Assembly (NCBI GenBank): GCA_028280105.1 | Contig: JANQML010000080.1 | Location: 1-39,434 of the forward strand | Source: Desulfobacula sp. | GTDB lineage: Bacteria; Desulfobacterota; Desulfobacteria; Desulfobacterales; Desulfobacteraceae | Length of the DNA: 39,434 nucleotides | Direction of reading: 5' to 3' | Part shown: positions 1-39,434 of the stretch, one piece after another | Numbering within the stretch: the stretch's first letter is position 1 | Layout: every line of letters begins with the position of its first letter | Made by a program: the position numbers and the translations under genes | Notes under the pieces: generated by a model | What the model saw: only the letters and a program-made list of their open reading frames with translations | What the model was told of the DNA's origin: nothing | The model's database searches: none

Positions 1-99
1 GAAATTGGATTTTTGTTGTGGTGACTAAAACCTTAATCCCACAAGGAGAATTCCTACAACACTTTTTTTATCTCAAATCCGTTTTTGGACAATAGTGAT

Positions 100-130
100 A
101 AAAGGGCATCTTAAATAAAGATACCCTTTT
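100..130 (-). terminator. Hairpin terminator at the end of the rnf operon
   Basis: Two 13-base arms (100-112 and 118-130) pair with a single mismatch on the plus strand, which becomes a G-U wobble on the minus strand, around a 5-base loop. Read on the minus strand, the 3' arm ends in CCCTTTT, about 50 bases beyond the rnfB stop, so it suits transcription termination of the rnf operon. The terminal T run is short and part of the stem. Bases 1-99 hold no gene that I can support. Confidence 0.6.
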
Positions 131-181
131 ACTGGATTAAAAAAACGGATAAGTCAATTCAAACGGTTGTAATATTAAAAG

Positions 182-2266
182 TTATTTAGGAATGGGGAAC
201 TCCGGATCCGGGTTATAACAGATCCGGCAGCAGTTCAGACACCGCTTGGCTTCTTCATGGGCCTGATCCATGGGTAATACCAGATCCACTTCCACCATTG
301 AATCCAGGCGTTCGGAAACCGGCAGTTCCGGCATTTTCGCCCTGGGTTTCTTTACAATACCGTTGACGCTGGTAAAAATGGATTCCGGAATATGTTTGCC
401 AAGCAGCGAATTCTCAACCGGTTCAATCTTTCCTTCTTTAAGGAACAGATCAATGGAACGGGCGGCCCGCCGGCCGGAACCAATGGCGGATACAACCAGA
501 TCCGGTCCGGTTGCCGCATCCCCGGCCGTGAAAACATAGGGAATGGATGACTGCAGAATTTCAGGGTCATTATCAATGGTATTCCAACGGGTTAATTCAA
601 GATCTTTCATTCTCGGATGGGGATCCAAATCTTTATACTTTCCTTCCGGGCTCTGTCCGATGGCGGATATAACCATATCCACTTCCAGCAGGGTCTCTGA
701 TCCTTCAACCGGCTCAGGGCGTCGCCGGCCGGATGAATCCGGTTCACCCAACTCCATTTTCAGGTACTCCAGATGGGTGACCTTACCGTTGTCATCACCC
801 AGCACCCGCGTTGGTGCTGCCAGAAATACAAAGTCAATCCCCTCGTGCTCGGAAGCCACGATTTCAACCTCATTGGCCGGCATTTCGTTACGGGTTCGGC
901 GGTAGACCATATATACTTTATCCAGGCCTTTTCTCAGCAGGGTTCTGGCGCAGTCAACCGCTGTGTTCCCTCCGCCGACAACGGCCGCAGTCCGGCCCAA
1001 GGGTATATCTTCTCCCCTGGAAAGGCGCTGCAGGAAGTTGATCCCCTTATAAGCACCGTCCAAGTCTTCACCTTCAATTCCGAGGCTGTAGTCATCCCAG
1101 GCACCCACACCGAGGAAGACCGCTTTATATCCCGATGCCATCAACGAGCCGAGACCGAAATCCTCTCCAAACTTCACACCGCAAAAATCCCTGATACCCA
1201 GATCAAGAATTCCCTGGATTTCCCAGTCCAATACTTTTTTAGGGAGACGATATTCGGGGATTCCGTATCGAATGATTCCCCCCAGTTTAGGCATACAATC
1301 GAATATATCGACATCATGACCCAGCCGGCGCAGGAAGAAGGCACAGGAGAGGCCGGCAGGTCCGCCCCCGATAATTGCGACTTTGTGTCCGGTATCCGGG
1401 GCGCATTTAATGGGGAGCCTGGCACCTGAATTCATTTCATAATCAGCAGCCACCCGTTTGAGCTGGTTAATTGAAACGGCTTCATCCTCAAGCCCTCTTC
1501 TGCACATATCCTCACACGGATGCGGGCAGACGCGGCCGCAGGCAAGAGGCAGCGGATTTCTCATACGGATGGTCTGGACCGCTTCCTTGTATTTTCCTTC
1601 TCTGACCTCATTGATATACTTGGGGATGTTGATTTCAGCCGGACAGGTCTGTGAACAAGGTGCGAGGGCGGCGTCGGTCTGGTTGAAGGTCATCAGCTGT
1701 TCAGACAAGGTGTTCACCTTTATAATCCCTTTGGGGCATGCCTGCTGGCAGGCACCGCATCCCACGCACCGGGACTCATTGACCACCGGAAATCCGTTTT
1801 TACCGATCTCAACGGCATCGAACTGACAGGCTTTCACACAGTCACCTTTTCCCAGACAACCGATCCCGCAGACCCGCTTGCCGCCATACATGGCTGTCAG
1901 GGCTTTGCAGGTGGACACCCCCATATAATAAAACTTATCGCCAGCCCTGTCACCGCCTTCACACAGATTATAGGACAGCGGACTTTCGGCGGCACCGGCA
2001 TCCAGGCCCATGATTTCAGCAACAGCTTCGATTCCCTCTTTTGACGAAACAATACAAAGGGAAGGGGGCTCCTTACCGCTTACAATGGCATCTGCCGCAC
2101 CTGAACATCCGGCATAACCGCAACCGCCGCAATTTGCCCCGGCCAGGTTGTTTTCGACCATGGCAATTCGCGGGTCTTCGTACACATAAAATATTTTTGA
2201 GGAAAGGCTTAATACAACGGCGCAGGTCGCACCGATACCTAACATTAGCAATAACGCTGAGATCAT
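182..2266 (-). CDS. rnfB: RnfB fused to a GltD/NfnB-like FAD/NAD(P)H oxidoreductase
   Basis: This 694-residue protein is a two-part fusion. Residues 1-25 form the membrane anchor of RnfB. C46, C49, C54 and C71 match the RnfB Fe-S domain, and C133/137/143/147 with C167/170/173/177 form two ferredoxin-type [4Fe-4S] sites. From about residue 200 it continues as a GltD/NfnB-like unit: cysteine sets at 204/208 and 243/247/251/255, an FAD-binding GGGPAG at 300-305, an NAD(P)-binding GGGNTA at 431-436, and R456-R457 in the VYRR motif that usually reads the NADPH 2'-phosphate. The C-terminus has an extra cysteine cluster (C676, C679, C680, C683). Ordinary RnfB stops after its ferredoxin domains. It is the last gene of the operon, 169 bases after rnfA, with AAGGTG upstream of the ATG. 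Role: cytoplasmic electron-entry subunit of Rnf; NADPH as donor is inferred. Confidence 0.93.
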   Translation of the reverse strand: MISALLLMLGIGATCAVVLSLSSKIFYVYEDPRIAMVENNLAGANCGGCGYAGCSGAADAIVSGKEPPSLCIVSSKEGIEAVAEIMGLDAGAAESPLSYNLCEGGDRAGDKFYYMGVSTCKALTAMYGGKRVCGIGCLGKGDCVKACQFDAVEIGKNGFPVVNESRCVGCGACQQACPKGIIKVNTLSEQLMTFNQTDAALAPCSQTCPAEINIPKYINEVREGKYKEAVQTIRMRNPLPLACGRVCPHPCEDMCRRGLEDEAVSINQLKRVAADYEMNSGARLPIKCAPDTGHKVAIIGGGPAGLSCAFFLRRLGHDVDIFDCMPKLGGIIRYGIPEYRLPKKVLDWEIQGILDLGIRDFCGVKFGEDFGLGSLMASGYKAVFLGVGAWDDYSLGIEGEDLDGAYKGINFLQRLSRGEDIPLGRTAAVVGGGNTAVDCARTLLRKGLDKVYMVYRRTRNEMPANEVEIVASEHEGIDFVFLAAPTRVLGDDNGKVTHLEYLKMELGEPDSSGRRRPEPVEGSETLLEVDMVISAIGQSPEGKYKDLDPHPRMKDLELTRWNTIDNDPEILQSSIPYVFTAGDAATGPDLVVSAIGSGRRAARSIDLFLKEGKIEPVENSLLGKHIPESIFTSVNGIVKKPRAKMPELPVSERLDSMVEVDLVLPMDQAHEEAKRCLNCCRICYNPDPEFPIPK

Positions 2267-2435
2267 TAAATCACCTTATGTTCAATATGAAAGTCCGGGG
2301 AAACCCTGTTTGGCGACTCTCAAGTCTGTTTCGGACAACCCTGATTAACATGCCCGGGCCGCCCGTGGTGCCAGTTTGTCAAATTATTTTTTTATCGACA
2401 AATGCATCCCCGGATTTATTCCTTGGAATATGATA

Positions 2436-3011
2436 CTAAACCATTCCTTTAAAAGCGGTGAATGTCAGGGCAATCACACCGGCTGTAACAAGGGCGATGG
2501 ATGTATCCTCCAATGCTTTGGGTACCCTTGCCAGATTGACCCGTTCCCGGACACCTGCAAAAAGAATCAGTGCAATCGCGAAACCGACGGCATAGGAAAA
2601 GGAAGAGACAAGTGCCGGCAGAAAGGCGTATTCTTTGCTGATGTTTAAGAGACAGGCCCCCATTACCGCACAATTGGTGGTAATCAGCGGCAGAAAAATT
2701 CCCAATCCGGCATATAGACCGGGAATACTCTTTTTTAAAAACATTTCAACAAATTGGACCAGGGAGGCGATCACCAGGATAAACGAGACGGTCCGGAGAT
2801 ATTCAACATCCAAGGTTTTTAACAGATAGGTATCCAGCATCCAGGTAATCATTCCCGCCATCACCAGAACAAAGACGACCGCCATGGACATGCCCACGGC
2901 TGTTTCCATTTTTTTCGATGTCCCCATAAATGGGCATTGACCGAGAAACTGGGCAAGCAGAATATTGTTTATGAAGACACCGCTTATGAAAATTTCAAAA
3001 TAAAAATCCAC
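2436..3011 (-). CDS. rnfA: Rnf complex membrane subunit RnfA
   Basis: A 191-residue integral membrane protein with about six hydrophobic segments, the usual length and layout of RnfA/NqrE. C26 (in GQCPF) and C114 (in TNCAV) are the two conserved positions which, with those of RnfE, ligate the intramembrane Fe-S cluster of Rnf/Nqr. It lies 11 bases after rnfE on the same strand, so co-translation is likely. The protein belongs to the ion-pumping core of the ferredoxin:NAD-type oxidoreductase. The 169 bases between it and rnfB hold no gene. Confidence 0.96.
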   Translation of the reverse strand: MDFYFEIFISGVFINNILLAQFLGQCPFMGTSKKMETAVGMSMAVVFVLVMAGMITWMLDTYLLKTLDVEYLRTVSFILVIASLVQFVEMFLKKSIPGLYAGLGIFLPLITTNCAVMGACLLNISKEYAFLPALVSSFSYAVGFAIALILFAGVRERVNLARVPKALEDTSIALVTAGVIALTFTAFKGMV

Positions 3012-3022
3012 TGATTATCTCC

Positions 3023-3640
3023 TTATTTGCTTGGGATGAGATTCATACAGGCAAGCATCAGACCAAGTGCAAAAAAGGCACCCGGTGCTTCAAGCATAAC
3101 GACAAACGGGTTATATCCGGGAAAGATGTTTGTCAGGTAAAAAACCGGAAGACCTTCCCAGAAGGTTAACGTTCCCGCACCGATCAATTCGCGAACCCCG
3201 CCAAGGGCTCCCAGGGACAGGGTAAATCCGATTCCGATCCCCAGGCCGTCTGCAATGGCAAAGGGCGGTTTGTTCTTGCTGGCAAAGGCTTCTGCCCGGC
3301 CGAGAACAACACAGTTAACAACGATCAGGGGAATAAAAATACCCAGTTTGAGAAACAATTCATATGCCAAAGCCTGCATACCCAGCTCAACAATGGTAAC
3401 AAAGGTTGCAATAATAACGATGTAACAGGCGATTCTGACTTTTGACGGTATCACGTTTCGCAGCAGGGATACCAGCAGGTTGGAGCAGACAAGAACAAAG
3501 GTGGTTGCTATCCCCATCCCCAGTCCGTTTTCAACACTTTTGGTTACCGCAAGGACAGGGCAAAGTCCAAGAACAAGCCTGAAAGGAGGTAGTTCAGCCC
3601 ATAGTCCTTTTGTAAATTCTTTTGCCAAGGATTGTGCCAT
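3023..3640 (-). CDS. rnfE: Rnf complex membrane subunit RnfE
   Basis: A 205-residue polytopic membrane protein of the RnfE/NqrD family. The N-terminus carries the family stretch FRLVLGLCP with C27, and C110 sits in VVNCVVLG; both are ligands of the membrane Fe-S cluster shared with RnfA. Length is normal. It is placed between rnfG (24 bases upstream) and rnfA (11 bases downstream) in the order C-D-G-E-A-B common to bacterial rnf operons. The start codon follows a GGAG-type ribosome site. Confidence 0.96.
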   Translation of the reverse strand: MAQSLAKEFTKGLWAELPPFRLVLGLCPVLAVTKSVENGLGMGIATTFVLVCSNLLVSLLRNVIPSKVRIACYIVIIATFVTIVELGMQALAYELFLKLGIFIPLIVVNCVVLGRAEAFASKNKPPFAIADGLGIGIGFTLSLGALGGVRELIGAGTLTFWEGLPVFYLTNIFPGYNPFVVMLEAPGAFFALGLMLACMNLIPSK

Positions 3641-3664
3641 TTTTATATAATCTCCTCTTATGCT

Positions 3665-4255
3665 TTATTGTATCTGCTGTTCAATTTCAGGTTTGAGTGC
3701 CTTGTACAGATTTTGCGCTTCAATGGCGGCCAGGGTGACTGCGCGTGCGGTGATGGTGGCACCGGAAATGGAATCAATAATGCCGTTTTCACTCTTCAGG
3801 GCAAAGTTGGAATCCATGCTTAGTTCATCAAACTGGGAGACAAATTCCGTGCTATCCTTCACCTGTGAGCCCAGTCCGGGGGTTTCCGCATGGGTGGTCA
3901 CCCGGACGGCAACCACCTGGTCCGTGCTCATATTAATCCCCACCATCAGGCCGATATCTCCGCCGTACCCGCCTTTCCCTTTTGTTTCAAAGGCGATGGC
4001 ATCACTTCCGTCTTCCAGTTTGGCAGGGAAAACCTGAAGTGTCAGATCATCTTTTTCAATGTTGAATCGTTCTTTTAACGGATCATTGCTGATGGTGTCT
4101 TCAGGAAAAATTTCTGCAATGGCCGGTGCTTTCTGAAATTTCAGTATCTGTTCTTCAATCCGAATCTGAGTGCCGGATTGAACCGCAGAGAGAAGAAAAC
4201 CGGAGACGGCCGTTAAGACAGTCAGTACCATAACCATGTTAATCATTTCACGCAT
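3665..4255 (-). CDS. rnfG: Rnf complex FMN-binding subunit RnfG
   Basis: A 196-residue protein with one N-terminal membrane helix (about residues 5-25) and a periplasmic FMN-binding domain. The flavinylation motif SGATIT is present at 164-169, so the last Thr (T169) is the expected site of covalent FMN attachment by ApbE; no apbE lies in this window. TPGLG at about 125-129 is also typical of the family. Its start overlaps the end of rnfD by 8 bases, which indicates translational coupling. Confidence 0.95.
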   Translation of the reverse strand: MREMINMVMVLTVLTAVSGFLLSAVQSGTQIRIEEQILKFQKAPAIAEIFPEDTISNDPLKERFNIEKDDLTLQVFPAKLEDGSDAIAFETKGKGGYGGDIGLMVGINMSTDQVVAVRVTTHAETPGLGSQVKDSTEFVSQFDELSMDSNFALKSENGIIDSISGATITARAVTLAAIEAQNLYKALKPEIEQQIQ

Positions 4256-5213
4256 GGTTCACCCCCTTACCCAGGGCTTTGGGTCGTATATTGTCAACAA
4301 TAGGATTTACAAGGTTAAACAGCAGGATGGCCACAACCGTCCCATCCGGGAATACCCCGACATTTCTCATTAGAATAATCATCAGCCCGCAACCGAATCC
4401 GTATATTGCCATGGGGATTTTGTTCACCGGAGAAGATGAGTTTTCAGTGGCCAGGAAAAAGGCACCCAGAAGGGTATACCCGGCAAAGAGGTTGAACAGC
4501 GGGCCTGCATACTTTTCAGGGTTGATCATGTGAAACAGAAAGGCTGTGATCACAATCCCTGCGATGAATGATACCGTAATCTCCCACCGGATATATCCTT
4601 TAAGGATCAGGTAGATCCCGCCAAGGATGATTCCAAGCCCGAATGTGGCTCCGATGGCCCCGACTTCCCTGCCCATTAAAAGATCATTTAGCGAAAAGAT
4701 ATCTGCTGCACCGGCCCCCTGGAATTTAACGGCCACAAGAGGTGCCAGTTCGATAAAGTCGAAGGTATAATCTACAAGGGCGGCATCAAAATCAAAATAG
4801 ACCGGCCAAGAGAGCATCAGGATCGACATTCCGATCAGCGGGGGGCAAAACGGGTTGGCTCCGATACCACCGTAAAACATTTTACCGGCTAACACGGCAA
4901 CCATGGTACCGATAATGACCACCCACCAGGGAATGACGGCCGGCAGCATCATGCCGAAAAGCAATCCGATCACGGCGGAATCAAGATCATCAATGGACAA
5001 TGGCTTTTTAGAAATCAAATTAAATACGGTTTCCCAGAGCATGGCACTCCCAACGGCAAGGCAGAGTACTGAAAACGCCGGGATTCCAAACTGAATAACG
5101 CCGAAAACAGCTGCCGGAAGAGCAGCCAGGAGAATATTCAGATTCATTTTAAATAGACTGTCTCCATCATGCCAGAACGGGGCGTGGGAAACGGTTAATT
5201 TATGGTTATTCAT
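4248..5213 (-). CDS. rnfD: Rnf complex membrane subunit RnfD, divergent at the flavin site
   Basis: A 321-residue polytopic membrane protein of the RnfD/NqrB family, recognised by its length, helices, the early GGIGANPFCPPLIG stretch (about 115-128) and its operon position between rnfC and rnfG. In most RnfD/NqrB proteins an SGATPL-like motif carries covalent FMN. Here the matching stretch (about 147-163) reads VDYTFDFIELAPL, so the flavinylated Thr seems to be missing. The change lies inside an intact reading frame, so it is divergence and not a sequencing break. Whether FMN is still bound is unknown. Confidence 0.93.
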   Translation of the reverse strand: MNNHKLTVSHAPFWHDGDSLFKMNLNILLAALPAAVFGVIQFGIPAFSVLCLAVGSAMLWETVFNLISKKPLSIDDLDSAVIGLLFGMMLPAVIPWWVVIIGTMVAVLAGKMFYGGIGANPFCPPLIGMSILMLSWPVYFDFDAALVDYTFDFIELAPLVAVKFQGAGAADIFSLNDLLMGREVGAIGATFGLGIILGGIYLILKGYIRWEITVSFIAGIVITAFLFHMINPEKYAGPLFNLFAGYTLLGAFFLATENSSSPVNKIPMAIYGFGCGLMIILMRNVGVFPDGTVVAILLFNLVNPIVDNIRPKALGKGVNHA

Positions 5214-5229
5214 GGGCTAATCTCCCTTT

Positions 5230-6501
5230 TTAAGCGTCGGCTCTTAGTTTTAAAAGCTCATGTTTGCCAAGCTTGATGTATTGAAACAAAGGAATCCGTG
5301 CAAGACAGGCGTAGGCACAGAGACCGCATTCAATACAGGATTCAAGATCAAACTTGTCCGCCGCCTCTTCGTAATGATCGGCTTCAAGATAACGGACCAG
5401 CAGGTTGACCGGAATGCTCGCCGGGCATATCTGGACACATCTGCCGCAGTTGACACAGGCATTGTCTGATAGTTCCGGGATAATTTCCCTGTCTTGAATG
5501 ATAACGGTATCTGTATCAGCCTGGACCGGGTGATCCTGGGTGAATGTGGTAACCCCCTGCATGGGCCCGCCGATTATGATTCTGTCCTGTTCATTGATTT
5601 GAATGCCGAACGTATCGAATATTTTTTTCAACGGGGTGCCAATGGTTGCCTTTACACAGGATACAAGGCCCTGCTTCCCGATAATGGTGACGATTTTCTC
5701 AAACCCGGCTGTCTGGGTTTCGTATGCATTTGCAAGGGAAACAACCGCCTCAGGGGAAATAAAATAGACACCCAGATCTTCGGGTGTCTGCCCGGCCGGC
5801 AGTACCATACCTAAATGATCTTTCAAAATCATGGCAGGCTGGTTTGAGGGGTAAACCATACTGGTCCGGATCACTTGAGCCATATCCGGCCCTTCGGGAT
5901 AATGCAATTGTTCCGGAATGGTCATACAGATTTTACCGGCCTTTGTTATCTGTTTGAGAATTTTTGCACCGGCATTGATTTTATCTATGTAATTTAATGC
6001 GACGTATTGACAGGTGCAGCATGACAGATCCGAGTCCGCCCCTGTAATCACAATCGTGTCGACCTTGGCACTGCTGTTTGCGAACGCCCGGAGCGGTGGT
6101 GCGCCCGGCAGATTTCTTAGAAAGCGGTCTGCACAGGCGGCATCTTCGGTCAGGTCATAGGCTGTTGAAGGCGAATCTGAAGACTGAATCTGTTCTTTTT
6201 TAATGATTAGGCTGGTGGAAACTTTGCCCATACTATCTGAATAAATATCAATGTCGGTTATTTTTCCGGATACCGGGCAAACGACATACTCAGAGCTGTC
6301 TTCGTACATTGACAGTTTTTCGCCTTTTTCAACCGCCTGATCCTTTTTGAGGAGCATTTCTTTTTTATTATCAATGGACTCATTTAATAACAAAATGAGA
6401 TCGGACGGTACAGGTATGGATTCCGGCTCTTTATAACCCGGTTCAATCAGGCTATAATGGAGCTTGGGCTTGGATAGGGTGAAAAAAGATCGTTTAATCA
6501 T
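5230..6501 (-). CDS. rnfC: RnfC-type subunit lacking the NADH/FMN glycine loop
   Basis: A 423-residue peripheral subunit with the RnfC N-terminal barrel, a central domain, and two C-terminal [4Fe-4S] motifs (C349/352/355/359 and C389/392/395/399). Canonical RnfC has a GLGGAGFPT loop followed by GAECEP, which form the NADH and FMN pocket. In this protein the corresponding stretch (about 125-160) is short, has no GGAGFP, and reads GADSDLS in place of GAECEP. The Fe-S relay is therefore kept but NADH binding looks lost. The gene is first of the rnfCDGEAB set, 67 bases after the cytochrome gene. The subunit may serve only as an Fe-S scaffold. Confidence 0.92.
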   Translation of the reverse strand: MIKRSFFTLSKPKLHYSLIEPGYKEPESIPVPSDLILLLNESIDNKKEMLLKKDQAVEKGEKLSMYEDSSEYVVCPVSGKITDIDIYSDSMGKVSTSLIIKKEQIQSSDSPSTAYDLTEDAACADRFLRNLPGAPPLRAFANSSAKVDTIVITGADSDLSCCTCQYVALNYIDKINAGAKILKQITKAGKICMTIPEQLHYPEGPDMAQVIRTSMVYPSNQPAMILKDHLGMVLPAGQTPEDLGVYFISPEAVVSLANAYETQTAGFEKIVTIIGKQGLVSCVKATIGTPLKKIFDTFGIQINEQDRIIIGGPMQGVTTFTQDHPVQADTDTVIIQDREIIPELSDNACVNCGRCVQICPASIPVNLLVRYLEADHYEEAADKFDLESCIECGLCAYACLARIPLFQYIKLGKHELLKLRADA

Positions 6502-6568
6502 AAGTTAGTCCTTAATTTTGTAAAAAGCTTGGGATCATCCGCTTTCGAAACAGCCGGTTAAGGAATGG

Positions 6569-6934
6569 CTATAGGGAATGACACGAATTACATTCTACCG
6601 GACCTGCACCAATATCTTCATGGCATCCCATGCACGTCTGGTGCATTGAATCAGCTCTTGACAGCATGTCCTCATCACCGGTTTCTTCATGACACTCGCT
6701 GCAATTGTAGGATTCATCATATTCGAGGTTATGATGGCAGTCCAGGCAATCCTCCGTGTAATCGCCCGTGTGTATGTAATGGGTGAATAGGACTTTACCC
6801 GCTTTGTTTTGAAACATGATTCGCACTGGATTTTCAGATGCAGGGGGAGTAAAAGAGGCATAGCAAATAATACCGGTAACCATAGAGATGACCATAATTA
6901 ATATTGCTACTTTTAGGTCTCGCTTTGATGACAT
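6569..6934 (-). CDS. Membrane-anchored tetrahaem cytochrome c (c3-like) of the rnf operon
   Basis: A 121-residue protein with an N-terminal hydrophobic segment (about 9-27) that acts as anchor or signal. It carries four CXXCH haem-c sites at 63-67, 78-82, 101-105 and 115-119. Extra histidines (H52, H55, H68, H98) are candidate distal ligands, as in class III cytochromes. It is co-directional with and just upstream of rnfC. Multihaem cytochromes encoded beside rnf are known from sulfate reducers and Methanosarcina, where they link Rnf to other electron carriers on the outer face of the membrane. The ATG is preceded by GAGAG. Confidence 0.93.
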   Translation of the reverse strand: MSSKRDLKVAILIMVISMVTGIICYASFTPPASENPVRIMFQNKAGKVLFTHYIHTGDYTEDCLDCHHNLEYDESYNCSECHEETGDEDMLSRADSMHQTCMGCHEDIGAGPVECNSCHSL

Positions 6935-7000
6935 AATACTTCTCTCTTATTATTAAGGTTTACGTTCAATCAACAAAACCCACAACTAGGCAGCGTTTAT

Positions 7001-7028
7001 ATTATATTAGGGCTATATTGGCAAGAAA
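7001..7028 (-). promoter_or_regulatory. Possible promoter of the cytochrome-rnf operon
   Basis: On the minus strand a perfect TATAAT (7001-7006) lies 16 bases after a weak TTTCTT (7023-7028), about 66 bases upstream of the cytochrome start, in the 105-base gap after the RseC-like gene. Read-through from the genes upstream is an alternative. Confidence 0.3.
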
Positions 7029-7039
7029 AAAAATAATTT

Positions 7040-7501
7040 TTAGAGCGTGGAACAACTGTCTGGAATGACATGTGATCTTTTTCTGACAAGGAAGGGTTTA
7101 TAAGCATTGTTTTTTGATAAGCCAGCCTGTTTTTTTCGAATGAAAAAAAAGGCAAGCCCGAAAAAAGAAAACCCGATAGACATGGATAAAAGAGACGGAT
7201 TTATTTGTAAAAACGGGGCCAGGCCGTTGCCGATGACTGCCCCGATGATCAACAGGATAATGGGGAACACGTAAAGTAAAAATGTTAAATAGAGCATGGG
7301 CTTTGTTTCAAGTCCGATGACCACATGATCCCCCTTTTGGACCCTTAAAGTGTTCTTTACGGTCACGGTATGCTCTTTCATGTTTTTTGCAGTTCCGCAA
7401 CTGTTTTTTGTCGAGCAGGATTCGCAGGCACCGGACCGGGTGGTTTTAACCCATGCCGTTGTCGGATCGACACGGGTAACAATTCCGTTTTCAGTAATCA
7501 T
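7040..7501 (-). CDS. RseC/MucC-family membrane protein (SoxR-reducing-system type)
   Basis: A 153-residue protein with the RseC layout: an N-terminal beta-rich part with cysteines C26, C29 and C35, then two transmembrane helices (about 70-90 and 100-120) and a basic tail. In E. coli rseC lies elsewhere, but RsxABCDGE and RseC act together to keep SoxR reduced, and RseC-like genes often accompany rnf operons. Its place just upstream of the cytochrome and rnfC fits a role in assembly or redox tuning of this complex; that role is inferred. No strong ribosome site precedes the ATG. Confidence 0.85.
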   Translation of the reverse strand: MITENGIVTRVDPTTAWVKTTRSGACESCSTKNSCGTAKNMKEHTVTVKNTLRVQKGDHVVIGLETKPMLYLTFLLYVFPIILLIIGAVIGNGLAPFLQINPSLLSMSIGFSFFGLAFFFIRKKQAGLSKNNAYKPFLVRKRSHVIPDSCSTL

Positions 7502-7531
7502 TCATTTACGCTTTCAGTCATTCAATTCAGA

Positions 7532-7843
7532 TCAGGCAACAATATTCACGATCCGGCTGGTATCATTTGATTCAGTTGCCGAGGTATTCTGATTTTCAGT
7601 CGGACGGGCCTGCGATTGATCCGCATTTAAATTCTCCTGAGGCACGGTTTGTCCGGCCGACAGGTTCTGGGCTTCCTGGGTAAAGTTCACCTCAAACGCC
7701 TCCCGGGCTGTATTGGCTGTCCGGGTGTCCAGATCACTTCGGGAAGATTCAATATTCTGGTTTCTCAGCTGGGTGTTTTCCACCGATGGGGTCGCTGTTG
7801 CATTTGAATAGGCGGCAGCACCCTGTAAACTGTTTATCTCCAT
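7532..7843 (-). CDS. Small Asn/Gln/Thr-rich protein of unknown function
   Basis: A 103-residue, hydrophilic, low-complexity protein rich in Asn, Gln, Thr, Ser and Ala, without cysteines, signal peptide or membrane helix. I do not recognise a family. It looks real because a good ribosome site (AAAGGAGAG) lies before the ATG and a well-spaced promoter lies further upstream. The RseC-like gene follows 30 bases later on the same strand, so the two may be co-transcribed. The composition resembles small disordered proteins near flagellar or envelope genes, but that is not evidence of function. Confidence 0.65.
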   Translation of the reverse strand: MEINSLQGAAAYSNATATPSVENTQLRNQNIESSRSDLDTRTANTAREAFEVNFTQEAQNLSAGQTVPQENLNADQSQARPTENQNTSATESNDTSRIVNIVA

Positions 7844-7882
7844 CTTGCTTCTCTCCTTTGGAATCGTTCTTAATATTCTTAG

Positions 7883-7911
7883 ACAATAAACCTGATAAAG
7901 AATGATGTCAA
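7883..7911 (-). promoter_or_regulatory. Sigma70-type promoter for the 7843 gene
   Basis: On the minus strand a perfect TTGACA (7906-7911) is followed after exactly 17 bases by TATTGT (7883-7888), about 40 bases upstream of the small-protein start. It probably drives the two genes 7843-7040 and perhaps rnf. Confidence 0.6.
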
Positions 7912-7922
7912 ATTTTTTGTTG

Positions 7923-7951
7923 TTGACAAAAAATAAGTGATGATATATACC
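7923..7951 (+). promoter_or_regulatory. Promoter of tRNA-Asn
   Basis: A perfect TTGACA (7923-7928) is followed after 17 bases by TATACC (7946-7951), inside an overlapping TATATA run. The tRNA starts 26 bases later. It is divergent from the minus-strand promoter at 7883-7911. Confidence 0.6.
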
Positions 7952-7977
7952 TTCTGAGTCTTGTTCAAAGGCGCTGC

Positions 7978-8053
7978 TCCCCAGTAGCTCAGTTGGCAGA
8001 GCAATTGGCTGTTAACCAATGGGTCCGCGGTTCAAGTCCGTGCTGGGGAGCCA
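7978..8053 (+). tRNA. tRNA-Asn (anticodon GUU)
   Basis: A 76-base cloverleaf: a 7-bp acceptor stem (7978-7984 with 8043-8049), anticodon GTT at 8011-8013, the TTCAAGTCC T-loop, discriminator G and an encoded CCA at 8051-8053. It stands alone between its own promoter and terminator, with no integrase or attachment-site duplication visible nearby. Confidence 0.97.
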
Positions 8054-8067
8054 ACCCAATAGCATAT

Positions 8068-8105
8068 ATCCCGATAAGGAAATTTATCGGGATTTTTTAT
8101 TTTTC
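8068..8105 (+). terminator. Rho-independent terminator of tRNA-Asn
   Basis: A 10-bp perfect stem (8068-8077 with 8084-8092 and one further base), a 6-base loop and a following T-rich run (TTTTTATTTTTC), 15 bases after the tRNA CCA end. Confidence 0.85.
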
Positions 8106-8202
8106 TCTGTTAGATGGCGAGCAGTTCCTGATCGGCATTGTTCTATTCTGCTTCACGTTCACGAAATTTTTAAAAAGGCCCAAAGAACGTATCTGTTATG
8201 AT

Positions 8203-9369
8203 CTACAATGCCCGTCTCATGGACAGGGCTTCCTGGTTCTCCGGATCTTTCTGCAATACTTTGTTCAGATAGTCGTCTGCCTGAAAAATCTGATTCTTCT
8301 CAAAATATATTCTAGCGATCTTCAACTTAACATCCAGGCGGCTGCTTTGATGCCTGTCCACGCTTAAAAACAGTTCAAGAGCCTTGTCCGAATCTCCCAC
8401 ATCCTGATATACAACCCCGGCCTTATATACGGTGTCATATCTTGAAGGAACCTCTTGAATAATACTGTCCAGAAGTTGCATGGCGTATTCGTTTTCACCA
8501 TATTCCATGCAGATATCCGCCACTTTTTCTTTGACAAACAAATTCTTTTTGGACCGGGATATAACCTTTGAAAAAAGCTTGATCGCCAGATCATTTACCC
8601 CCTTGCCCAGCAGTCTTCGCCCCAAATTTATGGCCTCTTCATTGTACTTGCCGGTTAAAGACATCACTTCAAGAAAGTATTCCGCCGTTTGCACCAGATG
8701 GCCTCTTTTTTCAAATATTTTTCCTAAAAGGTACCGGGTTACGGCATCGTCCGGATTAACCGATGCCGCTTTTTTAAGGCATTTGATCGCCACTTCAATA
8801 TTTCCTGTTTTCTGATATAAAAGACCTAACTTTCTGAGCAGTCTTGATGCAGACGGTTTGAACCGCAAGGCCAGCTTGGTGAGGCGAATGGCGGAATCGA
8901 AATCACCTTCTTCTTCATGGTCCCTTGCCTGGTGGAGGAGGATTCTGGCTTTATCCGGGTGATTGGCGTTGTATACAACCGATTTGATTTTATCGTCTAA
9001 CAACTGAAGGGTTAACGGCTTTAAAATATAGGCATCAATATCGGTTTCAGCCACCTCATACACCAGGTCCCGTTGCGCTTCTGCCGTGATCATGATGATC
9101 GGCATATCCCGCATCGATTTATCGTTTCTGATATATGAAAGCATCTTTGCCCCGTTCATCACCGGCATTTCAAAATCAATGATGGCCAGATCGATGGCGT
9201 GCGTTTTTAATATCTCAAGGCCTTTTCGGCCGTCTTCGGCAAATCTGAGCATCTTGCCGATATTGAGATTTTTCAGCATCTTTCGAATCGTCAGACGCAT
9301 GGATTTGACATCGTCAACAACCAGAATCGAAAGATTTTCAAACATGCTCTCATCATCAACGTTCCGCAT
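8203..9369 (-). CDS. CheY-like receiver fused to TPR repeats
   Basis: A 388-residue soluble protein. Residues 10-130 are a receiver domain with acidic pocket D19-D20, phosphoacceptor D65 and the conserved Lys before Pro (LKP). From about 145 to the end it is made of tetratricopeptide repeats, which serve protein binding. There is no DNA-binding or enzyme output, so the protein probably works by phosphorylation-controlled protein contacts. The gene stands alone. It has its own promoter (9577-9604), a GEMM-I riboswitch (9484-9573) and an intrinsic terminator (9417-9452) in its leader, so its expression should respond to a cyclic dinucleotide. The second Met (MFENLS) is a possible alternative start. 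Confidence 0.9.
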   Translation of the reverse strand: MRNVDDESMFENLSILVVDDVKSMRLTIRKMLKNLNIGKMLRFAEDGRKGLEILKTHAIDLAIIDFEMPVMNGAKMLSYIRNDKSMRDMPIIMITAEAQRDLVYEVAETDIDAYILKPLTLQLLDDKIKSVVYNANHPDKARILLHQARDHEEEGDFDSAIRLTKLALRFKPSASRLLRKLGLLYQKTGNIEVAIKCLKKAASVNPDDAVTRYLLGKIFEKRGHLVQTAEYFLEVMSLTGKYNEEAINLGRRLLGKGVNDLAIKLFSKVISRSKKNLFVKEKVADICMEYGENEYAMQLLDSIIQEVPSRYDTVYKAGVVYQDVGDSDKALELFLSVDRHQSSRLDVKLKIARIYFEKNQIFQADDYLNKVLQKDPENQEALSMRRAL

Positions 9370-9416
9370 GGTCAGACCGCCTATTTAAAGTACTCAAGCT
9401 ATTTAAGTGGATGAAC

Positions 9417-9452
9417 AAAAAAACCGGGGTATCTTAAGTTAGAAAACCCGGT
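9417..9452 (-). terminator. Leader terminator (riboswitch expression platform)
   Basis: On the minus strand ACCGGG (9447-9452 side) pairs with CCCGGT, and the hairpin is followed by seven T residues (9417-9423). It lies between the riboswitch aptamer and the CheY-TPR start, so it is the likely attenuation element. Confidence 0.75.
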
Positions 9453-9483
9453 CGTTTCCAATCAGCAGTTGGTCAGCAGTATG

Positions 9484-9573
9484 GATTCACAGCCCGGCTG
9501 TCTCATTGCGATTTTTATTTGCGAGATCCGTGGTTTTCCGTCCTTACCTCACGGTAAGTTTGGCCGTATGGAT
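9484..9573 (-). promoter_or_regulatory. GEMM-I cyclic-dinucleotide riboswitch
   Basis: Read on the minus strand, the GEMM-I features appear in order: a short P1 (ACGGC with GCUGU), GCCAAAC, a hairpin of six base pairs closed by the GNRA loop GUGA, GGACGGAAAACCACGG with the tetraloop-receptor side, a second variable hairpin (AUCUC/GAGAC) and AGACAGCCGGGCUG. This matches the c-di-GMP-I class and most resembles the Geobacter-type members. Some of those bind 3',3'-cGAMP, and I cannot settle the ligand from the sequence. A terminator lies 31 bases downstream, then the CheY-TPR gene. The aptamer starts at about the predicted transcription start. Confidence 0.85.
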
Positions 9574-9576
9574 TCA

Positions 9577-9604
9577 ATTATAAATTATTTGTTTAAAAAA
9601 ACAA
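9577..9604 (-). promoter_or_regulatory. Promoter of the riboswitch-CheY-TPR transcript
   Basis: A perfect TATAAT on the minus strand (9577-9582) has a TTGTTT -35 (9599-9604) at 16-base spacing. The predicted start, near 9570, coincides with the first bases of the aptamer. Confidence 0.55.
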
Positions 9605-9637
9605 GATGTTTAATGCCGAAGTAACCGTGTTTTTAGG

Positions 9638-9666
9638 TTGACACTCTGTTTTTATCAGATTAAGAA
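9638..9666 (+). promoter_or_regulatory. Possible promoter of the DUF2147 gene
   Basis: A perfect TTGACA (9638-9643) is followed after 17 bases by a poor -10 (TAAGAA). The DUF2147 ATG is 51 bases downstream, with GAGGGG as ribosome site. Confidence 0.35.
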
Positions 9667-9717
9667 CACATATGTTCGATTCTAATCAATTACCATTCAC
9701 AACAGAGGGGAGAACTT

Positions 9718-10167
9718 ATGAAGAAAATGATTAACGGTTTTATTCTAAGCCTTATTTTTACTCTCAGTTTGTCGACTTTTTGTGTTGCGGAAACCTCTTC
9801 CATAGTAGGGAAATGGAAAACCATTGATGATGAAACCAACGAACCCAAATCCATTGTCCATATTTATGAACAGGATGGGAAATATTTCGGTCAAATCAAA
9901 GAATTGTTCAGAAAGCCGGGGGAAGACCCGGATCCGGTCTGTGACAAGTGCCCGGATGACGATCCAAGGAAAAATCAACCCACAAAAGGCATGGTGATTA
10001 TTAAGGATCTGGTTAAACAAGGGGATGCCTATACCCAGGGAACAATTTTAGATCCCAAAGAGGGGAAGATATACACCTGCAAGTTGTGGGTTGAAGACGG
10101 CCGGCTCATGGTCCGGGGGTACATTGCATTCTTCTTTCGCACCCAGACCTGGTTACGGGTTGAATAA
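9718..10167 (+). CDS. DUF2147-family exported protein
   Basis: A 149-residue protein with a signal peptide (about 1-24, cleavage near CVAE) and a mature domain typical of DUF2147: an early VGKWKTIDD, then IYEQDGKYFGQI, a central NPTKG-like region and a final region ending FFRTQTWLRV. The family folds like a small lipocalin-type barrel and has no known enzymatic role; it is often periplasmic. Here a CDKCPDDDP stretch (about 79-87) adds two cysteines, which could form a disulfide or bind metal. It has no operon partner: the next gene starts 298 bases on, behind its own promoter. Confidence 0.85.
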   Translation: MKKMINGFILSLIFTLSLSTFCVAETSSIVGKWKTIDDETNEPKSIVHIYEQDGKYFGQIKELFRKPGEDPDPVCDKCPDDDPRKNQPTKGMVIIKDLVKQGDAYTQGTILDPKEGKIYTCKLWVEDGRLMVRGYIAFFFRTQTWLRVE

Positions 10168-10372
10168 CCTGTTTTTAACTTTGTGAGCAATACGGGCATC
10201 TGCTTTAAGGTGTTTTTTGGAATCGCTTTGAACCGATAGCCGTGTTTTGTTAGCTTGCTTAAATCATTAAAAAAATCGACCTTGCATCGCATTTTAACGG
10301 ATCGATCCATCCCTCAATTTTGAAACCAAATGTGGCAAAAAAGAGGTAATACGCTTGAAACAATTCAATTTC

Positions 10373-10402
10373 TTGACAAAAAAGGTTAAAAAACAATACA
10401 AC
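10373..10402 (+). promoter_or_regulatory. Promoter of the 10466 gene
   Basis: A perfect TTGACA (10373-10378) and TACAAC (10397-10402) are separated by 18 bases, about 64 bases before the ATG. The rest of the 298-base gap 10168-10465 shows no gene or clear hairpin. Confidence 0.45.
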
Positions 10403-10465
10403 GATGATACAAATTGGGTTTGCTGTATGAACTTTAAGATAAAGATGTGATTAAAGGGGCGATTT

Positions 10466-11098
10466 ATGAAATTTCTTGTTGGCGGCACAATCAGCATTGT
10501 TCTTGGCTGTATCGGTTTTGCGATTTTTTATTCCGATTTTTTGAACCTGGTAAAAGCGGGGATTCCCCTGGTGCTGATCAGCGGTGGTGTTCTGATTATC
10601 ATGCTGAAAAGAGAAGAGAATGGATTTGACTTAAGTGATTCTGAAAACATGCCTGCTCAGACAACCGACCCGGCTTCAACCCAAACGATTGAGGCTGACG
10701 CACCGGTTCCGGATTTAGAGCCGGTTTGCACAGACGGCGGCACAGAATCGGTTGAAAACGATGGCGAATCTGTCGAAGCCAATAAAGGTGCTAAGCAGGC
10801 TGTATCTGATAAAAACATCGAAGCGGCTGTCGAGGAAACTGTCTCCAAAGAGGGTCACGAAACGGCCGAACCCGTCGTTTCTGAAGTGGAAACAACGGAA
10901 CCGGTTTCGGGCACATTACCAGAGGAGGATGAAAAAGAACCGGAACCGGTGTCAAGTTTTACGGGCAATGAAAGCTCATACGTATTTCATAAAATGACAT
11001 GCAAATATGCATTGAGCAAAAAATGCACCCGAAAATTTAATACCCGTGAACAAGCAATTGAAGCGGGGTTTAAACCCTGTAATATCTGTAAACCTTAG
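10466..11098 (+). CDS. Membrane protein with acidic linker and C-terminal Ada-like cysteine domain
   Basis: A 210-residue protein in three parts. Residues 1-50 form two membrane helices. Residues 52-165 are a long Glu/Pro/Thr/Val-rich disordered linker. Residues 168-210 match the small Ada-type metal-binding fold seen in many bacterial surface proteins: FHKMTCKYAL..., then a REQAIEAGFKPCNICKP ending, with four cysteines as possible zinc ligands. I do not know a function for such stand-alone copies. The following hybrid kinase starts 20 bases later, so the two may be co-transcribed. The ATG follows GGGGCG, a weak ribosome site. Confidence 0.8.
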   Translation: MKFLVGGTISIVLGCIGFAIFYSDFLNLVKAGIPLVLISGGVLIIMLKREENGFDLSDSENMPAQTTDPASTQTIEADAPVPDLEPVCTDGGTESVENDGESVEANKGAKQAVSDKNIEAAVEETVSKEGHETAEPVVSEVETTEPVSGTLPEEDEKEPEPVSSFTGNESSYVFHKMTCKYALSKKCTRKFNTREQAIEAGFKPCNICKP

Positions 11099-11118
11099 CG
11101 GATGAAAACAGACGGCAG

Positions 11119-13122
11119 GTGGGCTTGGAAGAGAATCATACGTATAAAATCTTAACAATTGATGATGAATCTTATATTCGGCAAAGTATTATCAATTATC
11201 TTGAAGATTTTGGTTTTAGGGTTTTCGAGGCTGAAAACGGAAAAAAAGGAATTGAGGTATTTGAACGTGAAGTTCCTGATCTGGTGATTCTTGATCTTCG
11301 CATGCCGGAAATGGACGGGTTGCAGGTTCTGGAAGTGTTGAGGGAACGCTTCCCGGACCTCCCGCTTATCGTAGCTTCCGGAACCGGAAATATTTCTGCT
11401 GTGGTCAAGGCGCTTCAACTGGGCGCCTGGGATTATATCCTCAAACCCATAGAAGATATGGATGTCCTGTATCATTCCATTCAAAAATGCCTCAAATCCA
11501 GCCAATTAAAACAGGAAAATCGACGATATCAAGAAGAGCTCGAAGATCTGGTTACCGAACGAACACTTGAATTACAAAAAAGCGAAAACCGGTATCGTGC
11601 CGTTTTTGAATACACGGGTACGGCTGCGATTATTATTGAACCCGACGATACGATTTCAATGGCCAATTCAAAATTTTGCGAATTGGCCGGGATGGAACAC
11701 CGGGAAATCATTAATAAAAAAAAATGGTATGATTTTGTTGCCTTTGAGCATGTTGAAATCATGAAAAACTATATTGATGCCAAGGTCAACCCGGACAGAC
11801 CCAACATCTCCCCCACCCAATACGAAATTCTCTTTATCGGTAATCATCACGCGGAAAAATATATGTATTCCAGCCTGGGTGTTATTCCCGGAACAGAGAA
11901 AGTAGTGGTTTCCCTTTTGGATGTAACGGAAAAAAGAAAAGCGGAACAGCGATGGCGAGGGCTTGAAAAACAGTTAAGAAAATCTCAGAAAATGGAAGCC
12001 ATCGGAACACTTGCAGGCGGCATTGCCCATGATTTAAATAATGTTTTAAGCCCGATTCTGGGATATGCCGATATGATCATGCGATCCAACGATCCGTCAA
12101 GTCCGGAATATCAGCGAAGCAGTAAAATTCAGCAGGCGGCATTGCGTGCGGCGGATATGGTCAGTCAGGTATTATCGGTCGGCCGCCGGGAATCGAACCA
12201 AAAACAGTTGATAAAAATTCATCCGGTCTCTAAAGAAGTGTTGAAGTTGCTGAGAGGATCCATACCGGCCACGATTAAAATCGTGGATGAGATAGATCGA
12301 AATTGCGGAGCCGTTGAAGCGGATCCGACCCAGATTCATCAGGTCATCATGAACCTTTGTACCAACGCCTATCATGCCATGGAAGAGACGGGGGGGGTAC
12401 TGACTGTCGGGCTAAAGGAAATAAGGCTAAAGCCGTTGGACATCGTTGAATACCCAAACCTTTCCAACAGCCATGGCGCCTATTTGAACCTGGAGGTAAC
12501 CGATACGGGTTGCGGTATGAGCGATGATGTGATTGAAAGAATATTTGATCCCTATTTTACAACCAAGGAGGAGGGACGGGGAACCGGCCTGGGCCTGTCC
12601 ACAGTATACAGTATCGTCAAATCCTATGGTGGTGACGTCAAGGTAAAAAGTACCCCGGGTAAAGGCAGCCGGTTCAGTATCCTGCTCCCTGTCCATTCGG
12701 CACAGCCCGCAATAGAAACTGCCGAAGAGGATTCCCGATTGCCGGAGGTCTCATCCGGTGAGCGGCTGTTGGTGATCGATGATGATGAAGATATTGCCAT
12801 GATGTGTAAAGACGGGTTTGAAACAATGGGTTATCAGGTGGACATATTTTGTTCCAGCGTGAAGGCGCTTGAGTTTTTTAAAAAAAAACATGCTCAAATT
12901 GATTTGGTGATAACCGATCAGACCATGCCGGAAAAGACAGGCATTGAACTGGCACAGGAGATAGCTTTAATCGACCCCCTAAAACCGGTGATCTTGTGTT
13001 CCGGATATCCGGGAACACTCACAGAGTCAATGGCTAAAGGTGCAGCGATTCGAAAGTTTGTTATGAAACCCGTTACAGTGGAAGCCCTTTCTAAAGAGAT
13101 CGGGCATATCCTGAGGGTTTAA
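11119..13122 (+). CDS. Hybrid sensor kinase: receiver, PAS, HisKA/HATPase, receiver
   Basis: A 667-residue cytoplasmic protein without membrane segments. The domains in order are: receiver 1 (about 8-125, phosphoacceptor D59), a coiled linker, PAS (about 155-270), HisKA with H304 in GIAHDLNN, HATPase with N and G boxes (GTGLGLSTVYSIV), and receiver 2 (about 548-667, ITDQTMP). The H-D-L-N-N phosphorylation box is typical of soluble NtrB/hybrid kinases. It probably feeds the receiver and kinase genes that follow. The start is uncertain: the longest frame begins at a GTG at 11119, and a TTG at 11125 is an alternative; neither has an ideal ribosome site. Confidence 0.9.
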   Translation: MGLEENHTYKILTIDDESYIRQSIINYLEDFGFRVFEAENGKKGIEVFEREVPDLVILDLRMPEMDGLQVLEVLRERFPDLPLIVASGTGNISAVVKALQLGAWDYILKPIEDMDVLYHSIQKCLKSSQLKQENRRYQEELEDLVTERTLELQKSENRYRAVFEYTGTAAIIIEPDDTISMANSKFCELAGMEHREIINKKKWYDFVAFEHVEIMKNYIDAKVNPDRPNISPTQYEILFIGNHHAEKYMYSSLGVIPGTEKVVVSLLDVTEKRKAEQRWRGLEKQLRKSQKMEAIGTLAGGIAHDLNNVLSPILGYADMIMRSNDPSSPEYQRSSKIQQAALRAADMVSQVLSVGRRESNQKQLIKIHPVSKEVLKLLRGSIPATIKIVDEIDRNCGAVEADPTQIHQVIMNLCTNAYHAMEETGGVLTVGLKEIRLKPLDIVEYPNLSNSHGAYLNLEVTDTGCGMSDDVIERIFDPYFTTKEEGRGTGLGLSTVYSIVKSYGGDVKVKSTPGKGSRFSILLPVHSAQPAIETAEEDSRLPEVSSGERLLVIDDDEDIAMMCKDGFETMGYQVDIFCSSVKALEFFKKKHAQIDLVITDQTMPEKTGIELAQEIALIDPLKPVILCSGYPGTLTESMAKGAAIRKFVMKPVTVEALSKEIGHILRV

Positions 13123-13153
13123 AAAAGTTAATTATGATGCAATAGGTAAAAGA

Positions 13154-13531
13154 GTGAAAAAAACTAAATTATTCTTAATTCTTGACGACGAAAAGAGCAT
13201 TCGTCAAAGCATTGCCGCTTACATGGAGGACATCGGTTATACCGTATTTCAGGCAGCCAGTGGGGAAGACGCCCTTGAGATTGTTAAAACTCATCCGATA
13301 GATGATGCCGTTGTGGATATCCGGTTACCGGGAATTGACGGCAATATATTTATGATTGAAGCAAAAAAAATAGCACCGGATATTAATTTTGTTATTCACA
13401 CCGGATCGGCGGATTATGTGATTTCCGATTCGATTGCAGCCCTCGGTGTGACCCCGGAAAAGGTAATCATAAAACCTGCCCGGGATCTTGAGCAGATCCG
13501 GCAATCACTGGAAAATGAAGAAGATGTTTAA
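13154..13531 (+). CDS. Stand-alone receiver-domain protein
   Basis: A 125-residue single receiver with acidic pocket D11-D12, phosphoacceptor D55 (VVDIRLPG), a Thr in HTGSAD and the KP pair (IIKPARD). Its first 45 residues are close to receiver 1 of the upstream hybrid kinase (shared IRQSI..Y.ED.G..VF.A..G), which suggests an internal duplication. The GTG start is preceded by AGGT. It starts 31 bases after the hybrid kinase and stops three bases before the next kinase gene, so it is likely a phosphorelay partner in one operon. Confidence 0.88.
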   Translation: MKKTKLFLILDDEKSIRQSIAAYMEDIGYTVFQAASGEDALEIVKTHPIDDAVVDIRLPGIDGNIFMIEAKKIAPDINFVIHTGSADYVISDSIAALGVTPEKVIIKPARDLEQIRQSLENEEDV

Positions 13532-13534
13532 TCC

Positions 13535-14557
13535 ATGCAGATTTTAAATCCGTCCCGTTGGTATCTGCACCCTGTCTTTATCTTTGCCTGTTCTATTTTT
13601 GCTCTGGCTACGTTTCTGGTCTTAACCGTATCCTGGTATATGGAGATCACCTCAGCCCTTGAGGTCATCATCTTAAAATTTCGTATTGACCCCAAGCTGA
13701 TCTTTCCGTCTAAAACAGGCATGACGATTCTTGTGTTAAGCGCACTGTTGTTTGTGGTGCTGGTGGGAATCCTTCTCGCCTTTATTTATTATCAAAAAAC
13801 CGTAAACCTCTTCCGGCTTCAGCATAATTTTATCTATAATTTTACCCATGAGTTAAAAACACCGGTCACCTCTCTCAAGATTTACCTGGAAACCTTTATC
13901 CGGCACCCCATGGAACCGGCAGATGTTAAAAAGTATAGTAAAAATATGCTTGAAGATATTAATCGGCTGACTGAAAATATTAATTCTATCTTAAATCTGG
14001 CCAGAATCGAAAGTCAGAATTTTGGATCTGATGTGACCAGAGACGATATCGTGACCATTATTCAGGCATTTTGTAAAAAAAATGCTTCCCTGTTCAGAAA
14101 ACTGGATATACGGTTTGAAAATCTGTCAAAAGATCCCCTGATCTTTCCGGTAAACATGGTTCTGTTTGAGATGCTGCTGATGAACCTGATTTCAAACGCT
14201 ATCAAATATAATGAATCCGAACATCCCAAATTAAAAATACGGTTCAGGCAGTTCCTGCAAAAAGTGACCGTAGAGTTCATTGACAATGGCATTGGTGTGG
14301 ACAAGCACGAAGCAAAGAAAATCTTCAGTAAGTTCTACCAGGTCAACCAGAAGCGCGAAAAGGATCTGGCAGGATCGGGTCTGGGTCTCTATCTTGTTTC
14401 AAGCATCGCCGTCATCCACGGCTGGAAAGCCTCTGTCAGTTCCGATGGCAAGGGAACAGGCGCCAATTTTAAAATCACGATTCCAAAATCAAACATTGCC
14501 GATCTCAGGGAAAAAAGTATATGGAAACGGTTGAAAAAAAGCGTATCCTGGTCATAG
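13535..14557 (+). CDS. Membrane sensor histidine kinase
   Basis: A 340-residue kinase with two membrane helices (about 13-35 and 63-86) enclosing a short periplasmic loop, HisKA with H105 in FTHELKTP, and a HATPase domain with N box (NLISNAIKYN), G1 (DNGIGV) and G2 (GSGLGLYLV). The periplasmic part, about 27 residues, is too small for a ligand-binding domain, so the signal may come from the membrane. It has no HAMP domain. Its last 37 bases overlap the OmpR-type regulator gene, so the two form a cognate pair. Confidence 0.92.
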   Translation: MQILNPSRWYLHPVFIFACSIFALATFLVLTVSWYMEITSALEVIILKFRIDPKLIFPSKTGMTILVLSALLFVVLVGILLAFIYYQKTVNLFRLQHNFIYNFTHELKTPVTSLKIYLETFIRHPMEPADVKKYSKNMLEDINRLTENINSILNLARIESQNFGSDVTRDDIVTIIQAFCKKNASLFRKLDIRFENLSKDPLIFPVNMVLFEMLLMNLISNAIKYNESEHPKLKIRFRQFLQKVTVEFIDNGIGVDKHEAKKIFSKFYQVNQKREKDLAGSGLGLYLVSSIAVIHGWKASVSSDGKGTGANFKITIPKSNIADLREKSIWKRLKKSVSWS

Positions 14558-15255
14558 AAGACGAAGTCCATATTGCCGATGGTATCCGGCTGAATCTGTC
14601 AATCCAGGGATATCGTGTAGATGTGGCAGCCGACGGGATTACCGGACTTGATAAATGGCGTTCGTGGAAACCGGATCTCATTGTTTTGGACATTATGCTT
14701 CCGATGATCGACGGATTTTCCATTCTCAAAACCATTCGCCGGGAGGATGAACGCATTCCGGTCCTGATCCTGTCGGCCAGGGGAGATACAAAAGACAAGG
14801 TCAGGGGCTTGAGATACGGGGCGGATGATTATATTGCCAAACCGTTTGATCTGGAAGAGTTTTTATTGAGAATCAACCGGTTGATTAAAAAAAAACGATG
14901 GTATGATTCGGACCGGAACGATGATGACAGCGTGTATGAAATGTTCGAGGGTCAAACGTATACGTTTGGTCAAAATCATATTGATTTTATTTCTTATAAG
15001 GCCGATTGTGCGGCCGGTGAAATCATTCTGACCGAGCAGGAGATCGTTCTGCTTAAAATCTTTATCGCAAATAAAGGTAAGCCGTTATCCCGTGAAATGT
15101 TATTGAATTCCGGCTGGGGATATTCAAAAGAGACAACCACCCGCACAGTGGATAATTTTATAGTACGATTTAGAAAATATTTCGAAACTCAGCCCAAAAA
15201 ACCGATTTATTTTATTTCACGACGATCCGTGGGATATATCTTTGATCATGAATGA
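14521..15255 (+). CDS. OmpR/PhoB-family response regulator
   Basis: A 244-residue regulator: receiver (about 7-120) with E13-D14, phosphoacceptor D57 and a KPF at the end, and a C-terminal winged-helix DNA-binding domain (about 150-244) with LTEQEIVLLKIF and a final RSVGYIFD. The two are joined by a longer linker than usual, about 30 residues. It overlaps the kinase gene by 37 bases, and AGGGA precedes its ATG. Target genes cannot be told from the sequence. The 47 bases after it, facing the convergent transferase gene, hold no clear terminator. Confidence 0.93.
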   Translation: METVEKKRILVIEDEVHIADGIRLNLSIQGYRVDVAADGITGLDKWRSWKPDLIVLDIMLPMIDGFSILKTIRREDERIPVLILSARGDTKDKVRGLRYGADDYIAKPFDLEEFLLRINRLIKKKRWYDSDRNDDDSVYEMFEGQTYTFGQNHIDFISYKADCAAGEIILTEQEIVLLKIFIANKGKPLSREMLLNSGWGYSKETTTRTVDNFIVRFRKYFETQPKKPIYFISRRSVGYIFDHE

Positions 15256-15302
15256 TTTTAAACCTGTTTCAGAAAATGTTAAAAATATAAAATCACATTA
15301 TC

Positions 15303-16040
15303 TCATGAGGACGGTAAAGCCTCTGAAACCAGTGAGATGATGTAGTCATTTTGGATCTGCTGTGAGAAAATATCGATTGGTACAGGGGTACCGCGATGAA
15401 AAATCTGGTTGCCAATTATCTCCACCTGGTGAAGGCTTTCATGAAATCCTTTTTTTATAAATTTTAAATAGGCTTCTTTGATGGTCCAGCGCTTGAAAAT
15501 ATCAACCGCTGTATCTTCCATATCGGAAATTTCATTTTGAGTAAAAGCTGTTCTTAAAAAGGCCTGGTCGGGTTTGCCGGATATCTTTTCAATGTCTATT
15601 CCCAAACTTTGACCCGGATTTTCGGAACAGGCCGCAGTTGTGTATGCATGGCTGTGGGATAGTGAAAAAGAGATTTGGGAGTGGTTTTTTACAAAGGGGG
15701 CGCCGTGTTCCCTGTAGCCAAGACTGATTTTTTCAAGTGAGTGGTCCGGCAAAAACAGCGTCTGTATCATCTGTTTGATCAGGTATCGCCCGGCCATCCA
15801 TTCCACCTGTTTTTTAAGTGCTTTAAATCCGTTGACCGTCTCTATTTCGATCGAACTAAAGCAGGGGAATCTAAAATCTTGTTTTTTAAATATTTCATTT
15901 ACCCCAACCAGGGATTTATGGTAGGTAGCGGTAGCGAAAAATGCATTTATAATGTCGGGTATGTTTGCATACCAAATGGTTACGCCGTTATGGGAATAGA
16001 GTTCGTGAATATGGATTTCATTTTGGAAACAAGGCGGCAT
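15303..16040 (-). CDS. 4'-phosphopantetheinyl transferase (Sfp/HetI type)
   Basis: A 245-residue enzyme of the Sfp-type superfamily, which loads the phosphopantetheine arm of CoA onto a carrier-protein serine. The two signature motifs are present: GIDIE at 147-151 (Mg-binding D149 and E151) and FKRWTIKEAYLK at about 182-193 (W185, K188, E189). FSLSH at 125-129 is also typical. No carrier protein or synthase lies in this window, so the substrate is unknown. It is convergent with the OmpR gene and divergent from the MCP gene, with only 53 bases between starts. The start is weakly supported. Confidence 0.9.
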   Translation of the reverse strand: MPPCFQNEIHIHELYSHNGVTIWYANIPDIINAFFATATYHKSLVGVNEIFKKQDFRFPCFSSIEIETVNGFKALKKQVEWMAGRYLIKQMIQTLFLPDHSLEKISLGYREHGAPFVKNHSQISFSLSHSHAYTTAACSENPGQSLGIDIEKISGKPDQAFLRTAFTQNEISDMEDTAVDIFKRWTIKEAYLKFIKKGFHESLHQVEIIGNQIFHRGTPVPIDIFSQQIQNDYIISLVSEALPSS

Positions 16041-16093
16041 TTCCGGAACATACCATCAAGTAGCGTTGTCTTTCAATCTTTTATGGAGGATTT

Positions 16094-17893
16094 ATGGATT
16101 TGCTCCATTACTACAAGCGGCATGGCTGGATTCGATCGGCAGCATTGATTTCTTTGGTAGTCTTATCCATTTTGATCGTCATTATTTTTACAGAATCTTA
16201 TTTTCAAAAGCAGATGCATGATGAAATTATGGCCGACCGGTGCCGGGAATTATCTGCTTCGATTGTCGGTGGAATGACCGATGCGCTCTCCGTAGGTGAA
16301 AATGACATCGTCAGGCAACAATTCAGACGGCTTCGTGCATCACTGCCCGAGATTGATGTCTTTGTCTATGATTATAATGCCAGAATCAGTTTTTCAACCG
16401 ACCCGGGTGCGGTGGGTGAATCCATTAACAGGTATATTAACGACCCCAAGATTATTGCCCGGAACGATCAGATGCTGTCCAGCGGGGAAAGCGGCGGTCT
16501 GTTCAAAAAACAAGAGGGGGATAAGCTCTACTTTGGGTCTTTGATGCCTAGCCTGAATGAGGAAACCTGTTACCATTGCCATGGCAGTTCACAAAAAGTG
16601 CTCGGCGGCATGGCTGTTATGGTGGATAATTCAAAATCGGTCAGATCCATTGAATATGCCAGAAATATCAGCCTGGCCGTGGGTATCGGCGGTGTCTGTG
16701 TGATCATTTTTTTAATCTGGGTGATTTTTTCAAATATGGTGCGTCGATTGAACGTCACCATGGGTGAAATCAGGGAAACCTCGGATACCGTGGCCCAGTT
16801 GGCCCGGCAGGCAAGGGATATTTCCAACTCGATTGACGAGAATGCCGGCCAGGGCAACCAGATGGCGGTTCAGGCGTCTTCTGCCGTCAATGACATTTCA
16901 GAGTATATTACCAGCATCGCATCAACAGCTGAAGAGGTATCCGCACAGGTCAATGATGTTAATCTGACATCAGAGATGACGTCCAAAGAGATTGTCCGTT
17001 CCCATGAGAATCTTGCCGACGCCTCTTCAAATATCGGTTCCGTGGCAGCGGCGGCGGAGCAGATGTCGCTTTCCGTTAATACGGTTGCAACGGCCATGGA
17101 ACAAATGTATGCCAGCCAAAGTGAAATTACAAAAAGTTCGGCACGGTGCGCCACCATTACATCGGATGCATCTCAAACCGCTTCGCGGACTCATGAAATG
17201 GTGAATACCCTGGGCAAATCCGCTTCACAAATCGGTGATATCATTGATCTGATCAACGGGATTGCCGGCAAAACAAATCTGCTGGCGTTAAACGCCGCCA
17301 TTGAGGCCGCAGGAGCCGGTGAGGCAGGAAAAGGATTTGCCGTGGTCACCAACGAGGTCAAGGAACTGGCAAAGCGGACGGCAGGAGCCACCCAGGAGAT
17401 TCGGAAAAAGATAGAGGGGATGCAGGAGAATACCGGGCAGGCCATTGATGCCATAACAGATATTACAAAGGTGATAACGGAAGTCGATACGATCATGGGG
17501 ACCATCGCCTCATCGGTAGAAGAACAGACATCCACCACCAATGAGGTCACCCGAAATGTTTCAGAGTCGGCACAATCCGCCAATGCCGTGGCAAAAAATA
17601 TTAACCAGGCGGCGTTAAAGGTTGAAGAGGTGGCGCAGAGCATGACACAGGTGCGGGAAATTGAAACCGGTGTTTCCGGTAATATCAAACAGACGGCTGT
17701 TGCTGTGGGAGAAATTGCAAAGGATGTTACCATCTCTTCTGAAAGGGTCCGGCAGGTATCAGAGAGCACGGAACGGCTGTCCAACCGGATGACGCATATC
17801 CTTGAGAGTACGGGATCCCATAACGACCAGACGGATGAGCTGGCTGAAATTGCATCAAAACTTAAACAATTGACAAAAAAATTCAGGATTTGA
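16094..17893 (+). CDS. Methyl-accepting chemotaxis protein with periplasmic c-type haem site
   Basis: A 599-residue chemoreceptor. TM1 spans about 15-34 and TM2 about 192-214. The periplasmic domain between them has a CXXCH motif at C159-C162-H163 followed by GSSQKVLGG, which resembles the haem-c sensor domains of Tll0287/DUF3365 type and the Geobacter haem MCPs. A covalently bound haem is therefore likely, sensing redox state, O2 or NO. After TM2 there is no clear HAMP domain, and the helix runs into a long signalling rod whose tip (about 392-412) is intact. A GGAGG ribosome site precedes the ATG. It is the first gene of the che operon. Confidence 0.93.
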
Positions 17894-17912
17894 TCCAAAC
17901 GGTTCAAAATTG

Positions 17913-18380
17913 ATGAAACGCAACGGCCATGACCGCCAGGAACGGTATATAACATTCAAGCTCCGTGATAATCTGATCGGGGTAAATATCCTTGATATCC
18001 GCGAGATTGTAAAGCAGGTAAGCATCTTTGCAGTTCCGCAGGCACCTGCTGCGGTCAAAGGGCTTATCAATTTAAGAGGACAGATCATGACGGTCCTGGA
18101 TATTGGCCAACTGATGGGTTTCGGCAGCACCCGGGTTGAAGAAAACAGTCATGTGATCGTTTTCAAACACCGGAATGCCGGATTCCTGGTGGACCGGATC
18201 GGTGATTTAGTGGTGGTTGACCCTTCGCAGACCGAACCTGTTCCTGCCAACATGGATGAGGGGATAAAAGCCTATATGGATCTTTTGATATATATAAAAT
18301 CGCAAATAATTATGACGGTGAATACTTCAAAAATTCTGGCCTATAATCCTCTGAAACTCCGTCATGCCGAGGATTTTTGA
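17913..18380 (+). CDS. cheW: CheW adaptor protein
   Basis: A 155-residue CheW that couples receptor to kinase. The N-terminal ITFKLRDNLIGVNILDIREIV, the middle VKGLINLRGQIMTVLDI (the typical INLRG) and the late GFLVDRIGDLVVVDP are all present. The ATG at 17913 is preferred to the TTG one codon earlier. The stop overlaps the CheA start in a TGATG arrangement, which implies coupled translation. Confidence 0.95.
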   Translation: MKRNGHDRQERYITFKLRDNLIGVNILDIREIVKQVSIFAVPQAPAAVKGLINLRGQIMTVLDIGQLMGFGSTRVEENSHVIVFKHRNAGFLVDRIGDLVVVDPSQTEPVPANMDEGIKAYMDLLIYIKSQIIMTVNTSKILAYNPLKLRHAEDF

Positions 18381-21220
18381 TGAACAATGATCAGAACAAC
18401 TCTTTAGAGAGCATGGCATCGGAGTTTGTAGCCGAGATAAAAGAAGACCTGATCAGTCTGGAACCCGACCTTTTGACCATGGAAGAAGACGGTGCCGATG
18501 TTGATGATGATTTGATCAATCACGCATTCCGCTCCATCCACAGCATAAAGGGGGGAGCCGGATTTATCAATTTTACCGAATTATCCAGTCTCAGCCACGC
18601 CATGGAAAACGTATTGATGCGTGTTCGGGAGAAAGAACTGATCATTACCCCGGAAGTCGTAGACGCCCTGCTGGCGGGTTTTGACCGGATGAAGCAGATG
18701 GTGGATACAATAGGGACAGATGAATCCTGTGACTTTAAGGAACAGGAAGAGGCGCTTAAGGCCATACTTGATCCGGAAAAAAGATCCGCTGATTTAAAAA
18801 CAACGGATCTAAAAAAAGATAAACAACCCGTTCCATCCGGTGCCTTTACACCAGCAGAGGGGAAAGATATAAACGAATCGTCCGGAAACACAGACCGGAA
18901 ACCGGATAAAAACCCCGGGGACAAAGGAAAAACAGATGAACTGGAAACCGTAAGACCCATCAATGACAACCGATTTTTCACCCAAAAAAGATTTCAGGTT
19001 GATAAACATCGATTTCTTCTGGCGCAGGAAAGCCAAAAATTTGTTTATGCGGTTTATATCCGGATTGAAAAAGATTCCGGCCATCTGGATCATAAATTAA
19101 AAACAATTGATGATGATATTAAAAGCATCGGTGACATCCTGTATTCAGATCTGGATACCATGGCGGCCGATGCGCTGCCAGATGGTTTTTTCTGTGTCAT
19201 TTCGACCATTCTCGATATACCGCTGCTGACCCAGGTTCTTGATATCAGTAAAGACCAGTTGTCGCTGGTGAGCCGAAAGGCGGGAGCTTCGACAGCCGAT
19301 TTTTCGGAGTCACCGGGGGTGGAAAGCGTGCTTCCAAAAAAGGGAACACCCGGGAGTACGGGCCAAATTCCAGGTTTAAACGGGAATCCGGATACGGTCA
19401 CCGTTGGCGGCAAACCGACCATCCGGGTAAATGTCGACCTGGTGTCCAGGCTCATGAACCGGGCCGGAGAACTGGTTCTGTCCCGAAACCAGTTGCGGCC
19501 TGTTTTAGAACCCCTGGGTGCTGAAGATGGCCGCCTGTCAAATATGATGCAGAACCTGGATATGGTTACCACGGATATTCAGGAGGCCATCATGCAGATG
19601 CGGATGCAGCCGGTGGTCGATTTAATGGGGAAATACAAGCGGGTGGTCCGGGATATTGCCCGCAGAATGTCTAAACAAGTCGCCTTTACCCTGGGGGGAG
19701 CCCATGTAGAGGTGGATAGAAATATTCTGGAAAAACTGGCCAACCCCCTGACCCATCTGATCCGAAACTGTATTGATCACGGTATCGAAACCCCGGAGCG
19801 CAGAAAAGAGCTGGGCAAGCCGGAAACCGGCACCATTCACGTGAACGCCTCGCATCAGGGCGGATATATACGGATTACCATCCGTGATGACGGTGCCGGG
19901 ATTGATCCCCAACTGGTTCTGTCAAAGGCCTTTGAAAAAGGATTGGTGTCGGAAGAAGAACTCGATTCCCTGACGGACAAGCAAAAGATAGATTTAATCT
20001 TTCTGCCCGGATTTTCAACGTCGGAAAAAATTACCGATATATCCGGTCGGGGAGTGGGAATGGATGTGGTAAAAACCAATCTTAAACGATTGAGAGGGCA
20101 GATTGATATCGAATCGGAAAAAGGGCAGGGAACAACCGTCTGTCTGCTGATCCCGCTCACTCTGGCCATTGTGCCCTCTCTGGTGGTGGAAGCATCCGGC
20201 AACCGGTTTGTGATACCCCAGGTCAATATAAAGGAAGTGATCTATCTAGAACCCGGACAGATCCAAGAACAGGTTAAAAATATTGCCGGATCAGAACTTT
20301 TAAGACTCAGGGATAACCTGATACCTGTCCTGCGTCTGAGAAATGTCCTTTCCATGGCGTCTTATGTCAGGCAACCGGATGGTGGAGAATCCACTCGGGA
20401 AAAACGAAAGGCCATTGCCGATCGGAGACATGCCAGCGCTCCCGTAAAAGATCCGGACAACCGGTCCGGCCGGACGGACCGCAGAAAAAACAGCTGGGAT
20501 GCCACATATGTGATTATTTTAAAACTGGGACACCATCTCTTCGGTCTGTGCGTGGATGAGGTCTATGACATCGAAGAGGTTGTTGTTGAGCCCTTAAGTG
20601 TGTATATAAAGCATTTAAAATGTTTTGCCGGTACAACAATTTTAGGGGATGGTAAGGTGACCATGATTCTGGATGTCCCCGGAATCGCTTCTTTTTCCAA
20701 CCTTAAATTTGATACGGCTTTTGATGCCCGATCCGTTTTGGGTCCAAATGACGATTCGCCGGGGGATAATCAGGGTAAATTGAAGAATCTGATTGTTTTT
20801 GGGAATGAAAAAAAAGAATTTTTTGCCTTGGCCCTTGAACATATTTCCCGGCTTGAACCCATTGCAGTCTCGGATATTCATTACACCGGAGAGCAACGTT
20901 TTTTTGAGTATAAAAATCAGGATGTTCATCTGTTTGCAATGGATGCATTTCTATCGGTCCGTCCCTGGGAGCCTTCTGATTCGATTTTTGTCATCTTTCC
21001 AAAGCATACCAGAACCCGGGTCGGAATAATGACGCCGGTCATTGTCGATACGATTGAAACCCGGGCAAAATTGGCAAGGGATCCATCCGGTCCGGACGTG
21101 GTGGCGGGTAAATTGTTTATTGACGATCGAATGATCCAGGTGCTGGATCATGACGTGTTGTATGAAAGGATTGAACAGCGCGTCAGAAAAGATGCCATGG
21201 ATGTTGAGGGCCAGCCATGA
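18380..21220 (+). CDS. cheA: CheA histidine kinase with two C-terminal CheW-like domains
   Basis: A 946-residue chemotaxis kinase, longer than the usual 650-750. The Hpt domain has H54 in IHSIKGGAGF; a linker with polar repeats follows (about 145-200); a middle region (about 200-310) has no motif I know; then the dimerisation helices (SRNQLRP), the HATPase (N box HLIRNCIDHG, G1 DDGAGIDP, G2 ISGRGVGMDVV), and a CheW-like domain. That domain has a basic, disordered insert of about 50 residues (REKRKAIADRRH...). A second CheW-like domain follows to the C-terminus. The doubled receptor-binding module is unusual. The ATG at 18380 overlaps cheW. Confidence 0.93.
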   Translation: MNNDQNNSLESMASEFVAEIKEDLISLEPDLLTMEEDGADVDDDLINHAFRSIHSIKGGAGFINFTELSSLSHAMENVLMRVREKELIITPEVVDALLAGFDRMKQMVDTIGTDESCDFKEQEEALKAILDPEKRSADLKTTDLKKDKQPVPSGAFTPAEGKDINESSGNTDRKPDKNPGDKGKTDELETVRPINDNRFFTQKRFQVDKHRFLLAQESQKFVYAVYIRIEKDSGHLDHKLKTIDDDIKSIGDILYSDLDTMAADALPDGFFCVISTILDIPLLTQVLDISKDQLSLVSRKAGASTADFSESPGVESVLPKKGTPGSTGQIPGLNGNPDTVTVGGKPTIRVNVDLVSRLMNRAGELVLSRNQLRPVLEPLGAEDGRLSNMMQNLDMVTTDIQEAIMQMRMQPVVDLMGKYKRVVRDIARRMSKQVAFTLGGAHVEVDRNILEKLANPLTHLIRNCIDHGIETPERRKELGKPETGTIHVNASHQGGYIRITIRDDGAGIDPQLVLSKAFEKGLVSEEELDSLTDKQKIDLIFLPGFSTSEKITDISGRGVGMDVVKTNLKRLRGQIDIESEKGQGTTVCLLIPLTLAIVPSLVVEASGNRFVIPQVNIKEVIYLEPGQIQEQVKNIAGSELLRLRDNLIPVLRLRNVLSMASYVRQPDGGESTREKRKAIADRRHASAPVKDPDNRSGRTDRRKNSWDATYVIILKLGHHLFGLCVDEVYDIEEVVVEPLSVYIKHLKCFAGTTILGDGKVTMILDVPGIASFSNLKFDTAFDARSVLGPNDDSPGDNQGKLKNLIVFGNEKKEFFALALEHISRLEPIAVSDIHYTGEQRFFEYKNQDVHLFAMDAFLSVRPWEPSDSIFVIFPKHTRTRVGIMTPVIVDTIETRAKLARDPSGPDVVAGKLFIDDRMIQVLDHDVLYERIEQRVRKDAMDVEGQP

Positions 21221-21603
21221 AAATTCTACTTGTCGATGATAAGGCATCCGTCAGAACCGCTATGGTAAACATTCTTCTCTCTTTGGGATTTGATGACATC
21301 ACCCATGCCGTTGACGGTGAAGATGCCTGGGAGAAACTGAAGGAAACCATGGACGGGAACACGGTACAGCCGTTTGAACTGGTGATTTCAGACCTTGAGA
21401 TGCCGAAAATGTCCGGGATGGAGTTGCTCCGTGCCGTCCGTTTGGAGCCGGAAACAAGGCATACACCCTTTATCATGGCAACAACGGTGACAGAGAAAGA
21501 AGTGATTATTGAAACCATGCGTCTGGGGGTACAGGCTTACATTATTAAGCCGTTTGACCGGCAGACGGTTGAATTTAAATTGAAACAGGCCGGAGTATTG
21601 TAA
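21217..21603 (+). CDS. cheY: CheY response regulator
   Basis: A 128-residue single receiver with all key residues: D7-D8, phosphoacceptor D59 (ISDLEMPKMSG), T90 and K111-P112. It overlaps the end of cheA by four bases (ATGA), so the kinase and its regulator are coupled. It should bind the flagellar switch or another effector; no flagellar gene is visible in this window. Confidence 0.93.
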   Translation: MKILLVDDKASVRTAMVNILLSLGFDDITHAVDGEDAWEKLKETMDGNTVQPFELVISDLEMPKMSGMELLRAVRLEPETRHTPFIMATTVTEKEVIIETMRLGVQAYIIKPFDRQTVEFKLKQAGVL

Positions 21604-21604
21604 G

Positions 21605-22753
21605 GTGCAGCCCAAACAGACAGATAGTCTTGACGTGGTGATTGCCGACCCTGACCTTGAATCTGTCAGCGTTTTTGAGAGATTGTGCAGTTCCATAACC
21701 GGTTTGAATCTGTCCGGAGTTGCCCGATCTGCCCAGATGCTGATAGCAAAGACAAAAAACGTTCTTCCGGATCTTGTTTTTCTGAGTCTGTCCGGGGATA
21801 TCGGGGGACTTGCCGTCATTGACACCTTAAAGAAGATCCATCCGGATTTGAATGTGATCGTTCTTTACGGACCGGATCATGATCCGGACATCCTGGTTCA
21901 GGCGCTGGAGGCCGGAGCCTATGAGTGTATCGAAAGGCCGGTTTCAGCCGATCCCCTAAAATATGAAACGTTTCGTATCCATTTGTTGGCAGTGACCGGG
22001 CTGCTCAGGAGCCGGAAACGGTTCTTCGGCAAGGGCAAAGCCGATTATAAAAACAAATTTTTCATGCCGGTTCCCAGTGATAACGTTTCCGGAGTTGCCC
22101 CGAAATCAGACCCGGTCCCGGATATGGAGACCGGTCAACTGCCTGATCTGAGACCGGATTTCAAATCAAGGCAGGGCGTGGATGTCGTAGCCATTGCCGC
22201 TTCGACCGGCGGGCCCGAAATATTAAGCCGGATTTTTTCAATCCTGCCACGCAATCTGAATGTGCCCATTCTTCTTGTTCAACACATACCCGAGAATATG
22301 ACCGTTTTTTTTGCCAAGAGTCTGAACCGGAAGTCAGAGCTTGATATTACCCAGGCAAAGGAGGGTGATCCGGTTGTACCCTCCCGGATCTATATCGCTC
22401 CGGGAGGATGCCATATGACGGTTTCCAAACCCGACCCAGGCGGAACCCGGTTGATCCGTATAACTAAAAAACCGCTGGTCAACAGTGTCCGTCCATCTGC
22501 GGATGTCCTGTTTGAGTCGATTGCAGACGCCTATTGCGGCGGTAATGTCCTTGCCATCATTTTAACCGGAATGGGAGAGGACGGACGGCATGGGATTGCC
22601 TGCCTGAAGAAAAAAACCCATTGTATATGCATATCCCAGGACGCACATACCTGTGTTGTTTACGGGATGCCCCGGGCAGTGGACGAAGCCGGCTTGTCCG
22701 ATGAATCGTTAGACCCTTTGAGCATCACTCAGCGAATCGTCATGAGCGCCTGA
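21605..22753 (+). CDS. cheB: CheB protein-glutamate methylesterase with a degenerate receiver
   Basis: A 382-residue CheB. The C-terminal methylesterase (about 190-382) is intact: AASTGGPE with S200, H227 in VQHIPE, and LTGMGEDGRHG with the catalytic Asp. The N-terminal receiver (about 9-125) has lost its phosphorylation site. At the phosphoacceptor position the sequence reads VFLSLSG, with S61 in place of Asp, and the conserved Lys before Pro is R111. Classical activation by CheA through phosphorylation should not work. GTG at 21605 lies one base after cheY. No cheR is present in the window. Confidence 0.9.
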   Translation: MQPKQTDSLDVVIADPDLESVSVFERLCSSITGLNLSGVARSAQMLIAKTKNVLPDLVFLSLSGDIGGLAVIDTLKKIHPDLNVIVLYGPDHDPDILVQALEAGAYECIERPVSADPLKYETFRIHLLAVTGLLRSRKRFFGKGKADYKNKFFMPVPSDNVSGVAPKSDPVPDMETGQLPDLRPDFKSRQGVDVVAIAASTGGPEILSRIFSILPRNLNVPILLVQHIPENMTVFFAKSLNRKSELDITQAKEGDPVVPSRIYIAPGGCHMTVSKPDPGGTRLIRITKKPLVNSVRPSADVLFESIADAYCGGNVLAIILTGMGEDGRHGIACLKKKTHCICISQDAHTCVVYGMPRAVDEAGLSDESLDPLSITQRIVMSA

Positions 22754-23198
22754 CCGGAATATACGATTCCATTTAACTACCGATCAGGGCCATCGCATGT
22801 AAAATTCAGTGTAAATGATTTCAGGTAGTTACATGATGAAGGCAAACGCAGATAAATTTTTAACAAGAGCTAAGAACTTAATATTATAGATGATCAAAAA
22901 ACGTGCCGGTTCTACAGGTGTTTGCCCTGACCTACCGATCGGACTCAGATGACAATCGTTTTGAAAAAATGTATAGTGGACTTATATTCTGATTATGGAA
23001 TTGATTCCGGTTTACTCTGCCGGGCAATCTATCTGTGCGGCAGAAGAGCGAAACTGAAATCGTGACATAAGTTTGTCAAAAGGGCCGGACAGACCGGTAT
23101 CCGTCTCTTTGAACGCCAGTAATCCGGTGCGTATGTTGGTAGAAGGTATTAATCGTTTTAATTTTGATGCCTGGATACAGGCAGGACAGGAGGGTATG
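22754..23198. other. Gap of 445 bases, no gene supported
   Basis: I see a promoter candidate at 22961-22988 and no clear terminator. A frame upstream of the uspA start extends to 23073 but has no ribosome site. A nine-base CTACCGATC occurs twice (from 22778 and from 22932), of unknown meaning. Confidence 0.5.
22961..22988 (+). promoter_or_regulatory. Possible promoter of the uspA gene
   Basis: TTGAAA (22961-22966) and TATATT (22983-22988) are separated by 16 bases; each differs from consensus by one base. It would give a leader of about 200 bases. Confidence 0.4.
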
Positions 23199-23621
23199 AT
23201 GGAAGTTAAAAAGATTCTCAACCCTGTGGATGGCTCAGACCATTCGGTTCATTCAACCCGGTATGCCATTGAGCTGGCACGACTATTCAAGGCCCAGGTC
23301 ATTCTGCTTCATTGTCATGCCAAATTTCCGATTGTTATGGCGGAACCTTATTTTCAACAGGCCATCAACGATATCAGCAAGGAGTCGGAAACTCTTGTGG
23401 AACCGTTTCAAGAGATGCTCGACACATCCGGGGTCGATTATGATATCCGGATTCTGGAAGGGGTTCCCGGAGACAAGATTCCAGAGGTTGCCAAAATAGA
23501 AAAGGTGGACCTTATCGTTATGGGTTCAAGAGGGGTTACGGATTTAACCGGATTGATCCTGGGAAGCGTCGCGCACCAGGTACTGCACCGGACCGATTGT
23601 CCGGTATTTATTTCCAAATAA
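23199..23621 (+). CDS. UspA-family universal stress protein
   Basis: A 140-residue universal stress protein with the ATP-binding signature GSRG...GS (about residues 106-120) and the C-terminal LHRTDCPVF. The family folds like MJ0577 and binds ATP, acting as a stress-linked regulator. The start is chosen at 23199 because an AGGAGG lies five bases upstream; the ATG at 23196 would leave only two bases. The longer frame from TTG at 23073 has no ribosome site. It stands alone after the che operon and ends at a long inverted repeat. Confidence 0.92.
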   Translation: MEVKKILNPVDGSDHSVHSTRYAIELARLFKAQVILLHCHAKFPIVMAEPYFQQAINDISKESETLVEPFQEMLDTSGVDYDIRILEGVPGDKIPEVAKIEKVDLIVMGSRGVTDLTGLILGSVAHQVLHRTDCPVFISK

Positions 23622-23636
23622 TATATTCGATATTGA

Positions 23637-23678
23637 ACGGTTCCCGGCCGCAGGTATTTTCCGTGGGCCGGGAACCGT
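23637..23678. repeat. 13-bp perfect inverted repeat between convergent genes
   Basis: Arms 23637-23649 and 23666-23678 (ACGGTTCCCGGCC and its complement) enclose 16 bases. It lies between the uspA stop and the convergent stop of the DUF6178 gene. Neither strand has a T run after the stem, so it could be a rho-dependent pause, a bidirectional barrier or an mRNA 3'-end protector. Confidence 0.75.
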
Positions 23679-23704
23679 GAGCCTGAACACCGCATCACCA
23701 TTGG

Positions 23705-25480
23705 TCAATCCGTTTTTTTCAGCAGGAAATGGGGAATAAACCGGGGGTCGATATCCTGGGGTGAGACGGCTCCGTAGTCTGCTTTTAATTCTTTAATCAG
23801 TTCGGAAATAACCGATTCGGAATCCGCCGGAAAGGTTTCAGACGAAAATCCGGTGATCTCCTTAATAAACAGAACCAGATCGGTCAGGGGGGATGCCGGG
23901 GGTAGACCTGTTCCCTGTTTGGCATTCTCTTTTGCAAAGAGTTGAATAAAAAAGGGTTTAAACACGTCTGTGGGGATGGGAGACAGGTCGGGTTCAAGAT
24001 TGAGCCGGTCTTTTGCCCAAAGGGTCAAAATCAGCGTCTTATAGGTCAAAATTCCTTGTCTGAAGGTGGAAAGATCCAGATCGGAATGTTCCATAATTTT
24101 GCCTGTGAACGCATCGATTGCAATAATCTGTTCCAGTTTTTTCCGGGTGGTTAGAATATGGTCAAGGGTTTTAAAATTTGCATACGGGTCGGCTGAAGAC
24201 CCGGTGAAAAACATGGGCCGTTCGATCATAAGCCCCCCGATTACCCCCAGATACCGCTCTCCTAAAAAACTTAACGGTAAGTTGTTTTTATTCATCGCAC
24301 TCTGGGTAAACCACTGTTGCGCCTTTGTTTTAAGGTGAATACCCGCCCTTGATCCGGTCCTGAAAATATCTTCAAGAAAAAAATCTTCAATAATGGGCTT
24401 GGCTGACTCCGGTGAAGGGGCTTTATCGATGAGGAGTTCAAGGCCCAGATGAAGGTAGCTGCAGGCTTTGGACATGGCGGCCTCAAGGTCATCTTTTCCC
24501 CGAAGCCGGATCCTGTCGGCGGAGATGACCTTGTTGATCAAAGCCGCCAGTTCTGCTTCCAGCACCGGATGAACCCGGTTGTCGAACAGGGGAATCGTTT
24601 GGACAAAGAGGTTGTCTTCATCCAGAAGACCGGTGAAAAACTGGGGCGGCATCGGTACCTGGGGATCAAAATGACCCGGGGCCGGTTTCAGTTTTGCCGG
24701 CCGTTTTACAAGGGAAGATTTGCCGGCGGGCTGGTATATACCCACGGCCTCATGGGCGGGCAGAAAGCCTTTTTCAGCCAGTCGCAGGGTTTTAAGGCGG
24801 AACTGTTCTTCCTCCGTTTCCGAAGGCAGCAGGGCAGATGTTTCAAGAAGCAGCCCGTGAAATACGGATAAATCCATTTCCGCCACCATTTTAAGCATGG
24901 TTTCAATTAAGTCCCAGGCCGGCCGGCTGTTTCCGGGAACCGGCATGGGGTCGCCATCCGGATCATCCGGGTCTCCCGCGGGTCTGTCCGGGAACCTGAA
25001 ATAGAATTTATCGTCCAAAGTAATATAGTCGTCAAAGTCTGAGGGCGGTACGTCATCATGTTCTCTGATAAAGACCGTCATGTTTTTAAGCAGATAGAAT
25101 TCAAGAAAATCCGGTTTTTCAGTGATGGTCCACCTGAGCAGCCGCTGTGGGTCCGCCTGGAAGAGGATATCAAAAACCCGGGTCATCATCTCTGTATTGA
25201 GCCGGTCGTTGTCCCAGACATCCACGTCAAGGATATACTCCCATTGATCGGAACGGGCCATGGAAAGAACGGGCACAAAATCATCCGGTCCGATTTTGTG
25301 CATCAGATAATAGAGATCCTGATCCGGAAAGGATTGGATTAAAGTGGCCGGTGCCGGGGCATCCAGGATCATGGACAGGGCCTCCTGTCCATCGGCTTTT
25401 AAGATATCGCGACGCTGGTTGCGCAGTTTGATCTCTCTGTTTCTTTGGTTGATCAGCCGGTAGTCGGTGGTGTCATTCAT
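23705..25480 (-). CDS. DUF6178-family protein
   Basis: A 591-residue soluble protein rich in acidic and aromatic residues. It has no signal peptide, membrane helix or cysteine motif. I recognise it as the DUF6178 type found in Desulfobacterota, from the opening that places a QRRDILKAD stretch before LSMILDAPAPATLIQSFPDQDLYYLMHKIG. Function is unknown. It follows the radical SAM gene after 12 bases and is the last gene of the rdgB operon. The family assignment is from memory. Confidence 0.8.
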   Translation of the reverse strand: MNDTTDYRLINQRNREIKLRNQRRDILKADGQEALSMILDAPAPATLIQSFPDQDLYYLMHKIGPDDFVPVLSMARSDQWEYILDVDVWDNDRLNTEMMTRVFDILFQADPQRLLRWTITEKPDFLEFYLLKNMTVFIREHDDVPPSDFDDYITLDDKFYFRFPDRPAGDPDDPDGDPMPVPGNSRPAWDLIETMLKMVAEMDLSVFHGLLLETSALLPSETEEEQFRLKTLRLAEKGFLPAHEAVGIYQPAGKSSLVKRPAKLKPAPGHFDPQVPMPPQFFTGLLDEDNLFVQTIPLFDNRVHPVLEAELAALINKVISADRIRLRGKDDLEAAMSKACSYLHLGLELLIDKAPSPESAKPIIEDFFLEDIFRTGSRAGIHLKTKAQQWFTQSAMNKNNLPLSFLGERYLGVIGGLMIERPMFFTGSSADPYANFKTLDHILTTRKKLEQIIAIDAFTGKIMEHSDLDLSTFRQGILTYKTLILTLWAKDRLNLEPDLSPIPTDVFKPFFIQLFAKENAKQGTGLPPASPLTDLVLFIKEITGFSSETFPADSESVISELIKELKADYGAVSPQDIDPRFIPHFLLKKTD

Positions 25481-25492
25481 GGAGATATCCTG

Positions 25493-27187
25493 TTATACTT
25501 TTTGCCGGCAGATCCGGATGTAATGGTCCGCATCTGCGCTGGATTTAAATTTTTCAAGATAGGGCAGGGCCCTGTTAAAGGCCCCCATGTTCATCAGGCA
25601 GACGCCCATGCAGATGTGAAGGTCTTTGTTTTCGCAAAAATAGGAAAGGCCGTTTGTCAACGTCCGGACGGCATCCTCAAACCGCCGGTTTTTCTGGTGC
25701 AACATGGCAAGCCCCAGAAACGCACGGGCATCCGGCGCGTATGCCAGGGCTTTTTCAAAGAGTTGAACCGCTGTCTCCTCGGCCCGGTCCACCTTCGGGT
25801 GTGCGGCATATTCCCCATGGGAAAAGGTCAGGGCAAGCCGGGACAGAAAATCGGCATGAAAGGGATAAAGGTCTTTATCGTTGACCAGTGAAACGGCTGC
25901 GGCATATTGATGGATATGGGTGTAGAATGCCTCTCTCAGCCGGTTCCCAAAAGTTTTAACCCGGTTAAAGTCGAGCCGGTCGTCCAGTTCAAACCACGGC
26001 AGGTCTTCAATGGGCTGATGCCACAAATCATCTGAAACGATCCTTTTTCTTCTGGCCCGGTTATACAGATAGGTCCCCGGGAAGATGACCAGCATATAAA
26101 ATATCGCACTCAACGGCCGGATACGGTGCATCAGCTCAATACTCTCTTCGATGGTGGCGTCGGTTTCACCGGGTGAGCCGTAAATAAAGTAGGCGCGGGG
26201 CAGGATACCGTAAAAGGCGGTTTGCTCAAATGCCCGGATAATCGTTTGCCGGTCAATGGGTTTGCCCAGGGTTTTTCTGATGGTTTCAGACCCGGATTCA
26301 ACCCCGTAGCTGATTTGGATACAGCCGGCTTTTCGCATGGCTGCCAACATCTCTGCATCGATATAATCCACCCGGGAGATCGCGTTCCAGGTGAATGTCA
26401 GATCCGCTTCAAGGATCTGACGGCAAAAGGCAAGCACCCGGTCTTTATCCATGGTAAAGGTATCGTCGGACAGGTAAAAATGGGTGATGCCTTTTTCCAT
26501 AAGGGTCTTGATTTCCCGGATCATCCACTCCGGCGAATGGAACCGGACGGTCCGGTCCGTCCAAAATCCGGGTGAACCGCAGAATGTACATTTTCCGGGG
26601 CATCCCCGGGACATGGACAGGTGATTAAATACAAAATAGGCAGACGGGTGGGGCAGGAAATCCAGGTCTGTTATGGCTGGCCGGGGGGCGGTATGAACAA
26701 GTTGACCGGTCTTTCTGAACGCGATTCCCCGGATGGTTTCAAAACCGTTATCCTTTTTGTCCCTCAGTGCTGTGGCCAGTTCCAGAACCGTCTTTTCCCC
26801 TTCTCCCTTGATAATAAAATCAAGGGCCGGACAGGCGGCAAAGAGGTGGTCTGCCAGGAAAGTAGGGGCAGGGCCGCCAAAGACAACCCGGCTGTCGGGT
26901 AATCTTCGCTTGAGACGGGTGGCACACTCAATAGCATTCATCCGGCTGGGGTTGGTCACGGAAAATCCTGTCAGGTCGGGTTTGAATTGCGATACGGCCT
27001 GGTTAAAGGTCTTAACAGGGTCGTTCCGGTCATCGGCCAGATTGAGAATTTGGACGATAAATCCGTTTTCAATTAATAGTGCGGCAATATAGTATAACCC
27101 GATGGGGACCACCCGGGCGTCATCATCGGTAATCCGTTTGTCACGGCAGGCCGGATTGACCAATAATATGTTAAAGGGGGTTACCAT
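25493..27187 (-). CDS. B12-binding radical SAM protein with C-terminal TPR repeats
   Basis: A 564-residue protein. Residues 5-140 form a cobalamin-binding Rossmann domain of the BchE-type. Residues 185-390 form the radical SAM core, with the [4Fe-4S] cysteines C196, C200 and C203 (CPGKCTFC). From about 430 the tail is TPR-like (KALAYAPDARAFLGLAML...). The domain order is typical of class B methylases and other cobalamin radical SAM enzymes. The substrate cannot be inferred. It overlaps the nitroreductase by seven bases and precedes the DUF6178 gene by 12. Confidence 0.9.
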   Translation of the reverse strand: MVTPFNILLVNPACRDKRITDDDARVVPIGLYYIAALLIENGFIVQILNLADDRNDPVKTFNQAVSQFKPDLTGFSVTNPSRMNAIECATRLKRRLPDSRVVFGGPAPTFLADHLFAACPALDFIIKGEGEKTVLELATALRDKKDNGFETIRGIAFRKTGQLVHTAPRPAITDLDFLPHPSAYFVFNHLSMSRGCPGKCTFCGSPGFWTDRTVRFHSPEWMIREIKTLMEKGITHFYLSDDTFTMDKDRVLAFCRQILEADLTFTWNAISRVDYIDAEMLAAMRKAGCIQISYGVESGSETIRKTLGKPIDRQTIIRAFEQTAFYGILPRAYFIYGSPGETDATIEESIELMHRIRPLSAIFYMLVIFPGTYLYNRARRKRIVSDDLWHQPIEDLPWFELDDRLDFNRVKTFGNRLREAFYTHIHQYAAAVSLVNDKDLYPFHADFLSRLALTFSHGEYAAHPKVDRAEETAVQLFEKALAYAPDARAFLGLAMLHQKNRRFEDAVRTLTNGLSYFCENKDLHICMGVCLMNMGAFNRALPYLEKFKSSADADHYIRICRQKV

Positions 27188-27768
27188 GAACGGATGATAA
27201 TATCGGAAAGCTTTCGTTTCGGTACATGGTGGATCTCTTCTGCATCCCTGTAATACCTGATGTCGCCGTCCGGTTCGATCTCCTCCATCCGGGCCGTTTC
27301 AACGGGTTTTCCAACGGCAAGCACCAATTTGATTTCAAAATGGCCCTCTATATCGAGGACGTCTTTGAGCATCTTCATGTTGATGGCGCCAAAGATGCAG
27401 CCGGCAAGCCCCTTTGTCCGGGCTCCCAGCAGCATGGTCTGGGCGGCGATACCGTGATCGCACCAGAACCGTTTGGCAACGCGGGTATCTCCCAGGATGA
27501 CAATATACCCGGTTGGCCGCTCCTCTTTGACCGGACCCGGCCAGTCTGTGAGATAGGCTGCCCAGCCCAGGCAGGAAAAGATCGCTTCATTCTTAACATC
27601 GTCCGTGCAGATCATATATTTCAGCGGTTGCATATTGGCCGCAGAGGGGGTTTGTCTCGCCAGATCCACCAGATCCTTTAATGTGGACGGGTTTAATTTA
27701 TGGTTGTTGTCAAACCGTCTGCAGGACCGGTTGGCCTTGACCAGTTCGCTAAAATCGTCAAACGTCAT
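27181..27768 (-). CDS. Nitroreductase-family FMN protein
   Basis: A 195-residue flavoprotein of the nitroreductase fold. It has the N-terminal RSCRRFDNN (FMN phosphate binding), PSAANMQPLKY (about 41-51) and a C-terminal LVLAVGKPVE that places the second flavin contact. These enzymes reduce nitro compounds, quinones or flavins with NAD(P)H; the physiological substrate is unknown. It shares an ATGA overlap with rdgB and overlaps the radical SAM gene by seven bases, so all are co-transcribed. Confidence 0.9.
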   Translation of the reverse strand: MTFDDFSELVKANRSCRRFDNNHKLNPSTLKDLVDLARQTPSAANMQPLKYMICTDDVKNEAIFSCLGWAAYLTDWPGPVKEERPTGYIVILGDTRVAKRFWCDHGIAAQTMLLGARTKGLAGCIFGAINMKMLKDVLDIEGHFEIKLVLAVGKPVETARMEEIEPDGDIRYYRDAEEIHHVPKRKLSDIIIRSW

Positions 27769-28418
27769 TTGTCATCTCCTTTCTTGCATGTTACCCGTTG
27801 GAACCGGGGCATCTGGATGTCGATCCAGTCAATGATTTTGTCCATTTCCTCGGCCACCTGTTTTAAGGCCTTTCCCCGGTGGCTGACCTCTCCTTTTTCT
27901 GCAATGGTTAACTGGGCAAAGGTTTTGTTGAGTTCAGGATAATAAAAGAGCGGATCATATCCGAACCCGTTATCACCGACCGGTTCATTTGTGATAACGC
28001 CGCTGCACTCCCCTTCATAGGTCAGGGCCGCTCCTGTCGGGACGGCAATGGAGAGAACGCACTTAAACGAAGCCTTCCGGTTGGTCTCACCCTTTAATGC
28101 GTCCAGCATTTTTTCCACATTCTCCGCATCGGTTGCATTCTCACCTGCATACCGGGCCGAATAAACACCCGGGGCACCGCCCAGTGCGTCGACGCAGATC
28201 CCTGAATCATCGGCAATGGCGGGATATCCCAGGACTTTGGCCGTGAACGACGCTTTTTTGTATGCATTGGCGTCAAATGTATCTCCGTCTTCGATGACTT
28301 CAGGAATCGGACCAAAGTCGGACAGGTTTTTGATTTCAATCCAATGCCCTTTTAAAAGTTTCTGGATTTCCTTTTTTTTCCCTTTGTTTGTGGTTGCCAA
28401 CACGATGATCTGTTTCAC
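27765..28418 (-). CDS. rdgB: RdgB/HAM1 XTP/dITP diphosphatase
   Basis: A 217-residue pyrophosphatase that removes non-canonical purine nucleotides (XTP, ITP, dITP). Signature motifs are LATTNKGKKKEI near the N-terminus, ADDSGICVDALGGAPGVYSARYAG in the middle, and SHRGKAL near the end, with length normal to slightly long (about 200 in E. coli). The GTG start is chosen because GGAGG lies eight bases upstream. It is the first gene of a four-gene operon, with its own promoter at 28468-28496. Confidence 0.95.
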   Translation of the reverse strand: MKQIIVLATTNKGKKKEIQKLLKGHWIEIKNLSDFGPIPEVIEDGDTFDANAYKKASFTAKVLGYPAIADDSGICVDALGGAPGVYSARYAGENATDAENVEKMLDALKGETNRKASFKCVLSIAVPTGAALTYEGECSGVITNEPVGDNGFGYDPLFYYPELNKTFAQLTIAEKGEVSHRGKALKQVAEEMDKIIDWIDIQMPRFQRVTCKKGDDK

Positions 28419-28467
28419 GGGTTTCCTCCATGTCTCAAACGGTCATTATCTTCAATTTTTTGGGGAT

Positions 28468-28496
28468 AATATAAGGGTGGCCCATTGTTTTGTAAA
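28468..28496 (-). promoter_or_regulatory. Promoter of the rdgB operon
   Basis: On the minus strand TTTACA (28491-28496) and TATATT (28468-28473) are 17 bases apart, each one base from consensus. The rdgB start lies about 50 bases downstream. Confidence 0.6.
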
Positions 28497-28521
28497 CCAC
28501 CTTGCCGGATTAAATTATTTT

Positions 28522-28656
28522 ATGGAAATACGAAAACGGATCAGCTCATATCCATTAGGTCATATCCATCGGACTATGTGCATCGGGCCGGTTGAATTTT
28601 ATATCCGGAACGGGCTCTGGCAATTTACCATTGGGAGACATCCCGGCCGTCCTTGA
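28522..28656 (+). CDS. Possible 44-residue small protein
   Basis: A short frame from ATG at 28522 encodes a basic peptide with an IGPVEFYIRNGLWQF stretch and matches no family I know. It uses CGG/CCG codons like its neighbours and ends inside the terminator hairpin at 28640-28668. No ribosome site is visible, and a longer frame antisense to rdgB continues upstream. It may be a remnant or a chance frame. Confidence 0.25.
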   Translation: MEIRKRISSYPLGHIHRTMCIGPVEFYIRNGLWQFTIGRHPGRP

Positions 28657-28680
28657 TAAAGCCGGGATCTGCTTTAATTT
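28640..28680 (+). terminator. Hairpin with downstream T-rich tract
   Basis: An 8-bp perfect stem (28640-28647 with 28661-28668) is followed by CTGCTTTAATTTTTG. The T tract starts a few bases after the stem, so termination may be partial. It suggests a transcript on the plus strand in this gap. Confidence 0.45.
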
Positions 28681-28722
28681 TTGTATATCACCGTATTTGA
28701 ATGAAGGATAGGGAAAGAAGTC

Positions 28723-28908
28723 ATGGGGTTTGTCAAAGTAAAAGGATTGAAAGGAACCGTCTATGTCCCGGATCAGCAGGCGGATTGCTGTAAAAAATAT
28801 CCGTGCAGGGATTGTTTTTCCTGTGAACGGTGCTCTGATGACCGCTGCCGGGTCTGCCGGGAATCCGGGGGAGACAAGATTACGAAAAACGGAGTGCCGG
28901 ATGGTTGA
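28723..28908 (+). CDS. Small cysteine-rich, probably metal-binding protein
   Basis: A 61-residue protein with eight cysteines (C22, C23, C28, C31, C34, C37, C42, C45) in CXXC-like spacing, after an N-terminal VKVKGLKGTVYVP. This pattern suggests zinc or Fe-S binding. I recall similar short proteins in Desulfobacterota but know no function. GGGAAAG precedes the ATG. It has no close partner; the dehydrogenase gene begins 186 bases later. Confidence 0.65.
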   Translation: MGFVKVKGLKGTVYVPDQQADCCKKYPCRDCFSCERCSDDRCRVCRESGGDKITKNGVPDG

Positions 28909-29094
28909 TCATTGCCAGGCCATTGAATCTATCCTCCGGATCTTTAACCCAGCCTTTTACTACAACGGTTAAGCTGACAAGGTGTTTGCGGTGTTGTTTT
29001 CTCTAGTATTTTATCATTAATTTGTTTGAGCCTTTATGATATAAGATCGGATGTTGTTTGTTTTTAAATCAATTTTCAGGAGCTTAAGGGAATT

Positions 29095-30117
29095 TTGGAC
29101 CCAAAAATCAATATAGCTGTGAACGGATACGGACGGATCGGGCGCTGCATTGTCCGGGCCATCTATGAATCGGATTTTTTTTCGAACCGGATCCGGCTCA
29201 AGGCTGTCAATGAAATCGCAGATGAAAAGACCATATTTCATCTGACCCGGTATGATTCAACCCATGGCCGGTTTCCCTTTCCCGTGGGCCGAGAGAAGTC
29301 GGAGCTGATTATCAAAGATGACAGGATCCGGATTTTTCGGGAAAAAAATATTGTCAACCTTCCCTGGAAAGACCTGGAGATTGATGCGGTACTGGACTGC
29401 ACCGGCCTGTTCAATGACCGTGAATCGGCTGAACTCCACCTGATTTCCGGTGCTAAAAAAGTGATACTCTCGCAACCGGCCGTGGATCAGATGGATGCCA
29501 CAATCGTGTTCGGGGTCAACCATAGCCAACTCAAATCCGACGACACGATCATTTCCAATGCCTCCTGCACCACCAACTGTGTGATTCCCATTCTCCACGT
29601 GCTGGACCAGGCATTGGGAATTGAAAGCGGCAGTATCACCACCATTCATTCGGCCATGCACGATCAGCCGGTAATCGATGCCTATAATCCGGATTTGAGA
29701 AAGACACGGTCCGCCCTCCAATCGATCATTCCTGTGAATACGGCACTGGAGATCGGCATATCAAAGATTCTGCCGGCCATGGCAGGGAAATTTGAAACCC
29801 TTGCCATACGCGTGCCTACCACCAATGTCTCCATCATGGATATTGCACTGCTGGTCCGGACCGATACCACGGCCCGGTCGGTCAACGAGGTATTGACCCG
29901 GGCGTCGAAAAACAGCCTTGAGGGTATCCTCGGTGTGAATGACGAGCTTCTGGTCTCATGTGATTTTAACCATGATCCCCGGTCGGCGATCATTGATGTC
30001 GCCCAGACCCGGGTGAGTAAAAACCGGCTGGTCAAGGTCCAGGCCTGGTTTGACAATGAATGGGGATATTCAAACCGGATGTTGGACACAACCATAGCCG
30101 CGTTTAACGCGGGTTAG
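29095..30117 (+). CDS. epd: Erythrose-4-phosphate/glyceraldehyde-3-phosphate dehydrogenase, Epd-like
   Basis: A 340-residue dehydrogenase of the GAPDH superfamily. It has the NAD-binding NGYGRIGR at 10-17, catalytic C158 in SNASCTTNC and H185. The stretch TTIHSAMHDQPVIDAYNPDLR, with SQ-like AL-SIIPVNT and a late DFNHDPRSAI, is the Epd (GapB) pattern and not that of glycolytic GAPDH, where HAYTNDQ is usual. E40 after VN (Asn-Glu) also fits Epd. Epd oxidises erythrose 4-phosphate to erythronate 4-phosphate on the pyridoxal phosphate path, but some GapB enzymes act on GAP. The TTG start has AAGG upstream. It stands alone. Confidence 0.9.
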   Translation: MDPKINIAVNGYGRIGRCIVRAIYESDFFSNRIRLKAVNEIADEKTIFHLTRYDSTHGRFPFPVGREKSELIIKDDRIRIFREKNIVNLPWKDLEIDAVLDCTGLFNDRESAELHLISGAKKVILSQPAVDQMDATIVFGVNHSQLKSDDTIISNASCTTNCVIPILHVLDQALGIESGSITTIHSAMHDQPVIDAYNPDLRKTRSALQSIIPVNTALEIGISKILPAMAGKFETLAIRVPTTNVSIMDIALLVRTDTTARSVNEVLTRASKNSLEGILGVNDELLVSCDFNHDPRSAIIDVAQTRVSKNRLVKVQAWFDNEWGYSNRMLDTTIAAFNAG

Positions 30118-30281
30118 CGGTTACTCCGGTAACTCCGGGTGAGGCGTGTCCCGCAGCTGTTTCTGCATTTGCCCTGAACGTTTTCAAACGATTCTCCTTG
30201 TATCGAGCCTGTCTGTCCACACGGTCAGACAAAGTTTCCAATCGACTTTTTAAGAACTGAAAAATAAACACTTGACCGCTC

Positions 30282-30295
30282 AATACAAGTGTATT
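30282..30295. promoter_or_regulatory. TetR operator candidate 1
   Basis: A perfect 14-base palindrome, AATACA-AG-TGTATT, upstream of the tetR start. A possible TTGACC -35 lies at 30272-30277, so binding here would block transcription. Confidence 0.55.
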
Positions 30296-30307
30296 AAACA
30301 ATTGATT

Positions 30308-30321
30308 AATACGATTGTATT
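30308..30321. promoter_or_regulatory. TetR operator candidate 2
   Basis: A second copy, AATACG-AT-TGTATT, with one mismatch in the palindrome, centred 26 bases after the first. The pair fits autorepression by the TetR protein encoded 22 bases downstream. Confidence 0.5.
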
Positions 30322-30343
30322 GGTTGGGGCCAACGGAGATAAC

Positions 30344-30988
30344 ATGGAATCCACACAAACAGAGAGCACGCGAAAAAAGCTGCTTGCAGCAGCTATCAAG
30401 GTGTTTGCCCAAAAAGGCTACAGAGACGCCACGGTCAGAGAGATATGCAGGGTGGCAGGGTCGGCAAACATCAACAGCATCAACTACTATTTTGGATCCA
30501 AGGAATTACTATACAGAGAGATCCTGGAACGGATTTTTGCTGAATATGACACCTATGACGCAAAAGAGACCGCCCAGGACCGCCCGGAAGACCGGTTAAA
30601 GGCCTTTATCACTAATTTTTGTGCCATGTTGTACAAGGAAGATGCCGCTGCCTCGGATATCACAGCTATTTTTGTGTCTGAAATGGCCCATCCGTCCCCT
30701 TTTATCGAGGAACTGGTGGACAGATACAACCGCCCGAGAATGGAGCGGCATTTAAACATGTTCCGCGAGTTGCTCGGAGATTCGGCAACGGCTGATATGG
30801 CCCGGGATTGCCTGGTTTCCGTATCCGGGCAGTTGTTATACTACAGTTTTGCCTGGCCGGTTTTTTCCCGCCTTTTTCCGGCGTATTCTGCTGGAAAAGC
30901 CTATAAAGAGTGGGCCGAGCATGTGTACCAATTTTCAATGGGAGGGATTGCGGCGATAAAACAGAACCGAACAACCAAAGGAGAATGA
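30344..30988 (+). CDS. TetR-family transcriptional regulator
   Basis: A 214-residue repressor. The N-terminal TetR DNA-binding domain (about 9-60) has a helix-turn-helix ATVREICRVAGSANINSINYYFGSKELLYREI, and the C-terminal part is an all-helical ligand domain resembling the CecR/YbiH type (DUF1956-like). The start at 30344 has GGAG upstream; a longer frame reaches a TTG at 30272 inside the promoter. It precedes the sulfotransferase gene by two bases, so the two are one operon. It is probably autoregulated through the tandem palindromes. Confidence 0.9.
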   Translation: MESTQTESTRKKLLAAAIKVFAQKGYRDATVREICRVAGSANINSINYYFGSKELLYREILERIFAEYDTYDAKETAQDRPEDRLKAFITNFCAMLYKEDAAASDITAIFVSEMAHPSPFIEELVDRYNRPRMERHLNMFRELLGDSATADMARDCLVSVSGQLLYYSFAWPVFSRLFPAYSAGKAYKEWAEHVYQFSMGGIAAIKQNRTTKGE

Positions 30989-30990
30989 GA

Positions 30991-32145
30991 ATGACGATTC
31001 AATTATCATCAGAACCGCTGGTTGAGCAGGCCGTTCAAACGGCTCAAACAGACGACTTCGGCGGCTGGACATTCAAGCCGGGTCTGGATGCCTTAATCGA
31101 TTCTTTAAACCATGATCTGGATTTATCCGAAGGCACTGCCGGGTATTTCCAAGCCGTCATCACCCAGGTGCTGATCAACCGGCTTGAGGTGACCCGGCTC
31201 ATAACAGAACATCCCGAAATTTTAGACGAAGAGATCAGACGCCCGCTGGTTATTCTCGGGCTTCCGCGGTCCGGTACCACCCTTGTTCACACCCTGCTGG
31301 CACTGGATCCGACTACAAGGTATCTTCGAAACTATGAATCCTGTCTGGCCATCTGCCCGCTGCCGGACTTGATCCCCACATGTGCCGATCCCCGGATCCA
31401 GGCATACCATGATACCATGGAGGGGTTTTTTGATGCCGCACCACAGCTTCGCGGCATTAACGGGCTCAACTTCATGGCCCACGGAACCGCAGAATGCCAG
31501 AACCTGACTGCTCACGAGTTTGTTCATATCGGCTGGAGTGTGGGTTCCAGCCTTTTTTCCTACGGGGATTGGGTGGCCGGATGCCGTATGAAAAGTGCCT
31601 ATGAGATGCACAAACGCTTGCTCCAGGTGCTCCAGTGGAAAAGACCCAATGAAAGATGGGTCTTAAAAGCCCCCATGCACCTGTTCGGCCTGGATCAGCT
31701 GCTTAAAACCTACCCGGATGCCGAGGTTATCTTTACCCATAGAGATCCGGTAAAAGCCATGGTCTCCGGGGTCAGCCTGGTTTACCACTGGACAGAATTT
31801 TCCACGCAGCAGGCCAATCTGCCGGCCATTGCCCAGTGGTATCCCCGATTGTTTGCCAAGGGGCTTGAGCGGGCCTTAACCGTTCGGCAGGATTTTCCGG
31901 CAAAGCAATTTTTTGACATCTTTCATGACCGCCTGTCATCTGATCCGGTAGAAGTGGTCCGGGAGGTGTACAAGCACTTTAATATTCATTTCAGTCCGGT
32001 CTTTGAAAAAAGATGCCGGATCTGGCTGACAGACAATCCCCGATCTAAATTCGGCAGCCACACCTATACGGCACAAACCCTTGGGTTGAACCCGGAAACG
32101 GAACAGAACCGGTTTTCATTTTACCGTGAGAAATTTGATGTTTGA
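30991..32145 (+). CDS. Sulfotransferase-family protein
   Basis: A 384-residue protein of the Sulfotransfer_3 type, which uses PAPS. The 5'-phosphosulfate-binding loop is GLPRSGTTLVH (90-100), and the 3'-phosphate region VIFTHRDPVKAMVSG is present near 242-256. No signal peptide is seen. The acceptor could be a sterol, lipid or xenobiotic; it cannot be inferred. The ATG at 30991 has AGGAG eight bases before it and is preferred to the ATG at 30985, which would leave only two bases. A weak 5-bp hairpin follows the stop. Confidence 0.9.
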   Translation: MTIQLSSEPLVEQAVQTAQTDDFGGWTFKPGLDALIDSLNHDLDLSEGTAGYFQAVITQVLINRLEVTRLITEHPEILDEEIRRPLVILGLPRSGTTLVHTLLALDPTTRYLRNYESCLAICPLPDLIPTCADPRIQAYHDTMEGFFDAAPQLRGINGLNFMAHGTAECQNLTAHEFVHIGWSVGSSLFSYGDWVAGCRMKSAYEMHKRLLQVLQWKRPNERWVLKAPMHLFGLDQLLKTYPDAEVIFTHRDPVKAMVSGVSLVYHWTEFSTQQANLPAIAQWYPRLFAKGLERALTVRQDFPAKQFFDIFHDRLSSDPVEVVREVYKHFNIHFSPVFEKRCRIWLTDNPRSKFGSHTYTAQTLGLNPETEQNRFSFYREKFDV

Positions 32146-32213
32146 ACCCGATGTCCGGGTGAATTTACAATCATGATGGATCAAAAAGAGCCGTCGCCGG
32201 CAAGGAGGCAACC

Positions 32214-33386
32214 ATGTACACAATCGGTGAGACGATAGGGATAATCGGCGCAATATTTTGTTTGATTCTTTTACCTGTTTTTGTCGCTCAATCCGCATCT
32301 GCGGAAAGACTGAAGATCATCCCACTGAAAGGCACCTATTTTGAGATCGGGAGAAGCTGGGGCAAGGCATTAAAAACGGATTTAAAGCGGAGTATTGACC
32401 AGGAGCTCGGCGGGATTGCCCGGTTTGTCTCAAAGGATAAAAAAGAGCTGACCGCCATGTCCAATAAATTGATTCCCGTTGCAAACCGATATGATCCGGA
32501 ATTCATGCAGGTACTCAAGGGGATGGCAGATGGGTCCGGCCTGTTTTTTGAGGATCTGTTCGCCCTGAGATCCCTTCTGGAGTTGATGTTTTACTGCAAT
32601 AAGCTGCCGGCCATGTGTACCTCGTTTGCCGTTACCGCAGATGCAACCGAAGACGGAAGTACCATTATCGGGCAGAATATCGACTGGCAACCGGGAAACG
32701 GCATGTCGCTGTTGAGAATCACCTGGCCCAACGGTGTGGAACAATTGAGCCTGTCCTTGGGAGGGATATGGGAGTATCCGTTGTCCAGTCACCCGTCCTC
32801 GCCACCCTTTGGGCTGGCATCCAACCTGGCCGTATCCATGACGGAAACCCAGAATCTGGAACAAGTCCCGATTTCCATCGTCATGAGCCGGGCTTCCCGT
32901 CAAAAAAGGCTTGAGCGAGCGTTGTCCGTGTTTGTCAACAGCCAGCAGAATATCGCCGGGTTTATACTGGCCAATGCAGAGCAGGAGATAGTCGGTATTG
33001 AACTGGCCGCCAATACCTACGAGGTTTTGTTCCCGGAAAAAGATGTCATGGTCCGGGCCAACCACTACCTGACCCCCCGGTTCAAAGACATGGATTTTTT
33101 TTCACGGTACTGGCCGGATTCCTATTTAAGAAATAACCGGCTGAAAAGATTGATCGAAAAGGACTGGGGCAAAATCACTCCGCAGTTGATGATGAAAAAA
33201 TTATCCGATCACAATAACTATCCCAAATCGCTTTGCACCCATGTCGATTCCGAATCCGTATTTGCACCTTCCCAGACTCTGGCATCCGTTATCATGGTAC
33301 CTGAGAAAAAAATCATGTATATTGCAAACGGCAATCCGTGCGAAACACCCTATTTGGAGTACCGGTTTGATTCGCACCTTCAATGA
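32214..33386 (+). CDS. Exported C45/acyl-transferase-type Ntn hydrolase
   Basis: A 390-residue protein with a signal peptide (about 1-30, cleavage after ASA). It resembles the AAT family (peptidase C45, acyl-CoA:6-aminopenicillanic acid acyltransferase): C135 in the MCTSFAV motif is the expected autocatalytic nucleophile, and IIGQNIDW (about 151-158) follows as in the family. These enzymes hydrolyse or transfer acyl groups at amide bonds. An exported form suggests a role on extracellular or periplasmic amides. AAGGAGG precedes the ATG. It is 68 bases after the sulfotransferase gene. Confidence 0.85.
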   Translation: MYTIGETIGIIGAIFCLILLPVFVAQSASAERLKIIPLKGTYFEIGRSWGKALKTDLKRSIDQELGGIARFVSKDKKELTAMSNKLIPVANRYDPEFMQVLKGMADGSGLFFEDLFALRSLLELMFYCNKLPAMCTSFAVTADATEDGSTIIGQNIDWQPGNGMSLLRITWPNGVEQLSLSLGGIWEYPLSSHPSSPPFGLASNLAVSMTETQNLEQVPISIVMSRASRQKRLERALSVFVNSQQNIAGFILANAEQEIVGIELAANTYEVLFPEKDVMVRANHYLTPRFKDMDFFSRYWPDSYLRNNRLKRLIEKDWGKITPQLMMKKLSDHNNYPKSLCTHVDSESVFAPSQTLASVIMVPEKKIMYIANGNPCETPYLEYRFDSHLQ

Positions 33387-33422
33387 CGCCGTTATTGGAA
33401 TCCGTTAGGAGGATATAAAACA

Positions 33423-33854
33423 GTGGCTGACCAACAATTTGAAATTGTCGAATTTGATAATTTAACGCATCGAAGCCAGGTGATTGAACTGTGGCAGACC
33501 GTGTTCGGGTATGAAGCAGACCATAATTCACCTGAAACCGCAATTGATAAAAAGATAGAGATGAAAGACCATCTGTTTTTTGTGGCACAGCAGGATGGAT
33601 CGATTTTAGGCACGGCCATGGCAGGCTATGACGGCCACCGGGGGTGGATCTATTCCATTGCCGTACAACCGGCTCATCGAAAAAACGGGATCGGTTCAAA
33701 ACTGCTGGTTCATGTTGAAACGAAATTGATCGATCTGGGGTGTTTAAAGGTCAACCTTCAAATTTTAGAAGACAACTCATCTGTCCGTCGGTTTTATGAA
33801 GCCAATGGATTTTTTGTTGAAAAACGGGTGAGCATGGGAAAAAAATTATATTAA
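33423..33854 (+). CDS. GNAT-family acetyltransferase
   Basis: A 143-residue acetyltransferase with the acetyl-CoA loop VQPAHRKNGIGSKLLVHVE (Q/R-x-x-G-x-G/A at about 80-88) and the late FYEANGF. It is the YpeA/RimI-like kind, and its substrate is unknown. The GTG start follows GGAGG by nine bases. It follows the C45 gene by 36 bases and precedes polB by 52. Confidence 0.88.
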   Translation: MADQQFEIVEFDNLTHRSQVIELWQTVFGYEADHNSPETAIDKKIEMKDHLFFVAQQDGSILGTAMAGYDGHRGWIYSIAVQPAHRKNGIGSKLLVHVETKLIDLGCLKVNLQILEDNSSVRRFYEANGFFVEKRVSMGKKLY

Positions 33855-33906
33855 AAATCTGCTGCAAGGCCGGGGATAAAGATGAGATCCGGATTCGGCT
33901 GCTGAT

Positions 33907-36333
33907 ATGAACAGATGCAAGGGATACATACTTACACGGGAACACCTGGATATCCGGGGGCGGCATCTGCTGCGGTATATCGGCACCGGCAGTGCCGGAC
34001 CGTTTGAAATCACCGTCACCCGGGACCGGCCCCTGTTTTTCATTGACCGAAAGACCCGGCTGCCCGGCCATATCCGGTTTAATGAACGGCGGCGGGTCGA
34101 ACTGGCCTCCTTTGAAGGAAGACCGGTGGATGCCCTTTACTTCAATACCCAGGCTCACCTCTATCGGGTTCGGGGACAGTTGCGGGATATGGGAATCCAA
34201 ACCTTTGAGGCGGATATTCTTCCCCAGGACCGTTTCCTGATGGAACGGTTTATCCACGGCAGTGTCGGGATTAAGGGAATCGGCCGTTACCGGTCCGGGC
34301 TGCTGCGGTTCACCGATCCCGTTCTCTGCCCCACCGAGTTTCAGCCCGGTTTATCCTTACTCTCACTGGATATTGAAACCGGACAAAGCGGGGAACTCTA
34401 TTCCATTGCCTGTCATTTTGAAACCCGGAATCCGGAACCTGCCCGGCCGCAGCCGGCTGTTTTCGGAATTGTCCTGATACAGGATCACGCTCCCCCGGCA
34501 GCGCAACCGGGTCCGGCCGTTTCTCAATTTCCCCTGGACATGGATTTTCCCGGTCTTGAGCCGGAGCCGTTGACCGATACCGGATGGATGATCCGTCTGC
34601 CCACGGAAAAAGAGCTGCTGACCGGGTTCCTTCAGATCATGACATCTCTGGATCCGGATATTATCATTGGCTGGCATGTCATCGGGTTTGACCTGGTCTT
34701 TCTTGAAAAAAAATACCGGGTGCACGGGATCCGGTTCGGTCTGGGCAGGAACAGCCAGCCGCCCGAGATCCGGGAGATTCGAAAGGGTGCCCATGCCGTT
34801 GATGTTTGCGGAAGAATTGTGATGGACGGTCCGCCCAATTTACGGGCTGCCTACTATTCGTTTGAAAATTTCCGTCTGGAAACCGTGGCGTCCGAACTGC
34901 TGGGCAAGGGAAAAGACATCGGCCGGGAAACGGATAAAGTCGCAGAGATTGAAAGACGGTTCAAACAGGATAAAACCGGGCTTGCCCGGTATAATCTGAT
35001 GGACTGCACCCTGGTGTGGGAAATCTTTGAAAAAACCGGATTGATTGATCTGACCTGGAAACGGGCCCGGCTCTCCGGCCTGACCATGGACAATGTGGGC
35101 CGGTCCGTTGCCGCCTTTGACCATATTATGCTGCCCCGGATCCATCGAAACGGCCGGGTGGCACCCAATGTCAGCGATATCCGGGATATCGGGCATGCCC
35201 CGGGCGGCTGGGTCTTTACCCAGTCCCCGGGTTTCTTTGAACAGATTGCCGTCTTTGATTTTAAAAGCCTGTATCCATCCATTATCCGGACGTTTAAAAT
35301 CGATCCCCTCTCCCGGCTGAATGCGGACACCAATCCCTTGAACACTCCGGGTGAAATTTCTTTTTCAAGGGATATTCACGTGCTGCCTGAATTTATCACC
35401 TCATTGATGAAGAGCCGGGAAACGGCCAAAAAAGAGAAGGACCCCCATCTGTCCCAGGCCGTTAAAATTCTGATGAATTGTTTTTACGGGGTCATGGGAA
35501 CCACCAAGAGCCGGTTTTATAATCCGGACTTATCCCGGTCCATTACCGGAACCGGAAGATGGCTGCTGAAAATCACACGGGAATTTCTGGAACAGGACGG
35601 GTACCAGGTCCTGTACGGTGATACAGATTCGGTTTTTGTGCAGCTGAAACCGTCCCAGTTTCAAACCGGAGAAGCCTCGGCCCGAAGGCTTGCCCGGCGG
35701 ATCAATACCTTTATCACCCAAACCCTGGAGGAGAGGTTCCATCTGGAATCCCATCTGGAGATGGAATTTGAAAAGCTCTTTCTCCGTTTTTTTCTTCCCG
35801 CCCTGCGAGGCGGAAAAGACGGTTTGAAAACCGGAGACAGTGCAAAAAAACGATACGCAGGCCTTGTAAAGAAGGGTGATACCCAGGAACTGGTTTTTAC
35901 GGGCCTGGAATTTGTCCGTTCCGACTGGACCCGGTTTGCCCGGCAGTTCCAATATGATCTCTTTTACCGGATTTTCCATGATCAGGATGTGGTTGAATGG
36001 ATTCGCCGAAAAATAATGGATCTGAAGAATCGCCGCCATGATCCGGATCTGGTGTATAAAAAACGGCTGACCAAACCGTCTGAAGACTATGTCAAGATCG
36101 TTCCCCCCCATGTGAAAGCCGCCCGTCTCCTTCCGGACAGGGTCGGGAACCTCCGTGAAATTTCCTATGTCATGACCCTGAGGGGACCGGTTCCTGTCGC
36201 TCTTCCCCATGATGACCTGGATTACAACCACTATATTGAAAAACAGCTCAAGCCCGTCGCAGACGCCGTTCTCCGTTTTTTTAACCTAAGTGTCGCCGAG
36301 ATCATGGGCGGTAAACAACTGACGCTGTTTTAA
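33907..36333 (+). CDS. polB: DNA polymerase II (family B)
   Basis: An 808-residue family B polymerase of the E. coli Pol II kind. The 3'-5' exonuclease has motif I D155/E157 (LDIETG), motif II GWHVIGFDL (with H in place of the usual N, and D262) and motif III Y362/D366. The polymerase has motif A DFKSLYPSII (D451), motif B KILMNCFYGVMG (520-530) and motif C YGDTDS (D572, D574). Length and order are normal, so the enzyme should be active in translesion and restart synthesis. The Arg codons are almost all CGG. It ends 69 bases before the transferred block. Confidence 0.95.
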   Translation: MNRCKGYILTREHLDIRGRHLLRYIGTGSAGPFEITVTRDRPLFFIDRKTRLPGHIRFNERRRVELASFEGRPVDALYFNTQAHLYRVRGQLRDMGIQTFEADILPQDRFLMERFIHGSVGIKGIGRYRSGLLRFTDPVLCPTEFQPGLSLLSLDIETGQSGELYSIACHFETRNPEPARPQPAVFGIVLIQDHAPPAAQPGPAVSQFPLDMDFPGLEPEPLTDTGWMIRLPTEKELLTGFLQIMTSLDPDIIIGWHVIGFDLVFLEKKYRVHGIRFGLGRNSQPPEIREIRKGAHAVDVCGRIVMDGPPNLRAAYYSFENFRLETVASELLGKGKDIGRETDKVAEIERRFKQDKTGLARYNLMDCTLVWEIFEKTGLIDLTWKRARLSGLTMDNVGRSVAAFDHIMLPRIHRNGRVAPNVSDIRDIGHAPGGWVFTQSPGFFEQIAVFDFKSLYPSIIRTFKIDPLSRLNADTNPLNTPGEISFSRDIHVLPEFITSLMKSRETAKKEKDPHLSQAVKILMNCFYGVMGTTKSRFYNPDLSRSITGTGRWLLKITREFLEQDGYQVLYGDTDSVFVQLKPSQFQTGEASARRLARRINTFITQTLEERFHLESHLEMEFEKLFLRFFLPALRGGKDGLKTGDSAKKRYAGLVKKGDTQELVFTGLEFVRSDWTRFARQFQYDLFYRIFHDQDVVEWIRRKIMDLKNRRHDPDLVYKKRLTKPSEDYVKIVPPHVKAARLLPDRVGNLREISYVMTLRGPVPVALPHDDLDYNHYIEKQLKPVADAVLRFFNLSVAEIMGGKQLTLF

Positions 36334-36402
36334 AAAAAACTGATTATTTTGGCGGCGCCCGGGGCGGTCTTACCGGTTATCCTTTAGAATAAGGGATTGA
36401 TT

Positions 36403-36606
36403 TCATCCTTTTCGTATTTCTGTCACTGTTTTGCCGCCTATGCCGTAATTATCGGTCTCCACCTCCTGAATTGAGATAACCATTGTTTTTTCTCCGCGCC
36501 CCATCACATCAACAAACACCTTTGTAAAACCTTTGATAAGTTCTGCTTTCTGCCCGGATGTGGCACCCCCTTCTTCTCTTGTCATCGTAAGGTTAAGTAT
36601 CGGCAT
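36403..36606 (-). CDS. 4-oxalocrotonate tautomerase-family protein
   Basis: A 67-residue tautomerase with the catalytic Pro directly after the initiator Met and a final VTEIRKG. The family uses the N-terminal proline as general base. Its start overlaps the MFS gene by 14 bases with AAAGGAG before it, so it is translated from the same transcript. It belongs to the block with foreign codon use. Confidence 0.88.
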   Translation of the reverse strand: MPILNLTMTREEGGATSGQKAELIKGFTKVFVDVMGRGEKTMVISIQEVETDNYGIGGKTVTEIRKG

Positions 36607-37729
36607 TCTTCTCTCCTTTTTTTATGATTAATATGATAATACCGCCGAGAGCTGTGCATGTTGCCGCTCCCAGAACAGGTATCCTGAAGCCGCCTGTTAT
36701 GTCTGCGACATACCCTGCGATAAAAGGCCCCAGCATCTGCCCGATGCTGAACATAATGGTCAGCAGGGCGGTGGTGCTCCCTCCGGGGCTTATTTGCCTG
36801 CCGTATGCCAGTGTCAGAGAGACAACGCCCAGAAATGTCCCGCCGTATCCGAATGCACCGGCAAAATTAATCAGGGTGTTTGTTGTGAATGCAGGGGCAG
36901 CGATAGAAACGGTCTGTACTGCAAAGGCGGCCATTATGGCATTCAGGAGCCCTTTTCTTTTGGCATAAGCCGCCCATAGAGGCGTTATGGCTACTGCTCC
37001 CAGCCCTGTTATGACCCATGCGTAGCCCGAGAACATTACGGAATCTGTGCTGCGGAGTATGATTACAGAGAGAAAGGTTCCGGTTATGATGTATCCCAGT
37101 CCCTCTAAGAAGTATGAAACAGAGAGCAGATAGATTGTTTTGTTAATATTTTTTCCGTTTTCAGGCGGTTTTACAGCCGGGGTTGGGCCGGGTGTGCTGT
37201 ACAGGGCGAATAAAGCGGGAAGTATGCTCAGAACGGCCAGCCAGAGCCATATCTGTGCAGAATTGAAAAAACCGGAAAGAAAGGGTATGGTGAGTCCGGA
37301 GAGCACCATGCCGCAGCCTATACCACTGTATATGATACCAAGATACTCTGTCTTCTCCTTTTTAACCAGATCATCCATAACAAACTCTGAAGAGAGTATA
37401 AATATCAGCGCGCTCGAAAAACCTGATAAAAATCTGAGCAGGTACCATAAAGGCTGGGAGTTCACAAACATGAGCCCTACAAAGACGAGGCTGGCAATTA
37501 TGTACAGATTATATAAAAGGCGTGCTCTCTCCTTTTTCACAAACCGGGCATAGAGAGCTCCCAGCAGATAGCCGAGGTAATTTGAGGAGGCAAGGGCACC
37601 GGAAATTGTGTCTGAAAAAGTGTAGTCCTCCTGCATCAGCGGCAGAAGAGGGGTAAAGGAAAATCTCGCCACACCCATGGCTAAAAACATCGCTGATGCG
37701 CCCCCTAAAAGGGGAAATAATAATTTCAT
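36593..37729 (-). CDS. YbfB/YjiJ-family MFS transporter
   Basis: A 378-residue major-facilitator protein with 12 hydrophobic segments, and GVARFSFTPLLPLMQ in the first helix, which marks the YbfB/YjiJ family. The substrate is unknown; a small organic acid or aromatic is possible given the tautomerase partner. The start is placed at 37729. A TATAAT lies six bases before it and there is no ribosome site, so the message may be leaderless. An earlier ATG at 37783 would put coding sequence over the LysR box. Codon use is AGA/AGG-rich, unlike polB. Confidence 0.9.
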   Translation of the reverse strand: MKLLFPLLGGASAMFLAMGVARFSFTPLLPLMQEDYTFSDTISGALASSNYLGYLLGALYARFVKKERARLLYNLYIIASLVFVGLMFVNSQPLWYLLRFLSGFSSALIFILSSEFVMDDLVKKEKTEYLGIIYSGIGCGMVLSGLTIPFLSGFFNSAQIWLWLAVLSILPALFALYSTPGPTPAVKPPENGKNINKTIYLLSVSYFLEGLGYIITGTFLSVIILRSTDSVMFSGYAWVITGLGAVAITPLWAAYAKRKGLLNAIMAAFAVQTVSIAAPAFTTNTLINFAGAFGYGGTFLGVVSLTLAYGRQISPGGSTTALLTIMFSIGQMLGPFIAGYVADITGGFRIPVLGAATCTALGGIIILIIKKGEKNADT

Positions 37730-37735
37730 ATTGAT

Positions 37736-37741
37736 ATTATA
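37736..37741 (-). promoter_or_regulatory. -10 element of the MFS-tautomerase operon
   Basis: A perfect TATAAT on the minus strand, six bases before the MFS ATG. The -35 region is weak (TTGTAT at 16-base spacing), as expected for a promoter that needs a LysR activator. Confidence 0.4.
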
Positions 37742-37772
37742 GGTGGAAGATATATTAATACAAATGAAAATA

Positions 37773-37791
37773 ACTGATAGCAACCATCAGT
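37773..37791. promoter_or_regulatory. LysR-type binding site (T-N11-A)
   Basis: ACTGAT-AGCAACC-ATCAGT is a 19-base palindrome with 6-bp arms and 7-base centre, in the divergent gap between MFS and lysR genes. It has the T-N11-A form and lies about 53 bases upstream of the predicted MFS transcription start; it also overlaps the lysR promoter (TATAAG at 37791-37796). Confidence 0.65.
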
Positions 37792-37815
37792 ATAAGTGAT
37801 AACAGGAGGGGGGAT

Positions 37816-38649
37816 ATGGATTCTGCTCTGCTCAAGGTTTTTGTGACTGTAGCGGATGAGGGAAGTCTTTCAGGAGCGGCAAAGGTTCTGAACTGTGTTC
37901 AGTCTAATGTGACAGCCAGGCTGAAACAGCTGGAGGACTATCTGGGTCACAGGCTGTTTTACAGAAAACCGAGGGGGGTAATTCTGACGGAAGCCGGCGA
38001 GGTTCTTCTGGGTCATGCCAGAGATATCGTGGAAAGGATCAGTAAAACCGAACTGGTAATGAGAAATCTGGGAGAGACGGCAGGACGCCTCCGTATAGGC
38101 TCTACAGAATCCAATGCCGCAGTCAGGCTTACTCCCCTCCTGATTGATCTGCATAAAAAATATCCAAAAGTAGATTTTCAGCTTTTTACAGGGACAACCC
38201 AGCTAATTGTAGAGCAACTGATCGGCTACAAGCTTGATATCGCTTTTGTCAGCGGTGTTCCGAAACACCCGGATTTAAAAGTTTTAAAAGCGTTTGAAGA
38301 GAAAATGGCCCTGGTGGAGCCAAAAGCAGGAGCGGTTCCCGATGTTGTCATCACTTTTAAAAAAGGCTGTACTTATAAGGCTGTGCTCGATGAGCTCATG
38401 AGGGAGAGGGGGATTTATGATTACAGAGTGATGGAGTTCGGCAGTCTGGATACTATACTGGGGTGCGTTGCTGCGGGCATGGGCAGAACGCTTCTGCCTC
38501 TTTCCGTAATCAATCAGTTAGCTGATAAAAATTGGGTTGATATCGTAAACCTGCCGCCTGATAAAGCAGACATCCCCACCTGTCTGATATGCAGAAGAGA
38601 TGCGATGCCTTCGATAAAACTCGATATGTTCGAACTTGAAGGTGCTTAA
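37816..38649 (+). CDS. LysR-family transcriptional regulator
   Basis: A 277-residue LysR regulator: an N-terminal winged HTH (about 1-60, with GSLSGAAKVLNCVQSNVTARLKQLE) and a periplasmic-binding-like effector domain (about 88-277). It is divergent from the MFS-tautomerase operon and is the likely activator. The ATG follows GGAGG. Of its 16 Arg codons, 14 are AGA or AGG, whereas the neighbouring polB uses mainly CGG. This is strong evidence for transfer. Confidence 0.93.
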   Translation: MDSALLKVFVTVADEGSLSGAAKVLNCVQSNVTARLKQLEDYLGHRLFYRKPRGVILTEAGEVLLGHARDIVERISKTELVMRNLGETAGRLRIGSTESNAAVRLTPLLIDLHKKYPKVDFQLFTGTTQLIVEQLIGYKLDIAFVSGVPKHPDLKVLKAFEEKMALVEPKAGAVPDVVITFKKGCTYKAVLDELMRERGIYDYRVMEFGSLDTILGCVAAGMGRTLLPLSVINQLADKNWVDIVNLPPDKADIPTCLICRRDAMPSIKLDMFELEGA

Positions 38650-38826
38650 ATCCCGGAACACGGGCAGATCCGGAAACTCGTCTCTTATATCGGGCTCAGC
38701 CCATCCCAAGTTACCCGCAATAGCCTGCATGCAGACCCCAAAACCGGGTTTCTTGAAAAACGGATTGAAACCGGTTTTTACCCCTCGGACCGGGTCAATC
38801 CTCAAGGGTTAAAAGATTTTATTTAA
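38650..38826 (+). pseudogene. Possible C-terminal remnant of a gene
   Basis: Directly after the lysR stop and in the same frame, 58 codons run to a TAA at 38824. They have no start codon of their own and encode RKLVSYIGLSPSQVTRNSLHADP... to ...GLKDFI. The codons are host-like (CGG, ATC), unlike lysR, so this could be the 3' end of a gene cut by the arrival of the block. I do not recognise the family. It overlaps the GNAT gene end by eight bases. Confidence 0.35.
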
Positions 38827-39256
38827 GAGGCAGGCAAAAATGATGACTCGAAATTTTCATTCTTTTCCCCAGATAAAACCGATGGGCGTCAAATCTTTGT
38901 ACGCCTGAATCTAAACCTATTTCATTGCAATTCTTTGATTTTGCATAATCGACAATCCAATTGAACAGCCTGCCGCCATATCCTTTTGATCTTAAGTTTC
39001 CGTCTGTCACAAAATCGTCTACATAAAGATATTTTCCATCACAAAGAGACTCGGATATTCTGACTCCTGAAACGGCCACCACACGGTTTTCATCCACCAA
39101 ACGGATCAGTGTATAGTTGAATGCCTTTTGTTGCCGTTTTACCCTGGAAAGAAACTCCGTTTTTGTTAAATTTGTCCGCAATTGTTTCATTACAGGGTAG
39201 CACTGGGATATTTGCTCATCACTTTCACAGATTTCAATCTCAATCTCAATATTCAT
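38819..39256 (-). CDS. GNAT-family acetyltransferase
   Basis: A 145-residue acetyltransferase with VDDFVTDGNLRSKGYGGRLFNWI, where R-x-K-G-Y-G binds acetyl-CoA, and a late HRFYLGKRM. An AGGA-type site precedes the ATG. The N-terminus has a run of alternating Ile and Glu. It stands alone, with substrate unknown. Base composition is lower in GC than polB. Confidence 0.88.
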   Translation of the reverse strand: MNIEIEIEICESDEQISQCYPVMKQLRTNLTKTEFLSRVKRQQKAFNYTLIRLVDENRVVAVSGVRISESLCDGKYLYVDDFVTDGNLRSKGYGGRLFNWIVDYAKSKNCNEIGLDSGVQRFDAHRFYLGKRMKISSHHFCLPLK

Positions 39257-39365
39257 GCCGTTTTTCCTATTTCTAGCGGAGATTATGATAAAAGACTTTT
39301 ACAATATCATACCTCTTAAATTGACGAAATGATCAAAATAAACCCTGATCCACCATACGGTCCCG

Positions 39366-39434
39366 CCTGCTGCGTTGTCTGCGGTCGTTCCTCCCTGCGG
39401 AATATGGCTGATACGCCCTCAGTCGTCACGCCTT
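39366..39434. repeat. Possible dispersed intergenic repeat at the right edge
   Basis: The last bases (TGCTGCGTTGTC..., GTCGTTCC..., TGGCTGATACGCC...) resemble a GC-rich intergenic repeat that I recall from several Proteobacteria. No second copy is seen in the window and the element runs off the end. Bases 39257-39365 hold no gene. Confidence 0.3.

Follow-up and report, generated by a model that had tools for sequence, protein, structure and literature searches.

In Desulfobacula sp., a sulfate-reducing bacterium, the last of the seven genes of an operon for an Rnf-type membrane ion pump codes for an RnfB protein joined in a single chain to a GltD/NfnB-like flavoprotein, and its partner subunits RnfD and RnfC have lost flavin-site and nucleotide-site residues, respectively. 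Because both losses occur together while the RnfB-RnfA/E-RnfG half is intact, we predict that NADPH electrons enter this complex and leave it to a cytochrome c: RnfB would be the entry point for NAD(P)H, as NqrF is for NADH in Nqr, and the electrons would travel by way of RnfA/E to RnfG and then to a cytochrome c in the periplasm, a reading that we favour with middling confidence. The changes in RnfC and RnfD bear most on the mechanism, and these altered partners suggest where the electrons go. The preliminary description of this DNA treated the fusion as new; however, the arrangement is already known, and was described in close relatives under the names Tol2-type (Desulfobacula toluolica-type) Rnf and Rnf2 (in passages of PMC5109826 and PMC11887813).

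Organization of the operon and integrity of the fusion gene

The window, i.e. the whole stretch of 39,434 nt that was analysed, contains the operon in the order cytochrome c-rnfC-D-G-E-A-B (Table 1), and a subunit of the NqrF type (2Fe-2S plus FNR-type FAD/NADH) is absent among the seven genes. The span given for the fusion in the preliminary description is correct, with the minus strand as the coding strand and stops interrupting the plus-strand frame; the glycine motifs, the arginine pair and the C-terminal cysteines likewise lie where it had put them. Its view of the chain as an RnfB Fe-S module plus a GltD/NfnB-like flavoprotein is borne out by Pfam domains (PF04060 at residues 41-72 and Fer4-type matches inside 136-183 for RnfB; PF14691 at 202-280 and PF07992 at 295-598 for the GltD-like module) and by the matches of residues 1-195 to the solved RnfB chains 7zc6_B (E 8.8e-46) and 9eri_B (E 1.7e-42). 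All 12 cysteines of the RnfB part are present in 87/87 fusions. Structure modelling, which had also been proposed, gave an AlphaFold2 model (47 sequences) with a mean pLDDT of 89.1 and a pTM of 0.86, containing a helix at residues 2-25, and its top Foldseek matches were the NfnABC and StnABC chains 9bov_A, 9n5u_A and 8oh5_C.

An assembly error near residue 200, which would have undone the preliminary description, or a chance joining there, is ruled out by junction-spanning matches of at least 595 residues and at least 57% identity in 71 of 97 genomes (a hand count that includes the window's own genome). Partial matches only (76-80%) were found in G002, G012, G024, G043 and G048, and four of these start at the first bases of the contig. 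Stops are flagged inside the fusion in four of the 71 rows (G058, G084, G089 and G093, one or two each); selenocysteine was considered for these, and some may correspond to the terminal stop.

Table 1. Features of the rnf operon in the window.
Feature	Coordinates	Strand	Characteristics
rnfB::gltD fusion gene	182..2266	-	694 aa
RnfB module, residues 1-195	1682..2266	-	N-terminal helix, 4-Cys FeS domain, 2[4Fe-4S] ferredoxin domain
RnfB-module cysteines			FeS domain C46, C49, C54, C71; single ferredoxin domain with 8 Cys, residues 133-177
GltD/NfnB/StnC-like module, residues 196-694	182..1681	-	FAD and NAD(P)H Rossmann folds
Lys270	1457..1459	-	aligned with StnC K170, a ligand of the FAD-proximal cluster; position occupied by Glu in NfnB/NfnL
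FAD-fold motif GGGPAG, residues 300-305	1352..1369	-	G300, G302, G305 in 87/87 fusions
NAD(P)-fold motif GGGNTA, residues 431-436	959..976	-
R456-R457 (YRRTRNEMPAN)	896..901	-	expected contact of NADPH 2'-phosphate
Circularly permuted cluster-binding segment, residues 640-679 (ending RCLNC)	230..349	-	homologous to NfnL/GltD N-terminus
C-terminal cysteine cluster CLNCCRIC, residues 676-683	218..241	-	C676, C679, C680, C683
rnfA	2436..3011	-	TIGR01943 over cut-off; 2 cluster Cys kept
rnfE	3023..3640	-	TIGR01948 over cut-off; 2 cluster Cys kept
rnfG	3665..4255	-	NF045876 and TIGR01947 over cut-off
RnfG SGAT covalent-FMN motif	3755..3766	-	attachment Thr kept
rnfD	4248..5213	-	TIGR01946 over cut-off; covalent-FMN Thr lost
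RnfD segment FIELAPL	4737..4757	-	canonical (S/T)xATPL; FMN-binding Thr (T156 in A. woodii) missing
rnfC	5230..6501	-	TIGR01945 169.8 bits, below cut-off 245.95; 8-Cys di-cluster domain and fold kept
RnfC segment LRNLPGAPPLRAF	6082..6120	-	at site of canonical GxGGAxFPTxVK
Tetraheme class III cytochrome c gene	6569..6934	-	4 CxxCH, hydrophobic N-terminus; first gene of operon

The GltD-like module

The GxGN pattern formed by G431, G433 and N434 is present in 45/46 clade I fusions vs 5/41 of clade II, and the arginine pair at 456-457 in 44/46 vs 1/41. Such retention in clade I suggests that the NADP site there is probably under selection. In clade II, the NAD(P) motif is gone from most fusions but the cluster ligands are retained. 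In the alignment, the YRR motif is common to the window fusion, StnC and NfnL, and the title of the NfnL structure entry gives NADP(H) as bound. As a general rule, it is an acidic end of the second Rossmann strand that is of the NADH type. The motifs thus point to a module that probably draws electrons from NADPH. The suggestion of the preliminary description that NADPH could feed Rnf directly gains support from this anatomy, the FAD and NAD(P) motifs lying within the RnfB chain itself, and from the disappearance of the usual RnfC NADH motif in every fusion operon examined.

The C-terminal cysteines had been left unexplained. Profile comparisons now identify them as the product of a circular permutation, through which the cluster-binding segment that opens NfnB/GltD has come to lie at the C-terminus, as in StnC and NfnA. 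The first alignments of this segment were weak, at 7.4 and 4.6 bits with i-E values of 16 and 110; a profile built from residues 640-684 then matched the N-terminus of three of five stand-alone GltD-like ORFs (i-E at most 5.1e-11) and 0/50 shuffled ORFs. C676, C679 and C683 are found in 87/87 fusions, and C680 in 34/87.

RnfC retains its cluster cysteines and has lost its nucleotide motif

The window RnfC is devoid of the canonical FMN/NADH site (GxGGAxFP, ECEP, YPQG), whose residues we take to be those of the complex I 51K FMN/NADH site. The motif was found in 0/36 RnfC from fusion operons (35 loci plus the window) vs 28/35 from operons with a plain RnfB, and in 0/19 of a separately gathered set of fusion operons, in which three sequences are cut short. 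An early idea that the motif is lost only alongside a fusion had to be dropped, since 7/35 RnfC from plain-RnfB operons are also motif-less; four of these seven (L109, L137, L147 and L183) have the RnfD Thr and sit elsewhere on the tree. A search of the window RnfC at E 0.01 returned no PF01512 or SLBB match. At the same threshold, 12 of the 17 fusion-type RnfC scanned still match PF01512 and three match SLBB PF10531, vs 12/12 and 11/12 canonical proteins, so the published wording that RnfC lacks the domains should be softened. The window protein is still RnfC-folded (TM 0.81 to 8ahx_C and 9eri_C), with NqrA chains among its Foldseek neighbours, and the 8-Cys pattern is present in 52/52 fusion operons. 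A dead RnfC would not be expected to retain clusters, and these therefore count against the reading that we favour.

Loss of the RnfD flavin site and presence of a cytochrome c

The four cluster cysteines of RnfA and RnfE are conserved in 55/55 fusion operons, and the FMN Thr of RnfG in 53/55. The covalent-FMN Thr residues of RnfG and RnfD were identified from passages of PMC9588780 and PMC11889175. In RnfD, this Thr is present in only 5/55 fusion operons (lost in 50/55) vs 28/28 canonical ones and a Glu in 2/55 vs 28/28, with the riboflavin Asn kept in 43/55. An RnfD without the Thr need not be flavin-free; nonetheless, the losses of Thr and Glu make the RnfG-RnfD-RnfC limb look broken in the window's lineage.

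The first gene of the operon codes for a tetraheme cytochrome (PF02085, E 3.7e-12; TmcA-like by NF045722, below cut-off). Near rnfD, a gene for a multiheme cytochrome is present in 40/55 fusion operons vs 0/28 canonical operons. This gene is missing from all five fusion operons that retain the RnfD Thr; altogether, no cytochrome gene is seen nearby in 15/55, some of which are truncated at the end of a contig, and the Thr is nonetheless lost in 10 of the 15.

Distribution of the fusion

Motif-less RnfC operons with no adjacent rnfB are accompanied by an unlinked clade I fusion in G060, G132, G301, G344, G133 and G325, and in G172 the operon and the fusion are on two contigs. G346 has one fusion with a large internal gap and one unlinked clade II-like fusion, and no full-length fusion was found among the matches listed for G303 and G080. 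In ten of 11 genomes chosen for a strong canonical rnfC, none of the matches listed starts before residue 159; for the eleventh, G139, the best E is 2.2e-76 and the start positions fall outside the matches listed. G139 carries, in addition, an rnfC without the motif (L145). On the tree, loss of the RnfC motif needs only two changes and the fusion six, and an independent-pairs test is without power; because the traits arose in few events, their co-occurrence is not statistical proof.

Stand-alone clade II copies often adjoin NuoE-NuoF or formate dehydrogenase genes (16/20 loci). A wider reading, possible though tentative, is that the Rnf of Desulfobacterota is a modular chassis in which the half responsible for pumping, running from RnfB over RnfA/E to RnfG, was kept and the NAD half (RnfD flavin and RnfC site) was given up, while exchangeable RnfB::GltD subunits would connect it to one cytoplasmic donor or another: NADPH electrons would arrive through operon copies, and those of NADH or formate through stand-alone clade II copies, all at the same membrane core.

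Proposed electron path and its alternatives

NqrA, the RnfC homologue of Nqr, has no NADH site, and in the fusion-RnfB pump the nucleotide site would have moved to the opposite end of the electron path. NADPH (NADP+ in reverse) would react at the FAD of the GltD-like module; electrons would then pass singly to the ferredoxin clusters of RnfB, by way first of a cluster linked to Lys270 and next of one that probably has the C-terminal cysteines among its ligands; reduced ferredoxin may be a second donor at RnfB. From RnfB the electrons would reach the RnfA/E cluster and the covalent FMN of RnfG. In the relevant passages of PMC11889175, the Rnf path runs from RnfB through the RnfA/E cluster, FMN-G and FMN-D (T156) to RnfC; Na+ pumping is assigned to RnfA/E, and RnfD has no role beyond electron transfer. 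The kept RnfA/E suggest that Na+ or H+ would also be pumped at these subunits in the window's Rnf. Since the return limb from the RnfD FMN through RnfC to NAD+ appears largely dismantled, the most likely exit in the window's lineage would be the periplasmic tetraheme cytochrome c. Against this path we count the retained fold and eight cysteines of RnfC, its frequent PF01512 matches, the persistent riboflavin Asn, the cytochrome-less operons, the motif-less RnfC of plain-RnfB operons and the loss of the NAD(P) motif in clade II.

Retention of the RnfC cysteines and fold would be accommodated by a swap of roles, in which an ion-pumping ferredoxin:NADP+ oxidoreductase has its NADP site on RnfB, docks ferredoxin at the ferredoxin-like di-cluster domain of a nucleotide-free RnfC and uses the whole U-shaped path. 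A separate ferredoxin site makes sense in that electrons would bypass the pump if ferredoxin and NADP reacted at the same subunit, and the five cytochrome-less operons that retain the RnfD Thr also fit; with the limb apparently broken at RnfD and cytochrome genes accompanying most fusion operons, we consider the swap rather unlikely. RnfB might instead be fed by ferredoxin or NADPH according to supply, both donors serving the cytochrome and the GltD module being an optional side entry, with no clear swap of termini. This agrees with the invariance of the RnfB cysteines and with the twelve clade II operons that retain the fused module although the NAD(P) motif is mostly lost in that clade, as if nucleotide entry were dispensable; the probable selection on the clade I site speaks against it, and we judge it unlikely.

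The preliminary description had also offered flavin-based bifurcation, in which, as in NfnAB, the GltD FAD would send one share of the NADPH electrons to ferredoxin and the other to the membrane limb. Both fold and FAD site indeed resemble those of NfnB, and Arg340, the counterpart of NfnB R201 and StnC R239, is present in 87/87 fusions. However, the Glu ligand of the FAD-proximal cluster in bifurcating NfnB/NfnL is replaced by Lys in 86/87 fusions (correspondence counted by hand on the alignment), which is the state of StnC, whose FAD was concluded not to bifurcate (PMC10482914, sections 8 and 9), and an NfnA/NfnS-like partner is absent among the seven operon genes. With Lys270 as in StnC, a plain NADPH wire is likelier, judging by sequence, than bifurcation, which we regard as improbable. 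Finally, the published view holds that Rnf2 still couples ferredoxin with NAD(H), the NAD site being merely relocated to RnfB; section 23 of PMC5109826 places NAD+-binding sites in RnfB, and part of PMC11887813 links the NADH, ferredoxin and NADP pools via Rnf2 and Nfn. Yet the YRR after strand 2 of the second Rossmann fold is of the NADPH-binding StnC/NfnL type and not the acidic NADH-type end, and we consider this view very improbable.

Comparison with known systems

No feature was found that distinguishes the window from the Rnf2 of D. toluolica Tol2 and Desulfococcus multivorans, which shares a ca. 700-aa RnfB with nucleotide-binding sites (694 aa and two Rossmann folds in the window), an RnfC without an NADH site (no 51K or SLBB matches here) and, in D. 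multivorans, a cytochrome gene in the cluster; the type is found across Desulfobacteraceae. Portions of PMC11887813 place Rnf2 in the core gene set of the family, as constitutively formed, and section 23 of PMC5109826 states that the partner of its RnfC 'has to be identified'. We add to this type the permuted C-terminus, the Lys270 state, the counts of RnfC motif loss and the loss of the RnfD Thr with RnfG and RnfA/E kept. No mention of the RnfD loss, the permutation or the Lys270 type was found in that section or in those portions, and a passage search of a 2025 Rnf/Nqr review (PMC12174285) gave no word beginning 'desulf'. If our prediction is true, Rnf2 would offer a second example of an Rnf-type pump remodelled towards Nqr, and with it a naturally occurring test of whether, as claimed, RnfA/E performs the pumping.

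With canonical Rnf (Acetobacterium woodii, Clostridium tetanomorphum, Azotobacter vinelandii), the window shares RnfA and RnfE with their cysteines, RnfG with its FMN Thr, the N-terminal part of RnfB and the RnfC fold; it differs in lacking the RnfC FMN/NADH motif and the RnfD FMN Thr and Glu, and in having GltD in place of the later ferredoxin part of RnfB. The proposed nucleotide entry at the RnfB-end subunit and the NqrA neighbours of RnfC recall Na+-Nqr, whereas the module is GltD-like rather than FNR-like, the RnfD FMN Thr is lost, NqrF is missing from the operon and there is a cytochrome in place of a known quinone site. The closest solved relatives of the fusion are the modules of StnC from StnABC (8oh5), which binds NADPH, and NfnA from NfnABC (9bov, 9n5u), with the same GltD module, C-terminal RCLxC, ligand-position Lys and YRR; the FAD and NAD(P) motifs and cluster cysteines of the fusion are those expected from sequence of an NADPH-reacting GltD/StnC module. 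The difference is that the window module is joined to membrane RnfB and not to NuoG/FdhF parts (those of StnC as given in part of PMC10482914). Lastly, the Rnf of Methanosarcina acetivorans, with its multiheme cytochrome, uses no NAD(P) and passes electrons to cytochrome c, its RnfB of 30.5 kDa being, unlike that of the window, too small for a GltD module (from passages of PMC4023990); this precedent supports an exit of electrons to the cytochrome.

The fusion gene and its operon

The open reading frame proposed in the preliminary description, an RnfB joined to a GltD/NfnB-like flavoprotein, is real (table below). Its product falls narrowly below the NCBIfam cut-off for rnfB (TIGR01944; 65.8, cut-off 68.7). 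By sequence, residues 1–195 match solved RnfB chains and residues 196–694 match NfnB, StnC and related chains; the AlphaFold2 model (mean pLDDT 89.1, pTM 0.86) has 9bov_A, 9n5u_A and 8oh5_C as top Foldseek matches. An RseC-family gene also adjoins a number of other fusion operons and orphan fusion copies.

Coordinates of the genes in and next to the rnf operon of the window
Gene	Position	Strand	Remarks
rnfB::gltD	182–2266	minus	694 aa; last of seven-gene run
rnfA	2436–3011	minus	above NCBIfam cut-off
rnfE	3023–3640	minus	above NCBIfam cut-off
rnfG	3665–4255	minus	above NCBIfam cut-off
rnfD	4248–5213	minus	above NCBIfam cut-off
rnfC	5230–6501	minus	169.8 bits, below NCBIfam cut-off (245.95)
cytochrome c gene	6569–6934	minus	first of seven-gene run
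RseC-family gene	7040–7501		upstream of the operon

Distribution and previous description

The fusion is no artefact: 71 of the 97 genomes searched (hand count, the window's own included) have matches of 595 residues or more with at least 57% identity, four of them flagged for internal stops, and five more have partial matches at 76–80% identity. In an even draw within the phylum, 27 of 297 genomes, again including the window's own, matched at E 1e-180 or better; the match begins at residue 29 in genome G231 and only at about residue 100 in G169, G257 and G281. These last three have open frames of ca. 600 aa (residues ca. 100–686, 49–51% identity) lacking the first RnfB part, possibly a soluble, split form of the module. 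Among the matches listed, named public genomes and MAGs with the fusion include those of Desulfobacula sp., Desulfosarcina alkanivorans, Desulfopila aestuarii and Desulfocarbo indianensis, as well as one Pseudodesulfovibrio MAG and one Candidatus Aminicenantes MAG. In locus L136 (12884–13400) residues ca. 80–603 are absent between two matching pieces, through either a deletion or an assembly fault. The window's own genome holds pieces of a second, clade I-like fusion (64–69% identical) at the ends of two contigs (L058, 2940–4275; L059, 9036–9767), the latter beside genes for NuoE and NuoF and a formate dehydrogenase gene that spans two ORFs.

The fusion type is published as the Desulfobacula toluolica-type Rnf, with NAD+-binding sites in RnfB (PMC5109826). 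Desulfococcus multivorans is described as having both Rnf types (rnf1, 3.09 Mbp; rnf2, 3.11 Mbp; PMC5109826), a layout with which genome G067 agrees (canonical rnfC at 3.100 Mb, fusion operon at 3.114–3.120 Mb). The name Rnf2 is used in PMC11887813, which counts it as part of the core genome of the Desulfobacteraceae and describes it as constitutively formed. The arrangement is already known from the literature and its mechanism is not; what we add to a real, widespread and already described fusion is a sharper, testable mechanism.

The GltD module

StnC residues K170 and R239 correspond to Lys270 and Arg340 of the fusion (hand-counted alignment positions), present in 86 and 87, respectively, of the 87 full-length fusions compared, the window's among them (at least three row pairs, L047/L227, L182/L205 and L184/L200, are one genome twice or identical). 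In StnC, K170 is a ligand of the FAD-proximal cluster, and the authors of the StnC study conclude that the FAD is non-bifurcating (PMC10482914). The bifurcation step previously suggested for the module is thus disfavoured, because Lys270, the StnC state, stands where 4ylf_B and 5jca_L (NfnB/NfnL) have Glu; by analogy, the module would be a wire from NADPH. NADPH rather than NADH is the probable substrate, since the YRR motif is common to the fusion, StnC and NfnL.

Grouped by identity to the window fusion, not by a tree, the fusions form clade I (above 43%, n = 46) and clade II (40% or less, n = 41). The GxGN pattern occurs in 45/46 and 5/41 of them, and R456-R457 in 44/46 and 1/41, respectively; the cysteines examined are kept in both clades, C243 and C680 being variable. 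Under our linkage rule rnfA adjoins 43 clade I and 12 clade II fusions, and does not adjoin 3 and 29. Among 20 stand-alone clade II loci (L038–L057 without L042, plus L140), seven adjoin NuoE-NuoF, nine a formate dehydrogenase spread over two ORFs (open with TGA read as Sec in the two cases tried) and four neither within the stretch fetched; an RseC gene is nearby in nine. In six genomes (L268–L273) a clade I fusion lies apart from an rnfCDGEA cluster without rnfB.

The C-terminal cysteine cluster noted earlier is present, with C676, C679 and C683 in 87/87 fusions. Residues 640–679 align with 6–45 of P. furiosus NfnL (5jca_L) and 643–679 with 6–42 of 4ylf_B, all ending at RCLxC and weak alone (7.4 and 4.6 bits), the remainder of the module aligning from residue 45–49 onward in both. 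A profile of residues 640–684 built from the fusion set (Z = 1000) matched three of five stand-alone GltD-like ORFs among the fetched loci (i-E 1.6e-12 to 5.1e-11; residues 24–62, 9–47 and 62–100) and 0/50 shuffled sequences. Since profile and alignments match the N-termini of GltD and NfnL, a segment of cluster-binding type has been transferred from the N- to the C-terminus, and the three cysteines probably bind a cluster. The segment is also C-terminal in 9bov_A and StnC, inside one alignment, and in NfnA, as a weak second alignment.

Loss of sites in RnfC and RnfD

We sampled 40 loci, either around fusion matches or in the genome of the window, plus 80 at rnfC matches picked from the strong and weak ends, and counted the 87 rnfC genes adjoining an rnfD. 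The FMN/NADH motif GxGGAxFP was found in none of 35 rnfC sharing an operon with a fusion, nor in that of the window, in 28/35 with plain rnfB and in 1/17 without rnfB found on that strand. A separately gathered set of public genomes gave 0/19 fusion-linked rnfC among the matches listed, three of them cut short. The GGA.FP, ECEP and YPQG.EK residues invariant in twelve canonical RnfC (ferredoxin:NAD+ type) are not invariant in 17 fusion-type ones. Judging from its model (pLDDT 87.2; TM 0.81 to 8ahx_C and 9eri_C), the RnfC fold survives in the window, and the 8-Cys pattern is present in 52/52 fusion-operon RnfC. A separate group (L109, L137, L147 and L183), placed elsewhere on the RnfA/E tree, has plain RnfB, motif-less RnfC and the RnfD Thr kept.

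In Acetobacterium woodii, electrons are described as passing from RnfB through the RnfA/E cluster, FMN on RnfG T185, FMN on RnfD T156 and riboflavin before reaching RnfC, RnfA/E being the site of Na+ pumping and RnfD transferring electrons only (PMC11889175); C. tetanomorphum RnfD has Thr153 and Glu185 (PMC9588780). All 28 canonical operons keep the RnfD Thr (T156 column), the Glu and the riboflavin Asp and Asn, and the 55 fusion operons keep them in 5, 2, 11 (the other 44 having Glu) and 43 cases. The passages of the Rnf literature consulted do not mention this RnfD change. The RnfG Thr is present in 21/21 canonical and 53/55 fusion operons (two Ser), and the four RnfA/E cluster cysteines in 55/55 of the latter. 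Motif-less operons without a linked fusion keep the RnfD Thr in 4/7 cases with plain rnfB and 2/16 without rnfB found.

A cytochrome gene (under 320 aa, at least three CxxCH, on the rnfD strand and no more than 4.5 kb away; window entry set by hand) occurs in 40/55 fusion and 0/28 canonical operons. The 15 fusion operons without it, some cut by contig ends, comprise five that keep the Thr and ten that lack it. Plain-RnfB loci L176, L177 (with a four-heme cytochrome) and L178 have lost both sites and are candidates for a ferredoxin:cytochrome Rnf without the GltD module.

Evolution

In a quick tree built from concatenated RnfA and RnfE sequences (98 rows), one side of a branch (SH-aLRT 100) holds all 55 fusion rows, ten without rnfB and the plain-RnfB operons L176 and L178, and all 27 canonical rows lie outside it. 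A careful tree, on which three rows with a truncated or absent rnfC were counted as lost, needed two changes for RnfC loss, four for RnfD Thr loss and six (genome level) or nine (linked) for the fusion; an independent-pairs test had too few informative pairs. The co-occurrence of fusion and site loss is strict and based on few events. The sequences suggest that the RnfC and RnfD sites were lost first, the fusion was gained within that group and the NAD(P) site was lost again in clade II.

Proposed mechanism

We give an even chance to a path in which NAD(P)H would enter at RnfB and electrons would cross RnfA/E to RnfG and exit to the periplasmic cytochrome c. Were ferredoxin and NADP both to react at RnfB, electrons confined there would pump nothing; pumping would require the other of the two partners to act beyond RnfA/E. 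A periplasmic cytochrome would be the simplest exit, because the RnfG flavin site is kept and the RnfD flavin and RnfC nucleotide sites are lost. The window's genome has a single rnfC match and an nqrA-like gene (below the family cut-off); therefore NADH may be served there by Nqr. The polarity of Nqr is like that of the proposed entry through RnfB, and the putative exit resembles the cytochrome exit described for the Rnf of M. acetivorans (PMC4023990).
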